In this document: one piece after another, positions 1-64,000 of the stretch
How the letters are laid out: the number at the start of each line of letters is the position of its first letter
How positions within the stretch are numbered: the stretch's first letter is position 1
DNA from: Dongia mobilis
Lineage (GTDB): Bacteria > Pseudomonadota > Alphaproteobacteria > Dongiales > Dongiaceae
Direction of reading: 5' to 3'
Length of the DNA: 64,000 nt
Assembly (NCBI RefSeq): GCF_004363235.1
Contig: NZ_SNYW01000006.1
Location: forward strand, 62,001-126,000
Made by a program: the position numbers and the translations under genes
Notes under the pieces: model-generated
What the model was told of the DNA's origin: nothing
Database searches by the model: none
What the model saw: the letters and a program-made list of their open reading frames with translations, nothing else

Positions 1-165
1 GAGGCGCTGATCGCCGGCATGGTGCCGCGCCTCGGCAAGGAGGCGTTGAAGCGGATCGAGAATCTGGAGGCGCTGCGCACCGGTTTCGAGTGGCGCGAGG
101 ATGGCAAGTCCGGCCCGCCGGCCGGGCCTAGGCGCGCTGCCAGGAAAACCAAGAAACACAACTAG
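1..165 (+). CDS. C-terminal end of an unidentified protein (truncated by window edge)
   Basis: Only the last 54 codons are present, in frame 1, ending in TAG at 163-165. The visible part is a helical-looking segment (KEALKRIENLEALRTGFEW) followed by a proline- and lysine/arginine-rich tail (PRRAARKTKK). I do not recognise the family. The stop lies 22 bases before the next start codon, so it is probably co-transcribed with the glutamine-synthetase-like gene. The function cannot be judged without the upstream sequence. Confidence 0.6.
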   Translation, partial: EALIAGMVPRLGKEALKRIENLEALRTGFEWREDGKSGPPAGPRRAARKTKKHN

Positions 166-187
166 ACGGAAAAGACAGAGAGGGAAG

Positions 188-1501
188 ATGCAAGCGGGTG
201 ACGTCGCCTATCTGGCCTGGAGCGATTATGTCGGCATGCTGCGCTGTCGCGGCGTGCCGCTTTCGGAAATCAAGAGCCGCATGGCCCACGGTCTCGGCTG
301 GGCGGTGGCCGGCCAGGCGCTGACGCCCTTCGACGATATCGCGCCCAATCCCTGGGGGCCGATGCTGGAGGTGCGCCAGGTGCCGGTGCCGGAGACCGAG
401 ACCCGCCTTGCCATCTGGGCCGATACGCCGCCGCTCCATTTCTTCCTGTGCAATTCGCTGCTGGCCGACGGCTCGCCCTGGGATTGCTGCACCCGCAGTT
501 TCATGACCCATGCGCTGGCCGATTTCGAGCAGGAGACCGGCCTGCGCTTCATGGCCGCCTTCGAGCACGAGTTCCTGCTGCGGGGCGAGACTCTCAAGCC
601 GACGACGCCCTTCTCGATGACCGCGATGCGCCTGGTGCCGCAATTCATTGCGGACCTTGCCAATGCACTGACACAGGCAGGTGTGCAGCCGGAAACGATC
701 GAGCCCGAATACGGCATCGGCCAGTATGAAATCTCGACCGCACCCGCGGTCGGCGCCATGGCGGGCGATCGCTGCATCATCACGCGCGAGGTGATCCGCG
801 AGGTGGCGCGCCATCACGGCCTGCAGGCCAGCTTCACCCCGAAACCGGCTCCGGACGCGGTCGGCAATGGCGCCCATGTCCATTTCAGCTTCGTTGACAA
901 GGCTGGCGGCAACGGCTCCTACGACCCGAAGGGAACTGGGGGGGCGGCTGCGGTAGCGCAGAAATTCATCGCCGGTGTGGTTCGCTACATGCCGGCGATA
1001 TGCGCCCTGGTGGCGCCCAGCCCGGTATCCTATTTCCGCCTTGGCCCGCATCACTGGTCCTGCGGCTATGCCAGTTTCGGCATCCAGAACCGCGAGGCGG
1101 CGGTGCGCATCTGCCCCTCGCCGGAACGCGACCCGGCGAAGCAGGGCAAGGCCTTCAACATGGAATTGCGCGCACCTGACGCCACCGCCAGCCCCTATAT
1201 GGTGATCGGTGCCCTGGTACGCGCGGGCCTCGAAGGCATTCGACAGAACCTGCCGCTGCCGGCGGCCATCGACCGCGATCCGTCGGAACTCAGCGACTCT
1301 GAGCGGGCGCAACTCGGCATCAAACCGCTGCCGGGATCTCTTGGCGAGGCGCTCGATCTCCTCGATGCCGAGCCCGCCGTCAAGGGCTGGATGTCGCCGA
1401 CCTTCTACGATTCCTATGTCGCCGTAAAGCGCAAGGAGATCGAGATGTTCGCTGGCACCGACCCTCGTGATATCTGCCGGAGATACCAGGATGCTTACTG
1501 A
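188..1501 (+). CDS. Glutamine synthetase-like gamma-glutamylamide ligase (PuuA/FluG type)
   Basis: A 437-residue member of the GS family, slightly short for GS-I (about 470). The N-terminal beta-grasp region is followed by the catalytic domain. Visible signatures are FEHEFLL (125-131), with the two metal-binding glutamates, EYGIGQYEIS (174-183), GNGAHVHFSF (226-235) and NREAAVRI (301-308). There is no adenylylation-type C-terminus. Enzymes of this group ligate glutamate to an amine such as putrescine rather than to ammonia. The ATG at 188 is chosen because AGAGAGGGAAG stands just before it; an ATG at 101 would overlap the upstream gene. The FluG-like amidohydrolase gene overlaps its end by 11 bases, and an aminotransferase and DAO oxidase follow, as in Puu-type amine catabolism. 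The substrate is inferred from context, not seen. Confidence 0.85.
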   Translation: MQAGDVAYLAWSDYVGMLRCRGVPLSEIKSRMAHGLGWAVAGQALTPFDDIAPNPWGPMLEVRQVPVPETETRLAIWADTPPLHFFLCNSLLADGSPWDCCTRSFMTHALADFEQETGLRFMAAFEHEFLLRGETLKPTTPFSMTAMRLVPQFIADLANALTQAGVQPETIEPEYGIGQYEISTAPAVGAMAGDRCIITREVIREVARHHGLQASFTPKPAPDAVGNGAHVHFSFVDKAGGNGSYDPKGTGGAAAVAQKFIAGVVRYMPAICALVAPSPVSYFRLGPHHWSCGYASFGIQNREAAVRICPSPERDPAKQGKAFNMELRAPDATASPYMVIGALVRAGLEGIRQNLPLPAAIDRDPSELSDSERAQLGIKPLPGSLGEALDLLDAEPAVKGWMSPTFYDSYVAVKRKEIEMFAGTDPRDICRRYQDAY

Positions 1502-2630
1502 CAAGGACGTCGCCGGCCCGCTGGTCGACCATCACTGCCATGGCGTGTCGCCGGCCGAGCTCGATTTCGCCGGCTTCCAGGCGCTGTTCTCGGAAAGCTA
1601 TCGCCCGGCACCGAAGGGCACGACCGAATTCCAGAAGCCCCTGGGCCTTGCCATCCGCCGCTGGTGTGCGCCGGTACTCGACCTTGAGCCCTCCTGCGCC
1701 CCCGAGGCCTATGTCGAGCGGCGCCTGGTGCTGGGTGCCGCCGAGGTCAACCGCCGCTTCCTGCGCGGGAGCGGCCTTGACGAATTGCTGGTCGATACCG
1801 GCCACCGGAGCTCCGCCATCGCCGGCATTGCCGAGATGGCCGAGATCGCCGGCCGGCCGACACGGGAAATTGCCCGCATCGAGGCGATCGCCGAGGAGGC
1901 GGCACGCGGCTGCTCGTCCGCGGCCGGCTTCGCGCAGGCCTTTGCCGATCTCCTCGAAGCGCGGGCCAGACAATCGGTCGGCCTCAAGACCATCGTCGCC
2001 TATCGCTGCACCTTCAGGATCGACCAGACGGCACCCGACAAGGCTTCGGTCGATGCTGCGGCTGACCGCTGGTTCCGGCACGCCGCCGAAATCGGCAAGT
2101 TCCGCCTCGAAGACCCCATTATCGTCCGGCATGGCTTGTGGCTGGGGGCCGAGATCTGCCGCCAGCGCAAATTGCCGATGCAGGTCCATGTCGGTTTCGG
2201 CGATCCGGACGTCTACATGCATGCCTGCGATCCCACCCATTTCACCGATTTCATCGCGGCGATGGAGAAGTGGGAGGTGCCGATCACGCTCCTCCACAAC
2301 TATCCCTTCCAGCGCGAGGCGGCCTGGCTCTCCGAGATCTTCCAGAATGTCTATTACGATGTCGGCGTGATCCTGAACTACGCCGCTCCCATGGCGACCG
2401 ACATCCTCGGCGAGGCGATGGAAATGGGGAAATATTCGAAGCTGCTCTACAGTTCCGACGCCTTCGGCCTGAGCGAGCTCTATTACCTTGGCGCGCTGCT
2501 GTTCCGCCGCTCGCTGATGAAGGTTCTGAACCGCTGGCTCGCCGAGGATGCCTGTTCGGTGGCTGATGCCGAGGAGATCATTCGCATGGTGGCGCAGGAG
2601 AACGCGCGGCGGATCTATCCGATCAACTGA
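1491..2630 (+). CDS. FluG-like amidohydrolase (amidohydrolase 2 family)
   Basis: A 379-residue TIM-barrel amidohydrolase. The N-terminal metal motif LVDHHCHG (11-18) and later QVHVGFGD (His233), LLHNYPF (His269) and YSSDAFG (Asp323) match the metal-dependent hydrolase layout. The protein resembles the N-terminal half of fungal FluG, whose C-terminal half is a GS-like domain. Here the two halves are separate genes overlapping by 11 bases. The ATG at 1491 is preferred over a GTG at 1467 because a GGAG lies 8 bases upstream. A role hydrolysing a gamma-glutamyl amide or a related C-N bond in the same pathway is inferred. Confidence 0.8.
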   Translation: MLTDKDVAGPLVDHHCHGVSPAELDFAGFQALFSESYRPAPKGTTEFQKPLGLAIRRWCAPVLDLEPSCAPEAYVERRLVLGAAEVNRRFLRGSGLDELLVDTGHRSSAIAGIAEMAEIAGRPTREIARIEAIAEEAARGCSSAAGFAQAFADLLEARARQSVGLKTIVAYRCTFRIDQTAPDKASVDAAADRWFRHAAEIGKFRLEDPIIVRHGLWLGAEICRQRKLPMQVHVGFGDPDVYMHACDPTHFTDFIAAMEKWEVPITLLHNYPFQREAAWLSEIFQNVYYDVGVILNYAAPMATDILGEAMEMGKYSKLLYSSDAFGLSELYYLGALLFRRSLMKVLNRWLAEDACSVADAEEIIRMVAQENARRIYPIN

Positions 2631-2655
2631 GTCCGGCGAAACGGGGAGGGGCGGC

Positions 2656-4011
2656 ATGGCCGAATCCGGTACCAATCAGACGGCAGCCGAAAGGGCACTC
2701 GACCGCGAGGCGGCGGCGATCGGCCGGGTCATGAAGATCCGCCTCTATCCCTTCGTGCCGGCTGCGGCCGAAGGCGTCACCATTACCGATGTCGATGGCC
2801 GCAGCTATCTCGACTTCATCGCCGCCGCCGCCGTGGTGCAAACCGGCTATCGGCATCCGCGCATCCGCCAGGCGATCCACGACGCCATGGACGGCGTCTG
2901 GACGGCCATGCATTGCTGCCATCCCAACACCCATACGATCGATCTTGCCGAGCGTCTGGCGGCGATGCTGCCAGGCGATTTCCCGAAGAAGGTCTGGTTC
3001 GGCACCACCGGTTCGGATGCCAATGACTGCCTGTCGCGCCTGCTGCCGCGGGCGACCGGTCGGCGCCGTCTCATCAGCTTCATCGGCGCCTATCACGGCC
3101 AGACGACGGGCTCGGCCCTGCTCTCCGGCCACCAGACGCAGGCCGATGTGATCGGCCTCGGCAATGTCACCAAGGTGCCCTATCCGGACCCCTATCGCTG
3201 CGCCCACGGCCCCTGCAGCCGCGATGGCTGTTCGCTGAAATGCCTGGAACAGATCAAGTATACGCTTGCGAGCGTTTCGCCGGCGGCGGATACGGCGGCG
3301 ATCATCCTGGAGGCGGTGCAATCCGATGGCGGCGACATCGTGCCGCCGGAGAATTTCATACCGGCCCTGCGCCGGCTGTGCGACGAGACCGGCATCTGGC
3401 TGGTGTTCGACGAGGTGAAGACGGGCCTGGGCCGGACCGGCAGATGGTTCGCCTTCGAACATGCCGGGGTGATCGCCGACGCCATCAGCCTCGGGAAACC
3501 CCTGGGCGGCGGCCTGCCGCTTTCCGCCGTGGTGGGACGGCACGAACTCCTTGACGTCGACACCTACAATCTCTTCACGCTCGGCGGCTCGCCGGCGCCG
3601 GCGGCGGCGGGCCTCGCCGTGATCGACGTGGTGTCGGACGAGAACCTCAAGGAAAATGCTGCCCGCATGGGCGAGCTGCTGCAGGACGGGTTGCGGCACT
3701 TGGCGAGGAAGTATCCCATCATCGGCGATGTACGCGGGCGCGGCCTCATGGTGGGCGTCGAACTGGTGCGGGACCGCGCGACGCGCGAGCCGGCCGGGCG
3801 CGAGGCGGCGCGGCTTGCCTATCGCTGCTTCGAACTGGGGCTCCTGGTCATCTATTGCGGCCTCTACGGCAATGTGATCGAGCTGACGCCGCCTTTGACC
3901 ATCACGGCGCAGGACGTGGAGAAGGCGCTGGCCATCTTCGACGAAGCCCTTTCCGACATCGCGGCCGGGCGCTTCGATGATGCAAAACTCGTCCCCTATA
4001 GCGGTTGGTAA
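2656..4011 (+). CDS. Class III (PLP-dependent) aminotransferase
   Basis: A 451-residue fold-type I aminotransferase of the GabT/PuuE-like group. Markers are WFGTTGSDAN (114-123) for phosphate binding, GAYHGQT (144-150), FDEVKTGLGRTG (251-262) with the pyridine-N aspartate, and SLGKPLGGGLPLS (278-290) with the PLP lysine Lys281. A short insert at 182-196 has four cysteines spaced C-x4-C-x4-C-x3-C (CAHGPCSRDGCSLKC), which could bind a metal. The start is an ATG after GGGGAGGGGCGGC. The gene follows the amidohydrolase by 25 bases and likely removes the amino group from a terminal amine or omega-amino acid. Exact substrate unknown. Confidence 0.88.
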   Translation: MAESGTNQTAAERALDREAAAIGRVMKIRLYPFVPAAAEGVTITDVDGRSYLDFIAAAAVVQTGYRHPRIRQAIHDAMDGVWTAMHCCHPNTHTIDLAERLAAMLPGDFPKKVWFGTTGSDANDCLSRLLPRATGRRRLISFIGAYHGQTTGSALLSGHQTQADVIGLGNVTKVPYPDPYRCAHGPCSRDGCSLKCLEQIKYTLASVSPAADTAAIILEAVQSDGGDIVPPENFIPALRRLCDETGIWLVFDEVKTGLGRTGRWFAFEHAGVIADAISLGKPLGGGLPLSAVVGRHELLDVDTYNLFTLGGSPAPAAAGLAVIDVVSDENLKENAARMGELLQDGLRHLARKYPIIGDVRGRGLMVGVELVRDRATREPAGREAARLAYRCFELGLLVIYCGLYGNVIELTPPLTITAQDVEKALAIFDEALSDIAAGRFDDAKLVPYSGW

Positions 4012-4017
4012 GTCCCC

Positions 4018-4665
4018 ATGAGCGAAATTCTGAGCCGGGATGTCCCGGTCATTCCCAAGCAGACGGCACTTCTCTTCATCGACGTGCAGAACTTCGCCGC
4101 CAAACGCGACGGTGCCGAGTTCAGGCATCTCGACGAAACCACCTTCCAGGCCAAATATGGCTGGTTCTTCGGCGAGCTTGAATCCAGCGTCGTTCCCAAC
4201 ATGCAGCGCCTGCAGAAGGCCTGCCGGGACAGGCGCATCGAGGTCATGTATACCACCATCGAGAGCCTGACCAGGGACGGGCGCGACCGTTCCCTCGACT
4301 ACAAGATCACCGGCTTCAACGTGCCCAGGGGCTCGTGGGATGGTCGCGTCATCAACGAGCTGGCGCCCGGCGATGACGAGATCTGGCTGCCGAAATCCTC
4401 CAGCAGCGTCTTCGTCTCGACCCATATCGACTACATCCTCCGGAATCTCGGTGTGAAGCAGCTGATCGTCAGCGGCATCATCACCGATCAATGCGTCGAA
4501 TCGGCGATCCGCGATGCCTGCGATCTCGGCTATCTGGTGACCCAGGTCACCGATGCCTGCGCCACCTATTCGCGCGAGCGGCACGAAAACTCGCTGCGCG
4601 CCATCAAGGGCTATTGCCGCCAGGTGACAACGGTGCAACTGCTCGAGGAACTGGCGGCGGCCTGA
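4018..4665 (+). CDS. Isochorismatase-family cysteine hydrolase
   Basis: A 215-residue alpha/beta hydrolase of the isochorismatase/nicotinamidase fold. The expected catalytic triad is present: Asp22 (LLFIDVQNF), Lys126 (IWLPKSSSS) and nucleophile Cys159 (GIITDQCVESA), the last preceded by the usual loop. Because the cysteine is present, an amide or ureido C-N hydrolase (nicotinamidase, ureidoacrylate or biuret hydrolase group) is more likely than true isochorismatase. It starts 6 bases after the aminotransferase and is probably in the same operon. It may replace the PuuD-type glutaminase step, but that is inference. Confidence 0.85.
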   Translation: MSEILSRDVPVIPKQTALLFIDVQNFAAKRDGAEFRHLDETTFQAKYGWFFGELESSVVPNMQRLQKACRDRRIEVMYTTIESLTRDGRDRSLDYKITGFNVPRGSWDGRVINELAPGDDEIWLPKSSSSVFVSTHIDYILRNLGVKQLIVSGIITDQCVESAIRDACDLGYLVTQVTDACATYSRERHENSLRAIKGYCRQVTTVQLLEELAAA

Positions 4666-4703
4666 AGCCGTATGTTCCCCCGAAAGCTACAGGAGGTGTC
4701 GCG

Positions 4704-5864
4704 ATGAAAAGCTTTGACGTGATCGTGGTCGGCGCCGGAATTGCCGGCGCATCGGCTGCCTTCTTTCTGGCGGGAGCGGGCCACAAGGTGGCACTGGTCG
4801 AGAAGAGTCGCCCGGCCAGCGGCCCCACCGGCCGCTCCTCGGCCGTAACCCACGCCTTCTATTTGCAGCCCGAACTCTCGCAACTCGCCATCCGCGGCGT
4901 CGACATCCTGCGCCGCATTCCGGAATTGACCGGCGAGGCGAAGATGCATCACGAGATCGGCATGCTCTGGGCCTGCGGACCCGACGCCGCCGCCGATTGG
5001 CGCGCTGCTTCGGCGCGCATTCGTGGCGAAGGGTCAACGATCGAGGATCTCTCGCCTGCGGACATGGCCAAGCTCGCGCCCGGTCTCAATCTCGACGGCA
5101 TCGCGCTCGGACTGTGGGAGCCCGATTACGGCTACGCTGATGCCCATGGCGCCTGCAACGCCATCGCCAAGGGGGCAAAGGATCGTGGCTGTCACATGTT
5201 CCTCGACACCGAAGTCGTGCGGCTGGTGGTCGACAATGGCCGCATCGAGGGTGTCGAGACACACAATCATGGCCGCCTTGCTGCCTCTCGCGTCATTGTC
5301 GCCGCCGGTGTGTGGACCAAGCCGCTTCTGGCGGCGATCGGCTGCAATCTTCCGATCCATGTGGAACGCCACGAAATGGCTGTGCTGGAAGGTTCCGGTC
5401 GTGCAAAGCAATACCTGCCATTCGCCTGGTGCGACGACACGATGTGTTCCTATGCCAGGCCCGACGGCGACCGGGTGATCCTGGCCGGGACCTGGGCGGG
5501 CGGCGGCACCGGCATCCGCAACCAGGCCCTGAAGCGCCCGGAGGCGATCCAGACCCCCGATACCTACAAGGAGGGCGTCGAGGAATCCGAGTCAATCGAC
5601 ATTCTGGGCCACCTTTTCCCGCGCCTGCCGGCCCTCCAGGAACTGGGCCTCAGGCCGGGCTATGCCGGCCTCTACGATATGAGCCCCGACGACAACCCGA
5701 TCATCGATCAGGTGCCGGGTGTCGAGGGCCTGGTCGTGGTCTGCGGATCCAGTGGCCATGGGTTCAAGATCGGTCCGGCGGTCGGCGAGCAGGCGGCGCG
5801 GCTCGCCATGACCGGTGCCGCGCCATTGGTGCAGCCGTTTTCGCTGAATCGTTTCGCAGCCTGA
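4704..5864 (+). CDS. FAD-dependent amino acid/amine oxidase (DAO family)
   Basis: A 386-residue DAO-type flavoprotein with an N-terminal Rossmann motif VIVVGAGIAGA (residues 6-16) and the typical C-terminal segment GSSGHGFKIGPAVGE. The family oxidises C-N bonds of amino acids, N-methylated amino acids or gamma-glutamyl amines (PuuB-like). The start at 4704 follows an excellent AGGAGGTG. An in-frame extension to 4491 would run through the previous gene and is rejected. It closes the GS/amidohydrolase/aminotransferase/hydrolase run, and its position suggests oxidation of the gamma-glutamylated or free amine. No aldehyde dehydrogenase gene is nearby. Confidence 0.87.
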   Translation: MKSFDVIVVGAGIAGASAAFFLAGAGHKVALVEKSRPASGPTGRSSAVTHAFYLQPELSQLAIRGVDILRRIPELTGEAKMHHEIGMLWACGPDAAADWRAASARIRGEGSTIEDLSPADMAKLAPGLNLDGIALGLWEPDYGYADAHGACNAIAKGAKDRGCHMFLDTEVVRLVVDNGRIEGVETHNHGRLAASRVIVAAGVWTKPLLAAIGCNLPIHVERHEMAVLEGSGRAKQYLPFAWCDDTMCSYARPDGDRVILAGTWAGGGTGIRNQALKRPEAIQTPDTYKEGVEESESIDILGHLFPRLPALQELGLRPGYAGLYDMSPDDNPIIDQVPGVEGLVVVCGSSGHGFKIGPAVGEQAARLAMTGAAPLVQPFSLNRFAA

Positions 5865-5956
5865 ATTCTTGCTTCTGCGCCAAAGCAGACGATAAGCTCA
5901 GTGGCCGGCAAACGACCGCGTGACAAGGGCGGGCCGGCAGGGAGAGCGCAAGCGCC

Positions 5957-8698
5957 ATGCTGATCGAGACCAAGCTGCGGCCGCCGCATCTGCGTGCGGG
6001 GTTGATTGCCCGACCCCGGCTGATCCGCCAGCTTGACGGGGCACTGTCGGCGCGCCTTGCCGTGGTTTCGGCGCCGCCCGGTTTCGGCAAGAGCACGCTG
6101 CTCGGGCAATGGATCGCGGCCCTCAAGGGCCGCGACGCGGCGGTTGGCTGGCTGGCGCTGGACGGCGACGACAACGAGATCGGCCGGTTCCTGACCTATC
6201 TGGTGGCGGCAATCCAGCGCGCCGATCCGGCGATTGCCCGGCAGGTGCCGGTGATGATGCAGTCAAGCCCGCTGCTCCCGGTCGATTTCGTCCTGACATC
6301 GATCGTCAACGACCTTGCCCAGCGTTCCGGCCCGCTTTTCCTGGTGCTGGACGATTGCCAGTTCCTGGAAGCACCCGAGATCTGCCGCTTCCTCGACGCG
6401 CTGCTGACCTATGCGCCGGCCTGCCTGCATCTGGTGGTGGCGACGCGCGGTCCCTTGCCCTTCGGCCTCGCCAACATGCGGGTGAAGGGCCAGCTCATCA
6501 ATCTCGACGACATGCAGCTGCGCTTCTCGCTGGACGAGACGGAGAGTCTGCTCAACGAGGCCCAGGCCATGGATCTGCCGATGGCTGATCTGGTCACCCT
6601 GCAGCATCGCACCGAGGGCTGGGTCGCCGGCCTGCAGCTGGCCTCGCTCTCGCTCGAACAGCGCGCCGCGCGCGCCGATTTCATCCGCCATTTTTCGGGC
6701 AGCCAGCGCGAAATCGCCGAATTCCTGGCCGGGGACGTGCTGGATCGCCAGCCGCCGGAGATCTTCGCCTTCCTGGTGGAAAGCGCCATCCTCGATCGCC
6801 TCTCGGCGCCGCTCGCCGATGCCGTCCTGGGACGGCGCGACAGTGCCACCCTGCTGCGCGCGATCGAGGCGGCGAACCTGTTCCTGATCCCGCTCGATGC
6901 CGAGCGGCACTGGTTCCGCTATCACCATCTGTTCGCCGATTTCCTGCGCTCGCGCCTGGCAGCGACGCGCGATCCGGCGGCGATCGCAGCGCTCCATGCC
7001 CGCGCCGCCGACTGGCTCTCGGCCAACGGCTTCACCTCCGAGGCGGTGGCCCATGCCCTGGCGGCGGGGGAGGCCGACCGCGCCGCGGCCCTGGTCGAGG
7101 ATTGCGCCATGCCGCTCATCATGGCGAGCCATCTCAACACGGTGCGCGCCTGGCTGGCGCGCCTACCGCGCGATCTCATCGCCCGCCGGCCGAAACTGCA
7201 GCTGGCCGAGGTCTGGATTCAGTTCCACATGAGCCGCCCGCAAGAGGGTGCGCGCACGCTGCGGGCCGCCAAGCGCAATATCCGCGCCGCCATCGCGCAA
7301 GGCAGCCTTGCCGGTGCCGAGGCCGAAGCGATGCTGGCCGAATTGCGCACGCTCACTGCCGGCGTGATCTCGGCGGCAGACCGCTCCCGCTCGGCCCAGG
7401 CCTTCATCCGCCAGTGGCAGGACCAGGTGCCGGAAAGCCAGCCCTTCTTCAAGGGCACCATCGGCAATATCCTCGGCTTCTGCTCGCTTTCGCTGGGCGA
7501 CCTCGACGGCGCGCGTCTGGCCAGTCTCAGGGCGCGCGACACCCATGCGGCGGCGCAGTCGGTCTTCGGCGTGGTCTATTCCGACCTCATCCTGGGCCTC
7601 GCCGAAAAGGCGGCCGGCAATCTCCAGGGTGCCGCCGAGCTTTTCGCGCGGGCGACCCAGCAGGCCCGAGCCGAACTCGGCGCCGGCTCCTATGCCGAGG
7701 CGATGGTGGCGATCTTCGAGGTCGAGCTGCTCTATGAATGGAACGATCTGGGGGCGGCCGAGCGCCTGCTGCACCAGCATCGGCAGGTGATCGAGGAATG
7801 CGGCCTCGTCGTTCATGAAATGGCCTGCAAGCTGCACCTGGCGCGCCTCGCCGCCGCGCGCGGCCGCCATGACGAGGCAATGGCGGTGCTGGAACGGGCC
7901 GAGCGCCTCGGCATCGAAAAGCGCTATCACCGCCTCACCGCCGCCGCCCTCAACGAGCGCGTGCGCCTGCTGCTGAAGCGCGGCGATGTGGGGGCCGCAC
8001 GCTATGCACTGCTGGCCCGCGGCATTGATCCGGAGGCACGCCGGCCAGAGACGCGCCGGCCGGGCGCCGATCTGTCGCCTTCGACCGAGCCTGAATATCT
8101 GGCGCTCGCCCGGCTGCAGATCGCCGAAGCCAGGCCGCAGGCGGCACAGCGACTGCTCGATCAGGTTGCCGAAAAGATGCGTGCCGATGGGCGGTTGCGG
8201 CGCCTGGCCCAGGTGCGGGCGCTGTCCGCCATCGCCGCCTATCGCGCCGGCGATGCCCTGTCCGCGCTGGCGGCGGCGGTCGATGCGGTCGCGATCTGCG
8301 CGCCGCAGCGCGCCATGCGTACGCTCATCGACGAGGGGTCGGCGATGCGCGAGGTGATAGATTTTGCGCGCGGCCGCATGCCGAGCTGGTCCGGCGATAC
8401 GCCAGCCGGCAGCTATATCGAGGAATTGGGCCAGTTCTGCGAACGCGCCGAGCGCGCGCCGGCGCCGCGCGGCGGCCGCAGGGCGGATCCCGATTTCAGC
8501 CAGCGCGAGACCGAGGTCCTCCGCCTGCTCTCGGCCGGCCACAGCAACCGCGACATGGCGCGTGCCCTCGGCATGGCGCCCGACACCGTGAAATGGCACC
8601 TCAAGAACATCTTCGGCAAGCTCGGCGTCGCCAACCGCACCCAGGCGGTCTTGCGCCTGCAGCAGATCGGCCTTGGCGGGGAAGCAGCCAGGGGGTGA
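5957..8698 (+). CDS. Large ATP-dependent LuxR-type regulator (MalT/LAL-like)
   Basis: A 913-residue transcription factor. The N-terminal P-loop APPGFGKST (39-47) and a Walker B-like LFLVLDD give a STAND/AAA-type ATPase. A long alpha-helical TPR-like middle follows, and the last 70 residues form a LuxR helix-turn-helix (SQRETEVLRLLSAGHSNRDM, then VKWHLKNIFGKL). MalT-like proteins are switched on by an inducer plus ATP. The start is an ATG after GGGAGAGCGC. It lies between the amine-catabolic genes and the acetylpolyamine-amidohydrolase-like gene and is the obvious local activator candidate. A rho-independent terminator follows. Confidence 0.88.
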   Translation: MLIETKLRPPHLRAGLIARPRLIRQLDGALSARLAVVSAPPGFGKSTLLGQWIAALKGRDAAVGWLALDGDDNEIGRFLTYLVAAIQRADPAIARQVPVMMQSSPLLPVDFVLTSIVNDLAQRSGPLFLVLDDCQFLEAPEICRFLDALLTYAPACLHLVVATRGPLPFGLANMRVKGQLINLDDMQLRFSLDETESLLNEAQAMDLPMADLVTLQHRTEGWVAGLQLASLSLEQRAARADFIRHFSGSQREIAEFLAGDVLDRQPPEIFAFLVESAILDRLSAPLADAVLGRRDSATLLRAIEAANLFLIPLDAERHWFRYHHLFADFLRSRLAATRDPAAIAALHARAADWLSANGFTSEAVAHALAAGEADRAAALVEDCAMPLIMASHLNTVRAWLARLPRDLIARRPKLQLAEVWIQFHMSRPQEGARTLRAAKRNIRAAIAQGSLAGAEAEAMLAELRTLTAGVISAADRSRSAQAFIRQWQDQVPESQPFFKGTIGNILGFCSLSLGDLDGARLASLRARDTHAAAQSVFGVVYSDLILGLAEKAAGNLQGAAELFARATQQARAELGAGSYAEAMVAIFEVELLYEWNDLGAAERLLHQHRQVIEECGLVVHEMACKLHLARLAAARGRHDEAMAVLERAERLGIEKRYHRLTAAALNERVRLLLKRGDVGAARYALLARGIDPEARRPETRRPGADLSPSTEPEYLALARLQIAEARPQAAQRLLDQVAEKMRADGRLRRLAQVRALSAIAAYRAGDALSALAAAVDAVAICAPQRAMRTLIDEGSAMREVIDFARGRMPSWSGDTPAGSYIEELGQFCERAERAPAPRGGRRADPDFSQRETEVLRLLSAGHSNRDMARALGMAPDTVKWHLKNIFGKLGVANRTQAVLRLQQIGLGGEAARG

Positions 8699-8707
8699 TC
8701 GCGGCCA

Positions 8708-8732
8708 CCACCCGTTCGGGTGGGTTCTTTTT
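8708..8732 (+). terminator. Rho-independent terminator after the LuxR-type gene
   Basis: A CCACCC-GTTC-GGGTGG hairpin (6-bp stem, 4-base loop) is followed by TTCTTTTT. It begins 9 bases after the regulator stop codon and separates the amine block from the deacetylase gene. Confidence 0.8.
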
Positions 8733-8836
8733 GCCACCCGTTACCCGTCCGGGGCGGGACAGTCGGCGCTTCTTCGGCCAGTCTCGTGACAATTCGACCG
8801 GCAGCAAGCCGGCGGAGCATCACGGAGGCAAGATCG

Positions 8837-9937
8837 ATGGCGACGGGTTTCGTCTTCCACGAACTTTACATGTGGCACAACACCTGGAACTGGGCGCAGG
8901 TCTTTGCCCCCAGCCTCACCATCCAGCCCGGCGAGCATGCCGAGAATCCGGAGACCAAGCGGCGCCTGCGCAACCTCCTCGAGGTCAGCGGCCTGCTCGA
9001 TCAACTGGTGCCGGTGAAGGCGCGCTACGCCAGCGAGGACGAGATCGCGCGCTTCCATACCCGCCCCTATATCGCGCGCATCAAGAAACTGTCCGCCGAG
9101 AACGGTGGCGAGGCCAGCCCGCTCACCCCATTCGGCCGGGGCAGCTTCGAGATCGGCCAGCTTTCGGCCGGCGGCACCATGGCGGCCTTCGACGCCGTGA
9201 TCGAGGGAAGGGTGAAGAACGCCTATGCCCTGGTGCGCCCGCCCGGACACCATGCCGAAGCCGATCTCGGCATGGGCTTCTGCCTGTTCGGCAATGTCGT
9301 CATCGCCATCCTGCATGCGCAGGCAACCCACGGCCTGAAGCGCATCGCCACGGTCGATTGGGACGTACATCACGGCAACGGCACCCAATCGGCCTTCTAC
9401 GATCGCAAGGACGTGCTCACCATCTCGCTGCACCAGGACAATCTCTACCCCGCCAATTCCGGCGGCATCGAGGAGAACGGCACGGGCGAGGGTGCGGGCT
9501 ACAACATCAACCTGCCGCTGCCGCCGGGCTGTGGTGACGGCGCCTATATCACCGCCTTCGAGCGCGTGGTGATTCCGGCCCTGCGCAGGTTCAAGCCGGA
9601 ACTGATCGCGGTGCCTTCCGGCTTCGACGCTTCCGGCGTCGATCCGCTGGGCCGCATGATGGTGACGGCCGAGGGCTACCGCCGCATGACGCGCCTTCTT
9701 ATGCAGGCTGCCGACGAGCTTTGCGGCGGCCGCCTCGTCATGTCGCATGAGGGCGGCTATTCGCCGATGTATGTGCCCTATTGCGGCCTTGCTGTGCTGG
9801 AGGAGCTCTCCGGCATCAGGACCCATGTCGAGGATCCCTGGGCCGGGCCGATGTCGAGCTGGGGCCAGCAGGATCTGCAGCCTCACCAGCTGGCCGCGAT
9901 CGAGAGATCGGAGCAGCTCCTCGCCAATATCCGCTAG
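8837..9937 (+). CDS. Histone deacetylase-family amidohydrolase (acetylpolyamine amidohydrolase-like)
   Basis: A 366-residue arginase/deacetylase-fold enzyme. Visible are the active-site RPPGHHAEAD (134-143, tandem His138/His139), the zinc-binding DWDVHHGNGT (174-183, Asp176 and His178) and GFDASGVDP (262-270, Asp264). Bacterial members remove acetyl groups from polyamines or other small amides. The ATG at 8837 is used (ACGGAGGCAAGATCG upstream); the in-frame ATG at 8720 lies close to the terminator and has no family similarity after it. Its place beside Puu-like genes suggests it feeds deacetylated amines into that route. Confidence 0.88.
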   Translation: MATGFVFHELYMWHNTWNWAQVFAPSLTIQPGEHAENPETKRRLRNLLEVSGLLDQLVPVKARYASEDEIARFHTRPYIARIKKLSAENGGEASPLTPFGRGSFEIGQLSAGGTMAAFDAVIEGRVKNAYALVRPPGHHAEADLGMGFCLFGNVVIAILHAQATHGLKRIATVDWDVHHGNGTQSAFYDRKDVLTISLHQDNLYPANSGGIEENGTGEGAGYNINLPLPPGCGDGAYITAFERVVIPALRRFKPELIAVPSGFDASGVDPLGRMMVTAEGYRRMTRLLMQAADELCGGRLVMSHEGGYSPMYVPYCGLAVLEELSGIRTHVEDPWAGPMSSWGQQDLQPHQLAAIERSEQLLANIR

Positions 9938-10027
9938 ACTGCGTCCATTGCAAGGTTCGCGCCGGATCAGCCGCGCCGGCAGCAGCCCGATCAAGCTTCA
10001 CCGCGGCTGTCCGAGGGAGATGCCAAG

Positions 10028-11353
10028 ATGTCCGAGACGATCAAGAAGCCCAATATCATCCCCAGCCGCCGCGTGTTCCTCAAGGGTGCAGCCGCCATGG
10101 GCACCGGTGCCGCCGTGCTGGCCGGCATCAATGACGGCGCCCGCGCTTCCGGCGACCCCATCCCGGTGGGCCAGGCGGCGCCGCTCACCGATTTCGCGGC
10201 GGCCGACGGGGTCGAGTTCAAGAACGGCCTCGAGCTTGCCTGCGAGGAAATCAACGCGCTGGGCGGCATCCTCGGGCGCCCGCTCGAACCCTATTTCGAA
10301 GACACCAAGCAGATGGGCGATCCGACCAATGTCCAGGCGGTGCAGCGCCTGATCGACCGCCATGCGGTGCATGCCGTCATCAACGGCTACAATATCGGCT
10401 CCGGTGCCGCCGTGCAGGACGTGATCGCCGATGCCGGCATCATCTATGTCCATTACGACACCACGATCGGGCACAACAACCTCATCAAATCCGACCCGGC
10501 GCGCTATTTCGGCTCGTTCCAGGGCGATCCGGCCGAATTCTGGTACGGCCCAGGCTTCCTCAAATTCGTGCAGGGCCTGGAGGAGCGCGGCGAATACAAG
10601 CGCACCAACAACAAGATGGCGGTGGTACTCTCGGCCGGTGTCTATGCCGCCAACATCGCCAATGCGATCAAGGAAACCGGTGCCGATTACGGCTGGGAGA
10701 TCAGCCTGTTCGAGACCGTGAACGTGCCCATCTCGGAATGGGGTCCGACGCTCGCCAAGATCCGCCAGGACCCGCCATCGGTCATTGCCATCACCCATTT
10801 CCTGCCGGCCGATCTGGCCCAGTTCATGGTGCAGTTCGCCGCCAACCCGACCCCCAGCCTCGTCTACATGCAATACGGCCCGTCGATTCCGGCCTTCCGC
10901 GAGATCGCCAAGGAGGCCTCGGTCGGCGTCGTCTATGCCACCCTGGTGGGGGCACTCCAGGACGAGATCGGCACCGCCTTCGAGACCCGCTACAAGGAGA
11001 AGTTCGGCGCCAATGCCGGCCACAATTCCGGCGCCCAGCCCTATGACGGCTGTTATGTCTGGGCGACGGCGGCGGCATTGGCCGGCGGCACCGGCGAACC
11101 CGGCAATGAGGAGCAGAACCGCAAGGTTGCCGCGCGCATGAACGCGCTCATCTATCGCGGCGTCACCGGCGTCACGCGCTTCGTGCCGAACGAGAATGCG
11201 GCCTATTCCTACCCGACCCAGGTCGCCGATTCCTCGCTTGGCATGCCGCACCAGTTCCTGCAGATTCAGGACCAGACCAAGAGCGGTGGCCTGATCGCGC
11301 CGCCGCCCTATGCGACGACCAGCTTCCAACTGCCGCCCTGGATCAAGGGCTGA
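10028..11353 (+). CDS. Liv-type ABC transporter periplasmic binding protein (Tat-exported)
   Basis: A 441-residue type I periplasmic binding protein (branched-chain amino acid/amide group). The N-terminus has a twin-arginine signal SRRVFLKGA (13-21) followed by a hydrophobic stretch and an ARA-like cleavage region. The mature part begins near IPVGQAAPLTDFAAADG. Tat rather than Sec export is common for alphaproteobacterial members. The start follows GAGGGAG. It heads a five-gene transporter unit with two ATPases and two permeases. Substrate unknown; the neighbours suggest an amine or amide. Confidence 0.9.
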   Translation: MSETIKKPNIIPSRRVFLKGAAAMGTGAAVLAGINDGARASGDPIPVGQAAPLTDFAAADGVEFKNGLELACEEINALGGILGRPLEPYFEDTKQMGDPTNVQAVQRLIDRHAVHAVINGYNIGSGAAVQDVIADAGIIYVHYDTTIGHNNLIKSDPARYFGSFQGDPAEFWYGPGFLKFVQGLEERGEYKRTNNKMAVVLSAGVYAANIANAIKETGADYGWEISLFETVNVPISEWGPTLAKIRQDPPSVIAITHFLPADLAQFMVQFAANPTPSLVYMQYGPSIPAFREIAKEASVGVVYATLVGALQDEIGTAFETRYKEKFGANAGHNSGAQPYDGCYVWATAAALAGGTGEPGNEEQNRKVAARMNALIYRGVTGVTRFVPNENAAYSYPTQVADSSLGMPHQFLQIQDQTKSGGLIAPPPYATTSFQLPPWIKG

Positions 11354-11385
11354 CGCGGCCGGACTGACAGCGGGACCTGACACGC

Positions 11386-12198
11386 ATGGAGACTGCCGCC
11401 GGGGATGACCAGATGGAGGAGCCGTTGCTGACCTGCCGCAACGTCTCCAAGCATTTCGGTGCCCTGGCGGCGGTCAACAATCTGAGTGTCAAGGTGAAAG
11501 CCGGCGAGGTGCTGGGTATCGGCGGGCCCAACGGCGCCGGCAAGACCACCCTCTTCGAGGCCATCAGCGGCCTCAATCCGGCGAGTTCGGGCGAGATCAT
11601 CTTTCAGGGCCGCGATATCACGCGCCTGCCGCCGGACGCCGTCTGCCATGCCGGCATTGCCCGTACCTATCAGCTCAATGCCGGCTTCGATTCCATGAGT
11701 GTGCGCGACAATGTCCGCGTCGCCGCCTATTTCGGCCGGCGCAACCGCCGCATCCCGGGCTTCCGCTTCGGCAGCGATAGCGACGCCCAGGTGCGTGAAG
11801 CGCTCGAACTGGTGGGCCTCGCCGACAAGGGAGACGAACTGACCGGCCGGCTGCCGGTGGTCGACCGCAAGCTGCTGATGCTGGCCGGTGCCCTCGCCAG
11901 CAACCCGAAGCTGCTGCTGATGGACGAGCCGGTGGGCGGATTGAACCCGAAGGAGATCGACCTCGTCATGGAGGTGACGCGCCGCATCGTCGGGCGCGGC
12001 ATCACCATCATCCTGATCGAGCATGTGATGCGCTTCCTGGTCCAGCTCTCCGACCGGGTTCTCATCATGCATCACGGCGAGAAGATCTATGAAGGCTCGC
12101 CACAGGGTCTGGTGCACGACCGCAATGTGGTCGATGTCTATCTGGGCGAAGGCGCCTCGCAGCGCCTTGGCGCCCTGATGCAGCAGGTATCGGCATGA
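11386..12198 (+). CDS. ABC transporter ATP-binding protein, LivG type
   Basis: A 270-residue ABC ATPase. Walker A is GGPNGAGKTT (46-55) and Walker B is KLLLMDEP (175-182). The signature loop is atypical: LPVVDRK at 156-162 replaces the usual LSGGQ or LAYGQQR. A second possible start is the ATG at 11413. The gene ends by sharing ATGA with the next ATPase gene, so the two are translationally coupled. It is the cytoplasmic motor subunit of the Liv-type transporter. Confidence 0.9.
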   Translation: METAAGDDQMEEPLLTCRNVSKHFGALAAVNNLSVKVKAGEVLGIGGPNGAGKTTLFEAISGLNPASSGEIIFQGRDITRLPPDAVCHAGIARTYQLNAGFDSMSVRDNVRVAAYFGRRNRRIPGFRFGSDSDAQVREALELVGLADKGDELTGRLPVVDRKLLMLAGALASNPKLLLMDEPVGGLNPKEIDLVMEVTRRIVGRGITIILIEHVMRFLVQLSDRVLIMHHGEKIYEGSPQGLVHDRNVVDVYLGEGASQRLGALMQQVSA

Positions 12199-12908
12199 CC
12201 GCACTGCTGCAACTTGACGGCATCAGTGCCGGGTATGGCAACCAGACGGTCCTGCGCGAGGTCTCGCTTGCCGTCGCCGATGGCGGCATGACCGCGATCA
12301 TCGGCCCCAACGGTCATGGCAAGACGACGCTGCTGCGGGCCATTTCCGGCCTCATGCCCTTGAAGGCCGGGCGCATAGTCTTCGACGGTCATGATATCGG
12401 CGGCCGCCGTCCCGACGAGATTGTCGCCGCCGGCATCATCCATGTGCCCCAGGGCGACATGCTGTTCCCGGAACTGACCGTGCTCGAGAACCTGCTGATG
12501 GGTGCCTATCTGCCGCAGGCCGCCGCCGAAAGCGGCCGGCGTCTCGAGGAGGTCTTTGCGCTGCTGCCCAAATTGCGCGACCGCCGCGCCCAGATCGCCA
12601 GCACGCTCTCGGGAGGCGAGCGGCGCATGGTCGGCATCGGGCGCGGTCTGATGGCAGGCGGGCGCCTCCTCATGCTGGACGAGCCGTCGCTGGGTCTTGC
12701 CCCCATCGTCATCGATCAGATCTACGAGGTGGTTGATGAGCTCGCCCGCTCGGGCCGCGCTGTCCTGGTGGTCGAGGAAAATGCCGCCCGCGTCGCCGAC
12801 AAGGCGGTCCTGATGGCCCTGCTCGACAATGGCCGCCTGGTCTGGAGCGGCGCCGGCGCCGAATTGATGGCGCGGCCCGAAATCCTCGCAACCTATCTCG
12901 GCGCCTGA
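12195..12908 (+). CDS. ABC transporter ATP-binding protein, LivF type
   Basis: A 237-residue ABC ATPase with Walker A GPNGHGKTT (37-45; His in place of the usual Ala), signature LSGGERRMVGIG and Walker B LLMLDEPSLGLAP. It overlaps the LivG-type gene by 4 bases and pairs with it as the ATPase heterodimer. The canonical signature here contrasts with the degenerate one in its partner, so at least one composite ATP site is normal. Confidence 0.92.
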   Translation: MTALLQLDGISAGYGNQTVLREVSLAVADGGMTAIIGPNGHGKTTLLRAISGLMPLKAGRIVFDGHDIGGRRPDEIVAAGIIHVPQGDMLFPELTVLENLLMGAYLPQAAAESGRRLEEVFALLPKLRDRRAQIASTLSGGERRMVGIGRGLMAGGRLLMLDEPSLGLAPIVIDQIYEVVDELARSGRAVLVVEENAARVADKAVLMALLDNGRLVWSGAGAELMARPEILATYLGA

Positions 12909-12917
12909 GGTCAGCCC

Positions 12918-13796
12918 ATGGATGTCATTGTCCAGATCATCGCCTCCGGCCTCACCATGGGGGCCATGTATGCGATCTCCACCATCGGCCTCGCTTTGGT
13001 CTATGGCTCGCTCAACATGCTGAATATGGCGCATGGCGCGCTGCTGGCGCTGGGTGGCTATGTTTGCTATTTCGCCATGGCGCATCTGGGGTTGCATCCG
13101 CTGATTGGACTCCTCGGCGCCATGGTCGTCTGCGGCGTGGCCGGCCTCGCCATCTTCCTGGTGGCGGCACGACCGATGCTGCGGGCCGAGAATTTCGAGA
13201 CGCGCATCTTCATCGCCACCATCGGCATCGGCGCCATCATCGAGAACATCGTGCTGCGCCTGTTCGGTCCGCAGCCGACGCCGCAGCCCTTCAACCTCTC
13301 CGGTGCCATCGTGATCGGCCAGGTCCATGTGCCCAACCAGAACCTGCTGATCCTGGGCCTCGCCCTCCTGCTCATGGCGGGACTGGCCTTGCTGCTGCAG
13401 CGGACGCGTTTGGGCCGCGCCATCCGCGCCACCGCCCAGAACCGCGAGGCAGCACAGCTGATGGGTGTCCGCGTTTCCTTTGTCTATGCCCAGGTGCTGG
13501 CACTCTCCGGCGGCCTCGCCGCGATCTCGGGGGTGATGATTTCGTCGCTCTCCAGCCTGCTGCCCAATATGGGCGGCGATCCGATGCTGAAGGCCTTCAT
13601 CATCTGCGTGGTGGCCGGTCTCGGCAATGTCTATGGCGCGGTCGCGGCGGCGATCGTGCTCGGCCTCCTCGAGGCGATGGCGCAATATGTGCTGGGGGTC
13701 CAGTACAGCTTCGCCATCCTGTTGTTGCTGGTGATCCTGGTACTGATCTGGCGGCCCTTCGGGCTGTTCGGCCGCCGCCAGGTGGTGCGCCTCTGA
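12918..13796 (+). CDS. ABC transporter permease, LivH type
   Basis: A 292-residue integral membrane protein of the LivH family with about eight hydrophobic segments. The start (IIASGLTMGAMYAI) and the coupling helix region (RTRLGRAIRATAQNREAAQL) are typical. It follows the ATPase by 9 bases, and its stop overlaps the next start by one base (TGATG). It forms the membrane channel with the LivM-type partner. Confidence 0.92.
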   Translation: MDVIVQIIASGLTMGAMYAISTIGLALVYGSLNMLNMAHGALLALGGYVCYFAMAHLGLHPLIGLLGAMVVCGVAGLAIFLVAARPMLRAENFETRIFIATIGIGAIIENIVLRLFGPQPTPQPFNLSGAIVIGQVHVPNQNLLILGLALLLMAGLALLLQRTRLGRAIRATAQNREAAQLMGVRVSFVYAQVLALSGGLAAISGVMISSLSSLLPNMGGDPMLKAFIICVVAGLGNVYGAVAAAIVLGLLEAMAQYVLGVQYSFAILLLLVILVLIWRPFGLFGRRQVVRL

Positions 13797-14788
13797 TGCC
13801 GACCCGTCGCGACCTTCTCATCCTCGCCGTGCTGGTGGCCCTCGCCGCGCTCATCCCGCTTGTCACCGGCATGCGCTACATCGTCACCCAGGCGACGCTG
13901 TTCTTCATCTGGGCGATCGTGGTGACGCAATGGAACCTGGTGCTGGGTGTTGGCGGCATCTTCTCGCTGGCGCAGATGGCGCTCTTCGCCGTCGGCGCCT
14001 ATTCGACCGCCATGCTCGGCTACTATTTCGAGCTGCCGATGCTGCTCGCCATGCCGATTGCGGCACTCGTCACCGTGCTCGTCTCGACCCTGGTCGGGGC
14101 GGCCTGCCTCCGGCTCAAGGGGCCCTATGTGGCGCTGCTGACGCTCGCGGTGGCGCAGATGCTCTATCTGCTCATCACCAACGACACCGCCTGCTTCACC
14201 AACCCGCCCTCGGGCTGCATGCCCTTCTTCGGCGGCGTGCGCGGCTTCACCCGTTTCGGTGATCTCGGCTTCCGCGAGCTGCTCGGCGGCAAGTGGTATG
14301 TGGCGCATTTTTATGTCGGCCTCTTCCTGCTGGCGCTCGCCGTGCTGTTCTCGCTCGCCATCATCCGGGGGCCGATGGGCCTCGCCTTCCAGGCCTTGCG
14401 CGACAATCCCGGCTGCGCCATGTCGCGCGGCGTCTCCAAGTTCAAGTATCAGCTCTGGCTGTTCGCCCTTTCGGCCTTCTTCACCGGCCTCGCCGGCTCG
14501 TTCTATGCCATCAATTTCGCGGCGATCGGGCCCACGGTCTTCTCGATCTCGCTGCTGCTCTTCCTCATGTCGATGATCGTCGTGGGCGGCATCGGCACAA
14601 TCTGGGGGCCGCTTCTGGGCGCCCTCATCCTGATGCTGACCGACGAGGCGATGCGCGAATTCGGCGATTGGCGCGATATCGGCCTCGGGCTGATCCTGGC
14701 CGGCTTCGTCATCTTCCTGCCGCGCGGCCTGATGGGCCTCCCTGTCGCCAGGCTGCCCCGATTGTCCGGCCGCCGCCGCGCCGACTAG
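13796..14788 (+). CDS. ABC transporter permease, LivM type
   Basis: A 330-residue membrane protein with the LivM pattern: hydrophobic segments, [20 protein letters not shown] and [20 protein letters not shown]. It is the last gene of the Liv-type unit. Its TAG stop lies inside a CTAG tetranucleotide that also supplies the stop codon of the convergent SDR gene, so the two genes overlap tail to tail by four bases with no room for a separate terminator. Confidence 0.92.
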
Positions 14789-15537
14789 CCACGCCCGACG
14801 AAGGGCATCTGGGTCGCCATCACCGTCATGGTCAGCACGTTGGCATCGAGCGGCAGGCTCGCCATGTAGACGACCGCATCGGCGACATGCTTCGGGTCCA
14901 TGGTCGCCTCGGCGGCGACGCTGCCATTGGCCTGCAACACGCCGGTCGCCATCTTTGCCGTCATCGGCGTCGCCGCATTGCCGATGTCGATCTGGCCGCA
15001 GGCGATGTTGAAGGGCCGCCCGTCAAGGGCGGTCGATTTGGTGAGGCCGGTGATGGCATGCTTGGTGGCGGTATAGGGCGCCGAATGCGGCCTCGGCGTC
15101 GTCGCCGAGATCGAGCCGTTGTTGATGATGCGTCCGCCCTGCGGCGATTGCGCCTTCATCATCCGGATGGCCTGCTGGGTGCAGAAGAAGGCGCCGGTGA
15201 GGTTCGCCGCGACCACGTCGTTCCACTGCTTCGGCGTCAAGTCCTCCATCGGGATGGCCGGCGCGCCCATGCCGGCATTGTTGACCAGCAGATCGAGCCG
15301 GCCCCATTTTTCCTTCACGGCGGCGAACAGCCTGGCGACGGCATCATGGTCGCCGATATCGGCCGGAAGGACCAGCGATCGCGCGGCCCCGGGATCGATC
15401 TCCCGCGCGGCGGCTTCCAGCAATTCGCGGCGTCGGCCCACCAGGGCGACCATGAATCCGGCACCGACCAGGCCGCCGGCGATGGCCTTGCCGACGCCGG
15501 TGCCGGCGCCGGTGATGATGGCTGTCTTGTCGGTCAC
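14785..15537 (-). CDS. Short-chain dehydrogenase/reductase
   Basis: A 250-residue classical SDR. The cofactor motif is [10 protein letters not shown] (9-18), structural NNAG is at 86-89, and the catalytic residues are Ser142 or Ser144 ([10 protein letters not shown]) with Tyr155 and Lys159 (YTATKHA). The start is a GTG at 15535-15537 preceded by AGGAGATTTGCC. A longer reading frame upstream would run through the next gene and is rejected. It overlaps the upstream cupin gene by 4 bases (GTGA), implying translational coupling. An NAD(P)-dependent alcohol/carbonyl conversion on a product of the cupin enzyme is a reasonable inference. Substrate unknown. Confidence 0.9.
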
Positions 15538-16229
15538 GGCAAATCTCCTGATGTCGATCCCTGTTGGGCGAGCTGCGCTTCGATTTCGCGCCAATCCCCG
15601 GCCGGCGCGACGCCGGCCGGAAAGTGCACATCGCGCGACCAGCCATAGAGGCAGAGGAAGGGCACCGCCTCGACCCGCGTTGCATGGAGCGCGAAGGGCG
15701 GGTTCCAGACCGGCTCGCCGGCCTCGCGCTTCTGCCAGCTGTCCTCCAGGCCGAATCGCCACAGGCTCGGACCGGTCAGCGGCAGATAGAGTTCGGGGGC
15801 CTTGTGGCGATGATCGCGATAGAGCGTGAAGGGCGCGATCAGGAACAGGCCGAGGTCGAAATCGAGGGCGTATTCGGGGTCATACAGTGCCGACAGACTG
15901 GCAAATGCATGATGCGTCGGAAAACGCGGACCGATCTCTGCCAGCGGATAGGCGCCGTAGGTCACCCAGTTGAGCCATGGCAAAGCGGCGCGGATGGCGG
16001 CGGCCAGTTCCGCGCCCGATTGGCGCGCGACCAATTCCAGGATGGCGTCGAGATCGCCGATGGCCGGCCGCGACTGCCGTTCCGGCAGGTCGCGCGGGAC
16101 GATCCGGCAGCGGAAGGCGGCAAGAGCCGCGCGTATCTCGGCAATGCCCGCTACCTCGCGGGTGCAGGACGAGAGATGGACGTCGATCGTCTCGACCAGA
16201 TGGTGAAGGGCTGGCTGGCGGGGATGCAT
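15534..16229 (-). CDS. Cupin protein of the DMSP lyase (DddQ/DddL-like) superfamily
   Basis: A 231-residue protein. A C-terminal cupin core carries the family pattern Y-x2-H-x-H-x3-E-x-Y ([12 protein letters not shown], residues 137-148; His140, His142, Glu146, Tyr148) and a second metal histidine in ALHATR (His182), followed by CLYGWSRD. This is the layout of cupin-type dimethylsulfoniopropionate lyases, which cleave DMSP to DMS and acrylate. The helical N-terminal part (about 1-120) also fits. Many non-marine homologues probably act on other substrates, so lyase activity is not assured. It lies between the VOC-bicupin gene and a coupled SDR; all three read on the minus strand. Confidence 0.75.
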
Positions 16230-16238
16230 CGACCGCCC

Positions 16239-17378
16239 TCAGTCCGGCAGCATGACGTGGAGCAATGCCGCGCCGTCAGCGGCGGCAAGGTCGCAATCGG
16301 TACCGGCCGGAATCACAATGCTGTCGCCGTCCTTGAGGTGGTGGTCGCCATATAGCGGCGCGCGGAAGGTGGCGTCGCCCGCCAGAACGAACAGGAAGCG
16401 GAACTCGCCGCCATGGCGCAGCGAAGCGCCGGCCCGGCCGACCGGCCGGATGACCTCGACCCGGGCGAGACCTTGTGTTGCCTTGCCGATGCCGGTATCG
16501 CGCGCCTCGAAGCCCGGGGCCAGCCAGCCCTGCCAGGGCGTTTCCGCGGCAACGTGGCGGACGAAGCGCTGCCCGCCGAAATCGCGTTCCGGCAGGAGAC
16601 GTCCGGTGGGCAGGGTCATGTTGTGGTCGGCGAAGGTCTCGTGCACCGCCGGGCAGCCGATCTCGACCACTTCCAGGTGATCGCGCGATTCGAGGACGCG
16701 GTGGCGGATCTCCGGCGGCTGCAATACGCAATCGCCGGCCTCCAGCCAGAACGGGTCGCCCTGGTCCTCATAGACCAGCTTGGCCGCCCCCTGTTTGCAG
16801 AAGATCATCTGGAAGCGGATCTTGTGGAAATGCACGTAGTCCGGCACCGGCCCGCTGCCCGGGATGCGGATATGCGAGGCAATGAAGCGCCCGCCGAGGC
16901 GCCCGGGGATTAGGTCGCGATACTGCATGCCGGCACGACCCGTGCCCCAGCCGGCAGGATCGTCGTTGCGGCTGAGGATAAAGGCCTGCTCGCCCGGCGG
17001 CACCACCATGGCCGGCTGCGCCTCGGCAAACCGGATGCGCGTGCCATCCGGGGCCGTGATCTCGGCTGCCGCCGGCTTACCGTCGCACAGCAAAAGCAGG
17101 GTCAGGGTTGAGGCGGGCGCACCTGCATCCTGCTCCAGGCGCAGGATCGTGCCATGCCCGGCAATCACCGCGACTGCCGGGGCGTCCGCCGGCACGATCA
17201 TGCTGACGCGGAAACCCAGTTTTTCGGTGAAGAAGGCCAGCATCGCACCAAGGTCGCGGCAGGGCAGCACGGTCTGCGCGACGCGGATGGTCTCGGGACG
17301 GATTTCTTCCGGGCAGATTTTTTCCGGGCGGAAATTCTCCGAGCGGGCATTCCCCGTCCCAAAATTCTCTGGCGGCAT
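16239..17378 (-). CDS. VOC/glyoxalase-bicupin fusion protein with tandem pentapeptide N-terminus
   Basis: A protein of about 379 residues. After a short repetitive N-terminus (residues 3-32, six five-residue units such as PENFG, SENFR, PEKIC, PEEIR, PETIR), a VOC (glyoxalase) domain starts at VAQTVLPCRDLGAMLAFFTE. It is followed by two cupin barrels, the first with DYVHFHKIRFQMIF and GDCVLQPPEIRH, the second ending in DGDSIVIPAG. No enzyme activity can be named; metal-dependent ring cleavage or isomerisation would fit the folds. The ATG at 17378 is chosen, but a TTG at 17435 is open in frame and neither has a clear ribosome binding site. It ends 9 bases before the DMSP-lyase-like cupin gene. 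Confidence 0.75.
   Translation of the reverse strand: MPPENFGTGNARSENFRPEKICPEEIRPETIRVAQTVLPCRDLGAMLAFFTEKLGFRVSMIVPADAPAVAVIAGHGTILRLEQDAGAPASTLTLLLLCDGKPAAAEITAPDGTRIRFAEAQPAMVVPPGEQAFILSRNDDPAGWGTGRAGMQYRDLIPGRLGGRFIASHIRIPGSGPVPDYVHFHKIRFQMIFCKQGAAKLVYEDQGDPFWLEAGDCVLQPPEIRHRVLESRDHLEVVEIGCPAVHETFADHNMTLPTGRLLPERDFGGQRFVRHVAAETPWQGWLAPGFEARDTGIGKATQGLARVEVIRPVGRAGASLRHGGEFRFLFVLAGDATFRAPLYGDHHLKDGDSIVIPAGTDCDLAAADGAALLHVMLPD
17283..17372 (-). repeat. Six 15-bp tandem units inside the VOC-bicupin gene
   Basis: Ninety bases divide exactly into six 15-bp units encoding PENFG, TGNAR, SENFR, PEKIC, PEEIR and PETIR (consensus [PS]-E-x-[FI]-R). The minus-strand consensus is close to CCGGAGAATTTCCGC. 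Unit 2 is the most diverged. The array gives a charged linker ahead of the VOC domain. Confidence 0.75.
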
Positions 17379-17515
17379 CTGGCTGGATCTCGGACTGCTT
17401 GAACTGGTGCGCGAATTGCGCGTCAATATAGCCAAGGATGGCCGTCGACCAACAGCCTTTCGGTGCGCGGCGACCTCTCTGTCCAGGCGTGAGGATTGCT
17501 GGCGCCGGCGCCCGG

Positions 17516-17549
17516 TTTACACTGTCCCGCGCAAACTGTATACAGGTTG
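17516..17549 (+). promoter_or_regulatory. Promoter with overlapping GTATAC-centred operator upstream of the Dpp-type operon
   Basis: A TTTACA hexamer (17516-17521), 17 bases, then TATACA (17539-17544) make a plausible sigma-70-type promoter. The -10 lies inside an 18-bp near-perfect palindrome CAAACTGTATACAGGTTG (17532-17549; one mismatched pair). A GTATAC core is typical of GntR-family (FCD subgroup) operators. No regulator gene adjoins it. The assignment is by pattern only. Confidence 0.5.
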
Positions 17550-17686
17550 GGGATTGCAGCCGGCCCACTTCGCCGGCGGTCCTGGAATACGGAATTCCCA
17601 ATGGCATCCCGAGAATGCCAGGTTCAATCAGAATCTCACCACGAGCGCATAAGCGCGACGAAGGTCCAAACAGGCAGGAGGGCAAT

Positions 17687-19240
17687 ATGTCCACGTTAAA
17701 GCTAGACCGGCGTTCGTTCCTGGCAACATCCGGCGCCATCGGTACCGCCGGCTTCTTCGGCCTGCCGCTATTCGCCGGCGAGGCGATGGCGCAGGTGAAG
17801 AAGTTGATCGTCCGTGTCGACAGCGACATCAATCTTCTCGACCCGGCCTATATGGTCGGCGGTTCCGAGATCGAGATCCAGAAGGCGGTGCTGCCGGCGC
17901 TGGTCGAGTTCGACGATGCCGACGGTTCCTATGGCTGGCGACCCTCGGCCTATGTCGAGAAGTTCGAGCAGCGCGACGACACCCATTTCGACTTCACCCT
18001 GAAATCCGGCTTCATGTGGACCGGCGGCAATGGCGAACTCACCGCCGAGGATGTGAAGTATTCCTACGAGCGCATGAAGACCGGCGACTGGAAGGGCAAT
18101 TTCGAGCAGCTCGACCGGGTCGAGGTGACCGACAAGTACAGCGGCACCCTGGTTCTCTCCCAGCCCTTCGCCCCCTTCGTCATCATCGCGCTGGCCAGCG
18201 GCACCGGCGGCATTCTCAGCAAGGCGGCGATGGCCAAGGTCGAGGGCGAGAAATACACCACTGAAATCCCGGCGACCTGCGGCCCCTACCTGTTCGAATG
18301 GGTGCCGCAGCAGAAATTCGTGTTCAAGGCCAACCCCGACTGGACCGGGCCGAAGCCGGCCTTCGAGGAGGTCGAATGCCTGATCATCCAGGAAGGCTCC
18401 GCCGCGGAACTCGCCTTTGAAGCGGGCGAGGTGATGGCCACCAAGATTTCGGCCGCCACCCATGCGCGCTATCTCGAGACGCCGCCGGCGAACAGCACTG
18501 TCACCGTGGCGGGCGCGCTGCAATACATGTGGCTCGGCATGAACACCGAGAACGAGAAGCTGGCCGACATCAAGGTGCGCCAGGCGATCCAGCACGCGGT
18601 CGATGCCCAGCAGGTTATCGACGGCGCCTATTCCGGCACCACCGCGAAATCGAACGGCATCATCTGCCCCGGCCTGATCGGCCACCGCACCGCCACCAAG
18701 TATTCCTACGATCCGGCCAAGGCCCAGGCGCTCCTGGCCGAAGCCGGGGTCAGCGGGCTCGAGCTGGAACTGAAAACCCTCAATGTGCAGGAGCGCGTGC
18801 TGGCGGCGCAGATCATCCAGGCGCAACTCCAGGCGGTCGGCATCACGGTCAAGGTGATCCCGGTCGATGAGGGTCCGTTCTGGGAGATGGGCGACCAGGA
18901 GAAGGGCGATTACAAGAATCTGCAGCTCTGGCTGATGCGCTTCGGCACCAACACCGATCCCTACGAGGCCACGCAATGGTTCACCAGCGACCAGGTCGGC
19001 GTCTGGAACTGGGAGCGCTGGAAGGACGAGGAATTCGACCGCCTCTACAAGGAAGGTCAGGTCGAATCCGACGAGGCGAAGCGGGCCGAGATCTACCTGC
19101 GCATGCAGGAGATCATGGAGGATACCGGCGCCTATGTCTGGATCAACCACGAACCGGAGACCTTCGTGCACCGGGCTGATCTGAAGATCACGGTGATGCC
19201 GTCGGGCGAGATGATCTGGCGCGACTTCAAGTCCGCCTGA
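17687..19240 (+). CDS. Peptide/nickel-type ABC transporter substrate-binding protein (family 5, Tat-exported)
   Basis: A 517-residue family 5 solute-binding protein (DppA/OppA-like). The N-terminus has a twin-arginine signal LDRRSFLATSG followed by a hydrophobic run and AMAQ near residue 38. The mature protein begins with VKKLIVRVDSDINLLDPAY, typical of the family. The ATG at 17687 has CAGGAGGGCA before it; the open frame extending to 17438 is rejected. It is first in a unit with two permeases, a fused double ATPase and a hydrolase. It probably binds a peptide or peptide-like compound. Confidence 0.9.
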   Translation: MSTLKLDRRSFLATSGAIGTAGFFGLPLFAGEAMAQVKKLIVRVDSDINLLDPAYMVGGSEIEIQKAVLPALVEFDDADGSYGWRPSAYVEKFEQRDDTHFDFTLKSGFMWTGGNGELTAEDVKYSYERMKTGDWKGNFEQLDRVEVTDKYSGTLVLSQPFAPFVIIALASGTGGILSKAAMAKVEGEKYTTEIPATCGPYLFEWVPQQKFVFKANPDWTGPKPAFEEVECLIIQEGSAAELAFEAGEVMATKISAATHARYLETPPANSTVTVAGALQYMWLGMNTENEKLADIKVRQAIQHAVDAQQVIDGAYSGTTAKSNGIICPGLIGHRTATKYSYDPAKAQALLAEAGVSGLELELKTLNVQERVLAAQIIQAQLQAVGITVKVIPVDEGPFWEMGDQEKGDYKNLQLWLMRFGTNTDPYEATQWFTSDQVGVWNWERWKDEEFDRLYKEGQVESDEAKRAEIYLRMQEIMEDTGAYVWINHEPETFVHRADLKITVMPSGEMIWRDFKSA

Positions 19241-19259
19241 TCGGGCCGGAGGAGAATGG

Positions 19260-20258
19260 ATGTGCGGCGGCCGGCTGGCCGCCGCACTTACCATCTCTCG
19301 CACGCCAGCGCCCATGTGGTCCTATTTCGTCAAGCGACTGGGTCTTTCCGCTGTCATCGTGCTCTGCGCACTGCTGACGCTGTTCCTGCTGCTGCACCTT
19401 ATTCCCGGCGACCCGGCGCGCATCGCGCTCGGGCCCCGTGCCACACCCGAGGTCATCGCTCGCTATGCCGAGAAGATGCGTCTTGGCGAGCCGATCCTCA
19501 CGCAATTCTGGATCTACGTCACCAATGCCCTTACCGGGGACCTTGGCGCCGATGTTTTCTCCAACCGGCCGGTGCTGACCATCGTGCTGGAGGTCCTCCC
19601 CAATACGCTGGTCCTTGCCATCGTCGCGCTGGCCTGGGCGGCGCTGATCGGCATTCCCCTGGGCTGCCTCTCGGCGGTCCGGCCCAATTCCTGGTTCGAC
19701 CGTGTCACCGGTTTGCTCTCGGTCGCCACCATCGCCATTCCCTCGTTCCTGGTCTCGATCTGGTCGCTGCTGGTTTTTGCCGTGATGCTGAAATGGCTGC
19801 CGGTGATCGGGGCCGGCGACCCGGGCGACTATCTCGATCAGGCGGTTCATCTCATCCTGCCGGCCTTCGCGGTCGGCCTCGGCTGGGTCGGCTATCTCGC
19901 CCGTATGGTCAGGGCCTCGATGCTGGAGGTGATGAGCGAGAACTATATCCGCGCCGCCCGCGCCTTCGGCCTGCGCGAGCGTACCGTCGTCTTCCGCTAC
20001 GCCCTCAAGGTCGCCGTGTTGCCGACCATCACGCTTGTCGGCATCGGCTTCAGCGGCCTCCTCTCCGGTGCCGTCTTTGCCGAGATCGTTTTCACCCGCC
20101 CCGGTGCGGGCAAGCTGATCTATGACATGGTGGTCAATCGCAACTTCCCGGTCGTGCAGGGCGCCGTGCTGATCATCACCGCCCTCTATGTCCTCATCAC
20201 GCTTGCGGCCGATCTGCTGGTCGCCTGGCTGGATCCCCGTGTCCGCGATTCCCTCTGA
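19260..20258 (+). CDS. Dipeptide-type ABC transporter permease (DppB family)
   Basis: A 332-residue membrane permease with the DppB pattern: first segment at YFVKRLGLSAVIVL, then LIPGDPARIALGP and the coupling EAA-like region near EVMSENYIRAARAFGLRE. The ATG at 19260 is chosen because GGAGGAGA ends 5 bases upstream; the internal ATG at 19314, which matches the common family start, has no such site. It follows the binding protein gene by 19 bases. Confidence 0.87.
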   Translation: MCGGRLAAALTISRTPAPMWSYFVKRLGLSAVIVLCALLTLFLLLHLIPGDPARIALGPRATPEVIARYAEKMRLGEPILTQFWIYVTNALTGDLGADVFSNRPVLTIVLEVLPNTLVLAIVALAWAALIGIPLGCLSAVRPNSWFDRVTGLLSVATIAIPSFLVSIWSLLVFAVMLKWLPVIGAGDPGDYLDQAVHLILPAFAVGLGWVGYLARMVRASMLEVMSENYIRAARAFGLRERTVVFRYALKVAVLPTITLVGIGFSGLLSGAVFAEIVFTRPGAGKLIYDMVVNRNFPVVQGAVLIITALYVLITLAADLLVAWLDPRVRDSL

Positions 20259-21123
20259 CAGCGCGCCGGCGCGGCGCGAGGCCGAGGGCTGGATCAAGCT
20301 CCGGCGCCTGCTTGCCAACTGGCAGGGCATGACCGGCCTCGTCCTGGTCCTGCTGTTCTTCGCCAGCGCCATCTTCGCGCCGCTCGTTGCGACACATGAT
20401 CCCTTCGCGCTCGACATCCCGGCGCGCCTCTCCGGCCCGACGCTGGAGCACTGGGCCGGGACCGACCAGCTGGGTCGCGACACCTATTCCCGCGTCATCT
20501 ATGGCGGCCGCGTCGCCCTGCAGGTGGCCGCGATCGGCATCTCGGTCTCGCTGGTCTTCGGCCTGCTGCTCGGCATGCTGGCTGGCTTCGGGCCGCGCTG
20601 GCTCGACAATTTCTTGCTGCTGCTCTTCGACGTGGTACGGTCCTTCCCGACCATCGTCATGGCGCTGGCTGCCGTGGCACTGCTGGGGCCCAGCCTCAAT
20701 CTGGTCCTCGCCATCGTTATCGTCACCACGATCCCCGGCTATGCGCGCCTGGTGCGCACCGCCACCCTGGCGCTCAAGAACACCGAGTTCATCCTGGCGG
20801 AGCGCGCGCTGGGGGTCGGCACCGCCCGCATCCTCTGGCGCCATGTGACGCCCAATGTCATCGGGCCGATGTTCATCCTGGCCGCCATGGATGTCCCCGT
20901 GGTGGTGACGGTGGAGGCCGGGCTTTCCTTCCTCGGCCTCGGCGTCCTGCCGCCGACGGCCAGCTGGGGCAGCATCCTCAACGAGGGCTATCTGCTCATC
21001 CGCGAGACGCCCTGGCCGGTGGTGGCCGCCGGCGTGCCCCTGGTCCTCACCACCTTGGGCTTCACCTTCCTCGGCGAGGCCTTGCGCGACATTTTCGACC
21101 CCCGCCTCGGGAAAGGCCGCTGA
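20239..21123 (+). CDS. Dipeptide-type ABC transporter permease (DppC family)
   Basis: A permease of about 294 residues with an N-terminal cytoplasmic tail, first hydrophobic segment at LVLVLLFFASAIFAPLV, HWAGTDQLGRDTYSRV, and the coupling loop TATLALKNTEFILAERALG. The start is the least certain part: a GTG at 20239 is taken, overlapping the DppB gene by 20 bases; the ATG/GTG codons further up lie deep in that gene. The TGA stop overlaps the ATG of the ATPase gene by one base. Confidence 0.85.
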   Translation: MSAIPSDSAPARREAEGWIKLRRLLANWQGMTGLVLVLLFFASAIFAPLVATHDPFALDIPARLSGPTLEHWAGTDQLGRDTYSRVIYGGRVALQVAAIGISVSLVFGLLLGMLAGFGPRWLDNFLLLLFDVVRSFPTIVMALAAVALLGPSLNLVLAIVIVTTIPGYARLVRTATLALKNTEFILAERALGVGTARILWRHVTPNVIGPMFILAAMDVPVVVTVEAGLSFLGLGVLPPTASWGSILNEGYLLIRETPWPVVAAGVPLVLTTLGFTFLGEALRDIFDPRLGKGR

Positions 21124-23171
21124 TGATGGATGCGCCGCGCCCCGATCATCAGCTTGGCGACAATCTGGTCGAGATTCGCGACTTGAGCGTCACCTTTGAA
21201 ACCGGGCGCGGGCCGGTCCGGGCCCTGCGCAACGTCAATCTGGATGTTCCGCGCGGCCGCATTCTCGGCATCGTTGGCGAAAGCGGCTCGGGCAAGAGCA
21301 CCGTCATCTGGGCGATGCTGCGGCTCCTGGCCGAGAACGGCGCCGTCACCGGAGGTCGGATCGATTTCAACGGCCGCGATCTGCTGCAGCTCGATGCCGA
21401 TGCCCTGCGCGCCTTCCGCGGTGCCCAGGCTGGTGTGGTGTTCCAGGACCCGATGACCTCGCAGATCCCGGTCAAATCCTATCTGCAGCAATTCCTCGAC
21501 ATCGCCTATCGCCAGAAGGCGAGCCGCGCCGAGAAGATCGCCCATGCCATCGCCATGATGCGCCGGGTCGGCATCCCGGACCCGGAGCAGCGCATCGCCC
21601 AGTTTCCGCACCAGTTTTCCGGTGGCATGCGCCAGCGCACCGGCATCGCCATGGCGCTCCTCATGCATCCCGATCTCGTCATCGCGGACGAGCCGACCAC
21701 GGCCCTCGACGTCACCATGGAGGCCCAGGTCATCCACCTGCTGCGGGAATTACAGCGCGAGTTCCAGACCACGATGATGATCGTCTCGCACAATCTGGGG
21801 CTGGTGGCCGAGCTTTGCGACGAGATCGTCGTCATGTATGCGGGCGAGGTCGTCGAGCGCGGCGACATCCAGTCGGTCTTCGCCAACCCGTCGCATCCCT
21901 ATACCAGGGCCCTGATCGATTGCGATCCGGCGCGGGTCCTCGAACGCACGCGCATCCTGCCGACGATTCCCGGGGAACTCCCCAATCTTCGTCACCCGCC
22001 GAGGGCCTGTGTCTTCGTTGACCGTTGTCCCCACGCCTTCGCGCGCTGCCGCGAAGAGAAGCCGCGCCTCAACAAGGCGGACGAGGGCCATGTCGCCGCC
22101 TGCCACCTGCTGGATGGCGTGCGTCCAGTCATGCATGCGGCAGCACCCGCACCTGCGCAGGACGAGGTGGTGCCGGCGATCGCCGGGGATGTTGCCCCGC
22201 TGGTCGCCGTGCGCAACCTCGCCGTCAGCTTTCAAGTGCGCGGTCCGGTGGCCGCCCTGTTGAATCCCGGCCTCAAGACCTCGATCGATATCCTCGTCGA
22301 TGTCAGCCTGGATCTCAAACCCGGCGAAACACTGGGACTCGTCGGCGAAAGCGGTTCGGGCAAGACGACGCTCGGCCGTGCCATGCTGGGCCTGGTCAAG
22401 GCGCAGGCCGGTTCGGTCACCTTCAAGGGGCGCGAATTGATCGGCCTTGGCGAAGGCGAGCTTCGCCCGCTGCGCCAGAACATGGCGATGATGTTCCAGG
22501 ACCCGATCGGTTCCCTGAGCCCGCGCCAGACGGTCAAGTCGCTGATCCTCGAACCTTTCGACGTGCACCGTCCTGCATCCGGCAACCGCGACGCACTGGC
22601 GGTAAGGCTCGCCGACATGGTCAACCTGCCGCGCGACCTGCTCGCGCGCTATCCGCATCAGTTGTCGGGCGGCCAGGCGCGCCGGGTCGGTGTCGCCCGC
22701 GCCCTGGCGCTGGAGCCCGACCTTATCATCGCCGACGAACCTACCGCCGGGCTCGATGTCTCGGTCCAGGGCGATGTGCTGAATTTGATGCGGCGGCTGC
22801 AGACCGAGCACGGCCTCACCTATCTCATCATCTCGCACAACCTGCCCGTCGTGCGGCATATCAGCGACCGGCTCGCCATCATGTATCTCGGGCGCATCAT
22901 CGAGATGGGCGACGCCACGGCGATCTTTGCGCGGCCGGCGCATCCCTATACCAGGGCGCTGGTCGACGGCATCCCACGGCCCGATCCGACGCAGCGCCGC
23001 CGCCTGGTGTCGATCGAAGGCGAGGTGCCGAGCATCGCCAGGCGCCCGCAGGGCTGCGAGTTCAACGCGCGCTGCCCTCATGCCACCGATCTCTGCCGCG
23101 CCGAGATGCCAGCCCAGCAGACACTGGGCGATGGCCGCATGGTCCGCTGCCACTACCCGCTCATCGACTGA
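21123..23171 (+). CDS. Fused double ABC ATPase of a dipeptide transporter (DppD-DppF fusion)
   Basis: A 682-residue protein with two complete ABC domains. Domain 1 has Walker A GESGSGKST (52-60) and signature FSGGMRQRTGIAMAL. Domain 2 has Walker A GESGSGKTT (about 407-415) and signature LSGGQARRVGVARAL. Each half ends with the oligopeptide-transporter cysteine motif (CVFVDRCPHAFARC and CEFNARCPHATDLC). The two halves are usually separate DppD and DppF proteins of 320-340 residues; here they are one chain. Two ATGs overlap at 21123 and 21126. It energises the DppB/C-type permeases. Confidence 0.93.
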   Translation: MMDAPRPDHQLGDNLVEIRDLSVTFETGRGPVRALRNVNLDVPRGRILGIVGESGSGKSTVIWAMLRLLAENGAVTGGRIDFNGRDLLQLDADALRAFRGAQAGVVFQDPMTSQIPVKSYLQQFLDIAYRQKASRAEKIAHAIAMMRRVGIPDPEQRIAQFPHQFSGGMRQRTGIAMALLMHPDLVIADEPTTALDVTMEAQVIHLLRELQREFQTTMMIVSHNLGLVAELCDEIVVMYAGEVVERGDIQSVFANPSHPYTRALIDCDPARVLERTRILPTIPGELPNLRHPPRACVFVDRCPHAFARCREEKPRLNKADEGHVAACHLLDGVRPVMHAAAPAPAQDEVVPAIAGDVAPLVAVRNLAVSFQVRGPVAALLNPGLKTSIDILVDVSLDLKPGETLGLVGESGSGKTTLGRAMLGLVKAQAGSVTFKGRELIGLGEGELRPLRQNMAMMFQDPIGSLSPRQTVKSLILEPFDVHRPASGNRDALAVRLADMVNLPRDLLARYPHQLSGGQARRVGVARALALEPDLIIADEPTAGLDVSVQGDVLNLMRRLQTEHGLTYLIISHNLPVVRHISDRLAIMYLGRIIEMGDATAIFARPAHPYTRALVDGIPRPDPTQRRRLVSIEGEVPSIARRPQGCEFNARCPHATDLCRAEMPAQQTLGDGRMVRCHYPLID

Positions 23172-23196
23172 CCGACCCGAAGCAAGGAGACCAATC

Positions 23197-25221
23197 GTGA
23201 TTTACCGGAGCGACTTCCCGCACAAGATCAAGGTGATGCATCATGTCCAGATTCCGCTGAAGGACGGTGTGGTGCTTTCCGCCACGATCTGGCTGCCGGA
23301 AGATGCCGAGAAGAATCCGGTGCCGGCGATCCTGGAATATCTGCCCTATCGCAAGCGCGACGGCACGACCGAGCGCGATGCGCTCAACCATCCCTATTTC
23401 GCCGGCCACGGCTATGCCGGTGTCCGCGTCGACATCAGGGGGTCGGGCGAATCCGAAGGCGTGCTGAAGGGCGAATACCTGAAGCAGGAACAGGATGACT
23501 GCCTCGAGATCCTCGCCTGGCTCGAGCAGCAGAAATGGTGCACCGGCGATGTCGGCATGATCGGCATCTCCTGGGGCGGCTTCAACGGCCTTCAGGTGGC
23601 GGCGTGCCGGCCGAAGCAATTGAAGGCGGTCATCTCGCTCTGCTCGACCGACGACCGCTATGCCGATGACATCCATTTCATGGGCGGTTGCCTGCTGGTC
23701 GACAAGCTCAACTGGGGCTCGACCATGTTCGCCTATAACGCCGCCCCGCCCGACCCGGCGCTGGTCGGCGACAAATGGCGCGACATGTGGCGCCAGCGCC
23801 TGGAAGGCTCCGGTTTCTGGCTCGAGGAATGGCACCGCACCCAGCGCCGCGCCGATCTCTACAAGCACGGTTCGATCGCCGAGGATTACGCGGCGGTGGA
23901 ATGTCCGGTCTATCTGGTGGGCGGCTGGGCCGACGGCTACACCAACCCGATCTTCCGCATGCTGGAAAACCTCTCCTGCCCGAAAAAGGGCCTGATCGGT
24001 CCCTGGGCGCACAAATATCCGAACTTCGCCTATCCGGGCCCGCGCATCGGTTTCCTGCAGGAATGCTTGCGCTGGTGGGACAAATGGCTGAAGGGCAAGG
24101 AAACCGGCATCATGGATGAACCCATGCTGCGAGTCTGGATGCAGGACACCGTGCCGCCCCAGCCGAAATATGACGAGCGGCCGGGCCGCTGGGTCGCCGA
24201 GGACGTCTGGCCGAGCGCGCGCATCAAGCCGACGCTCTATCCCCTGGCGAAGGGCGAGCTGGCGGCCCCCGGGTCCAAACCTGTGGTGGAACCGCTCGCC
24301 ATCTGCTCGCCCCAGACGGTGGGGCTTGCCGCCGGGGCCTGGTGCCCCTATGGCCTCGCCCCCGACCAGGCGATCGACCAGCGCATCGAGGCCGGCGGCT
24401 CGCTGGTCTTCGATACCGAGGTGCTGAAGGAGCCGCTGGAATTCGTCGGCGCCCCGGTGATCCGCCTGAGGATCGCCGCCGACAAGCCTTCCGCCCTGGT
24501 TGCCGTCACCCTCTCCGAGGTGCTGCCCGACGGCCGCGCCACGCGCTTCTCCTACGGCCTCCTCAACCTTACCCACCGCAATGGGCATGAGAAGCTGGAG
24601 GCGCTGGAACCGGGCAAGGCCTATGACGTTGCCTTCAAGCTCAATGTCTGCGCGCAGAAGCTGGGGGTGGGCAGCCGCCTCCGTGTCGCCATCTCGTCTT
24701 CCTATTGGCCGATCGTCTGGCCCTCGCCGGAGAAGGTGACGCTGACGGTCTTTACCGGCGAAAGCGGTTTGGAACTGCCGATCCGACCGGCGCGGGCGGA
24801 GGATGCCAGGCTCCCCGCCTTCCAGCCGTCCGAGAACGGCGCCAAATTCGCCTCGGTCCAGGTGCGGCCCGATAACGAGCATGCCCGCGTCAGCCTCGAC
24901 CACCATACCGGCATCGTCACGGTGGACGAACTGGATGGCGGCGGTCTCACCCGCATCCCCGATTACGACAACTGGGAATATGGTGCATCCACCCACAAGA
25001 CCTACCAGATCAAGGCCGACGATCCCCTGTCGGCACGGGCGGATATCGTCTGGGACAAGGAATTCGGCCGCGGCGATTTCCGTGTCACCATCCATGCCGA
25101 GACCCATATGCGGGTCGAGAAGGACAACTTCCTTCTGACGGCGACTCTCGACGCCTATAAGGGCGGCGTGCGTGTCTTCTCGCGGGAATGGGATTGCCGG
25201 ATTCCCCGCGACCACGTCTGA
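23197..25221 (+). CDS. CocE/NonD-family serine hydrolase (X-prolyl dipeptidyl peptidase-like)
   Basis: A 674-residue alpha/beta hydrolase with a C-terminal jelly-roll region. The nucleophile elbow is GISWGGFNG (Ser125), followed by the acid in GGWADGYTNP and the histidine in GPWAHKYPNF. The oxyanion-side YLPYRKRDGT near 49-57 is also typical. Family members cleave esters (cocaine esterase), peptides after proline, or glutaryl-type amides. The GTG start at 23197 follows AAGGAGA; the frame open to 22927 is read-through of the ATPase gene in another frame. Its place after a peptide importer suggests it hydrolyses the imported compound in the cytoplasm. Confidence 0.87.
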   Translation: MIYRSDFPHKIKVMHHVQIPLKDGVVLSATIWLPEDAEKNPVPAILEYLPYRKRDGTTERDALNHPYFAGHGYAGVRVDIRGSGESEGVLKGEYLKQEQDDCLEILAWLEQQKWCTGDVGMIGISWGGFNGLQVAACRPKQLKAVISLCSTDDRYADDIHFMGGCLLVDKLNWGSTMFAYNAAPPDPALVGDKWRDMWRQRLEGSGFWLEEWHRTQRRADLYKHGSIAEDYAAVECPVYLVGGWADGYTNPIFRMLENLSCPKKGLIGPWAHKYPNFAYPGPRIGFLQECLRWWDKWLKGKETGIMDEPMLRVWMQDTVPPQPKYDERPGRWVAEDVWPSARIKPTLYPLAKGELAAPGSKPVVEPLAICSPQTVGLAAGAWCPYGLAPDQAIDQRIEAGGSLVFDTEVLKEPLEFVGAPVIRLRIAADKPSALVAVTLSEVLPDGRATRFSYGLLNLTHRNGHEKLEALEPGKAYDVAFKLNVCAQKLGVGSRLRVAISSSYWPIVWPSPEKVTLTVFTGESGLELPIRPARAEDARLPAFQPSENGAKFASVQVRPDNEHARVSLDHHTGIVTVDELDGGGLTRIPDYDNWEYGASTHKTYQIKADDPLSARADIVWDKEFGRGDFRVTIHAETHMRVEKDNFLLTATLDAYKGGVRVFSREWDCRIPRDHV

Positions 25222-25306
25222 TCCCGACAGGGCGGGCAGGGGCTACTTCCCTCCCGCCCTGAATCCCTCTAGTCTGCCGCCCCGCCACAGAGTGGAGAAC
25301 GCATCC

Positions 25307-26065
25307 GTGAGCAAGCCGGCCGTCATCCGTTTCGATTCCCACGACACCCATCCCGACGATTTGCAGGCCTGGCCGGAGATTCCGGCTGCCGATCTCGAAT
25401 CCGGCAGCCCGCGCCAGCGCGGGGTGGAGTATTTCGCCGATGCGAAACTGGGTCTCACCTCGGGCGTCTGGGATTGCACGCCGATGGTGACGCGGATGGG
25501 GCCCTATCCGGTCCATGAATTCATGATCGTGCTGGCGGGCGCGGTCACCATCCGCGATGCCAAGGGCCATGAAACCACGATCAAGGCGGGCGAGGCCTTC
25601 ATCCTGCCCAAGGGTCTGGTCTGTCAGTGGCGGCAGAGCGAATACATGCGCAAGTTCTACGTCATTTTCGACGATCCGAGCGGCGCCCAGGCGCCCGATC
25701 CGGCCGCACTCAAGGTGCTGAAGATCGATGTCGATCACGATCTGCGCCCGAGCCCGCCGCCGGCCAAGGACATCCTGCTGAGCGATGTGCCGACGCAATA
25801 CGGCCACAACTGGTTCGAGGACCCGACCGGGCAATGGACCACCGGAATCTGGGGCTCCACCCCCTATCGCCGCAAGGCGATGCCGTTTCCGCGCCATGAA
25901 CTGATGCACCTGCTGGAAGGCGAGGTCACCCTGACCGACCCCGATCTCGGTGCGCAGCACTTCAAGGCCGGCGACACCTTCTTCGTGCCCATGGGCGCCA
26001 ATGTCGAATGGCACAACCCGGTGCCGGTGAAGAAGTATTACAGCATCTTCATTCCGAAAGCCTGA
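25307..26065 (+). CDS. Bicupin protein
   Basis: A 252-residue protein with two cupin barrels. Barrel 1 runs through VTRMGPYPVHEFMIVLAGAV and KAGEAFILPKGLVCQW, barrel 2 through FPRHELMHLLEGEVTLTD and KAGDTFFVPMGANVEW. The arrangement resembles ureidoglycine aminohydrolase and DUF861-like proteins, but metal ligands are only partly recognisable, so no reaction is assigned. The start is a GTG at 25307 with GTGGAGAA upstream. It directly abuts the next reading frame at the TGA stop. Confidence 0.75.
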   Translation: MSKPAVIRFDSHDTHPDDLQAWPEIPAADLESGSPRQRGVEYFADAKLGLTSGVWDCTPMVTRMGPYPVHEFMIVLAGAVTIRDAKGHETTIKAGEAFILPKGLVCQWRQSEYMRKFYVIFDDPSGAQAPDPAALKVLKIDVDHDLRPSPPPAKDILLSDVPTQYGHNWFEDPTGQWTTGIWGSTPYRRKAMPFPRHELMHLLEGEVTLTDPDLGAQHFKAGDTFFVPMGANVEWHNPVPVKKYYSIFIPKA

Positions 26066-26086
26066 GTGCCAGCGGATCTCGGCGCC

Positions 26087-26878
26087 ATGACAGCCAGGCT
26101 GAAATCGCTGATCGAATCCCGCCGCTTCGAGCGGCTGATCACGCTGCTGATACTTGTGAACGCGGTGACGCTCGGCCTTGAAACGGTGCCCGAGGCGATG
26201 GCCTCCTTCGGCGACCTGCTCGGTATCGCCGACCGGCTGCTGCTCCTCGCCTTCACGGCGGAACTGGCCGCCCGCTTCGTGGTCTACCGGACGCGTTTTT
26301 TCCACGATCCCTGGCGCGTATTCGACCTGCTGGTGGTCGGCATCGCCTGGCTGCCGGCGACCGGCAATCTTTCAGTCCTGCGCGCGCTCCGCATCCTGCG
26401 CGTCTTCCGCATGGCCGGCATGATCCCGTCGCTCCGCCGCGTCGTCGGCGGGCTGGTGGCCGCCCTGCCGGGCATGGGCTCGATCATGCTGCTGCTGGTG
26501 CTGGTCTTCTACGTCTTCTCGGTCATGGCGACCAAGCTGTTCGGCCAGTCCTTTCCCGACTGGTTCGGCTCGATCCCGGACTCGGCCTACACCCTCTTCC
26601 AGGTGATGACGCTGGAAAGCTGGTCCATGGGCATCGTCCGACCGGTGATGGAAGTCTACCCCGTCGCCTGGGCCTTCTTCATTCCCTTCATCCTCTGCAC
26701 CACCTTTACCGTGCTCAACCTTTTCATCGGTATCATCGTCTCGGCCATGCAGTCCGAGCACGATGCCAGTGCGACGGCCGAGCGCGAGGCGCTGCACAGC
26801 GACAATGCCGCCATCATGCAGGAATTGAAGGCGCTCAGGGCGGAACTCGCCGCCTTGCGGGACGCGGCGAAGCGGTAG
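26087..26878 (+). CDS. NavAb/NaChBac-type voltage-gated sodium channel
   Basis: A 263-residue single-domain (six-helix) ion channel. S1 begins at RLITLLILVNAVTLGLET. S4 has four arginines every third residue (Arg99, 102, 105, 108 in LRALRILRVFR). The selectivity filter is TLESWSM (175-181), which is the filter sequence of NavAb, with the ring glutamate at 177. Pore helix, S6 (NLFIGIIVSAM) and a C-terminal coiled coil with heptad-like LKALRAELAAL complete the standard tetramer design. The ATG at 26087 matches the family start; a GTG at 26066 is possible. It stands after the bicupin gene, probably co-transcribed; its link to the metabolic genes is unclear. Confidence 0.93.
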   Translation: MTARLKSLIESRRFERLITLLILVNAVTLGLETVPEAMASFGDLLGIADRLLLLAFTAELAARFVVYRTRFFHDPWRVFDLLVVGIAWLPATGNLSVLRALRILRVFRMAGMIPSLRRVVGGLVAALPGMGSIMLLLVLVFYVFSVMATKLFGQSFPDWFGSIPDSAYTLFQVMTLESWSMGIVRPVMEVYPVAWAFFIPFILCTTFTVLNLFIGIIVSAMQSEHDASATAEREALHSDNAAIMQELKALRAELAALRDAAKR

Positions 26879-26888
26879 CGACCCGAAT

Positions 26889-26911
26889 CGGCATAGTTTT
26901 CGCCTATGCCG
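26889..26911. other. Hairpin after the sodium channel gene
   Basis: A perfect 8-bp inverted repeat CGGCATAG / CTATGCCG with a 7-base TTTTCGC loop begins 10 bases after the channel stop. There is no immediate T-run (the nearest is 20 bases downstream, TTTTTC), so intrinsic termination is possible but not clear. Confidence 0.4.
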
Positions 26912-27018
26912 CGCGTCGATAAACGCTCATTTTTCTTGACGCCGTGCTTCGCCATACTCGCGGCCAGGCACCCGGCCGGGCCAATCTCGGCCGTTCCCCC
27001 ATTCAAGACGAGCGCAAC

Positions 27019-29094
27019 ATGGCCCGCGATCCCCGCTACGACATCCTGTTCCAGCCCCTGAAGATCGGCCCGGTCACGGCGAAGAACCGTTTCTACCAGG
27101 TGCCGCATTGCAATGGCGGCGGCTATCGCGACCCGTCCGCGGCGGCCGCTATGCGCGGCATCAAATCCGAGGGCGGCTGGGGGGTCATCTTCACCGAGCA
27201 ATGCGAGATGCACCACACCTCGGAGATCACCCCTTTCATCGAATTGCGCCTGTGGGAGGATGCCGACATTCCGGGCCTCGCCAAGATGGCGGCGGCGATG
27301 AAGCGCCATGGCGCGCTGGCCGGCATCCAGCTGGCCTATTCCGGCGTCAACGGCCCCAATCTCTACACCCGCGAGGTGCCGCGGGCCCCCACCGCGCTCC
27401 CCATCCGCACCTTCACCAATGATCCCATCCAGGCCCGCGCCATGGACCGCGAGGACATCCGCGACCTGCGGCGCTGGCACCGCAACGCCTTCCGCCGCGC
27501 CAAACAGGCGGGCTTCGACCTCGTCTGCCTCTACGGCGCCCATGGCTTCGGCATCATCCAGCATTTCCTCTCCCGCGCCACCAACCAGCGCTCGGACGAA
27601 TATGGCGGCAGCCTCGAAAACCGCGCCCGCCTGATGCGCGAACTGATCGCGGAAGCGCGCGACGCGGTGGGCGATTCCTGCGGCATCACGCTGCGCCTGT
27701 CCTTGGACGAGATAGTGGGCGATCTCGGTTTCTCCAACGCGGAACTCCGCGACCTGATCGCGATGCATGCCGACCTCCCCGACCTCTGGGACCTCGCCCA
27801 TGGCGCCTGGGAGGATTGCTCCGGCCCCTCCCGCTTCAAGGAGGAGGCAGCACAGGAAGACCTCGTCGCCGGCATCAAGCAGCTGACCCAGAAGCCCGTC
27901 GTCGGTGTCGGCCGCTTCACCTCGCCCGACGTGATGGTGCGCCAGATAAAGCAGGGCACGCTCGACTTCATCGGCTGTGCGCGACCCTCCATCGCCGATC
28001 CGTTCCTGCCCAGGAAGGTCGAGGAGGGCCGCATCGAGGACATCCGCGAATGCATCGGCTGCAACATCTGCATCACCGGCGACATGACCATGTCGATCTC
28101 GCGCTGCACGCAGAACCCGACCTTCATGGAGGAATGGCGCAAAGGCTGGCATCCCGAGAAGATCCAGGGCAAGGGCGACAGCGACAGCGTGCTCGTCGTG
28201 GGTGCCGGCCCCGCCGGATTGGAAGCGGCCCTCGCCCTCGGCCGGCGCGGCTATCGGGTGGCGCTGGCGGAATCCGGCACCGAGCTTGGCGGCCGCGTGG
28301 CGCGTGAATGCAAGCTGCCAGGCCTCTCGGCCTGGGGGCGCGTGCGCGACTATCGCGCCTTCCAGCTCGGGAAACTCGCCAATGTCGAAATCTATTTCGA
28401 CAGCCATCTCGCGGCTGAGGACATCCTGGGCTTCGGCTTCCAGCATGTCGCCATCGCGACCGGGGCCGATTGGCGCCGCGACGGCGTCGCCCGCGCCCAT
28501 GTGGTGCCGATGCCGATCGATGCCGCCATACCGCTGTTCACGCCCGACGACATCATGGCGGGCCGCTTGCCCGACGGCGGCCGTGTCGTGCTGTTCGACG
28601 ACGACCACTATTACATGGGCGGCGTGACCGCCGAATTGCTGGCAGGCAAGGGCATGAAAGTCACCCTGGTCACCTCCTCGGCCTTTGTCTCGGACTGGAG
28701 CAGGAACACGCTGGAACAGGGCGCCATCCATCGCCGCCTTGCCGCCGCCGGAATCGAGATCGTGCTCAATCGTGTCGTGACACGGATCGGCGCCGACCAT
28801 GTCGAGACTGCCTGCGCCTATACCGGTAATGCGGCGCCGATGGCGGCTGATGCGGTGGTGCTGGTGACGGCACGGATCGGGCGGGATGCCCTCTGGCATG
28901 ACCTCGTGGCGCGTCGGGGGGATTGGGCCGAGGCCGGCATCCGATCGGTGAAGCGGATCGGCGATGCCGAGGCGCCGGGCCCCATTGCCTGGGCCACCTA
29001 TGCGGGTCACCGCTATGCCCGGGAACTGGACGAACCGGATATCGGCGATGCCATGCCCTTCCGCCGCGAGGTGACGGCGCTGGCGGCGGATTGA
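27019..29094 (+). CDS. Trimethylamine dehydrogenase-family iron-sulfur flavoprotein (secondary/N-methyl amine dehydrogenase)
   Basis: A 691-residue protein with an OYE-like FMN barrel, a [4Fe-4S] site and a C-terminal FAD/ADP-binding half. The N-terminus closely follows trimethylamine dehydrogenase: QVPHC with Cys31 (30 after Met removal), the residue that carries covalent FMN. YGAHG and SRATNQRSDEYGGSLENRAR are also present. Cluster cysteines are 345, 348, 351 and 363 (CIGCNIC then C-TQNP). The tyrosine of the substrate aromatic bowl is replaced (TEQC, Gln61), and the Trp after the third cluster cysteine is missing, so TMA is unlikely. Demethylation of dimethylamine, dimethylglycine or N-methylproline-type substrates fits better. 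Confidence 0.9.
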   Translation: MARDPRYDILFQPLKIGPVTAKNRFYQVPHCNGGGYRDPSAAAAMRGIKSEGGWGVIFTEQCEMHHTSEITPFIELRLWEDADIPGLAKMAAAMKRHGALAGIQLAYSGVNGPNLYTREVPRAPTALPIRTFTNDPIQARAMDREDIRDLRRWHRNAFRRAKQAGFDLVCLYGAHGFGIIQHFLSRATNQRSDEYGGSLENRARLMRELIAEARDAVGDSCGITLRLSLDEIVGDLGFSNAELRDLIAMHADLPDLWDLAHGAWEDCSGPSRFKEEAAQEDLVAGIKQLTQKPVVGVGRFTSPDVMVRQIKQGTLDFIGCARPSIADPFLPRKVEEGRIEDIRECIGCNICITGDMTMSISRCTQNPTFMEEWRKGWHPEKIQGKGDSDSVLVVGAGPAGLEAALALGRRGYRVALAESGTELGGRVARECKLPGLSAWGRVRDYRAFQLGKLANVEIYFDSHLAAEDILGFGFQHVAIATGADWRRDGVARAHVVPMPIDAAIPLFTPDDIMAGRLPDGGRVVLFDDDHYYMGGVTAELLAGKGMKVTLVTSSAFVSDWSRNTLEQGAIHRRLAAAGIEIVLNRVVTRIGADHVETACAYTGNAAPMAADAVVLVTARIGRDALWHDLVARRGDWAEAGIRSVKRIGDAEAPGPIAWATYAGHRYARELDEPDIGDAMPFRREVTALAAD

Positions 29095-29149
29095 GATCGG
29101 GTCGCCAATCGCGCTAGATTGCGCCCCGAATCTTCTGGGGAGACCATCC

Positions 29150-30403
29150 ATGACATTACCGATCGAGCGCGTGCGCGCCGAATTTCCGGCCCTTGCCCTG
29201 ACCGATCACGGCAGCGCGCGGACCTATCTCGACAACCCGGCGGGGACCCAGGTGCCCCGGCGTGTGGCCGATGCGGTCGCCAAATGCCTCCTCGAGACGA
29301 ACGCCAATCTTGGCGGGCATTTCGCGACCACGTTGGCAGCGGGCCGGGTGGTCGAGGAGGCACACCAGGCCATGGCCGATTTCCTCGGCGCCCGCTCGGC
29401 GCGCGAGATCGTCATCGGGCCCAACATGACGACGCTGACCTTCCATCTCTCCCGCGCCATCGCCCGCGACTGGCAGCCCGGCGACGAGATCATCGTCACG
29501 CGCATGGATCACGAGGGCAATGTCTCACCCTGGCTTGCCATCGCCGAGGACAAGGGGCTCAAGGTCAAATTCCTGCCCTTCGACAAGGAGAGCTGGCAGA
29601 TCGAGGTGCGCGATCTCGAAACCCTGCTCAGCGAGCGGACGCGCCTTGTCGCCCTCAACTATGCCAGCAACCTCACCGGCTCGATCAATGACGTGAAGAC
29701 GCTGACGGCGCTCGCCCACAAGGCGGGGGCCCTGGTCTATGTCGATGCCGTCCAATTCGCCCCGCACCGCCTGGTCGATGTCCAGGCACTGGGCTGCGAT
29801 TTCCTGGCCTGCTCGGCCTACAAATTCTTCGGCCCGCATATGGGCATCGTCTGGGGGCGCGAGGAGATCCTTGAGCGGTTGCAGGCCTATAAGTGCCGCT
29901 GCTCCGACAATGATCTGCCGCAGCGCTTCGAGACCGGCACGCCGCAGATCGAATTATTGGCCGGCCTTACCGCAACGGTCGATTATTTCGACTGGCTGGG
30001 CGGCGAGGTCGGGGCCACCGGTTCACGGCGCCAGCGCATCGCCGCCGCTTACCAGGCCTCGGTGGATCATGAGGAGCCGCTCGCCAATCGCCTGATCGCC
30101 GGCCTGCTGGAAATCGACGGCATCAGGATCGCCGGCATCACTAATGCCAACCGCGCCAATCATCGCGTGCCGACGGTGTCCTTCCGTCACGATCGCGTCG
30201 CACCCGTGACCATCGCCCGGGCGCTCGCGGCGGCCAATATCTTTGTCTGGGACGGTCACAACTATGCCTACGAGCTGGTGCAGCACTTGGGCATCCCCGT
30301 TGATGAGGGCGTGCTGCGCATCGGCATGGCGCATTACAACACGGCGACGGAAGTGGACCAGGTGCTTGCCGCGATCAAGGGGGCGATCGGCACCCGCACT
30401 TGA
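29150..30403 (+). CDS. Class V aminotransferase / cysteine desulfurase-like protein
   Basis: A 417-residue fold-type I PLP protein. The N-terminal YLDNPAGTQVP segment, ITRMDHEGNVSPW-like region and the PLP lysine Lys225 in CSAYKFFGPHMG fit the NifS/SufS-like class V family (the subgroup annotated as cysteine desulfurase-like). The active-site cysteine loop of true desulfurases is not evident, so a lyase or transaminase role on another amino acid is possible. Start after GGGGAGACC. It lies 55 bases after the TMADH-like gene and may be co-transcribed. Confidence 0.82.
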   Translation: MTLPIERVRAEFPALALTDHGSARTYLDNPAGTQVPRRVADAVAKCLLETNANLGGHFATTLAAGRVVEEAHQAMADFLGARSAREIVIGPNMTTLTFHLSRAIARDWQPGDEIIVTRMDHEGNVSPWLAIAEDKGLKVKFLPFDKESWQIEVRDLETLLSERTRLVALNYASNLTGSINDVKTLTALAHKAGALVYVDAVQFAPHRLVDVQALGCDFLACSAYKFFGPHMGIVWGREEILERLQAYKCRCSDNDLPQRFETGTPQIELLAGLTATVDYFDWLGGEVGATGSRRQRIAAAYQASVDHEEPLANRLIAGLLEIDGIRIAGITNANRANHRVPTVSFRHDRVAPVTIARALAAANIFVWDGHNYAYELVQHLGIPVDEGVLRIGMAHYNTATEVDQVLAAIKGAIGTRT

Positions 30404-30414
30404 GGCCGGGGCCC

Positions 30415-30456
30415 GAGAGCGGAGGCCAGAGAGCGGAAGCCCGATAGCGGAAGCCC
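30415..30456. repeat. Three tandem 14-bp repeats between convergent genes
   Basis: Three head-to-tail copies: GAGAGCGGAGGCCA, GAGAGCGGAAGCCC and GATAGCGGAAGCCC, with the start of a fourth (GAGA). The array occupies most of the 75-base gap between the class V aminotransferase and the NodT gene. Confidence 0.75.
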
Positions 30457-30478
30457 GAGACCATCCCGCACGCGACCG

Positions 30479-31915
30479 TCAGGCAGCCTCCTTCTGCCAG
30501 CCGCCGCCGAGCGCACGGTAGAGGGTGATCGCCGCCTGCATCTGCTGCAGGCGCAGCTGGCCGAGGCCATCCTGGGCGTCGAACAGCGTACGCTGGGCGT
30601 TCAGCAGCTCGATGAGGTCGACGGCGCCGGCTACATAGCGCGCATTGACGATATCGAAGGCAGTCTGCGCCTCGTTCACCTGCACCTGCTGCAGGCGAAC
30701 CTGGTCGGCGCGCTGGCGCACCTCGCCCAGCGCTGCCTCGACGTCGCTGAAGGCGGCAAGGATCGCGGCGCGGTAGCTGGCGATGAGTTCCTCGCGGCGG
30801 GCGATGGCGAGGTCCTCCTCGGCAACCAGGCGGCCGCCATCAAAGATAGTCTGCGAGAGGGCGCCGGCGACGCTATAGGCGGCACCAGCCGGCCCGAACA
30901 GCGTCGAAAGCACAGCGGTTTCGAGGCTGAGCACACCGGAAAGATCGAGGCTGGGAAAGAAGGCAGCCCGTGCCGCCACCACATTGGCGTCGGCCGCGGC
31001 GAGGTCGGCCTCGGCCTTCGCAATGTCGGGCCGGCGCTGCAGCAGTTCCGAAGGCAGGCCGCCGGTCACCGGCGGCACCACGAGGTCGCCCAGCGAGCGT
31101 GCCGCGACCGAAATATCCTGCGGGTTGCGGCCAAGCAGGACGGCGAGCGTTGCCAGGGCCAGGCGCTCCTGTTGCAGGAGCGGGGCCAGCACGGCTTCCT
31201 GCGCCGCCACGATGCCGCGCTGCTGTGCAAGGTCGGCCGGCGAGACGGCGCCAAGGCGCGTGCGCGCCTCGACCACGGCCAGCACGTCGCTTGCATTGGC
31301 GAGATTGTTGTCGGCGATGGCGATCTGGTCGCGCAGGGAGAGGATGCTCAGATAGGTCGCCGCCACCTCGGTCGTGACCGTCAGGGCAACAGTCTGGCGG
31401 TCGAAGGTGCTGGCGCGCAGGCTCTCCAGTGCGGCCAAGCGGTTGGCGCGGTTGCGGCCCCAGAAATCAACCTCGTAGGAGGCCGCAAGCGAGAGGCCGT
31501 AGGACTCGGTGTCCAGATCGGTGCCGGCGGGCAGATTGTTCTCGCGGCGATAGGCGCCCTCGTCCAGCGGCCCGCGCCTGCCGGCATCGGCGCCCAGCGA
31601 CATCTGCGGCCACAGTGCCGAGGAGGCGACGCGCGATTGCGCCTCGACCTGGGCGATGCGGGCGGTTGCGGCGGCGAGGTCGAGATTGTTCGCCTGCGCC
31701 TCGGCCATGAAGGCGTCAAGCTCGGCGCTGCCGATACGCTGCCACCAATCGGCACTGGGCCAGGAATCGGCGGCGATGGGTTCGGGGGCAATCCAGGCTT
31801 CGGGCGCCTCGATGGCAGGTCGCGTCGGCTCCGCCACCAGGTCGCAGGCAGCCAGCGATACCGGCAGCAGCAGCAAGGTGCGGGAGAAGATCGGAAGAGA
31901 CCTGTGCTGGGGCAT
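30479..31915 (-). CDS. NodT-family outer-membrane efflux lipoprotein
   Basis: A 478-residue TolC-type factor. The N-terminus is a lipoprotein signal with a lipobox at about residues 21-24 (LAAC). Two repeated outer-membrane-efflux halves follow, with the usual long helices and the YLSILSLRDQIAIADNNL and RTLFDAQDGLGQLRLQQMQ segments. It forms the outer-membrane exit duct of the MacA-MacB pump encoded just upstream; its ATG is 2 bases from the MacB stop codon. Confidence 0.92.
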   Translation of the reverse strand: MPQHRSLPIFSRTLLLLPVSLAACDLVAEPTRPAIEAPEAWIAPEPIAADSWPSADWWQRIGSAELDAFMAEAQANNLDLAAATARIAQVEAQSRVASSALWPQMSLGADAGRRGPLDEGAYRRENNLPAGTDLDTESYGLSLAASYEVDFWGRNRANRLAALESLRASTFDRQTVALTVTTEVAATYLSILSLRDQIAIADNNLANASDVLAVVEARTRLGAVSPADLAQQRGIVAAQEAVLAPLLQQERLALATLAVLLGRNPQDISVAARSLGDLVVPPVTGGLPSELLQRRPDIAKAEADLAAADANVVAARAAFFPSLDLSGVLSLETAVLSTLFGPAGAAYSVAGALSQTIFDGGRLVAEEDLAIARREELIASYRAAILAAFSDVEAALGEVRQRADQVRLQQVQVNEAQTAFDIVNARYVAGAVDLIELLNAQRTLFDAQDGLGQLRLQQMQAAITLYRALGGGWQKEAA

Positions 31916-31917
31916 GG

Positions 31918-33918
<2,001 letters not shown>

Positions 33919-33936
33919 TGCGGGGTGGGTCGCCAG

Positions 33937-35166
33937 CTAGAAGAAGCCGCGGAGGCGCATGCCGCCGCTCTGGGTATCCCCGCTCTGCACCCCCACCACG
34001 ACGCGCTCGCCGGCGGCAAGGCCGTAAGCGACCTCGACCTGGCTGCGGTTGCGGATGCCGATCTCGACCTTGCGTGCGGCCAGGTTGCCGAGATCGTCGG
34101 CCACCTGGACTTCCCAGCCACCACCGGCCGTCTTGCGCAGGGCGCTCACCGGCACGGTGACGACATCCTGTGCTGCGGCAACGATGAAACTTACCTGGGC
34201 GCTCATCTGCGTCATCAGGCGCCGGTCCGTGTTGGCAACGTCGAAGAGGGCATTATAGAGGATGACGCCGTTCACTTCTTCCGGCGTGGGCAGGATCTGG
34301 CGGAGCGTTCCGCTCCAACGCCGGTCCGGCTCGCCCAGCGTGGTGAAATGCGCCGCCATGCCGAGACGCAAGGAGGAGATGTCGGCTTCCGATACCTGGG
34401 CTTTCACCGTCATGGTGTCGAGATCGGCGATGCGCAGAATGATGGGCGCCGTCTGGTTGGCATTCAGCGTCTGGCCGAGGCGCGCATCCAGCGTCACCAC
34501 CGTACCGCTCATCGGTGCATAGATCCGGGTATAACCAAGATTGGCGAGGTCGCCGTCGAGATTGGATTGGGTTTGCTCGATCGCGGCCCGGGTCGACGCG
34601 ATCTGCGCCTCGGCCACGCGCAGATTGGCGGCCGCCGTGTCGAGGGCGCTCTGGCTGGTGGCGTTCAATGCCATCAGCCCCTGCTCGCGGGCATGTTCCT
34701 CGCGGGCCAGCTGATGCTGTGCCTGGCGCTCCTTCAGCTGTGCTGCGAGATTGCGCAGCTGTGCCTGATTGGCGGCGACCTGGGATTTGAGGACGCGGGC
34801 ATCAAGCTCGGCCAGCAGCGCGCCTTTTTCCACCTCGTCGCCCAGCGCCACATGCAGCGCCTCGATCTGGCCGGAAACCTGGGCACCGACATCGACATAG
34901 TCGCGCGGTTCGATGAGGCCGACGGCGGCGACATTGTTCTCGATGTCGCCGCGTTGCGCCGTGGCGAAGACGTGGCGTGGCCCGGTCGCGGCGGTTGCCA
35001 CGCTTCCGTACCAATAGGCCCCGGCCCCGGCCGCCGCGAGGAACAGAACCAGCAATGTCCAGGGCCAGAGCCGGCGGCGCCGACGGTGCGGCGGGGCATA
35101 GCCGGCAAGGCTGGCGGGGCGGGGAACTTCCTGTCGGTGGCGGGCGGCTTCCTCGGTCAGGATCAT
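33937..35166 (-). CDS. macA: MacA-type periplasmic adaptor (membrane fusion protein)
   Basis: A 409-residue adaptor with a basic cytoplasmic N-terminus (PHRRRRRLWPW), one membrane anchor, a lipoyl/barrel-sandwich half (NVAAVGLIEPRDYVDVGAQV), a long coiled-coil hairpin rich in Gln/Ala, and a beta-barrel (DARLGQTLNANQTAPII). It bridges MacB to the NodT duct. The ATG at 35166 is chosen because the membrane anchor follows shortly after it; upstream in-frame starts add only non-conserved sequence. It is first in the pump operon, 18 bases from macB. Confidence 0.92.
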   Translation of the reverse strand: MILTEEAARHRQEVPRPASLAGYAPPHRRRRRLWPWTLLVLFLAAAGAGAYWYGSVATAATGPRHVFATAQRGDIENNVAAVGLIEPRDYVDVGAQVSGQIEALHVALGDEVEKGALLAELDARVLKSQVAANQAQLRNLAAQLKERQAQHQLAREEHAREQGLMALNATSQSALDTAAANLRVAEAQIASTRAAIEQTQSNLDGDLANLGYTRIYAPMSGTVVTLDARLGQTLNANQTAPIILRIADLDTMTVKAQVSEADISSLRLGMAAHFTTLGEPDRRWSGTLRQILPTPEEVNGVILYNALFDVANTDRRLMTQMSAQVSFIVAAAQDVVTVPVSALRKTAGGGWEVQVADDLGNLAARKVEIGIRNRSQVEVAYGLAAGERVVVGVQSGDTQSGGMRLRGFF

Positions 35167-35317
35167 GCTCGGATTCGGTGCTGATGACGAAAACGCACCC
35201 CCCAAGGCCTTGATCCGGAACGAAAGAACGGAATCAATCCAAGGGTCCGGCGGCGGCTGGAACCGGGATGCCAGAGTTACACGGGCAGGGCGGCGGAACC
35301 CTGCGCCGCGGTGGCGA

Positions 35318-36850
35318 TTAGTCGAGGCAGGACGCGATCCGGGACGCCCAGTTCCCGTCCGCCAGCCGGCGCTCGACCAGAGCGATGTCGGGTGCCAGGA
35401 AGCGGTCCGCATCATAGGCCGGGATTTCGGCCCGCAGGGTGCTATAGGCGGCCCGCGTGCCGCGGCCGGGGGCAAGGCCCGGATAGAATTCGAAGGCCTG
35501 GGCCGCCAGCAGGTATTCGATCGCCAGGATGCGCCGCGTATTGGCGATGATGTCGCCGCATTTGAGCGCCGACGGCGTGCCGAGGCTGATATGATCCTCC
35601 TGCTGGGCGGAGGTGATGAAATTGTCGGTCACCAGCGGCTGGGCGAGAAGCCGGTTCTCGGCGGCAAGCGAGGCTGCCGCGTATTGCGCGATCATCATGC
35701 CGGAATTGACCCCGGGCTCGGCCACCAGGAAGGGCGGCAGGGTCGAGGTCGCCGGATTGATCAGGCGGTCGAGGCGCCGTTCGGCGATGCCGCCCAGTTC
35801 CGCCATCGCCATGCCGAGGAGGTCCATGGCAAGCGCTAGGCTCTGGCCATGCGGATGGGCGTTGGAGATGACCCGGTAGGCTTCGGGCGAGCCCAGCACC
35901 AGCGGGTTGTCGGTGGCCGAGCCAAGTTCAATCTCGATCTGGCGGCGGACATGGTCGATCTGGTCGCGGGCGGCGCCATGGACCTGGGGGATGGCGCGGA
36001 TCGAGAGCGCGTCCTGGGTGCGACAGCCCTGGTGCCTAGCGACGATCTCGCTGTCCTTCAGCAGCGCCCGCAACCGTGTACCCACACGCAGCAGGCCGGG
36101 ATGCGGTTTCAGCGCTAGGAGATCCGGATCAAAGGCGGCGATCTGGCCCTTCAGCGCCTCGAAGCTCATGGCGGCGGTGACGTCGGCCCAATCGGCCAGC
36201 AACTCGGCCTCGGCCAAGGCGAGGGCGGCCAGCCCGGTCAGGCAGCGCGTGCCGTTGACGAGGCAGAGTCCGTCCTTGGCGCCAAGCGTTACCGGGGCGA
36301 GACCGGCGGCGGTGAGCGCGGTCGCCGCCGGCATGGTTTTTCCGTCGACGGCGGCATCGCCGATGCCGATGAGTGCCAGGCCGATATGGGCGCCATGGGT
36401 GATGTAGCCGACCGAACCCCGGCGCGGGACAACCGGTGTCACGCCGGTATTGAGCAGCGCCACCAATTGATCGACCACCGCCGGCGACACGCCGGAATGG
36501 CCGTGGGCGAGATCATTCACCAGGGACGCCATGATGGCGCGGGTGGCGGCGATGGGTAGGGCCTCGCCCACGCCGCAGGCATGGCTCATCAGCGTGTTGC
36601 GGGAAAGCTGCGCCTGCTGTGCGCCCGAGAGCACGATGTCGGAGAGCGCACCCAAACCGGTGCTGATGCCATAGGCGCGCTCGCCCTTGGCGATGATCCG
36701 CTCGACAATGGCGCGGCCGTTGCGCAGGCGGGCCTGGCTGGTGGCGTCCAGCGCGAGCTCGGCTTCGCCCCGGGCGATGGCGGCCAATTCGCGATAGGTC
36801 AATGCACCCTCACCCCGCGAGATCGTTGCCTTGTCGCCCATCCTTGCCAT
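35318..36850 (-). CDS. Histidine/aromatic ammonia-lyase homologue lacking the MIO triad
   Basis: A 510-residue member of the HutH/PAL fold. The N-terminal active-site tyrosine loop AYGISTGLG is kept, as is GSVG. However, the Ala-Ser-Gly that cyclises to the MIO cofactor is replaced by Tyr149-Ile150-Thr151 (GSVGYITHGAHIGLALIG), with a three-residue shortening relative to the usual GSVGASGDLAPLAH. The rest of the frame is intact and full length, so it is a diverged enzyme rather than a pseudogene. Conventional ammonia-lyase chemistry should be impossible; a MIO-independent reaction is inferred. An ATG at 36841 is an alternative start. A perfect palindrome overlaps its promoter, and a PhyH oxygenase is divergent. 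Confidence 0.88.
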   Translation of the reverse strand: MARMGDKATISRGEGALTYRELAAIARGEAELALDATSQARLRNGRAIVERIIAKGERAYGISTGLGALSDIVLSGAQQAQLSRNTLMSHACGVGEALPIAATRAIMASLVNDLAHGHSGVSPAVVDQLVALLNTGVTPVVPRRGSVGYITHGAHIGLALIGIGDAAVDGKTMPAATALTAAGLAPVTLGAKDGLCLVNGTRCLTGLAALALAEAELLADWADVTAAMSFEALKGQIAAFDPDLLALKPHPGLLRVGTRLRALLKDSEIVARHQGCRTQDALSIRAIPQVHGAARDQIDHVRRQIEIELGSATDNPLVLGSPEAYRVISNAHPHGQSLALAMDLLGMAMAELGGIAERRLDRLINPATSTLPPFLVAEPGVNSGMMIAQYAAASLAAENRLLAQPLVTDNFITSAQQEDHISLGTPSALKCGDIIANTRRILAIEYLLAAQAFEFYPGLAPGRGTRAAYSTLRAEIPAYDADRFLAPDIALVERRLADGNWASRIASCLD

Positions 36851-36866
36851 CCAATCTGATTACCTT

Positions 36867-36884
36867 TACCTGTATATACAGGTA
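36867..36884. promoter_or_regulatory. Perfect 18-bp HutC/GntR-like operator
   Basis: TACCTGTATATACAGGTA is a perfect palindrome between the divergent lyase-like and PhyH genes, 17 bases from the lyase start. Its core GTATATAC fits the HutC-subgroup GntR consensus (GT-N-TA-N-AC). A possible minus-strand promoter (TTGCTC, 17 bases, TATACA) would have its -10 within the palindrome. No GntR gene lies next to it. Confidence 0.65.
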
Positions 36885-37006
36885 CTGACAGGCGAGCAAG
36901 CCGGGCTGGCATGAGCTTTTCGAAAGCCGCCGTGAGCATAGGGGCGGGGGTTTGCGCGGCGGGCACCGATTTGGCAGGGTTGCGGCGAACCTGATCGGAA
37001 ATCGCC

Positions 37007-37804
37007 ATGCAGATCACGCAACAGCAGATCGATTGCTACCGGGAAGACGGCGCCATCCTCCTCAGGGGCGTCTTTTCGGACTGGGTCGAGCGCCTGCGCG
37101 CCGGTGTCGCGCGCAACATGCAGGAGCCCGGCCCCCATGGGGCTGAAAATGTGCGGCCCGGCGATGGCGGCGGCCGGTTCTTCGACGATTACTGCAACTG
37201 GCAGCGGATTCCGGAATTCACCGATTTCGTGCTGAATTCCCCCGCCGCCGCGATCGCCGGTCGGCTGATGGCGAGTGATGCTGCGCAGATCTTCCACGAC
37301 CATGTGCTGGTGAAGGAGCCGGGCACCCCGAAAAGAACGCCCTGGCACCAGGACATGCCCTATTACTGTGTCGACGGCATGCAGACCGGCAGCTACTGGA
37401 TCCCGCTCGATGCGGTCACATCCGAAAACACCCTGCGCCTCGTCCTCGGTTCGCATCTCTGGCCGCGGCTGGTGCGGCCGAAACGCTGGGCGGGCGGCGA
37501 GGATTTCTACGCCGATGCAGCGCAGTTCATGGACATGCCGGATGTCGAGGGCGGCCACTATCGCATCCTGGAGCCGGCGCTGGAGCCCGGCGACGCGATC
37601 CTCTTCAACTTTCGCACCGTCCACGGCGCCAACGGCAATGCCGGGCCGGCGCGGCGGCGCGCCTTTTCCTGCCGCTTCCTCGGCGACGACGCGGTCTATG
37701 CCGAGCGGCCCGGCCGCACCTCGCCGCCCTATCCCGGCATCAACCAGCGGCGCGGCGAGCGTCTGCGCGAAGATTGGTTCCCGATTGTCTGGACCGCTGC
37801 CTGA
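37007..37804 (+). CDS. PhyH-family Fe(II)/2-oxoglutarate-type dioxygenase
   Basis: A 265-residue jelly-roll oxygenase. The facial triad is visible as HQD (His114, Asp116 in TPWHQDMPYY) and His206 (FRTVHGAN), with the 2-oxoglutarate arginine in the 217-219 run. Family members hydroxylate small molecules such as phytanoyl-CoA, ectoine or amino acids. The start is an ATG at 37007 with only a weak ribosome binding site (CGGAAATCG). It is transcribed away from the MIO-less lyase and may share its operator. Substrate unknown. Confidence 0.88.
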   Translation: MQITQQQIDCYREDGAILLRGVFSDWVERLRAGVARNMQEPGPHGAENVRPGDGGGRFFDDYCNWQRIPEFTDFVLNSPAAAIAGRLMASDAAQIFHDHVLVKEPGTPKRTPWHQDMPYYCVDGMQTGSYWIPLDAVTSENTLRLVLGSHLWPRLVRPKRWAGGEDFYADAAQFMDMPDVEGGHYRILEPALEPGDAILFNFRTVHGANGNAGPARRRAFSCRFLGDDAVYAERPGRTSPPYPGINQRRGERLREDWFPIVWTAA

Positions 37805-37893
37805 TCATGTGGCCGGCTTGCCATAGCCTGACAAAGCGGGCAGCCTCGCCGGAGGCCTCGGCAGCAATCGGGAGTTGGATTCTGCGCGGATCG

Positions 37894-38673
37894 ATGCATG
37901 GCCTGATCCTGGGTCTTATCCTTGCGCTCGGCAGTCCGGCCGCGCTGGCGGAAGAACCCGTCCTGCATCTGGCCTATACCGACCAGGAATCGCCCTTCTT
38001 TGTCATGGGCAATGGCCGCGACATTCCTGCCATGCCCGGCATTGCCGTGGAAATCGCCAAATCCGCGGCCAAGACCTGCGGGGTCGCCTTGAGGCCGGAG
38101 CGTTTTCCCGGCGGGCGCCTGCTGGCGCTGCTTGAAAGCAATGCTGTGGATTCGGTGCTGATGCTGTCCTTCGCGCCTGAGCGCCAGCGCATCGCCGTCT
38201 ATCCGATGGCGGGCGATGCGGCCGATCCGGCCTTGCAGCTGGCGACACTCAGCTATGCCTTCTACGTAAGAAAGGGGAGTGCCGTCAGTTGGGACGGCAG
38301 CGCGCTGAACGGCGCCTTGCGGCCGGTCGGCGCCAATCTCGGCTGGTCGATCGTGAACGATCTCAGAAATGCCGGCATTGCGGTCGAAACGGCGCAGGAC
38401 ACGCGCAACAATTTCAACAAGCTGTTGGGCGCGCGCATCGACGCCTTCGCCATCCAGAGCTCGATCGGCGACCCCTATCTCGAGCGCAACGGCATCGACG
38501 ACCGAATCGCCCGCCTGGAGCCGCCGATTTCGTCAAAGCCCTATTTCCAGGTATTCAGTCACGCTTGGCACCAGGCCCATCCCGATGCGGCCGCCTGCCT
38601 GTGGCGCGAAGCTGCCGCGCTCCGCGAGCGCGACATGCCCGCCCTGCTGTCGCGCTATCATGATTCGATGTAG
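37894..38673 (+). CDS. Secreted amino-acid-type solute-binding protein (SBP_bac_3-like), orphan
   Basis: A 259-residue protein with a Sec signal peptide (hydrophobic LILGLILALG, then a PAALA-EE cleavage site). The mature fold looks like a family 3 periplasmic binding protein: an IAVEIAKSAAKTCG segment near the start and a second lobe ending in a short helical tail. The ATG at 37894 is picked because the signal peptide starts there; the frame is open to 37774. There are no permease or ATPase genes beside it, so it may serve a distant transporter or act as a sensor domain. Confidence 0.7.
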   Translation: MHGLILGLILALGSPAALAEEPVLHLAYTDQESPFFVMGNGRDIPAMPGIAVEIAKSAAKTCGVALRPERFPGGRLLALLESNAVDSVLMLSFAPERQRIAVYPMAGDAADPALQLATLSYAFYVRKGSAVSWDGSALNGALRPVGANLGWSIVNDLRNAGIAVETAQDTRNNFNKLLGARIDAFAIQSSIGDPYLERNGIDDRIARLEPPISSKPYFQVFSHAWHQAHPDAAACLWREAAALRERDMPALLSRYHDSM

Positions 38674-38686
38674 GCCCTGCCGGGGA

Positions 38687-40198
38687 TCAATCGTGCAGCC
38701 GGTCGAGGTCGTCGTAGAGTGCTTGGGAATGGCGATAGAGCCGATCGAACACCGGCTGCATGCGCTGGTAGGTCTCGGCCCAGCGGGGATCGGGCAGCAC
38801 CTCGCCGACATGCGTGACAAATGAACCGGCCGCCGCATCGATCCGGCTGAAGCGGCCGGTTGCGGTGGCGGCCATGGCGGCGCAGCCGATGATGCCGCAT
38901 TCGGCCTCGCGCGGAATCACGATCGGGATGTTGTAGGCGCTGGCCTTGATCTTCAGCCAGAGCGGCGTCTTGGCGCCGCCGCCCGATGCGATGACCCGTT
39001 CGAGGCGGTGCCCGCAAGCCTGCTCCATGATGCGGATATGGCGCGTGACCGCCAGGGCCACCCCTTCCATCACCGCGCGGTGGAGATGCGCCAGCCCGTG
39101 CTCCGCCGTGATGCCGAAGAACTGGGCACGGGAATTGCGATGCTTGCCGAACCGTTCGCCGGTCAGATAAGGCAGGAAGAAGAGGCGCTCCGATCCGGCC
39201 GGTGCGTTTGCCGCCTGCTCGACGATGGCGGCGTAATCGAGGCTGCGTTCGTGAAAGGCGCGCCGCGCCCAGCGCATGGCGTCGCCGCCCGATTCCAGCA
39301 GCACGAAACCACCCCAGCCGCCTTCCACCGTGCCGATATTGGAAATCTCGGCATCCAGCAGCGGCCGGTCGGCATTCAAGGTAATGATGGCAGAGGTACC
39401 GGTGACATCGGAGCCGAGGCCGGGCCGCGTGACGCCGGAGCCCAGCAGGGCAACCGGGAAATCGCCGGCCCCCACCAGGACGGGCAGGCCCTGGGGCAGG
39501 CCGGTTTCGATGGCAGCGGCGGCGGTAACCGACCCCAGGATGTCGAGCGGCCGGCGGATCGGCGCCAGTTTCGCGCGGTCGAGTTGAAGGAGGTCGCACA
39601 TCTTCTGCGACCACGTGCCGGTCCTGGGGTCCATCAGGAAGGAGCAGGCGGCCTCGGTCCGGTCCATGGCGATCTCGCCGGTCAGGCGGAAATTGATGAA
39701 ATCCTTGGGCATCACCACGGAAGCTGCCGACCGATAGGCCGGCGCATCGTGATCGCGCAGCCATTGCAGCTTGAAGGCCGGCCAGGCCGGTGTCGGCGGA
39801 TTGCCGCTGTCGGCAATATAATCGGCAACCCGGTATTGGGTCTCGAAGGCCCTTACCAGTTCGCTCGTGCGCTTGTCGTTCCAGAGCGGAATGTTGGGCC
39901 GCGTCAGCCGGCCGGTATCGTCCAGCAATACCGTGCCGTGCATCTGGCCGCAGGCACAAAGGGCGGCGATGCGCCCTTTCGCTTCCGGCGCTGCCGCCAG
40001 CACGTCGCGGATCGCCCGGACGACGCCCGTCCACCAATTCTCCGCCCTCTGCTCCGACCAGCCATATTGCGGCACGATCTGGTCGTGCTCATGGGCGGCG
40101 AGGTGTTGGATCCGGCCCGCCTCGTCGACCAGGGCGGCGCGAACGCTGCCGGTGCCGACATCGATGGTGAGATACAGATCGCCCGCCACGCCTGCCAT
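38687..40198 (-). CDS. FGGY-family carbohydrate kinase (xylulokinase-like)
   Basis: A 503-residue two-domain sugar kinase. The first ATP-phosphate motif is LYLTIDVGTGSVRAALVD (8-25), followed by ACGQMHGTVLLDD and GAGDFPVALLGSG. The second-domain signature is ASGGGAKTPLWLKIKASAYN. Such kinases phosphorylate ketoses, polyols or related sugars. The ATG at 40198 has AAGGA directly against it; a GTG at 40189 would have better spacing. It is divergent from the isomerase-aldolase operon, and an RpiR-type operator lies 20 bases upstream. It is the likely entry kinase of the cluster. Confidence 0.87.
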   Translation of the reverse strand: MAGVAGDLYLTIDVGTGSVRAALVDEAGRIQHLAAHEHDQIVPQYGWSEQRAENWWTGVVRAIRDVLAAAPEAKGRIAALCACGQMHGTVLLDDTGRLTRPNIPLWNDKRTSELVRAFETQYRVADYIADSGNPPTPAWPAFKLQWLRDHDAPAYRSAASVVMPKDFINFRLTGEIAMDRTEAACSFLMDPRTGTWSQKMCDLLQLDRAKLAPIRRPLDILGSVTAAAAIETGLPQGLPVLVGAGDFPVALLGSGVTRPGLGSDVTGTSAIITLNADRPLLDAEISNIGTVEGGWGGFVLLESGGDAMRWARRAFHERSLDYAAIVEQAANAPAGSERLFFLPYLTGERFGKHRNSRAQFFGITAEHGLAHLHRAVMEGVALAVTRHIRIMEQACGHRLERVIASGGGAKTPLWLKIKASAYNIPIVIPREAECGIIGCAAMAATATGRFSRIDAAAGSFVTHVGEVLPDPRWAETYQRMQPVFDRLYRHSQALYDDLDRLHD

Positions 40199-40217
40199 TC
40201 CTTCGTCATGTTAGAAA

Positions 40218-40232
40218 AGTAACATAACTACA
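40218..40232. promoter_or_regulatory. Second, imperfect RpiR-type operator near the FGGY kinase start
   Basis: AGTAACATAACTACA matches 11 of 15 positions of the perfect site at 40323-40337 and keeps the right half intact (AACTACA). It lies 20 bases upstream of the kinase start codon, a natural position to repress the minus-strand gene. Confidence 0.4.
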
Positions 40233-40301
40233 AAATTCTCCGCGTCAATCTCCGGAATTTTGAGATTCTTCGATGCAGCGCAACAAATGGAAGGTGATTT
40301 A

Positions 40302-40330
40302 TTGACTCTCGGTTGCCAAAAATGTAGTAA
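40302..40330 (+). promoter_or_regulatory. Promoter of the isomerase-aldolase operon
   Basis: TTGACT (40302-40307), 17 bases, then TAGTAA (40325-40330). The -10 hexamer lies inside the perfect inverted repeat at 40323-40337, so a repressor bound there would block RNA polymerase. Confidence 0.5.
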
Positions 40331-40337
40331 AACTACA
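40323..40337. promoter_or_regulatory. Perfect RpiR/HexR-like operator TGTAGT-AAA-ACTACA
   Basis: A 6-3-6 perfect inverted repeat located 15 bases before the isomerase start codon. It fits the general RpiR/HexR pattern TGTA-N7-TACA. The MurR/RpiR regulator gene at the end of the same operon (44413-45288) is the obvious candidate to bind it. Confidence 0.7.
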
Positions 40338-40351
40338 GAAAGTGAGGAAGC

Positions 40352-40975
40352 ATGATCCCCGAACCGCGACTCTGCCAGGTCGATCTCAGCAGCGGCACGA
40401 TGCAGGGTGCCACCGGGCGCTACCAGAAGAAGCTGAAGGACCTGGCCGGGCTCTATGCCGACGCGGCCGCTTTCGCCGCGCGCGTCGCGGAGGCGGGCGA
40501 GGACATCGTCTATGACGTGGCGGATTTCCACCCGGAAGGGAAAACCGGCGATCTCATTTTCGGAGTGACGCGCATGTCGCCGGGTCTTGTCGGCGACGAA
40601 TTCTTCATGACGCGCGGCCATATCCATGGCCGGGCCGACCGGCCCGAGATCTATTTCGGCCAGAAGGGGCTGGGCCTTATGCTGCTAGAATCGCCCGATG
40701 GCGAGACGCGCGTGCTGCAGGTGGCGCCGCTGAGCATCTGCTACGTACCGCCCTTCTGGATCCATCGCTCGATCAATATCGGCACGGAAGACCTGGTCAT
40801 GCTGTTCACCTATCCCGCCGATGCAGGCCAGGATTACGGCATCATTGAAAAATCCCATGGCATGCGCCACCGCGTGATGCGGGACGGCGCCAATGGTTGG
40901 CGCCTGGTGGAGAATCCCGCCTACCGCTCGCGTTCGCCGGAAACGATTGCCGCCCTGCTGCATTCGGCGGCCTGA
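40352..40975 (+). CDS. Cupin-type (class II) phosphoglucose isomerase homologue
   Basis: A 207-residue single-domain cupin. The metal signature is H-x-H-x6-E (GHIHGRADRPEIYF: His90, His92, Glu99) with His138 (FWIHRS), as in archaeal and some bacterial cupin-type glucose-6-phosphate isomerases. It should interconvert an aldose phosphate and a ketose phosphate, using Fe or another divalent metal. Start after GTGAGGAAG. It is first in a six-gene run ending in the RpiR regulator. The cluster's true substrate may be a sugar other than glucose-6-phosphate. Confidence 0.85.
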   Translation: MIPEPRLCQVDLSSGTMQGATGRYQKKLKDLAGLYADAAAFAARVAEAGEDIVYDVADFHPEGKTGDLIFGVTRMSPGLVGDEFFMTRGHIHGRADRPEIYFGQKGLGLMLLESPDGETRVLQVAPLSICYVPPFWIHRSINIGTEDLVMLFTYPADAGQDYGIIEKSHGMRHRVMRDGANGWRLVENPAYRSRSPETIAALLHSAA

Positions 40976-40990
40976 GAGGAGATAGCCACC

Positions 40991-41638
40991 ATGACCGCCC
41001 CCATCGAGATCATCCGCCGGACCGGCATCGTGCCCGTGATCGCCATCGAGCGCGCGCAGGATGCCGTGCCGCTGGCCGACGCGCTGCTCGAAGGCGGGCT
41101 GCCAGTGGCGGAGATCACCTTTCGCACGGCGGCGGCGGCCGATGTCATCGCCGCCATGCACGAGAAGCGGCCTGAGCTTTGCGTCGGTGCCGGCACGATC
41201 CTCGACCAGGCCTCGCTCGCTGCCGCGATCAAGGCGGGCGCCGCCTATGGCCTTGCCCCGGGCTTCGATGCCGCCATCGTCGCAGCGGCAAAGGCGGCGG
41301 GCTTTCCATTCGCGCCCGGCATCATGACGCCGAGCGACCTCACTGCGGCCGCCGCTGCCGGCTGCCGGCTAGTCAAGTTCTTCCCGGCTGGCCCCGCCGG
41401 CGGACCCGGCTTTCTGCAGGCGATCTCGGCGCCCTTTGCCCATCTCGGCATCTCGGTCATCCCGACCGGCGGTGTCACGGAGGAGAACCTGGCGGATTGG
41501 CTGAAACTGAAAGCGGTGGTTGCAGCGGGCGGCACCTGGGTCGCGCGCACCGAGGATATCACCGCCGGCAATTTCGCCGAGATCACGCGCCGCGCCAGAT
41601 CGGCGGTCGCCGCAGTCGCGCGGGCGCGCGGAAACTGA
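40991..41638 (+). CDS. KDPG/KHG-type 2-keto-3-deoxy sugar-phosphate aldolase
   Basis: A 215-residue class I aldolase of the Eda family. The Schiff-base lysine is Lys129 in CRLVKFFPA and the catalytic glutamate is Glu41 in AEITFRT. The phosphate loop IPTGGVTEEN is also present. The family splits 2-keto-3-deoxy-6-phospho-sugar acids into pyruvate and a triose (phosphate). It starts after GAGGAGATAG, 15 bases after the isomerase gene, and the following gene starts 1 base after its stop. It implies an Entner-Doudoroff-like end step for this cluster. Confidence 0.88.
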   Translation: MTAPIEIIRRTGIVPVIAIERAQDAVPLADALLEGGLPVAEITFRTAAAADVIAAMHEKRPELCVGAGTILDQASLAAAIKAGAAYGLAPGFDAAIVAAAKAAGFPFAPGIMTPSDLTAAAAAGCRLVKFFPAGPAGGPGFLQAISAPFAHLGISVIPTGGVTEENLADWLKLKAVVAAGGTWVARTEDITAGNFAEITRRARSAVAAVARARGN

Positions 41639-41639
41639 C

Positions 41640-42584
41640 ATGGCCTACCAGCCGGCGACGCACCCGACCCTCTATTTCATCGGCGTCACCACGACGTCGT
41701 CCTCGATCATGAAAGTGTTTCCGGCCTGGGCGGCACATCTTGGCCTCGCCAATGCCGTACTGAATGGGATCGATTTTCCGATCCATGCCGACCCGGCCGC
41801 CTATCGAGAAGCGGTCGATTTCATCAAGCGCGATCCCTTGTCGCTGGGGGCCCTGGTCACGACCCACAAGATCGACCTGTTTGCCGCTGCCCGCGATCTC
41901 TTCGACGAGATCGACCCCTACGCGCAGTTGATGGGAGAGACCAGCTGCATCTCGAAGCGTGGCGACCGACTGATCGCCCATGCCAAGGACCCAATCTCCT
42001 CTGGCCTTGCCATCGAGAGCTTCCTGCCGGCGGATCACTTTGCGCGGATGGGCGCGGAAGTTTTCGCCATCGGGGCCGGCGGCTCCACCATCGCCATAAC
42101 CTGGTATCTGATGCAGGCCGGGCGCGGTGCCAATCGTCCCCGCCGCATCATCGTCGCCGATCCTGACGCGCATCGGTTGGCGGAGATCCGCCGCATCCAT
42201 GGCACGATCGGCAGCGACATCGCCGTCGACTACGTGGCCAGCAGCGGTGACGCCAATGACCGCATCCTGGCCGAGCTGAGGCCGGGCAGCCTTGTCATCA
42301 ACGCAACCGGCCTCGGCAAGGATCGGCCCGGCTCACCGCTTTCCGATGCTGCCGTCTTCCCCGAAGGCGCCATTGCCTGGGACCTCAACTACCGCGGCGA
42401 CCTGGTTTTTCTGCGGCAAGCGGCGGCACAGCAGGGGCGAGGGGTCACCCCGGTCGATGGCTGGACCTATTTCCTGCATGGCTGGACGCAGGTGATCGGC
42501 GAAGTCTTCGCCGTCGAGATACCGACCACCGGCAAGGAATTCGACGCGCTTTCCGATATCGCCATCCAGGCCGCGAAGGGATAG
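41640..42584 (+). CDS. Shikimate/quinate dehydrogenase-family oxidoreductase of unusual specificity
   Basis: A 314-residue member of the shikimate dehydrogenase fold. The substrate half keeps the catalytic lysine (VTTHKIDLF, Lys77) and an aspartate (AHAKDPISSG, Asp115), and the nucleotide half has FAIGAGGSTIA. The usual NTDG motif is replaced by AKDP, and SSIMKVFPAW stands where SLSP-type residues bind shikimate, so shikimate is unlikely. A sugar or polyol-derived acid is more plausible given the neighbours. It begins 1 base after the aldolase stop and is therefore tightly coupled to it. Confidence 0.75.
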   Translation: MAYQPATHPTLYFIGVTTTSSSIMKVFPAWAAHLGLANAVLNGIDFPIHADPAAYREAVDFIKRDPLSLGALVTTHKIDLFAAARDLFDEIDPYAQLMGETSCISKRGDRLIAHAKDPISSGLAIESFLPADHFARMGAEVFAIGAGGSTIAITWYLMQAGRGANRPRRIIVADPDAHRLAEIRRIHGTIGSDIAVDYVASSGDANDRILAELRPGSLVINATGLGKDRPGSPLSDAAVFPEGAIAWDLNYRGDLVFLRQAAAQQGRGVTPVDGWTYFLHGWTQVIGEVFAVEIPTTGKEFDALSDIAIQAAKG

Positions 42585-42588
42585 GGGC

Positions 42589-43548
42589 ATGAGCGAGCAG
42601 GGCCGCCCGAGGATTCTGGTGACGCCGCGTTCCCTCACCATGGGCGCGCATCCGGATCTTGCCCCTTTGCGCATGGCCGGCTTCGAGATCGTGACCGCGA
42701 CGCCCGGACAATTGCCGGGCGAGGCGGAACTTATGCGACTGCTGCCGGATTGCGTCGGCTGGCTGGCGGGGATCGAACCGGTTTCCGCGGCCGTGATCGC
42801 GGCGGCCAGCCGGTTGCAGGTGGTAAGTCGCAACGGTACGGGCATCGACAATTTGCCGGTGGAGGAAATGCGCCGGCGCGGCATCCGTATCGCCACCGCC
42901 GGAGCCGCGAATGCGCCGGGTGTGGCCGAACTGGCCCTGGCACTCATTCTCGCCGGCCTCCGCCATATACCCTTGGGCGATCGCGGCATCCGTGGTGGTG
43001 ATTGGCCGCGGCGACGCGGGCGCGAATTGCGCGACCGCAGGGTGGCGGTAATCGGCTGCGGGGCCATCGGCGGCGAGGTGGCGCGCCTTCTGGTGGCACT
43101 CGGCGCAGAGGTGGTGGGCTTCGACCCGAAGCCGCGCGATCTCGGCCTCGCCCCGGATCACTTTCGCTGGGTGGAACTGGATGCGGCACTGGCGACCGCC
43201 GATATCATCACGCTGCATTGTCCGTTGCAGCCGGGCGGTGCGCCCCTGCTGGACGCACGGCGCCTCGCCGCGCTGCGGCCGCAGGCGATCATCGTCAATA
43301 CGGCACGCGCCGGGCTGATCGACGAGGCAGCCATGCTGGATGCACTCGAACGCGGCGCCGTCGAGGCCTATGCGACCGACGTCTATGCCGAGGAACCGCC
43401 GCGCGACCTTGCCCTGGCCACGCACGAACGCGTCATCTCGACCAGCCATATCGGCGGCTTCACCGACGAAAGTGTCGCGCGTGCGACCAGGATCGCGGTC
43501 GACAATTTGCTGGCCGTGCTTGCGCCGAAGGTGGCTCATGCCGGCTAG
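42589..43548 (+). CDS. D-isomer 2-hydroxyacid dehydrogenase (phosphoglycerate dehydrogenase-like)
   Basis: A 319-residue two-domain NAD-dependent dehydrogenase. The dinucleotide loop is GCGAIGGEVARLL (157-169), and the catalytic triad Arg240 (NTARAGLIDE), Glu268/269 (DVYAEEPP) and His287 (STSHIGGFT) is intact. It lacks the C-terminal ACT domain of SerA, so it is one of the shorter hydroxyacid dehydrogenases. It lies 4 bases after the shikimate-dehydrogenase-like gene. It probably oxidises or reduces a hydroxy/keto acid intermediate of the sugar route. Confidence 0.87.
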   Translation: MSEQGRPRILVTPRSLTMGAHPDLAPLRMAGFEIVTATPGQLPGEAELMRLLPDCVGWLAGIEPVSAAVIAAASRLQVVSRNGTGIDNLPVEEMRRRGIRIATAGAANAPGVAELALALILAGLRHIPLGDRGIRGGDWPRRRGRELRDRRVAVIGCGAIGGEVARLLVALGAEVVGFDPKPRDLGLAPDHFRWVELDAALATADIITLHCPLQPGGAPLLDARRLAALRPQAIIVNTARAGLIDEAAMLDALERGAVEAYATDVYAEEPPRDLALATHERVISTSHIGGFTDESVARATRIAVDNLLAVLAPKVAHAG

Positions 43549-44416
43549 GCTGGCAGCACACCCGCGAACCGCACCGCTCGGGGCCCATCTCGCGGCGGCT
43601 CCCGGAATGGATCTCTGCCTGCATTGGCTGGGGCAGGCGGGCTTCGTGATCGAGGGGGCGGGAAAGCGCCTGGTGATCGATCCCTATCTTTCGGATTCGC
43701 TCGCCCGGAAATATGCCGGCCGGCTCTATCCGCATCAACGCCTGATGGCCGCCCCGGTGGGTTCGCTGGAACTGGGGTCGGTCGACCTCGTGCTTTCCAC
43801 CCATCAGCATACCGATCACATGGACCCGGATACGCTGGCCCCTCTGATGGCGCAGCAGCCGCACCTCAAGCTGGTGGCACCGCGCGCCGCGCGAGAGGAA
43901 GCGCTGCGCCGGGCACGGGTCGACGACACGCGCCTCCATCTCGTCGAAGCCGGCGAGCGCATTGTTCCCATCCCCGGCATCGCCGTCACCGCGACGCGCG
44001 CCGCCCATGAATCACTGGAGCGCGATGCCGACGGCAATCACAGATTCCTCGGTTATGTGATCGAGATCGCGGGCTGCCGCATCTGGCATGCCGGGGACAC
44101 CGTGCCCTTTGACGGCATGGTCGCGGAAGTGGCGGCACTCAAGCCCGATATCGCGCTGCTGCCGGTCAACGGGCGCAGCGCCACCCTGCTGGCGAACGGC
44201 GTGCCGGGCAATCTGGCGCTGGACGAGGCGATTGCCGTCGGCCGCGATGTAGGGGCAGGGGCGATCATCGCCCATCACTTCGGCATGTTCGACTTCAATA
44301 CCGCCGATCCCACGGCCATCGACCAGGCGGCGACGCAACTGGCGAAGTCGGGGGACGGACCGATGCTCTTTCGCGCCGCGCTTGAAACGGCCTATCGCCG
44401 GGAGCCCAACCCATGA
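43538..44416 (+). CDS. UlaG-like metallo-beta-lactamase-fold hydrolase
   Basis: A 292-residue MBL-fold protein. The metal motif H-x-H-x-D-H is clear (STHQHTDHMD: His89, His91, Asp93, His94), followed by IWHAGDTVPFDG and IIAHHFGMFD. It is similar in outline to UlaG (L-ascorbate-6-phosphate lactonase), so a sugar lactonase role is an attractive inference. The ATG at 43538 has AAGGTGGCTC before it and overlaps the dehydrogenase gene by 11 bases. The stop shares ATGA with the regulator gene. Confidence 0.85.
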   Translation: MPARLAAHPRTAPLGAHLAAAPGMDLCLHWLGQAGFVIEGAGKRLVIDPYLSDSLARKYAGRLYPHQRLMAAPVGSLELGSVDLVLSTHQHTDHMDPDTLAPLMAQQPHLKLVAPRAAREEALRRARVDDTRLHLVEAGERIVPIPGIAVTATRAAHESLERDADGNHRFLGYVIEIAGCRIWHAGDTVPFDGMVAEVAALKPDIALLPVNGRSATLLANGVPGNLALDEAIAVGRDVGAGAIIAHHFGMFDFNTADPTAIDQAATQLAKSGDGPMLFRAALETAYRREPNP

Positions 44417-45288
44417 GCGAGATCCACCCCAATAGTCAGAATGTGCTGGAGGCCATCCGCCGCCAGCTCGGCCAGCTGCGCAAGTCCGATCGCAAGGTGG
44501 CGGATGCAATCCTCGCCGATCCGCAACGCTTTCTCGCCGCGACCGTGGCCGACACCGCTCATACCGCCGGCGTCAGCCAGCCGACTGTTATCCGCTTCGC
44601 GACGGCGATCGGCTGCAACGGCTTCCAGGATTTCAAGCTGCGCCTGGCCCAGGCGCTGGCGCTGGGCACACCGGCAACGCATTCCGTCCTGCTGGAGACG
44701 GACGGGCCGGAAACCGTGTTCGAGAAAATATTCGACTATACGATCAGCAGCCTGGACTGGACCCGCAAGCGCATCGACACACTGGCGGTGGCGCGGGCGA
44801 TCGACATCCTGACCACGGCCAGGGCGATCGATTTCTTCGGCTTCGGCGCCTCCGGCATCGTGGCGCAGGACGCGCAGCAGAAATTCCCACTCTTCGGCGT
44901 GCCTTGCGGGGCGCCGGCCGATCTCCACCAGCAGGTCATGGTGGCCTCGATGATGCAGCCGGGGCATGTCGCCGTCGTCATATCCAATACCGGCACGACG
45001 CCCTCGATGATCGATGTCGCGAGGCTGGCCCGCCAGAACGGGGCCCGCGTCATCGGTCTCATCGGCACCACGCCGGCGCCGCTCATCGCCCATTGCGACG
45101 TCGCCATCGTCATCGAAACCCTGGACAACACCAACGACTACACGCCCACCATCTCGCGCCTCGCGGCCCTAGCCGTGATCGACGTGCTGTCGACCGCGGT
45201 CGGGTTGCGGCGGGACCCCACCTACCGCAATCGGGTCGCCGTGATGAAGCGGCGCCTCCAGGCCTATCGCGGTTCCACGACGACGTGA
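44413..45288 (+). CDS. MurR/RpiR-family transcription regulator
   Basis: A 291-residue regulator with an N-terminal RpiR-type helix-turn-helix (VADTAHTAGVSQPTVIRFAT) and a C-terminal SIS sugar-phosphate-binding domain (AIDFFGFGASGIVAQDAQQK and AVVISNTGTTPSMIDVARLA). Such proteins sense phosphosugars and usually repress the adjacent catabolic operon. It overlaps the MBL gene by 4 bases. The TGTAGT-AAA-ACTACA palindrome in the cluster promoter is its likely binding site. Confidence 0.92.
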   Translation: MSEIHPNSQNVLEAIRRQLGQLRKSDRKVADAILADPQRFLAATVADTAHTAGVSQPTVIRFATAIGCNGFQDFKLRLAQALALGTPATHSVLLETDGPETVFEKIFDYTISSLDWTRKRIDTLAVARAIDILTTARAIDFFGFGASGIVAQDAQQKFPLFGVPCGAPADLHQQVMVASMMQPGHVAVVISNTGTTPSMIDVARLARQNGARVIGLIGTTPAPLIAHCDVAIVIETLDNTNDYTPTISRLAALAVIDVLSTAVGLRRDPTYRNRVAVMKRRLQAYRGSTTT

Positions 45289-45397
45289 TGCCGTCACTGG
45301 CACAGAGGTGCCGGCAGCGGGACGTCGAATAGGGGCATCCGATTGGGCGAGCCGGACCAATCCCGCTCTGGCCTCAGCAAAAAAACACCCAATCCAC

Positions 45398-45426
45398 TGG
45401 ACAACCCATTCGCAAATGCGAATAAT
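45398..45426 (+). promoter_or_regulatory. Promoter of the exbB-exbD-tonB operon
   Basis: TGGACA (45398-45403), exactly 17 bases, then AATAAT (45421-45426): five of six matches to each sigma-70 consensus hexamer. The -10 lies inside the Fur box at 45415-45433. Confidence 0.6.
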
Positions 45427-45433
45427 TCGCATT
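45415..45433. promoter_or_regulatory. Perfect 19-bp Fur box
   Basis: AATGCGAAT-A-ATTCGCATT is a perfect 9-1-9 inverted repeat with the architecture of the classical Fur box (compare AATGAGAAT-N-ATTCTCATT). It covers the -10 of the exbB promoter, so iron-loaded Fur should repress the TonB energy-transducing operon. Confidence 0.8.
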
Positions 45434-45518
45434 GCGTGTGCCGGCGCAGCATGGCTTTATGCAGCGCCGTCCGCAATCGCCGTTTGCAATCCCTGGCAGC
45501 AGCCAACTGGATGAATTA

Positions 45519-46505
<987 letters not shown>

Positions 46506-46519
46506 GGCGAGGGCCTAGC

Positions 46520-46999
46520 ATGGCAATTCGCCTCAATCATGGTCCAGCGGGCGAGGATCTTGCCGAAACCCACGAGATCAACGTCACCCCCTTCATCGAC
46601 GTGATCCTGGTCCTGCTGATCATCTTCATGGTGGCGGCACCCTTGTCGACGGTCGACGTGCCGGTCGATCTGCCGGCGGCCAGTGCGCAGCCACAGCCGC
46701 GCCCGGAGGCGCCGCTCTTCGTCACCATCGGGGCTGACCTTGCGCTCAGCCTCGGCAACGAACAAATTCCGCGCGACCTTCTGGGCGACGAGATTGCCGC
46801 CGCGACCGGGGAAGACAAGGAAACCCGCATCTTCCTGCGCGCCGACGAGAAGGTCGATTACGGCGAGGTGATGCAGGTCATGAACCTGCTGCGCCAGGCC
46901 GGCTATCTCAAGATCGCCCTGGTGGCGCTGGAGCAGACCGGCAGCGCCAGCCCGCAATTGCCGGCCGGCGCGGCGACGCCGCCATCGGCGGCGCAGTGA
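46520..46999 (+). CDS. exbD: ExbD/TolR-family proton channel subunit
   Basis: A 159-residue protein with one membrane helix containing the proton-relaying aspartate Asp27 (INVTPFIDVILVLLIIFMV), then a periplasmic domain (LFLRADEKVDYGEVMQVMNL region). It forms the proton-driven motor with ExbB and TonB in the inner membrane. It lies 14 bases after exbB. Confidence 0.92.
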   Translation: MAIRLNHGPAGEDLAETHEINVTPFIDVILVLLIIFMVAAPLSTVDVPVDLPAASAQPQPRPEAPLFVTIGADLALSLGNEQIPRDLLGDEIAAATGEDKETRIFLRADEKVDYGEVMQVMNLLRQAGYLKIALVALEQTGSASPQLPAGAATPPSAAQ

Positions 47000-47009
47000 G
47001 GGCCGGACC

Positions 47010-47984
47010 GTGGCGAGCCTGCGCATGCGCTGCCCAGCCCTCTCGGTCGAACGGCGCCGTCATCGCCTCGGCCGCTGGCTGGGTGCCGCCGTCCTCATCT
47101 TCGGCATCCACGTCTCCGGTGCCGCTCTCGGCATGATGCAGTGGCGCGAACCAGCCGGCGTACCGGCGCCGCTTCCGGCAGCGATCATGATCGACCTCGC
47201 GCCCGTCGCTGCCACGCCGCCGCCACCACCCCCGACCGCATCACCCGACAGGGCCGCGCTTGTTGAAGAGCCTGACGCCATTCCACCGGAATCGGTCGAA
47301 CTGCCGCCGCTCGCTGAATTGCTCGAACTGCCGCCGCCGCTCCCCGAAATCGAGCCAGAGGTGGCTGTGCCGGCCAAGACCGAGCATAAGAAGGAGCAGA
47401 AAAAGTCGGCCGAGAAGAAGGGCAAGCAGAAAGCCGACAAGCAATCGGCCGACAAGAACAGGACTGAAATAACGAAAATGGATCAGGCCGTCGCCGCGGC
47501 GAAGATCGCCGCCGATGAGGCGCAGGAGAAGGCCTTCAAGACCGCCGGCGAGGCCATGTCCGAGACCAGGGCCGAAGTGACCCAACCAGAACAGCAGGCC
47601 GGCCTGCCGGCCGGTTCCAGGTCAACTGCCCCGGGTGCTGCTGCCTCCGGTGCTGCTGACTCGGGCGCCGCCGATCTGGCGACAAGCCAGGCCGCGCAGG
47701 CATCCTGGGAAGGCCTTGTCCTTTCGCATATCGAGCGGTTCAAGAAATATCCCCGCGTCGCCAAGCGCCGCAACCAGGAAGGGATGCCGGTGGTCGCTTT
47801 CGTCATCGATCGCGCCGGCAATATCAAGAACGCCTATCTGGTGCAGAGTTCCGGCCACGATTCTCTTGACGAGGAAGCAATGGCCACCTTGCGCCGCGCC
47901 GAGCCGCTGCCCGCACTTCCCCCGGAAATGGCCGGTACCACGGTCACCCGCTCCGTGCCGATCCGCTTCAACCTGAAGGATTGA
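47010..47984 (+). CDS. tonB: TonB energy-transducing protein
   Basis: A 324-residue TonB. A short cytoplasmic N-terminus and one membrane anchor (LGAAVLIFGIHVSGAALGMM) are followed by a proline-rich linker (PPPPPPTAS), a Lys/Glu-rich stretch (about residues 125-150) and the C-terminal TonB domain with KKYPRVAKRR and GNIKNAYLVQSSGHDSLDEE. The GTG at 47010 is the start used; an ATG at 47025 is possible. It transmits proton-motive force to TonB-dependent receptors, none of which lies in this window. Confidence 0.9.
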   Translation: MASLRMRCPALSVERRRHRLGRWLGAAVLIFGIHVSGAALGMMQWREPAGVPAPLPAAIMIDLAPVAATPPPPPPTASPDRAALVEEPDAIPPESVELPPLAELLELPPPLPEIEPEVAVPAKTEHKKEQKKSAEKKGKQKADKQSADKNRTEITKMDQAVAAAKIAADEAQEKAFKTAGEAMSETRAEVTQPEQQAGLPAGSRSTAPGAAASGAADSGAADLATSQAAQASWEGLVLSHIERFKKYPRVAKRRNQEGMPVVAFVIDRAGNIKNAYLVQSSGHDSLDEEAMATLRRAEPLPALPPEMAGTTVTRSVPIRFNLKD

Positions 47985-47999
47985 ACTGAGGCCGCCGGC

Positions 48000-49007
48000 T
48001 CATCCGACGCTGATCGCCCGATAGGCGCCGATGCGCGGCGGCGCGGCGCAGAAATGCGCCATCGGGCCGGGTTCGTTCCGCCAATAGGCCGAAAAGATGG
48101 TGAAGCCGATGGGGTCGGCGGCGGATTGCCCGTCCCGCATCAGCGGCCGTTCGGCAAGGGCTGCCACGGCGCGGCCTTGCGCCAGCGCCGCATCGATGGC
48201 AGCGAGACGGTCGCGCGAAATCGGGCTGCCGCTCTCCGGTACTGCCTTCGGGTGGTTGGTGTGGCCATAGCGGGCGGGGTCGCCCGGTACCTGGCGCATG
48301 CCGCTGGCATCGCATTCATAACCAGCCCAGCCGGTTGCATCGGCGATGAGGTAGTGCAGGCCCGAAGCGTGGGTGACGGTGCGCAGGAAATTTTCGGCCT
48401 CGGCGCGCGATTTGCGCTCCATAACCCCACGCATGACGAAGAGGCAGGGCAGGCCATCCCGCGTCGGCGGCAATTGCAGCAGGGTGTTGCAGCAGATGGA
48501 AAGGCCATGGCTGTTGATCCCGGTCATGCCGATGGTCCCGGCCAGCGTGCCCATGACGGCCGTCCCGCCATCTACCAGCGGATAACGCAGCACCACCTGC
48601 AGGCCGTCCATCCAGGCGCTGATATCCAGATTCTGGCCTGACCACACGACACCATCATCGCCGCGAAAGGCGAAACTGGTGCAGGCCTCGGCATGTCGTG
48701 CGCTGTTGATCCACCATTGCTCGTCGGTCAGGTTGAGCAGCAGCACATGCGCGATCTCCTGGCCGGCTCCGGCGGCGATGCCCTGAAGCTCGGCCCAGGC
48801 GCCCGGCGTCCAGCGTTGCGCCGCCGCTGCGAAACCGGTCCCGGTCAGCATTCTATCCGCGAGGTCGCGCCAGGATCGCGTCGGCGTCGCGCTCGTCTCG
48901 CGCCACAATTCGATATGCCGGGCGATCATCCCGCGGCAGGCCTCGCCATGGGTAAGGCCCCGTTGATAGGGGGCACCGGTCAGGTCGAGGACCGGAAAGT
49001 CGATCAT
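48000..49007 (-). CDS. C45-family acyltransferase/amidohydrolase
   Basis: A 335-residue member of the peptidase C45 (acyl-CoA:6-APA acyltransferase-like) Ntn-hydrolase family. The candidate nucleophile is Cys109 in EACTSFAF, followed by VWSGQNLDIS and TGINSHGLSICCNTL. These enzymes self-cleave before the cysteine and act on amide bonds. The start at 49007 shares ATGA with the permease gene, so it is the last gene of the Pot-like operon and probably hydrolyses the imported compound. A second C45 gene lies at 58081. Confidence 0.87.
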   Translation of the reverse strand: MIDFPVLDLTGAPYQRGLTHGEACRGMIARHIELWRETSATPTRSWRDLADRMLTGTGFAAAAQRWTPGAWAELQGIAAGAGQEIAHVLLLNLTDEQWWINSARHAEACTSFAFRGDDGVVWSGQNLDISAWMDGLQVVLRYPLVDGGTAVMGTLAGTIGMTGINSHGLSICCNTLLQLPPTRDGLPCLFVMRGVMERKSRAEAENFLRTVTHASGLHYLIADATGWAGYECDASGMRQVPGDPARYGHTNHPKAVPESGSPISRDRLAAIDAALAQGRAVAALAERPLMRDGQSAADPIGFTIFSAYWRNEPGPMAHFCAAPPRIGAYRAISVG

Positions 49008-49813
49008 TTCCCGCCGGCCTTGTGCGCCCTGGCGCGCCGCTCGATATAGCTGGTGAAGGCCAGCAGGATGCCCGAGATGAGGACGAGAACGATGGCGGCC
49101 GCCGCGATCGCCGGGCTGATCGATTCGCGGACGCCGCTGAAGATCTGGCGCGGCAGGGTGCGGTGCTCGGTGCTGGTAATGAAGCTGGCGATCACCACCT
49201 CGTCGAACGAGACCAGGAAGGCGATCAGCGCACCGGTCAGGATGCCGGGCGCCACCAGCGGCACCAGGATGCGGCGGAAGCTCATGAGCGGCCCCGCGCC
49301 AAGCGAGGCGCCGGCCCGCATCAGGTTGCGGTCGAAGCCCTTCAGGCTGGCCAGCACCGTGGTGACGACGACCGGCGCGGCGAGGCCGGCATGGGCCAGG
49401 ATCAGCGACAGTCGCGAGCCGATCAGCCCGACCGAGGCATAAAAGCTGAAACAGGCGACACCCAGAATGACGATCGGCAGCACCAGCGGCAGCGAGATGA
49501 TGGCCAGCATGGTCTGCTGCCCCGGAAAGCGCCCCCAGCTGAGCCCGATCGCAGCCAGCGTGCCCAGCGCCGTCGCCAGCGCGGTCGCGGCCACGCCGAC
49601 GATCAGCGAGTTCACCAGCGCAACGGTCCAGCGCGAATCGGTGAAGATCACCTCGTACCAATGCAGCGACCAGCCCGGCACGGGCAGGGTCAGCATCGTG
49701 CCGCTGGTGAGCGAGATCGGCACCATGATGACGAGCGGCGCCAGCAGGAAGGCGAGGATGACGAGCGTGTGCAGGAAGGCGAGGCGCCGCCGGAGATTGG
49801 GCCAGAAAAACAT
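49004..49813 (-). CDS. Spermidine/putrescine-type ABC permease (PotC-like)
   Basis: A 269-residue permease with six hydrophobic segments and the binding-protein-dependent coupling motif (LMRAGASLGAGPLMSFRRIL). The ATG at 49813 overlaps the stop of the PotB-like gene by one base (TGATG). It is an inner-membrane channel subunit. No ATP-binding subunit is encoded in this operon. Confidence 0.9.
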   Translation of the reverse strand: MFFWPNLRRRLAFLHTLVILAFLLAPLVIMVPISLTSGTMLTLPVPGWSLHWYEVIFTDSRWTVALVNSLIVGVAATALATALGTLAAIGLSWGRFPGQQTMLAIISLPLVLPIVILGVACFSFYASVGLIGSRLSLILAHAGLAAPVVVTTVLASLKGFDRNLMRAGASLGAGPLMSFRRILVPLVAPGILTGALIAFLVSFDEVVIASFITSTEHRTLPRQIFSGVRESISPAIAAAAIVLVLISGILLAFTSYIERRARAHKAGGK

Positions 49814-51060
49814 CAGCTTCGCCTCCCGAGACGGCGGAAGGCGGCCCAGCCGAGGCCGGCGATCAGCAGCAGTGCCATCAACTGCACGGCAAGTGCGCCG
49901 GCGAGGCCCCAATTCAGTGTCTTGTTGGTGAATTGCGCGACATAGGAACTCAGCATCTGGTCGCGCGGGCCACCGATCAGGGTGGGCGTGATGTAATAGC
50001 CGAGCGCGAAGACGAAGACGATCGCCGACCCGGTGAGGATGCCGGGCGAGAGCAGGGGCAGCAGCACCCGCCAATAGCCCTGCCACCAATTGGCCCCGAG
50101 CGATGTCGCTGCGCGCAACAATTCCTTCGGCAGTTTCAGGAGCACCGACAGGATAGAAAGAATCATGAGGGGGAGCAGCACCTGCACCATGGCGATGTAG
50201 AGCGAGCCCCGCGTGTAAACAAGGCGCAGCGGCTCTTCGATCAACCCCAGGAAAAGCAGCGTCGCGTTCACCGGTCCCTCGCCTTGCAGGATGATGATCC
50301 AGGACACCGTGCGCACCAGCAGCGAGGTCCACAGCGGGAACAGCACCAGGGCCAGCAGGATGCCGGACCAGGGCGGCCGGGCATTGGCCAGCACATGGGC
50401 GACCGGCAGCGACAGCAAGATGCAGATCAGCGTCACGTTGACACTGATGGCGATGGTGCGCCAGATGATATCGCGGAAAATGGCGCGGTCGGCCGGGACA
50501 TTGACGATGGCACCCGCCTGGTCGCGCTCCAGATCGATCGATTGCAGCAGATAGAAATCGGTCCAGCGCGATTGCGCCGATTTCAGCAGCGACCACAACG
50601 GCACCTCGCCCAGGGCCGGGATCACCCGGGTGAGATCCTCCACCGTGACCGCGTCCGGCTCATCCACCAGCATGGCCGCCTTGATGAAGCCGTTGCGTAC
50701 ACCGGTGATCTGCTGGTTGAGCGCCTGCGCCACCTGGCCCAGCGTGCCGGCCTCGCGGGCATTGCGGATGTCGTGGGCCAGTGCCCGGAAGCTGGCCTCG
50801 CCCGGCACGCCCTGATCCGGCGACCAGTCAGCCAGGCTGGCGGCGGTGAGCTTCAGGTTCTCCGCCAGCAGGTCATTGTCGACGGCGCGATAGAGGAACT
50901 GCCCGACCGGAATCATCACGGTCACGACGACAAAGGCGAGCAATGGCAGGACCAGCAGGAACAGCCTCAAGTCGCGGTTCGCGCCAAGGCGCGAAAAGAC
51001 CGAGCGCCGGTTGCCCGGCGCTCGGTTGCCCATTTCTCGCGACAAGATGCGGGTGGTCAA
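49813..51060 (-). CDS. Spermidine/putrescine-type ABC permease (PotB-like)
   Basis: A 415-residue permease, longer than PotB (about 285). The extra length is a soluble region between the first membrane helix (LLVLPLLAFVVVTVMIPVG) and the permease core, roughly residues 60-180, expected in the periplasm. The core has the coupling motif LRAATSLGANWWQGYWRVLL. It lies 21 bases after the binding protein gene. Confidence 0.9.
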   Translation of the reverse strand: MTTRILSREMGNRAPGNRRSVFSRLGANRDLRLFLLVLPLLAFVVVTVMIPVGQFLYRAVDNDLLAENLKLTAASLADWSPDQGVPGEASFRALAHDIRNAREAGTLGQVAQALNQQITGVRNGFIKAAMLVDEPDAVTVEDLTRVIPALGEVPLWSLLKSAQSRWTDFYLLQSIDLERDQAGAIVNVPADRAIFRDIIWRTIAISVNVTLICILLSLPVAHVLANARPPWSGILLALVLFPLWTSLLVRTVSWIIILQGEGPVNATLLFLGLIEEPLRLVYTRGSLYIAMVQVLLPLMILSILSVLLKLPKELLRAATSLGANWWQGYWRVLLPLLSPGILTGSAIVFVFALGYYITPTLIGGPRDQMLSSYVAQFTNKTLNWGLAGALAVQLMALLLIAGLGWAAFRRLGRRS

Positions 51061-51081
51061 CGACGCTTGAACCCGCGCAGG

Positions 51082-52122
51082 CTACTGGGCAAGCCAGGCC
51101 TGGAAGCGCTGTTCCAGGGCTTCCTTGTTCTCGGCCCAGTAATCGGTGTCATAGACTGCCGCATAGGGCAGGTTCTTGGCCGAGGTTGGCAGGCGCTCCA
51201 GCTGTTCGGCCGTCAGGTGCTTTTCCACATCCTTGTGGCCGACGCCATAGGCATAGAGCTTGGGGAACCCGGCCTGGTTCTCGGGCTTGGCGAAGAACTC
51301 GACGAACTTCACCGCGTTATCCCTATTGGGCGCGCCCTTGACGATCGCCCACATGTCGGTGCCATAGAAGAAGCCGGCTTCCCACACGATCACATAATTG
51401 GAGCCCTTCTCGTTCTCGGCGGTGACGCGGGCGTTGTAGAGGTCGGTCATCACCACTTCGCCGGCCGACAGATTCTGCAGCGCATTGGTCGAGCTTGTCC
51501 ACCACACCACATGCGGCTTGATGCGGTCGAGGGCGGCGAAGGCGCGGTCGACGCCGCCTTCCGAGCGCAGCACGTCGTAGACCTCGCCGGGTGCCACGCC
51601 ATCCGCCATCAGCGCGTTCTCCAGCGTGTACTGCGCCTGGCCCAGCATGCCGCGCTTGCCGGGAATTTTTTCGACGTCCCAGAAATCCGCCCAGCTCTTC
51701 GGCCCGTCCTTCAGCTTGGCGCCGTCATAGACCATGACGGTGGCCCAAGTGTCGGACGCCATGCCGCAAGGATGGATCGTGCCCGGGAGATAACTGTCCT
51801 TTTCGGCATAGACCGCGTCCGGAAGTTTCTCGAACAGCCCTTCGGCGCAGCCGATCTCGAGCGCCGGCGCCTCGACGCTGACGAAATCATAGACGATGGC
51901 GTTGCTTTCGATCTGGGTGCGCAGCTTGGCGATCTCGCCACCCCATTCGTCGAGATTGACCTTGATGCCGCTCTCGGCGGTGAAGGGCTGGAAAACGCCC
52001 TTGTCATAGGCCTCGTTCCACGAGCCGCCCCAGCCGACGGCGGTCATCGATTCTTCCGCCTGGGCGCTGGCCGTTGCGGCGATGAGCGCGAGGGCGGCGG
52101 CGGTCACGATACGCGATTTCAT
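51082..52122 (-). CDS. Polyamine-type ABC transporter substrate-binding protein (PotD/PotF-like)
   Basis: A 346-residue family 1 solute-binding protein with a Sec signal peptide (cleavage after ASAQA, residue 22). The mature protein begins ESMTAVGWGGSWNEAYDKGV, and LRTQIESNAIVYDFVSVEAP and LWAQ-like polyamine-family features follow. Start after AGGAGGCCAAGC. It is first in a minus-strand operon with two permeases and a C45 hydrolase, divergent from an aminotransferase gene. The ligand is probably an amine or amino acid, which context suggests may be beta-amino. Confidence 0.88.
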   Translation of the reverse strand: MKSRIVTAAALALIAATASAQAEESMTAVGWGGSWNEAYDKGVFQPFTAESGIKVNLDEWGGEIAKLRTQIESNAIVYDFVSVEAPALEIGCAEGLFEKLPDAVYAEKDSYLPGTIHPCGMASDTWATVMVYDGAKLKDGPKSWADFWDVEKIPGKRGMLGQAQYTLENALMADGVAPGEVYDVLRSEGGVDRAFAALDRIKPHVVWWTSSTNALQNLSAGEVVMTDLYNARVTAENEKGSNYVIVWEAGFFYGTDMWAIVKGAPNRDNAVKFVEFFAKPENQAGFPKLYAYGVGHKDVEKHLTAEQLERLPTSAKNLPYAAVYDTDYWAENKEALEQRFQAWLAQ

Positions 52123-52163
52123 GCTTGGCCTCCTGTTTGAGAGATCGAGTGCTGTTCTTTTTT

Positions 52164-52179
52164 GGATTTGATCAAATCC
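52164..52179. promoter_or_regulatory. Perfect 16-bp palindromic operator in the divergent Pot-like/aminotransferase promoter
   Basis: GGATTTGATCAAATCC is a perfect inverted repeat. It overlaps the -10 of a minus-strand promoter and the -35 (TTGATC, 52168-52173; -10 TATTCT, 52190-52195) of a possible plus-strand promoter. The GntR/FCD regulator encoded at 53640-54383 is the natural candidate to bind it. Confidence 0.6.
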
Positions 52180-52204
52180 TAGGAGCGTGTATTCTGGCTG
52201 TCAA
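52176..52204 (-). promoter_or_regulatory. Promoter of the Pot-like operon
   Basis: Read on the minus strand: TTGACA (52204-52199), 17 bases, then TAGGAT (52181-52176). The -35 is a perfect consensus match. The downstream end lies in the palindrome at 52164-52179. Confidence 0.6.
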
Positions 52205-52264
52205 CGGGACAATTACTAACGCGGCGCATCGCTTCGCATGACGCCGCGGGATGGCGGGTGAGCG

Positions 52265-53593
52265 ATGGGTGAAGGCGTCACGGCTGGACAGAATCTCGAA
52301 CTCGATGCGGCGATCGCGGAAACGCGGGCGAAATACCAGCGCGCCAATGCGCAGAGCGCAGAGCGCCATGAAGGCGCCAAGCGCGCCTTGCCCGGCGGCA
52401 ATACCCGCGCCGTCATGTTCTACGAACCCTTCCCGCTGACCCTCACCGGCGGCAGGGGCTGCACGGTCAGCGATCTCGACGGCCACACCTATGTCGATTT
52501 CGTCAGCGAATACACGGCCGGCCTTTACGGGCATTCCAATGCGAAGATCGCCGCCATGATCAAGCAGGTGGCCGATAGCGGCTGGGTCCTGGGCGGTCCC
52601 AATCCCTATGAGGGCCGCCTCGCCCAAGCGGTGGTCGACCGCTATCCGGCGATCGAGCGCGTGCGCTTCTGCAATTCGGGGACCGAGGCCAATCTGATGG
52701 CGCTCTCGACCGCGCGGGCCGTCACGGGGCGGGCGAAGATCCTGGCCTTCGAGGGCGGCTATCACGGCGGCATCCTGACCTTTGCCCATGGCGGTTCGCC
52801 GCTCAACGCGCCCTATCCCTTCATCTTCGGGCATTACAACGACATCGCCGGGGTGACCGCGCTCATCCGCGAACATGCCGGCGAGCTCGCGGCCGTGATC
52901 CTGGAGCCGATGATGGGCGGCGGCGGCTGCATTGCGGCGAAACCCGATTTCCTGGCGGCACTGCGCGCCGAAACGGCGAAGGCCGGCATCCTCCTCATCT
53001 TCGACGAAGTGATGGCGTCGCGCCTGTCCTATCGGGGCTATCACGGCAAGGTCGGCATCAAGCCGGATTTGGTGACGCTCGGCAAGTATATCGGCGGTGG
53101 CTGTTCCTTCGGCGCCTTCGGCGGCCGCGCCGACATCCTCGACCGGTTCGATCCCGCCAGCCCCAACGCCTTCGGCCATGGCGGCACCTTCAACAACAAC
53201 ATCTTTTCGATGGCGGCCGGATTCACCGGCTTCACCGAAGTGCTGACCGAAGAGGCGCTCGACCGCATGAACGGCCTCGGCGACGATCTGCGCAACGGCA
53301 TGAATGCGCTTCTTGGCACGCGCAATGTCGCGGCCCAGGTGACGGGGGTCGGCTCGATCATGAACCTGCATTTCGTCGGCCATCCGGTGCGCTCGCCCGA
53401 TGATGTCGAGCATGCCGACCCGCGCTGGCTGCATCTCTGGCAATTGGAGATGCTGCTGCGGGGGCAGTATGTGACGCCGCGCGGGATGATCGCGCTGTCG
53501 CTGCCCATGACACGCGCGGAAATCGTTGCATTTCTGGATGTGTTCGCCGATTTTCTCGACGGCTACCGCTCGATCCTGCCGCAGCAAATTTGA
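52265..53593 (+). CDS. Class III aminotransferase, GSA/beta-amino acid aminotransferase-like
   Basis: A 442-residue fold-type I PLP enzyme resembling glutamate-1-semialdehyde aminomutase and beta-phenylalanine-type aminotransferases. Signatures are ALPGGNTRAVMF (41-52), FCNSGTEANLMAL (136-148), GGYHGG (164-169), FDEVMASRL (246-254) and PLP lysine Lys274 (TLGKYIGGGCSFGAF). With a BKACE enzyme two genes downstream, conversion of a beta-amino acid to a beta-keto acid is a reasoned inference. The chosen ATG has GGTGAGCG upstream. It is divergent from the Pot-like importer. Confidence 0.88.
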   Translation: MGEGVTAGQNLELDAAIAETRAKYQRANAQSAERHEGAKRALPGGNTRAVMFYEPFPLTLTGGRGCTVSDLDGHTYVDFVSEYTAGLYGHSNAKIAAMIKQVADSGWVLGGPNPYEGRLAQAVVDRYPAIERVRFCNSGTEANLMALSTARAVTGRAKILAFEGGYHGGILTFAHGGSPLNAPYPFIFGHYNDIAGVTALIREHAGELAAVILEPMMGGGGCIAAKPDFLAALRAETAKAGILLIFDEVMASRLSYRGYHGKVGIKPDLVTLGKYIGGGCSFGAFGGRADILDRFDPASPNAFGHGGTFNNNIFSMAAGFTGFTEVLTEEALDRMNGLGDDLRNGMNALLGTRNVAAQVTGVGSIMNLHFVGHPVRSPDDVEHADPRWLHLWQLEMLLRGQYVTPRGMIALSLPMTRAEIVAFLDVFADFLDGYRSILPQQI

Positions 53594-53639
53594 GGAAGGG
53601 GCCGGCAAGACCGGGCGAGTCCGACAGACCTACAGGATC

Positions 53640-54383
53640 ATGGCGAAGAAAATCCAGGCGGAGAAGCAGCGGAAACCGGTCAAGGCGCAGCCCAGCCTCG
53701 CCAAGCGGGTTGGCCGCGCCCGCCGGGTGCCCCATGGCAGCACACATGAAGACGTTTATCTTCGCCTCAAGCACGCCATCATGTCGGCCCGTTTCGTGCC
53801 TGGCGAGCGCCTGGTCGTCTCCAAGCTGGCCAAGACCTTCGGCACCAGCCCCATGCCGATCCGCGAGGCACTGCGGCGTCTGGTGGCCGAGCAGGCGCTG
53901 GAGAACAGCCCCAATCGAGGGGTCCAGGTGCCGCTGATGACAGCGAACCGGCTTGCCGATCTGCGCCGCGTTCGCTGCCAGATCGAGGGCTTGGCGACGG
54001 AATGGGCCGCTGCCCATATCACGGTCGAGGAGCTGGACCAACTGCAGGCCATCCAGGACCGCATCAACAGCCTGGTGGCGGCGCATATCACCCAGGACTA
54101 TCTCGACCTCAACATGCAGTTCCATTTCGCCATGTATCGCGCCGCACGCTCGCCGCTGCTGATGCCGATCATCGAAAGCCTGTGGCTGCAGGCGGGGCCC
54201 AGCCTCAACGCCATGCGCCAGACGCCCTATTTCGGCATCGGCATCGACCATCACGACGAGAATCTGAAGGCCCTGCGCAAGGGCGACGGCAAGGCCGCGC
54301 GCGCTGGGCTGGAACGCGAAATCACCGAGGCGGCGGACATCATCCTCGCCTCGCTCGCCGGCAATGACGGCAACGATCAGTAA
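53640..54383 (+). CDS. GntR-family regulator, FCD subgroup
   Basis: A 247-residue regulator. After a lysine-rich N-terminal extension of about 35 residues, the winged helix-turn-helix contains GERLVVSKLAKTFGTSPMPI and REALRRLVAEQAL. The FCD ligand domain follows (DLNMQFHFAMYRAARSPLL, then HHDENLKALRKGD). The ATG at 53640 is chosen; an upstream frame from 53526 lies mostly in the aminotransferase gene. The first codons of the next gene's longer frame overlap its end. It probably controls the divergent promoters through the palindrome at 52164. Confidence 0.9.
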   Translation: MAKKIQAEKQRKPVKAQPSLAKRVGRARRVPHGSTHEDVYLRLKHAIMSARFVPGERLVVSKLAKTFGTSPMPIREALRRLVAEQALENSPNRGVQVPLMTANRLADLRRVRCQIEGLATEWAAAHITVEELDQLQAIQDRINSLVAAHITQDYLDLNMQFHFAMYRAARSPLLMPIIESLWLQAGPSLNAMRQTPYFGIGIDHHDENLKALRKGDGKAARAGLEREITEAADIILASLAGNDGNDQ

Positions 54384-54408
54384 CAAACAGGACCAAGGGG
54401 AGGCAGAC

Positions 54409-55371
54409 ATGGCGGAAGCGGTGAAACCGGAAAAGAAGGCGGGGCGCCGCAAGGTCATCATCACCTGTGCCGTCACCGGCTCGGTGCATACCCCCACGAT
54501 GACCCCCTATCTGCCGATCACGCCGGACGAGATCGCGCGAGAATCGATCGCCGCGGCCGAGGCCGGGGCTTCGGTCATCCACCTCCATGCGCGCGACCCG
54601 AAGGACGGCCGGCCGACGCCGAACCCCGACGTCTTCATGCAGTTCCTGCCGCGCATCAAGCAGAATTGCGACGCGGTCATCAACATCACCACCGGCGGCT
54701 CGCTCGGCATGTCGATGGACGATCGCCTGGCCGCCCCTCTGCGCGCCAAGCCCGAGCTTTGCTCGCTCAACATGGGCTCGATGAATTTCGGCATCTTCCA
54801 TGCCGGCGAGAAGATCACCGAGTGGAAGCATGACTGGGAAAAGCCCTATGTGGAGAAGACCTATGACAACATCGTCAGCAATACCTTCGCCCAGATCGAG
54901 CGGGTGATCCGCGAGCTCGGCCATGGCTGCGGCACGCGCTTCGAATGCGAATGCTACGATGTCGGCCATCTCTACACATTGGCGCATTTCCTCGACCGCA
55001 AGCTGCTGGAGCCGCCCTTGTTCGTGCAGACCATCTTCGGCGTGCTGGGCGGCATCGGTCCGCATCCGGAGGATCTCGCCCATATGCGCCGCACCGCCGA
55101 CCGCCTGTTCGGCGCGGATTACCAGTGGTCGATCCTCGCCGCCGGCCGCCACCAGATGGGCCTTGCCACCATGGGCGCCACCATGGGCGCCAATGTGCGC
55201 GTCGGGCTCGAGGACAGCGTCTATCTGGGGCCAGGGCAATTGGCGAAAAGCAATGCCGAGCAGGTCGCCAAGATCCGCCGCATCCTGGAGGAACTGTCGC
55301 TCGAGATCGCAAGCCCGGCCGAAGCGCGCGCCATGCTGAAGCTGAAGGGCGGCGACCAGGTCGCCTTCTGA
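54409..55371 (+). CDS. BKACE-family beta-keto acid cleavage enzyme
   Basis: A 320-residue TIM-barrel enzyme of the 3-keto-5-aminohexanoate cleavage family (formerly DUF849). It condenses a beta-keto acid with acetyl-CoA to give acetoacetate and a new acyl-CoA. Zinc ligands His58 and His60 (VIHLHARDP) and Glu268, with Arg264 four residues before (RVGLEDSVYL), match the known active site. NITTGG and NMGSMNFG are also typical. The ATG at 54409 follows AAGGGGAGG; an in-frame ATG at 54364 lacks such a site. It lies in line with an aminotransferase, GntR regulator and DAO oxidase. Confidence 0.93.
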   Translation: MAEAVKPEKKAGRRKVIITCAVTGSVHTPTMTPYLPITPDEIARESIAAAEAGASVIHLHARDPKDGRPTPNPDVFMQFLPRIKQNCDAVINITTGGSLGMSMDDRLAAPLRAKPELCSLNMGSMNFGIFHAGEKITEWKHDWEKPYVEKTYDNIVSNTFAQIERVIRELGHGCGTRFECECYDVGHLYTLAHFLDRKLLEPPLFVQTIFGVLGGIGPHPEDLAHMRRTADRLFGADYQWSILAAGRHQMGLATMGATMGANVRVGLEDSVYLGPGQLAKSNAEQVAKIRRILEELSLEIASPAEARAMLKLKGGDQVAF

Positions 55372-55373
55372 CC

Positions 55374-56801
55374 ATGGCGCGGGAAACCCGCCCGATGCCG
55401 ACCAGGCGGGCGGGTCGTTCGCCCTGGCTGCGCGAGGCGCTCGCGCTGGACGAGACGGATGCGCCCATCCTTGCCGGCGAGGCGCGCTGCGACATCTGCA
55501 TCGTCGGTGGCGGGCTGGCCGGGCTCTGGACCGCCATCGAGTTGAAACACCGCGCGCCGCAGACCAGCATCGTCATCATCGAGGCCGATATCTGCGGCGG
55601 CGGCGCCTCCGGCCGCAATTCCGGCATGGTGCTGTCGCAATGGGCCAAATTCGCGGCCCTGACGAAATTCTGCGGGATGGAGGGCGCCATCCGCCTCGCC
55701 CAGGCCTTCGGCCGTTCGCCAGCCGAGATCGCCGCCTTCTGCGCCACCCATGGCATCGATGCCGAATACCACCCCGATGGCTGGATCTGGGGGGCTTCCT
55801 GCGCCGCCCATCTCGGTTCCTGGGCCGGTATCCTTGAAACTCTCGCGGCGGCAAACCGGTTTCCCTTCCGCGAGGTGACACGGGACGAGATCGCGGCATT
55901 GACCGGCACCGATGCCTTCCTCGCCGGGATCCACGATCCCACCGCCGGCACCATCCATCCCGGCAAGCTGGTGCGGGGCCTGCGCCGCGTGGCGCTCGGC
56001 CTCGGCGTCGTGATCCACGAGAACACGCCGATGACGCGGCTCCTCCGCCGGCCGCAGCCCGGCGTCGTGACGCCTCGGGGCATGGTGCGGGCTGAGCGGG
56101 TCATCCTCACTCTCAACGCCTGGTCGCTGGCAGTGCCCGAGCTGCGCTCGGCCATCCTGGTGATCGCCAGCGACGATGCGGTGACGGCGCCGGTGCCGGA
56201 GCGGCTCGCCCAGGCCGGCTACCGCCGCAAGCCGCTGATCAGCGATTCGCAAACCTTCGTCACAGGTTATCGCACGACCGGCGACGATCGCCTCAATGCC
56301 GGCGTCACCGGCGGGCGCCTCGGCTTCGGCAGCTTCCGGAGTCAGCGGTTCGAGGGCAGGTCAGCGCGCGAGGCAGCGATCCGGGCCGCCATTGCTCGCG
56401 GCCACCCGCAGCTTGCCGACATTCCGCTCGCCGAGAGCTGGTACGGCCCCATCGACCGTACCCGCAGCGGCCTGCCGCTGTTCGGCCGCCTGCCCGGATG
56501 CAGCGACATCTTCTATGGCTACGGCTTTTCGGGTAACGGCATTGCGACGACGCCCATCGGCGGCCGCATCCTGGCTTCACTGGCCCTCGACGTCGTGGAC
56601 GAATGGTCGGGCTGCGGCCTGGTGCGGCCGCCGGAAGGTTGGCTGCCGCCGGAACCCATCCGCTATTTCGGCGCGCATCTGGTTCGCGCCGCCATCGACC
56701 GCGCCGACCGCCTGGCCCATCTCGATCGCCGGCCGGACTTCCTCACCCGCCGCCTCGTCGCCCTGGCGCCGGGTGGCATCACCACCTCGGACGCGACCTG
56801 A
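55374..56801 (+). CDS. FAD-dependent oxidoreductase (DAO family, OrdL/PuuB-like)
   Basis: A 475-residue flavoprotein with Rossmann motif CIVGGGLAGLWTA (42-54), ASGRNSGMVLSQW near residue 80 and the C-terminal GYGFSGNGIATTPIGGRIL. It should oxidise a C-N bond of an amine or amino acid, passing electrons to oxygen or a quinone. It begins 2 bases after the BKACE stop, with no strong ribosome binding site of its own, suggesting coupled translation. It is likely part of the same degradation route. Confidence 0.88.
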   Translation: MARETRPMPTRRAGRSPWLREALALDETDAPILAGEARCDICIVGGGLAGLWTAIELKHRAPQTSIVIIEADICGGGASGRNSGMVLSQWAKFAALTKFCGMEGAIRLAQAFGRSPAEIAAFCATHGIDAEYHPDGWIWGASCAAHLGSWAGILETLAAANRFPFREVTRDEIAALTGTDAFLAGIHDPTAGTIHPGKLVRGLRRVALGLGVVIHENTPMTRLLRRPQPGVVTPRGMVRAERVILTLNAWSLAVPELRSAILVIASDDAVTAPVPERLAQAGYRRKPLISDSQTFVTGYRTTGDDRLNAGVTGGRLGFGSFRSQRFEGRSAREAAIRAAIARGHPQLADIPLAESWYGPIDRTRSGLPLFGRLPGCSDIFYGYGFSGNGIATTPIGGRILASLALDVVDEWSGCGLVRPPEGWLPPEPIRYFGAHLVRAAIDRADRLAHLDRRPDFLTRRLVALAPGGITTSDAT

Positions 56802-56815
56802 CCCGGGAGGAACAA

Positions 56816-57181
56816 ATGCGTGCTGTCGAACACTTTCCCTATCGCGACCTGCCGCTCATTCGCTGCGAGGTGCCGGGCGGCGCGACGCGCATCGCCCGGG
56901 TCGTCAATGCCAGCAACAGCCGGCACATGGGCGGCGGCATCGAGATGGCCGAGAATGTGCGCTACCAGTGGACCACGCTCTATGACGAGATCCTGTTCAT
57001 CCACAAGGGCAGCATGCTGGTCCGCACGCAGGGCCGCGAACTGGAACTCGGCCCCGGCGACATCCTCTGGCTGCCGGAAGGGGCCGAACTCGATTACGAC
57101 TTCACCGGCCGGGCTTGCGAATACTTCTATGCCCTCCATCCCTTCGATTGGGCGGCCAAGCATGGGATGAAAGAGCCGTAA
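56816..57181 (+). CDS. Small single-domain cupin protein (EutQ/ethanolamine-utilization-like)
   Basis: A 121-residue cupin with core segments TTLYDEILFIHKGSMLVRTQ and LGPGDILWLPEGAELDYDFT. The usual two-histidine first motif is weak, so metal binding is uncertain. It resembles the cupins found with amine and ethanolamine catabolic genes. Start after GGGAGGAACAA, 14 bases after the DAO gene. A role in stabilising or processing a pathway intermediate is only an inference. Confidence 0.75.
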   Translation: MRAVEHFPYRDLPLIRCEVPGGATRIARVVNASNSRHMGGGIEMAENVRYQWTTLYDEILFIHKGSMLVRTQGRELELGPGDILWLPEGAELDYDFTGRACEYFYALHPFDWAAKHGMKEP

Positions 57182-57291
57182 GGCGGCACCAGCACCCCAA
57201 AAATCTAACAGCTTCCACGAGATTCCTGCCCGTTGTCCGATCCCATCGCCACTTGCTAGGCTGGCGCCGCAGCAGACAAGCCCCGGCGGAC

Positions 57292-58014
57292 ATGACCCGA
57301 ACGACATCGCAGAAGCGCAGCCCAACCCGGGAACGTCGCCTCGCCCTCACCGCCGAATTAGTGGCCCATTGCGAACGCCCGGTGCCCGATCCCGGGCCCT
57401 GCGCCGGGACCACCTATTTTTCCGAGGCCGATTACGCCGCCTTTGCCGAGAGGCTTGCTGCCGAAAGCGGCGATGGTCCGGTCTGGGTCTTCGCCTATGG
57501 TTCCCTCATCTGGAATCCGGGGTTCACCTGGGAATCCTATCGCCGCGCCACGGTGCATGGCTGGCATCGCTGCTTCTCGATGAAGATGGAACGCTGGCGC
57601 GGGACGCCGGAGCAGCCCGGCCTGATGCTGGCCCTGGAGCGCGGCGGTTCCTGCGAGGGCATCGCCTATCGCCTGCCGCAGGGCGACCGGGTCGGCGAAC
57701 TTGTCAATCTGCTGAAGCGCGAGATCGACGGCGCCGAGAATGCCGCCTACATCCGCTGGGTCCGGGCGCGAACCGATGACGAGCAGTTCCGGGCGCTGGT
57801 CTTCTATGCCCTGCCCAAGGGCGCCGATTTCCCGGAGCGTCCCAGCCTGGAGACGGCGGCACATATGCTGGCCCGCGCCTGCGGCCATGCGGGATCGGGT
57901 GCCGCCTATCTCCATCGCACGGTCGAAAAGCTGGCCGAGCACGACATCTATGATCGTAACCTGTGGCGGTTGCAGGAGATGGTGGCGGCGGAGATCCGGG
58001 CATTGCGGGGCTGA
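57292..58014 (+). CDS. ChaC-like gamma-glutamylcyclotransferase
   Basis: A 240-residue protein with the cyclotransferase signature VFAYGSLIWNPGF (66-78), the WHRCFSMKMERW segment and a candidate catalytic glutamate in LLKREIDG (Glu144). ChaC-type enzymes release 5-oxoproline from glutathione or other gamma-glutamyl compounds. The ATG at 57292 is chosen from the conserved core position; the site before it (CCCCGGCGGAC) is poor. A basic N-terminal stretch of about 15 residues is not conserved in the family. It stands between the amine genes and a second C45 hydrolase. Confidence 0.87.
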   Translation: MTRTTSQKRSPTRERRLALTAELVAHCERPVPDPGPCAGTTYFSEADYAAFAERLAAESGDGPVWVFAYGSLIWNPGFTWESYRRATVHGWHRCFSMKMERWRGTPEQPGLMLALERGGSCEGIAYRLPQGDRVGELVNLLKREIDGAENAAYIRWVRARTDDEQFRALVFYALPKGADFPERPSLETAAHMLARACGHAGSGAAYLHRTVEKLAEHDIYDRNLWRLQEMVAAEIRALRG

Positions 58015-58080
58015 AGGGGCGCGCATTGTCACTCGACCCGGCATTGGCTAAGACTGGCGGAACAGCCGCCGGAGCCTGTC

Positions 58081-59235
58081 ATGACGAGCCTGATGCCGAC
58101 GCCAATCCAGCCACCTGATTCCTTTCCCTTTGTCGCGGTCAGCGGTGCGCCCCGTGAGCGGGGTCTGCAATACGGAAAGGCGGTGCCGGACCGCATCCGG
58201 CGCAGCATAGCGCTTTATGGCGGCACACTGGACGAACTTGGCCTCGATGCCGCGCACAGGCAGCGCCTGATCGGTGCCTTCGCCGACCATATCGCCAGAT
58301 TCGGCGCGCATTATCTTGAGGAGATGCGGGGCATTGCCGAAGGCGCTGGGGTGCCGCTCGACGACATCATCCTCATCAATGCGCGCACCGAGGTGGTGGC
58401 CCAGGCGCGGCGCGAGACCAACCAGCCGGAAGCCGAGGATGATGTGGATGGCTGCACCGGCGCCGTCATCCTGCCCGAACGCAGCGCCAGCGGCCATTTG
58501 ATCCACGGCCAGAACTGGGATTGGCGCGCCGAATGCGCCGAGACAGCGATCGTGCTGCGTGTCGCCCGCGATGACGGCCCCGATTTCGTGACCTTCGTCG
58601 AGGCGGGCGGGCTCGCACGCTGCGGCTTCAACCAGGCCGGCATCGCCATCACCGCCAATTACATCGAATCCGACCGCGACTATCGCGAGATCGGCGTGCC
58701 GCTGGTCCTCATCCGCCGCAAGGTGCTTGAGCAGAAGCATTTCGCTCTGGCGCTGCGAGTGGTGGCGGCGACGCCCAAGACCTGCTCCAACAACATGATG
58801 GTGAGCTCGGCCGAAGGCTATGCGATCGATTTCGAATGCGCCCCCGAGGAGGTCTTCCCGCTCTATCCGGAGGACGGCCTCCTGGTGCATGCCAATCACT
58901 GGGTAAGCCCGGTGGCGCTTGCCAAGCTGAAGGATGCCGGGCTGCTGGGGGATTCCTTCTACCGCGACAAGCGCGTGGCGCGCCTGCTCGACAAGCCCAA
59001 GCTGACGACCGAAGATCTGAAGGCCGCCTTCTTCGACGATTTCGCGGCACCCTTCGCGGTGTGCCGGCCGGTGCTGCCCAATTCCGCCGGCGATCTTTCG
59101 GCCACCGTTGCCATGATCGTGATGGATGCCAAAGCGGGCTACATGGATGTGGCGCCGCTGCCAGCCCATAACCGCGACTTCACCCGCTATTCCCTGCATG
59201 ATGCGCCGGTTTCGCTGGCCCGGGCGGCGGAATAG
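58081..59235 (+). CDS. C45-family acyltransferase/hydrolase, second copy
   Basis: A 384-residue C45 Ntn-hydrolase. The candidate nucleophile is Cys125 in DGCTGAVIL, preceded by a proregion and followed by GHLIHGQNWDW, GFNQAGIAITANYIES and TCSNNMMVSSAEG. The Cys-Thr start of the mature chain and the QNWDW motif are characteristic. It differs considerably in sequence from the copy at 48000-49007, so the two are probably separate acquisitions. The next gene starts immediately after its stop codon. Confidence 0.88.
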   Translation: MTSLMPTPIQPPDSFPFVAVSGAPRERGLQYGKAVPDRIRRSIALYGGTLDELGLDAAHRQRLIGAFADHIARFGAHYLEEMRGIAEGAGVPLDDIILINARTEVVAQARRETNQPEAEDDVDGCTGAVILPERSASGHLIHGQNWDWRAECAETAIVLRVARDDGPDFVTFVEAGGLARCGFNQAGIAITANYIESDRDYREIGVPLVLIRRKVLEQKHFALALRVVAATPKTCSNNMMVSSAEGYAIDFECAPEEVFPLYPEDGLLVHANHWVSPVALAKLKDAGLLGDSFYRDKRVARLLDKPKLTTEDLKAAFFDDFAAPFAVCRPVLPNSAGDLSATVAMIVMDAKAGYMDVAPLPAHNRDFTRYSLHDAPVSLARAAE

Positions 59236-59607
59236 ATGGCGCGAAAGCCGGCGCCCTCCGGACCGCGGCTCCGGGTCGTGATCGAGCCCGAGGTGGCGAT
59301 CGGCCCGGGCAAGGCGGATCTGCTGGAAGCCATCCGCGACACCGGCTCCATCTCGGCTGCCGGCCGCCGCCTCGGCATGAGCTATCGCCGCGCCTGGCTG
59401 CTGGTGGACGAACTCAACCGGCATCTCGGCGCCCCCGTGGTCGATGCCCAGACCGGCGGCGCCAAAGGCGGCGGCGCGGCGCTGACCGAAACCGGCGACG
59501 AGGTGCTGACCCGCTATCGCCGCATGGAACAGGCCTGCCGCCATGTGACCGAAGAGGACGTTGCCGCCCTCAAACGCCTGATCCAGCGCAACCAGCGTCG
59601 GAAATAG
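59236..59607 (+). CDS. ModE-N-terminal-like winged helix-turn-helix regulator
   Basis: A 123-residue single-domain protein. It matches the DNA-binding half of ModE/LysR-type proteins: KADLLEAIRDTGSISAAGRR then LGMSYRRAWLLVDELNRHLG and TGGAKGGGAALTETG. The molybdate-binding (TOBE/MopI) domains of full ModE are absent, so it is a stand-alone HTH; molybdate response is not assured. The ATG follows the C45 stop directly, suggesting co-transcription. Confidence 0.87.
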   Translation: MARKPAPSGPRLRVVIEPEVAIGPGKADLLEAIRDTGSISAAGRRLGMSYRRAWLLVDELNRHLGAPVVDAQTGGAKGGGAALTETGDEVLTRYRRMEQACRHVTEEDVAALKRLIQRNQRRK

Positions 59608-59703
59608 CCCGCTTTCGCCGCGCCGCTGCTGCGTCGGAATCGCATAAGTCGCTGCCGGTTATCGGGTTCTGGCGCGCCCGCCAGACATGCTAGTCTGAAC
59701 GCC

Positions 59704-61134
59704 ATGAATGACCTGCCGCTGATCCTTGAATTGCCTGCGCCAGCGCTCGATGTCGAGCGCTGGGCCAATGCCCTGCGGCCGCAGGGCGGCTTTGTTTTTT
59801 TCGACAGCGCGCTGCGGCACCAAAGCCTTGGCCGCTATTCCTTCCTGATGGCCGATCCGTTTCACCGGCTGAGCGCCAGCGGCAACCAGGTCGCGCTGGA
59901 CGGCGTGGCGCAGGCGGCTGACCCCTTTGCCCTGCTCGATGATCTGCTGCGGCGCTACGCGCTGCCGCGCCTGCCCGGCCTGCCGCCGTTCCAGGGCGGC
60001 ATCGCCGGCTCCTTCGGCTATGGCCTGCGCCATCACCTGGAGCGGCTGCCGCAGCACCGCCGGGACGGCCAGGCGATTCCCGATCTCCTAGCCGGCGCCT
60101 ATGACCTTGTCGTCGCCATCGATCATCTGGCCGGGAAGGGCTGGCTGATCTCCAGCGGCTTTCCGGAAAGCGGCGGGGATGCGCGGCGCCGGCGCGCAGC
60201 GGCTCGTATTGCCGAGGCAATCGAGCGCTTCGACGCGGCCCCGGCGCAGGCGTTCGCCAGTGCCGATTGGGCCCTGGCGCCCCGTGCCGACCTTGCCGGC
60301 GACCAGTACAAGGCAATGATCCGCCGCACCATCGACTATATCGAGGCGGGCGACATCTATCAGGCCAACATCACCCAGCGCTTCCAGGTCAGCCTGCATG
60401 AGGGCATCGATCGCTTCGCCCTCTATCGCGCGCTCAGGCTGCGCAACCCCGCCACCTTCGCGGCCTTCCTCGAATTCGACGATGTCGCCATTCTTTCCTC
60501 GTCGCCGGAACGCTTTCTGAAACTGGCGGACGGCCGGGTCGAGACGCGGCCGATCAAGGGCACGCGCCCGCGCGGCCGCAATGCGGCCGAAGATGCGACA
60601 CTGGCCGCCGAGCTTGCCGCCAGCGAGAAGGACCGCGCCGAGAACCTGATGATCGTCGACCTGCTGCGCAACGACCTCAGCCGCGTCTGCCGCATGGGCA
60701 GCGTCAAGGTGCCGGTGCTGTGGGGGCTTGAAACCTATGCGACCGTGCATCATCTCGTCTCGGTGGTGACGGGCGAGATGCTGGCGGGGAAGAATGCGGT
60801 GGATTTGTTGCGCGCGACCTTTCCCGGCGGCTCGGTGACGGGTGCGCCGAAGATCCGCGCCATGGAGATCATCGCCGAACTGGAACCTTCCCCTCGCGGC
60901 CCCTATTGCGGTGCCATCGGTTATCTCGGCTTCGACGGGTCGATGGACAGCAACATCGTCATCCGCACCTATTGCATCACCGGCGACCAGCTCACCTTCC
61001 AGGTGGGCGGCGGCATCGTCGCCGACAGCGATCCACAGGCGGAATTGGAGGAGAGTCTCACCAAGGCCAAGGCCCTGATCGAGACGCTGGCGCAAGGGGC
61101 GGTGGCCAAACAGCGCGGCGGGTCGGCGGCATGA
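59704..61134 (+). CDS. pabB: Aminodeoxychorismate synthase component I
   Basis: A 476-residue chorismate-utilising enzyme. Key motifs are GDIYQANITQRF, the PIKGT motif (283-287) with Lys285, which distinguishes aminodeoxychorismate synthase from anthranilate synthase (PIAGT), ENLMIVDLLRNDLSRVC and GGSVTGAPKIRAMEII. It makes 4-amino-4-deoxychorismate for folate synthesis with ammonia from a PabA-type amidotransferase, which is not encoded here. The stop codon overlaps the ATG of pabC. Confidence 0.93.
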   Translation: MNDLPLILELPAPALDVERWANALRPQGGFVFFDSALRHQSLGRYSFLMADPFHRLSASGNQVALDGVAQAADPFALLDDLLRRYALPRLPGLPPFQGGIAGSFGYGLRHHLERLPQHRRDGQAIPDLLAGAYDLVVAIDHLAGKGWLISSGFPESGGDARRRRAAARIAEAIERFDAAPAQAFASADWALAPRADLAGDQYKAMIRRTIDYIEAGDIYQANITQRFQVSLHEGIDRFALYRALRLRNPATFAAFLEFDDVAILSSSPERFLKLADGRVETRPIKGTRPRGRNAAEDATLAAELAASEKDRAENLMIVDLLRNDLSRVCRMGSVKVPVLWGLETYATVHHLVSVVTGEMLAGKNAVDLLRATFPGGSVTGAPKIRAMEIIAELEPSPRGPYCGAIGYLGFDGSMDSNIVIRTYCITGDQLTFQVGGGIVADSDPQAELEESLTKAKALIETLAQGAVAKQRGGSAA

Positions 61135-61955
61135 TCTGGCTGAACGGTCGCATTCTGGCGCCGGCGGAGGCGCGCATCGATCCCCGCGACCGCGGCTTCA
61201 CGCTGGGCGACGGGCTGTTCGAGACCCTGGCGGCCGAGAATGGCCGGCCGCTGCACCTGGCCGCCCATCTCGAGCGCCTGCAGCGCGCCACCAAGGTACT
61301 GGAACTGCCGCTGCCGGTGGAGATGAGCGAGTTCCCGGGTGCCATTGCCGAACTGCTGGCGGCCAACGATCTTGTCGGTAGCGCCGCGGCCCTGCGCATC
61401 ACGCTGTCGCGCGGGGTGGGTTCGCGCGGCCTGCTGATGCCGCTCGATGCGAAGCCCACCCTGGTCATCACTGCCGCCCATCATCCGCCGGTGCCGGATC
61501 ACCTGGATGCCAGCATCGTCGCCATCCGCCGCAACGAGGGCTCGCCGCTCTCGCGCCTCAAATCGCTCAACTATCTCGACAACGTGTTGGCCCAGCAGGA
61601 GGCCGGGGCGCGCGGCGCGGATGAGGGATTGATGCTCAACAATGGCGGCCGTGTTGCCGGTTTCGCGCGCGGCAACGTTTTCCTGCTCAAAGGGCGGCGG
61701 CTGCTGACCCCGCCGCTGGCGGATGGCGTGCTCGATGGCATCGTGCGTCACCTCCTGCTGGCAAAGGGGGGCGGAATCGGTCTGGAAATACGCGAACATT
61801 CCCTCGGCCGCGCCGATCTGGATGCGGCCGACGGCCTCTTCATCACCAATTCGCTGTTGGGCTGTGTGCCCATCCGACGCCTGGACGGGCGCGACCTGCC
61901 GATTGCCGCCGATATAGGCAAGCAATTGATTTCGCTGACAAAAGACCCCGACTAA
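61131..61955 (+). CDS. pabC: Aminodeoxychorismate lyase (class IV aminotransferase family)
   Basis: A 274-residue fold-type IV PLP enzyme. The PLP lysine is Lys144 (SRLKSLNYLDNV), with RGFTLGDGLFETL (21-33) at the start and GFARGNVFLLKG. It converts aminodeoxychorismate to p-aminobenzoate and pyruvate. It overlaps pabB by 4 bases (ATGA). D-amino acid or branched-chain transaminase activity cannot be excluded from sequence, but the pabB partnership makes the lyase role likely. Confidence 0.88.
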   Translation: MIWLNGRILAPAEARIDPRDRGFTLGDGLFETLAAENGRPLHLAAHLERLQRATKVLELPLPVEMSEFPGAIAELLAANDLVGSAAALRITLSRGVGSRGLLMPLDAKPTLVITAAHHPPVPDHLDASIVAIRRNEGSPLSRLKSLNYLDNVLAQQEAGARGADEGLMLNNGGRVAGFARGNVFLLKGRRLLTPPLADGVLDGIVRHLLLAKGGGIGLEIREHSLGRADLDAADGLFITNSLLGCVPIRRLDGRDLPIAADIGKQLISLTKDPD

Positions 61956-62023
61956 AATCGCTCCGGCGGATCTCCTGGCGATAATCGATCGACTGGCTCG
62001 ATCAATGCGATTGGAACTACCCA

Positions 62024-62051
62024 TTGGCATGCCCGGCTCCATCCCTATATT
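62024..62051 (+). promoter_or_regulatory. Promoter of the DUF2061 gene
   Basis: TTGGCA (62024-62029), 16 bases, TATATT (62046-62051). A Fur-like box begins 6 bases downstream, around the expected transcription start. Confidence 0.5.
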
Positions 62052-62056
62052 TTGAT

Positions 62057-62075
62057 GTTAAGAATTATTCGCATT
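62057..62075. promoter_or_regulatory. Fur-like box upstream of the DUF2061 gene
   Basis: GTTAAGAATTATTCGCATT keeps the right arm ATTCGCATT intact and matches the perfect exbB Fur box at 13 of 18 non-central positions. It lies just downstream of the promoter and 14 bases before the start codon, a repressing position. Confidence 0.55.
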
Positions 62076-62089
62076 TCAAGGAGCGGGCC

Positions 62090-62407
62090 ATGCTGCGTGA
62101 CCTGATGAAGACCCTGAGCTTTGCCACCCTGCATTTCGGTGTCGGCTTCGGTGTCACCTATGCGCTGACCGGCTCGGTCGCCATTGCCACCGGCGTCGCG
62201 CTGATCGAGCCCACCGTCAATACCGTGGTGTTCTTCTTCCATGAGCGCGTCTGGGCGCGGTTTCCGGCCAAGGTCGAAATCCATGGCGGCCATGGCTATC
62301 GCCACGGCGTGGACCAGCCGCAGCGCCTCGCCCTGATCGATGACGTTCCCGGTCGTATGGGCCACGACCACCTGGGCCTCCTGCGCCGCTTCCTGCAGCA
62401 GGCCTGA
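62090..62407 (+). CDS. DUF2061-family small membrane protein
   Basis: A 105-residue protein with two predicted membrane helices (GVGFGVTYALTGSVAIATGV and a following EPTVNTVVFFFHERVW) and a cytoplasmic tail rich in His and Arg. DUF2061 proteins are uncharacterised inner-membrane proteins. The ATG at 62090 has a clear AAGGAG; the frame open to 62024 is inside the promoter region. A Fur-like box and a terminator flank it, so it is probably a single-gene, iron-repressed unit. Confidence 0.85.
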   Translation: MLRDLMKTLSFATLHFGVGFGVTYALTGSVAIATGVALIEPTVNTVVFFFHERVWARFPAKVEIHGGHGYRHGVDQPQRLALIDDVPGRMGHDHLGLLRRFLQQA

Positions 62408-62441
62408 TCTGTTGCAAATCCTTGCCTGAGTGCCCAGCATG

Positions 62442-62476
62442 CCGCCCGCATCTCCCTTACGGAAGCGGGCGGTTTT
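62442..62476 (+). terminator. Rho-independent terminator abutting the next start codon
   Basis: The CCGCCCGC / GCGGGCGG stem (8 bp, 15-base loop) is followed by TTTTGT. It terminates the DUF2061 gene, and the ATG of the flavoprotein gene begins only 4 bases after the T-run. Confidence 0.75.
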
Positions 62477-62479
62477 GTC

Positions 62480-63862
62480 ATGGGCGACATCATTGCGGCC
62501 TTGCGCCTGGAACTGGGTGCGGATCAGGTGCTGACCGGCGCCGAGATCGGCACGAGATACCGGGGCGACATGAGCGGCACGGGCACCACTCTGCCGCTCG
62601 CCCTCATTCGCCCGCGCGCGGTCGCCGAGATCGCGACGGCCCTGCGCCTCGCCAACGAGGCCGGCATCGCCATGGTGCCGCAAGGCGGGCTCACCGGTTT
62701 GGCCGGCGGCGCCAATCCCGGGGCGGGCGCGATCGCCCTCTCGCTCGAGCGCTGGAGCGGGGTGGAGGAGGTGGATGCCCAGGCCGGCACCATGACCGTG
62801 CGCGCCGGCACGCCGCTGGAAACCGCCCAGGAGGCGGCGGCATCGGCGGGTTTCCTCCTGCCGCTCGATCTGGGCAGCCGCGGCTCCGCCCAGGTGGGTG
62901 GCAATGTCGCCACCAATGCCGGCGGCAACCGGGTCATCCGCTATGGCATGGCCCGGGCGCTGGTGCTGGGGCTCGAAGTCGTGCTGGCCGATGGCACCGT
63001 TCTCACCAACCTCAACAAGATGCTGAAGAACAATGCCGGCTTCGACCTGAAGCAGCTCTTCATCGGCAGCGAGGGAACGCTTGGCATCATCACGCGCATC
63101 GTCTTCCGCCTGCGGCCGCTGCCGCGCTCGACCTCGACAGCCTTCTGCGCGGCGCCGGATTATCCCTCCATCCTGGAATTGCTGCGCCGTGCCGAGGGCG
63201 AACTTGGCGGGCCCTCGGCCTTCGAGGTGATGTGGCCGGATTTCTATCGCTTCGTGACAGCGCATCCCACCACCAAGTCGCAACCCTTGCCGCCCGATCA
63301 CGGCCTCTATGTCCTCATTGAGCACCAGGGCAACGATGCCGCTGCCGATCCGGAGCGCTTCGAGACTTTCCTCGGCGGGGCGCTTGAGGACGGGCTCATC
63401 GCCGACGCGGTGATCGCCCGGAACGAGAAGGAGGTGCAGGATTTCTGGCGCGTGCGCGAGGGCCTTGCACTCGACACCCTGCCGCATCTGGTCAATTTCG
63501 ACGTCTCGCTGCCGATGGGCCGGATCGACGATTTCGCCGCCGCCTGCCGCCAGAAGCTGCTGGCGCGCTGGCCGGCGGGGCCCGAGTCACACGCCGCCTT
63601 CTTCGGCCATATCGGCGACAGCAATCTCCATATCTGCGTCTCGGTGCCCTATCGTGCGGGCGAAGGCATGCATGACGTCGACGAACTGGTCTATGCGACG
63701 GTGCGCGATTTCGAAGGCTCGGTCTCGGCCGAACATGGCATCGGCACGCTGAAGCGGGACTATCTCGGCCATTCCCGCTCACCGGCCGAAATCGCGGTGA
63801 TGCGGCGGTTGAAAGCGGCCCTCGATCCCAGGGGCATCCTCAACCCGGGCAAGGTGATCTAG
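62480..63862 (+). CDS. FAD-binding oxidase of the GlcD/D-lactate dehydrogenase family
   Basis: A 460-residue VAO-fold flavoprotein. The FAD domain has RPRAVAEIATALRLANE, MVPQGGLTGLAGGANPG and NVATNAGGNRVIRYGMARAL, and the cap domain ends with HIGDSNLHICV and the C-terminal EHGIGTLKRDYLG. Relatives oxidise D-lactate, D-2-hydroxyglutarate or glycolate and pass electrons to a quinone. The ATG at 62480 is the only good start and stands against the preceding terminator, with no normal ribosome binding site (GCGGGCGGTTTTGTC), so its own transcript may be leaderless or use read-through. Confidence 0.9.
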   Translation: MGDIIAALRLELGADQVLTGAEIGTRYRGDMSGTGTTLPLALIRPRAVAEIATALRLANEAGIAMVPQGGLTGLAGGANPGAGAIALSLERWSGVEEVDAQAGTMTVRAGTPLETAQEAAASAGFLLPLDLGSRGSAQVGGNVATNAGGNRVIRYGMARALVLGLEVVLADGTVLTNLNKMLKNNAGFDLKQLFIGSEGTLGIITRIVFRLRPLPRSTSTAFCAAPDYPSILELLRRAEGELGGPSAFEVMWPDFYRFVTAHPTTKSQPLPPDHGLYVLIEHQGNDAAADPERFETFLGGALEDGLIADAVIARNEKEVQDFWRVREGLALDTLPHLVNFDVSLPMGRIDDFAAACRQKLLARWPAGPESHAAFFGHIGDSNLHICVSVPYRAGEGMHDVDELVYATVRDFEGSVSAEHGIGTLKRDYLGHSRSPAEIAVMRRLKAALDPRGILNPGKVI

Positions 63863-63910
63863 GGTTTCTGACGGCGCTGGCCGAACAGGAATGCGTGATT
63901 TCACTTGTAC

Positions 63911-63997
63911 CTATCATCTCCCGCGAAGGCGGGGGATCCACGTGTTTGCCTGCAGGCGGAAATGCACAACGGTGATGCCCCGGCCAAGCCGGGGCAT
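63911..63997. repeat. Alphaproteobacterial-type palindromic intergenic repeats
   Basis: Two hairpin elements downstream of the last gene. The first has CCCGC-GAAG-GCGGG (63920-63933, in TCTCCCGCGAAGGCGGGGGA). The second, ATGCCCCGGC-CAA-GCCGGGGCAT (63975-63997), has a perfect 10-bp stem. Units like CCCGCGAAGGCGGG are common dispersed intergenic repeats in alphaproteobacteria. Either could also act as a bidirectional stem. No other copy was noticed in the window. Confidence 0.65.
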
Positions 63998-64000
63998 GAC

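Follow-up and report, generated by a model that had tools for sequence, protein, structure and literature searches.

A sugar-catabolic gene cluster of Dongia mobilis that probably ends in KDPG and appears to share its aldolase with the Entner–Doudoroff pathway

Our analysis indicates that a seven-gene cluster of Dongia mobilis is probably a branch of sugar catabolism that terminates at KDPG, is under HexR/RccR-type control by KDPG, and shares its aldolase with the Entner–Doudoroff (ED) pathway. Four features read from the DNA carry this proposal: the gene set, an operator, the only strong Eda-type aldolase of the genome, and an ED operon without eda. If correct, a conserved and apparently undescribed sugar pathway of nitrogen-fixing and plant-associated bacteria would constitute a new entry into ED metabolism.

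Gene content, enzymes and regulation

The window analysed comprises 64,000 nucleotides (contig NZ_SNYW01000006.1, positions 62,001–126,000). The initial annotation had grouped seven genes into one cluster, and all of them were found at their positions. The cluster is divergent: an FGGY-family sugar kinase (38687–40198) lies on the minus strand and the other six genes on the plus strand. These encode a cupin-type phosphoglucose isomerase (PGI; 40352–40975), a KDPG (Eda-type) aldolase (40991–41638), an oxidoreductase with the shikimate dehydrogenase fold (SDH-like; 41640–42584), a D-2-hydroxyacid dehydrogenase (2HD; 42589–43548), a metallo-beta-lactamase-fold (MBL) hydrolase (43607–44416), and a HexR/RccR-like RpiR-family regulator (44413–45288). 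Their spacing fits a single operon. The MBL gene may instead start at the ATG at 43538, and several of our queries with this protein began at 43523, five codons before that ATG. The gene set supports the earlier proposal, made from the window, of a unit that degrades a phosphorylated sugar or polyol and carries an RpiR regulator of its own; whether the pathway is also new, as suggested at the same time, depends on its substrate.

The isomerase matches PF06560 with 191 bits and aligns with the cupin PGIs of Pyrococcus and Thermococcus over nearly its full length (~150 bits). It keeps most of their pocket residues and the His/His/Glu/His metal site, whose ligands H90, H92, E99 and H138 are invariant in an alignment of 80 cluster PGIs. 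Unlike in the Pfu enzyme, the equivalent of His158 is Gln in 78 of the 80 (the motif was not found in the other two), so the pocket is altered. The cupin PGI was present in 18/18 cluster-bearing genomes tested versus 0/6 relatives without the cluster, while an ordinary PGI was found in all 24. We therefore rejected the idea of a mere duplicate; the enzyme tracks the cluster despite the ordinary PGI, which argues for a role beyond plain exchange of F6P and G6P. Searching phages with the PGI as query returned one partial match only.

The SDH-like protein had no Pfam match at E 0.001, and its best score against AroE-type NCBIfam models was weak (38.2 bits, cut-off 413). Its predicted structure (pLDDT 89.9) nevertheless has the two-domain shikimate dehydrogenase fold, with a VIA Z of 26.6 to 3tnl (274 residues at an rmsd of 3.0) and 13–22% identity in the structural rows shown. 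The catalytic Lys77/Asp117 pair is kept in a by-eye motif alignment, whereas the shikimate-binding motifs are changed, as the initial annotation had noted. Lys116 and Arg252 are invariant; we know of no AroE counterpart of either. The enzyme is presumed to be a sugar-phosphate dehydrogenase and its clade is apparently undescribed in the literature; if so, it would form a new enzyme class within the shikimate dehydrogenase superfamily. The 2HD is PGDH-like with the catalytic Arg, Glu and His kept, and the MBL protein, which keeps HxHxDH, is a presumed lactonase.

A perfect palindromic operator, TGTAGTAAAACTACA, lies at 40323–40337, its end 14 bp upstream of the PGI start; a degenerate copy with two mismatches to TGTARTNNNAYTACA lies at 40218–40232, just upstream of the kinase start. 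The operators described earlier as shared by the cluster are thus borne out. The perfect copy has the TGTAGT/ACTACA form of the HexR/RccR type and is letter for letter one of two published 15-bp RccR sites at Pseudomonas aceE (PMC5489143). According to the same paper, KDPG lowers the affinity of RccR for these 15-bp sites and raises it for another type of site, 28 bp long (PMC5489143). An operator with at most one mismatch stands at the PGI promoter in 34/68 loci with the RpiR gene versus 1/14 without; the loci counted are those that had yielded the motif, and an independent check is provided by its identity with the published site. Genome-wide in D. mobilis, the one-mismatch pattern occurred 3 times forward versus 17 times in the backward control, with no enrichment, and only the one perfect operator stands out. 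The regulator has the HTH_6 and SIS architecture and scored 266.8 bits against the HexR model NF008451, below its cut-off of 296, so that the case for KDPG binding comes from its family and from the operator. By analogy with RccR, we infer that it responds to KDPG.

The aldolase and the Entner–Doudoroff operon

The cluster aldolase scored 195 bits against PF01081 and 214.7 bits against TIGR01182, over the cut-off of 156. The Schiff-base lysine K129, F131–A133 (FFPA) and P158–G161 (PTGG) are conserved in the alignment, and the enzyme is presumed to cleave KDPG to pyruvate and glyceraldehyde-3-phosphate. Only one other PF01081 match exists in this genome (G000), a weak one on contig C10 (103 bits), and the cluster aldolase is its sole strong Eda-type aldolase. 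Among the 28 genomes searched, G000 was alone in having no PF01081 match of at least 154 bits outside the cluster. In G001, G003 and G006, three sibling genomes that also carry the cluster, a strong Eda (201–209 bits) is encoded near edd alongside the weak type, and the cluster contains no aldolase.

The initial annotation had set the cluster apart from the ED route because it contains no dehydratase. This argument fails, since an Edd scoring 985 bits against TIGR01196 is encoded at G000:C1:530684-532480, in a zwf-pgl-edd-glk operon on the same contig, ~423 kb from the cluster. The operon keeps zwf, the pgl-like gene, edd and the glk-like gene in the sibling order; 32 bp separate glk from the next gene, at the place where G001 has eda. 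For this comparison the operon itself was read in G001 and G006, and G003 was compared by match coordinates. The cluster aldolase shares 38% identity with the sibling Eda and 60–73% with the aldolases of nearly all clusters elsewhere, the exceptions being those of loci L096 (52%) and L097 (48%). It appears to complete the housekeeping ED pathway of G000 as well, and to be the only enzyme able to do so. Cluster and ED genes, though unlinked in position, would then be joined in metabolism.

Taken together, the sole strong Eda-type aldolase, the operon without eda and the operator identical to an RccR site make it very probable that the cluster leads to KDPG and is under its control. The apparent replacement, in nature, of the housekeeping KDPG aldolase by that of the cluster offers a direct in vivo handle on the cluster product. 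It also means that the ED pathway of G000 would be wrongly called broken if eda were sought only in the usual operon.

In the Pseudomonas ED system with HexR/RccR, as in the cluster, a KDPG-type aldolase is found together with a HexR-like RpiR regulator, and a 15-bp RccR site identical to the cluster operator is reported (PMC5489143). The kinase–isomerase–dehydrogenase–lactonase logic also recurs. Unlike the Pseudomonas system, the cluster has no zwf, pgl or edd homologue, the presumed roles of these genes are taken by unrelated families (cupin PGI, SDH fold, MBL fold), and it has an additional 2HD. Its operator is also local: the zwf regions searched, those of G000, G001 and G006, showed no copy within two mismatches.

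Occurrence in other bacteria

Related clusters are found in many alphaproteobacteria and some betaproteobacteria, frequently alongside a sugar ABC transporter and polyol dehydrogenases, and the gene set appears common to many soil and plant bacteria, nitrogen fixers included. The same neighbours recur across 89 loci with the SDH-like gene, so the grouping is not due to chance. Counting was restricted to the 78 loci with enough flank (11 were dropped), and a gene was scored present by tblastn at E 1e-15 over half of the query with at least 40% identity; this last requirement leaves weaker PGIs uncounted, such as the 38% PGI of L097. By this rule the kinase was present in 75, the PGI in 73, the RpiR gene in 67, the MBL gene in 61, the 2HD gene in 54 and the aldolase gene in 42 loci. 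The aldolase occurred in 42/54 loci with 2HD versus 0/24 without it. On a quick tree with several long branches, this pairing had about 5/6 independent pairs in its favour and none against (median p 0.06). Several clusters without 2HD contain an FAD (GlcD-like) enzyme; on the tree the mutual exclusion of 2HD and GlcD was not significant, with GlcD differing in about 1/6 independent pairs. In 15 of the 78 loci, MBL, 2HD, aldolase and GlcD are all absent.

No cluster-type transporter or polyol dehydrogenase was found near the window copy or the sibling loci, and G000, G001, G003 and G006 have no close relative of the cluster binding protein (at most 33% identity). The pSymB core locus of Sinorhizobium meliloti comprises an FGGY kinase, a galactitol-1-P dehydrogenase-like enzyme, an ABC transporter and a cupin PGI; its binding protein and PGI are 91% and 76% identical to those of the Rhizobium leguminosarum cluster L095. 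Two core loci of this type gave no SDH-like, MBL, 2HD, aldolase or RpiR match at E 1e-5, and the core-locus kinase is only 27% identical to that of the window. Our literature searches found no description of the cluster, and nothing relevant on 3-deoxyfructose with KDPG, D-talitol binding proteins or 5-ketofructose reductase.

Proposed pathway and alternatives

We infer the substrates, the effector KDPG and the order of reactions as follows. A ketose, in relatives probably derived from an imported hexitol via polyol dehydrogenases, would be phosphorylated by the FGGY kinase, and the cupin PGI would isomerise the ketose phosphate to an aldose-6-phosphate. The SDH-like enzyme may then oxidise this to a lactone, which the MBL hydrolase would open. 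The product would be converted to KDPG, which the cluster aldolase would split into pyruvate and glyceraldehyde-3-phosphate; in G000 the same aldolase would also close the housekeeping ED route, whose operon lacks eda. The RpiR protein may act as a HexR/RccR-type repressor that occupies the promoter region between the divergent genes and is released as KDPG increases. The weakest link is the entry into KDPG, where we favour oxidation of a 3-deoxy-aldonate-6-phosphate by 2HD and regard dehydration through the distant Edd as less likely.

Dehydration would apply if the substrate were a C3-epimeric rare hexitol or ketohexose (D-altritol/talitol, allitol or D-allulose). The kinase, the isomerase, the SDH-like enzyme and the lactonase would then make the C3 epimer of 6-phosphogluconate, which the housekeeping Edd would convert to KDPG because C3 stereochemistry is lost on dehydration, and 2HD would have a side role. 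The two cluster binding proteins tested had 4RY9, which we take to be a D-talitol complex, as top match (E 5.8e-110 and 4.8e-117), and the one cluster SDR tested matches a putative polyol dehydrogenase and galactitol dehydrogenase. Edd is present in 53/54 genomes, all of them cluster genomes, a count that is also compatible with the main reading, and such a route would account for clusters with only the kinase, PGI and SDH-like enzyme. However, it requires a putative activity of Edd on a C3 epimer and leaves unexplained 2HD, its strict pairing with the aldolase (42/42) and the GlcD-like enzymes; we regard it as rather unlikely.

The remaining alternatives concern the SDH-like enzyme and the kinase. 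The SDH-like enzyme may reduce a diketo sugar, or the phosphate of one, in the manner of the Gluconobacter 5-ketofructose reductase, with keto sugars salvaged to F6P/G6P. That reductase (7cok) is the top Foldseek match of the model (E 1.1e-15) and is among the phmmer matches (E 0.016), but ordinary shikimate dehydrogenases match comparably (Foldseek E 4.1e-15), the VIA Z being 26.6 for 3tnl versus 24.8 for 7cok. Since salvage also gives no account of a second, non-redundant PGI, the lactonase, 2HD and the aldolase, we consider it improbable. Oxidation at C3, as by shikimate dehydrogenase, would give either a 3-hexulose phosphate or the phosphate of a 3-keto sugar acid, to be split or rearranged; we hold this reading to be quite improbable. 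HPS-like and PHI-like genes, divergent to PGI-SDH-FGGY, do occur in 8 of the 15 loci that lack MBL, 2HD, aldolase and GlcD, and the linear scheme gives no account of these loci; however, all eight are from Mesorhizobium, one clade and one evolutionary event, and the HPS-like gene is present neither in the window cluster nor in the remaining 69 loci with enough flank. It is very improbable that the cluster is an ordinary pathway for xylulose, gluconate or ascorbate. XylB is the nearest named family of the xylulokinase-like kinase, a probable ketose kinase, but the score of 326 bits is below the cut-off of 380.25, as are those against gluconokinase (178 versus 649) and of the MBL protein against UlaG (33 versus 306, a weak match); moreover, a pentulose kinase needs neither PGI nor KDPG aldolase. 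We rejected these pathways on the cut-offs, in agreement with the earlier exclusion of standard xylulose and ascorbate routes. The sulfoquinovose, apiose and erythritol routes were also considered, and were dropped as no signature enzyme set was seen in the cluster.

For the favoured entry through 2HD, we tentatively propose a dehydratase-free route, itself somewhat doubtful, from a 3-deoxyketohexose or 3-deoxyhexitol. Phosphorylation by the kinase and isomerisation by PGI would be followed by C1 oxidation by the SDH-like enzyme, lactone opening by the MBL hydrolase, and C2 oxidation by 2HD or a GlcD-like enzyme to KDPG. Such a route, if real, would consume glycation by-products. It would use every cluster enzyme; an example substrate is 3-deoxyfructose, which arises by reduction of 3-deoxyglucosone, a product of glycation.

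Composition and distribution of the cluster

The initial annotation described seven genes with shared operators at window positions 38687-45288, and both the gene cluster and the operators were confirmed, all seven genes being present with open frames. The FGGY kinase gene runs leftward from a divergent promoter region, and the genes for a cupin phosphoglucose isomerase (PGI), a KDPG aldolase, a shikimate-dehydrogenase-fold oxidoreductase (SDH-like), a D-2-hydroxyacid dehydrogenase (2HD), a metallo-beta-lactamase-fold hydrolase (MBL; start codon ATG 43538 or 43607) and the RpiR regulator run rightward with single-operon spacing. The cluster is conserved and probably an undescribed sugar pathway feeding KDPG, not a free-standing oddity. 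We infer all substrate assignments for its enzymes.

The species-genome collection contained 189 confirmed relatives of the SDH-like protein, and 15 plasmid records also matched it; in a kinship-weighted set it occurred in 4 of 41 genomes, all of the window's own genus. The loci of the best 80 of the 189 relatives, five plasmid loci, three sibling loci and the window formed a set of 89, of which 11 were left out of presence counts because their flanks were too short. In the remaining 78, tblastn (E 1e-15, half the query, at least 40% identity) detected the kinase in 75, PGI in 73, RpiR in 67, MBL in 61, 2HD in 54, the aldolase in 42, a GlcD-like FAD enzyme in 11 and an HPS-like gene in 8.

Among all 89 loci, an RbsA-type transport ATPase was found in 56, the matching binding protein in 55, a short-chain dehydrogenase (SDR) of one type in 57 and an iron-type polyol dehydrogenase in 28; the window and three sibling loci contained none of these four. 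PDB 4RY9, whose ligand we take to be D-talitol, was by far the best match of both cluster binding proteins compared (n = 2), and the one cluster SDR compared matched a putative polyol dehydrogenase and galactitol dehydrogenase. Since no close relative of the binding protein was found genome-wide in the window's genome (best identity 28%) or its siblings (33%), the sugar may enter otherwise or arise inside the cell in this genus.

The genes directly after the cluster (45432-47984) were identified visually as ExbB, ExbD and TonB; other genes occupy this position in sibling loci. On the other side (35318-38673) lie a histidine-ammonia-lyase-like gene, a PhyH dioxygenase gene and a binding-protein-like gene that matched no Pfam family, all of which also adjoin the cluster in two siblings (L098, L100), with no functional link seen. 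Locus L042, titled Mycobacterium sp. KBS0706, shares its gene order with the Inquilinus locus L052 and with L038 over the extent of the latter; the organism name on the record is probably wrong. In the S. meliloti pSymB loci L120 and L121, a core locus combines a cupin PGI with a binding protein of the cluster's kind but has no SDH-like gene. A PGI search matched 47 Sinorhizobium plasmid records, and the two that were read were of this core-locus type.

Entner-Doudoroff genes and the regulator

Siblings G001 and G006 carry a continuous series of zwf, pgl-like, edd, glk-like and eda genes. In the window's genome this series, located outside the window (G000:C1:529707-534709, L113), runs in unchanged order from zwf to the glk-like gene but lacks eda: glk is followed, across a 32-bp gap, by the gene found downstream of eda in G001. 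Edd in this genome was confirmed by its own model, and the pgl and glk assignments come from visual inspection and sibling homology. PF01081 had two matches in this genome: the cluster aldolase at 195 bits, and a weak match at 103 bits on contig C10, next to a gene identified visually as a DgoK-type kinase. Each of the three siblings (G001, G003 and G006) has, besides the weak type, a strong Eda close to edd, and no such aldolase in the cluster. Among 28 genomes searched, only the window's lacked a PF01081 match of at least 154 bits outside its cluster. With the sibling Eda the cluster aldolase shares 38% identity, and with nearly all cluster aldolases elsewhere 60-73% (exceptions, L096 at 52% and L097 at 48%). 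The simplest history accounting for this distribution is one in which two KDPG aldolases were redundant and were lost reciprocally, which implies that the cluster enzyme would be a working KDPG aldolase.

The regulator is HexR-like at 267 bits, below the cut-off of 296, and its nearest solved sequences are 8k3b and 8ju9. When all palindromic words upstream of the PGI gene were counted in 77 loci, TGTA-N7-TACA ranked first (26 loci, and 0 in one shuffled set). With at most one mismatch allowed, 34 of 68 RpiR-bearing loci had TGTARTNNNAYTACA at the PGI promoter, versus 1 of 14 loci lacking RpiR, ten of these 14 being from one Mesorhizobium clade; the pattern gave 51 sites in the 82 loci with a called PGI, and a single letter-shuffle of the full 89-locus set (1.47 Mb) gave 1. 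The window operator (40323-40337) is the only perfect match in its genome, and genome-wide, with one mismatch allowed, there was no enrichment, the forward count being lower than the backward control (3 versus 17). This operator has exactly the same sequence as one of two 15-bp RccR sites upstream of Pseudomonas aceE (PMC5489143). According to that paper, RccR binds KDPG, whereupon its affinity for the 15-bp site falls and that for another, 28-bp site type increases. KDPG is the presumed effector of the cluster regulator.

Candidate routes into KDPG

Among the 78 loci, 2HD was present in all 42 with the aldolase, and the aldolase in none of the 24 without 2HD; on the SDH tree, ~5/6 independent changes agreed with this pairing and none disagreed (median p 0.06). 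The GlcD-like enzyme occurred in 7 of 24 loci without 2HD versus 4 of 54 with it, an alternation not significant on that tree. In the 14 genomes searched whose cluster locus had shown no 2HD, no close copy was found elsewhere (at most 39% identity; locus L038 is incomplete). If GlcD replaces 2HD, the step would be oxidation of a 2-hydroxy acid, and since the product would be the substrate of a KDPG aldolase, the acid would be a 3-deoxy-aldonate-6-phosphate, oxidised to KDPG by 2HD or, given such replacement, by the GlcD-like enzyme. We tentatively put forward this dehydratase-free route using all six enzymes, doubtful as it is. Two observations count against it: 15 of the 78 loci have only the kinase, PGI and SDH-like enzyme of the six, and a search for MBL in 18 cluster genomes, a set picked mostly for lacking 2HD, found none anywhere in 9 of them.

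These minimal loci would suit a C3-epimeric hexulose dehydrated by the housekeeping Edd, because Edd exceeded the cut-off in 53 of the 54 cluster genomes searched (84 at hand; cluster-bearing genomes only, with no cluster-free control), the sole exception being a 2.7-Mb metagenome bin. However, such a route gives 2HD no job, and we regard it as rather improbable. Eight of the 15 minimal loci, all Mesorhizobium, carry HPS/PHI-like genes. In ten Mesorhizobium loci, among them L078 (5907-7057), genes resembling HPS and PHI (ribulose monophosphate type) are divergent from PGI-SDH-FGGY.

The cupin PGI and the SDH-like enzyme

The metal ligands and most of the pocket residues of Pyrococcus PGI are conserved in the cluster cupin PGI, but Gln replaces the equivalent of Pyrococcus His158 in 78 of 80 cluster PGIs (in the remaining two, the motif was not found). 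Gln also occupies this position in the S. meliloti core PGI, and the divergent Shinella copy L097 has His. The cupin PGI was present in 18 of 18 cluster genomes checked (moved or split in a few) versus 0 of 6 relatives without the cluster. Because it tracks the cluster although all 24 genomes carry an ordinary PGI, it should have a role beyond that of the ordinary enzyme. At G066:C2:191068-191567, in the genome of locus L043, the cupin PGI is split across two reading frames, which would fit either a frameshift or an error in the assembly.

The SDH-like enzyme was modelled with a shikimate dehydrogenase fold (pLDDT 89.9, pTM 0.83; Z 26.6 and rmsd 3.0 over 274 residues against 3tnl). The first Foldseek match was 5-ketofructose reductase, with shikimate dehydrogenases about equally good, and the pocket is altered yet conserved.
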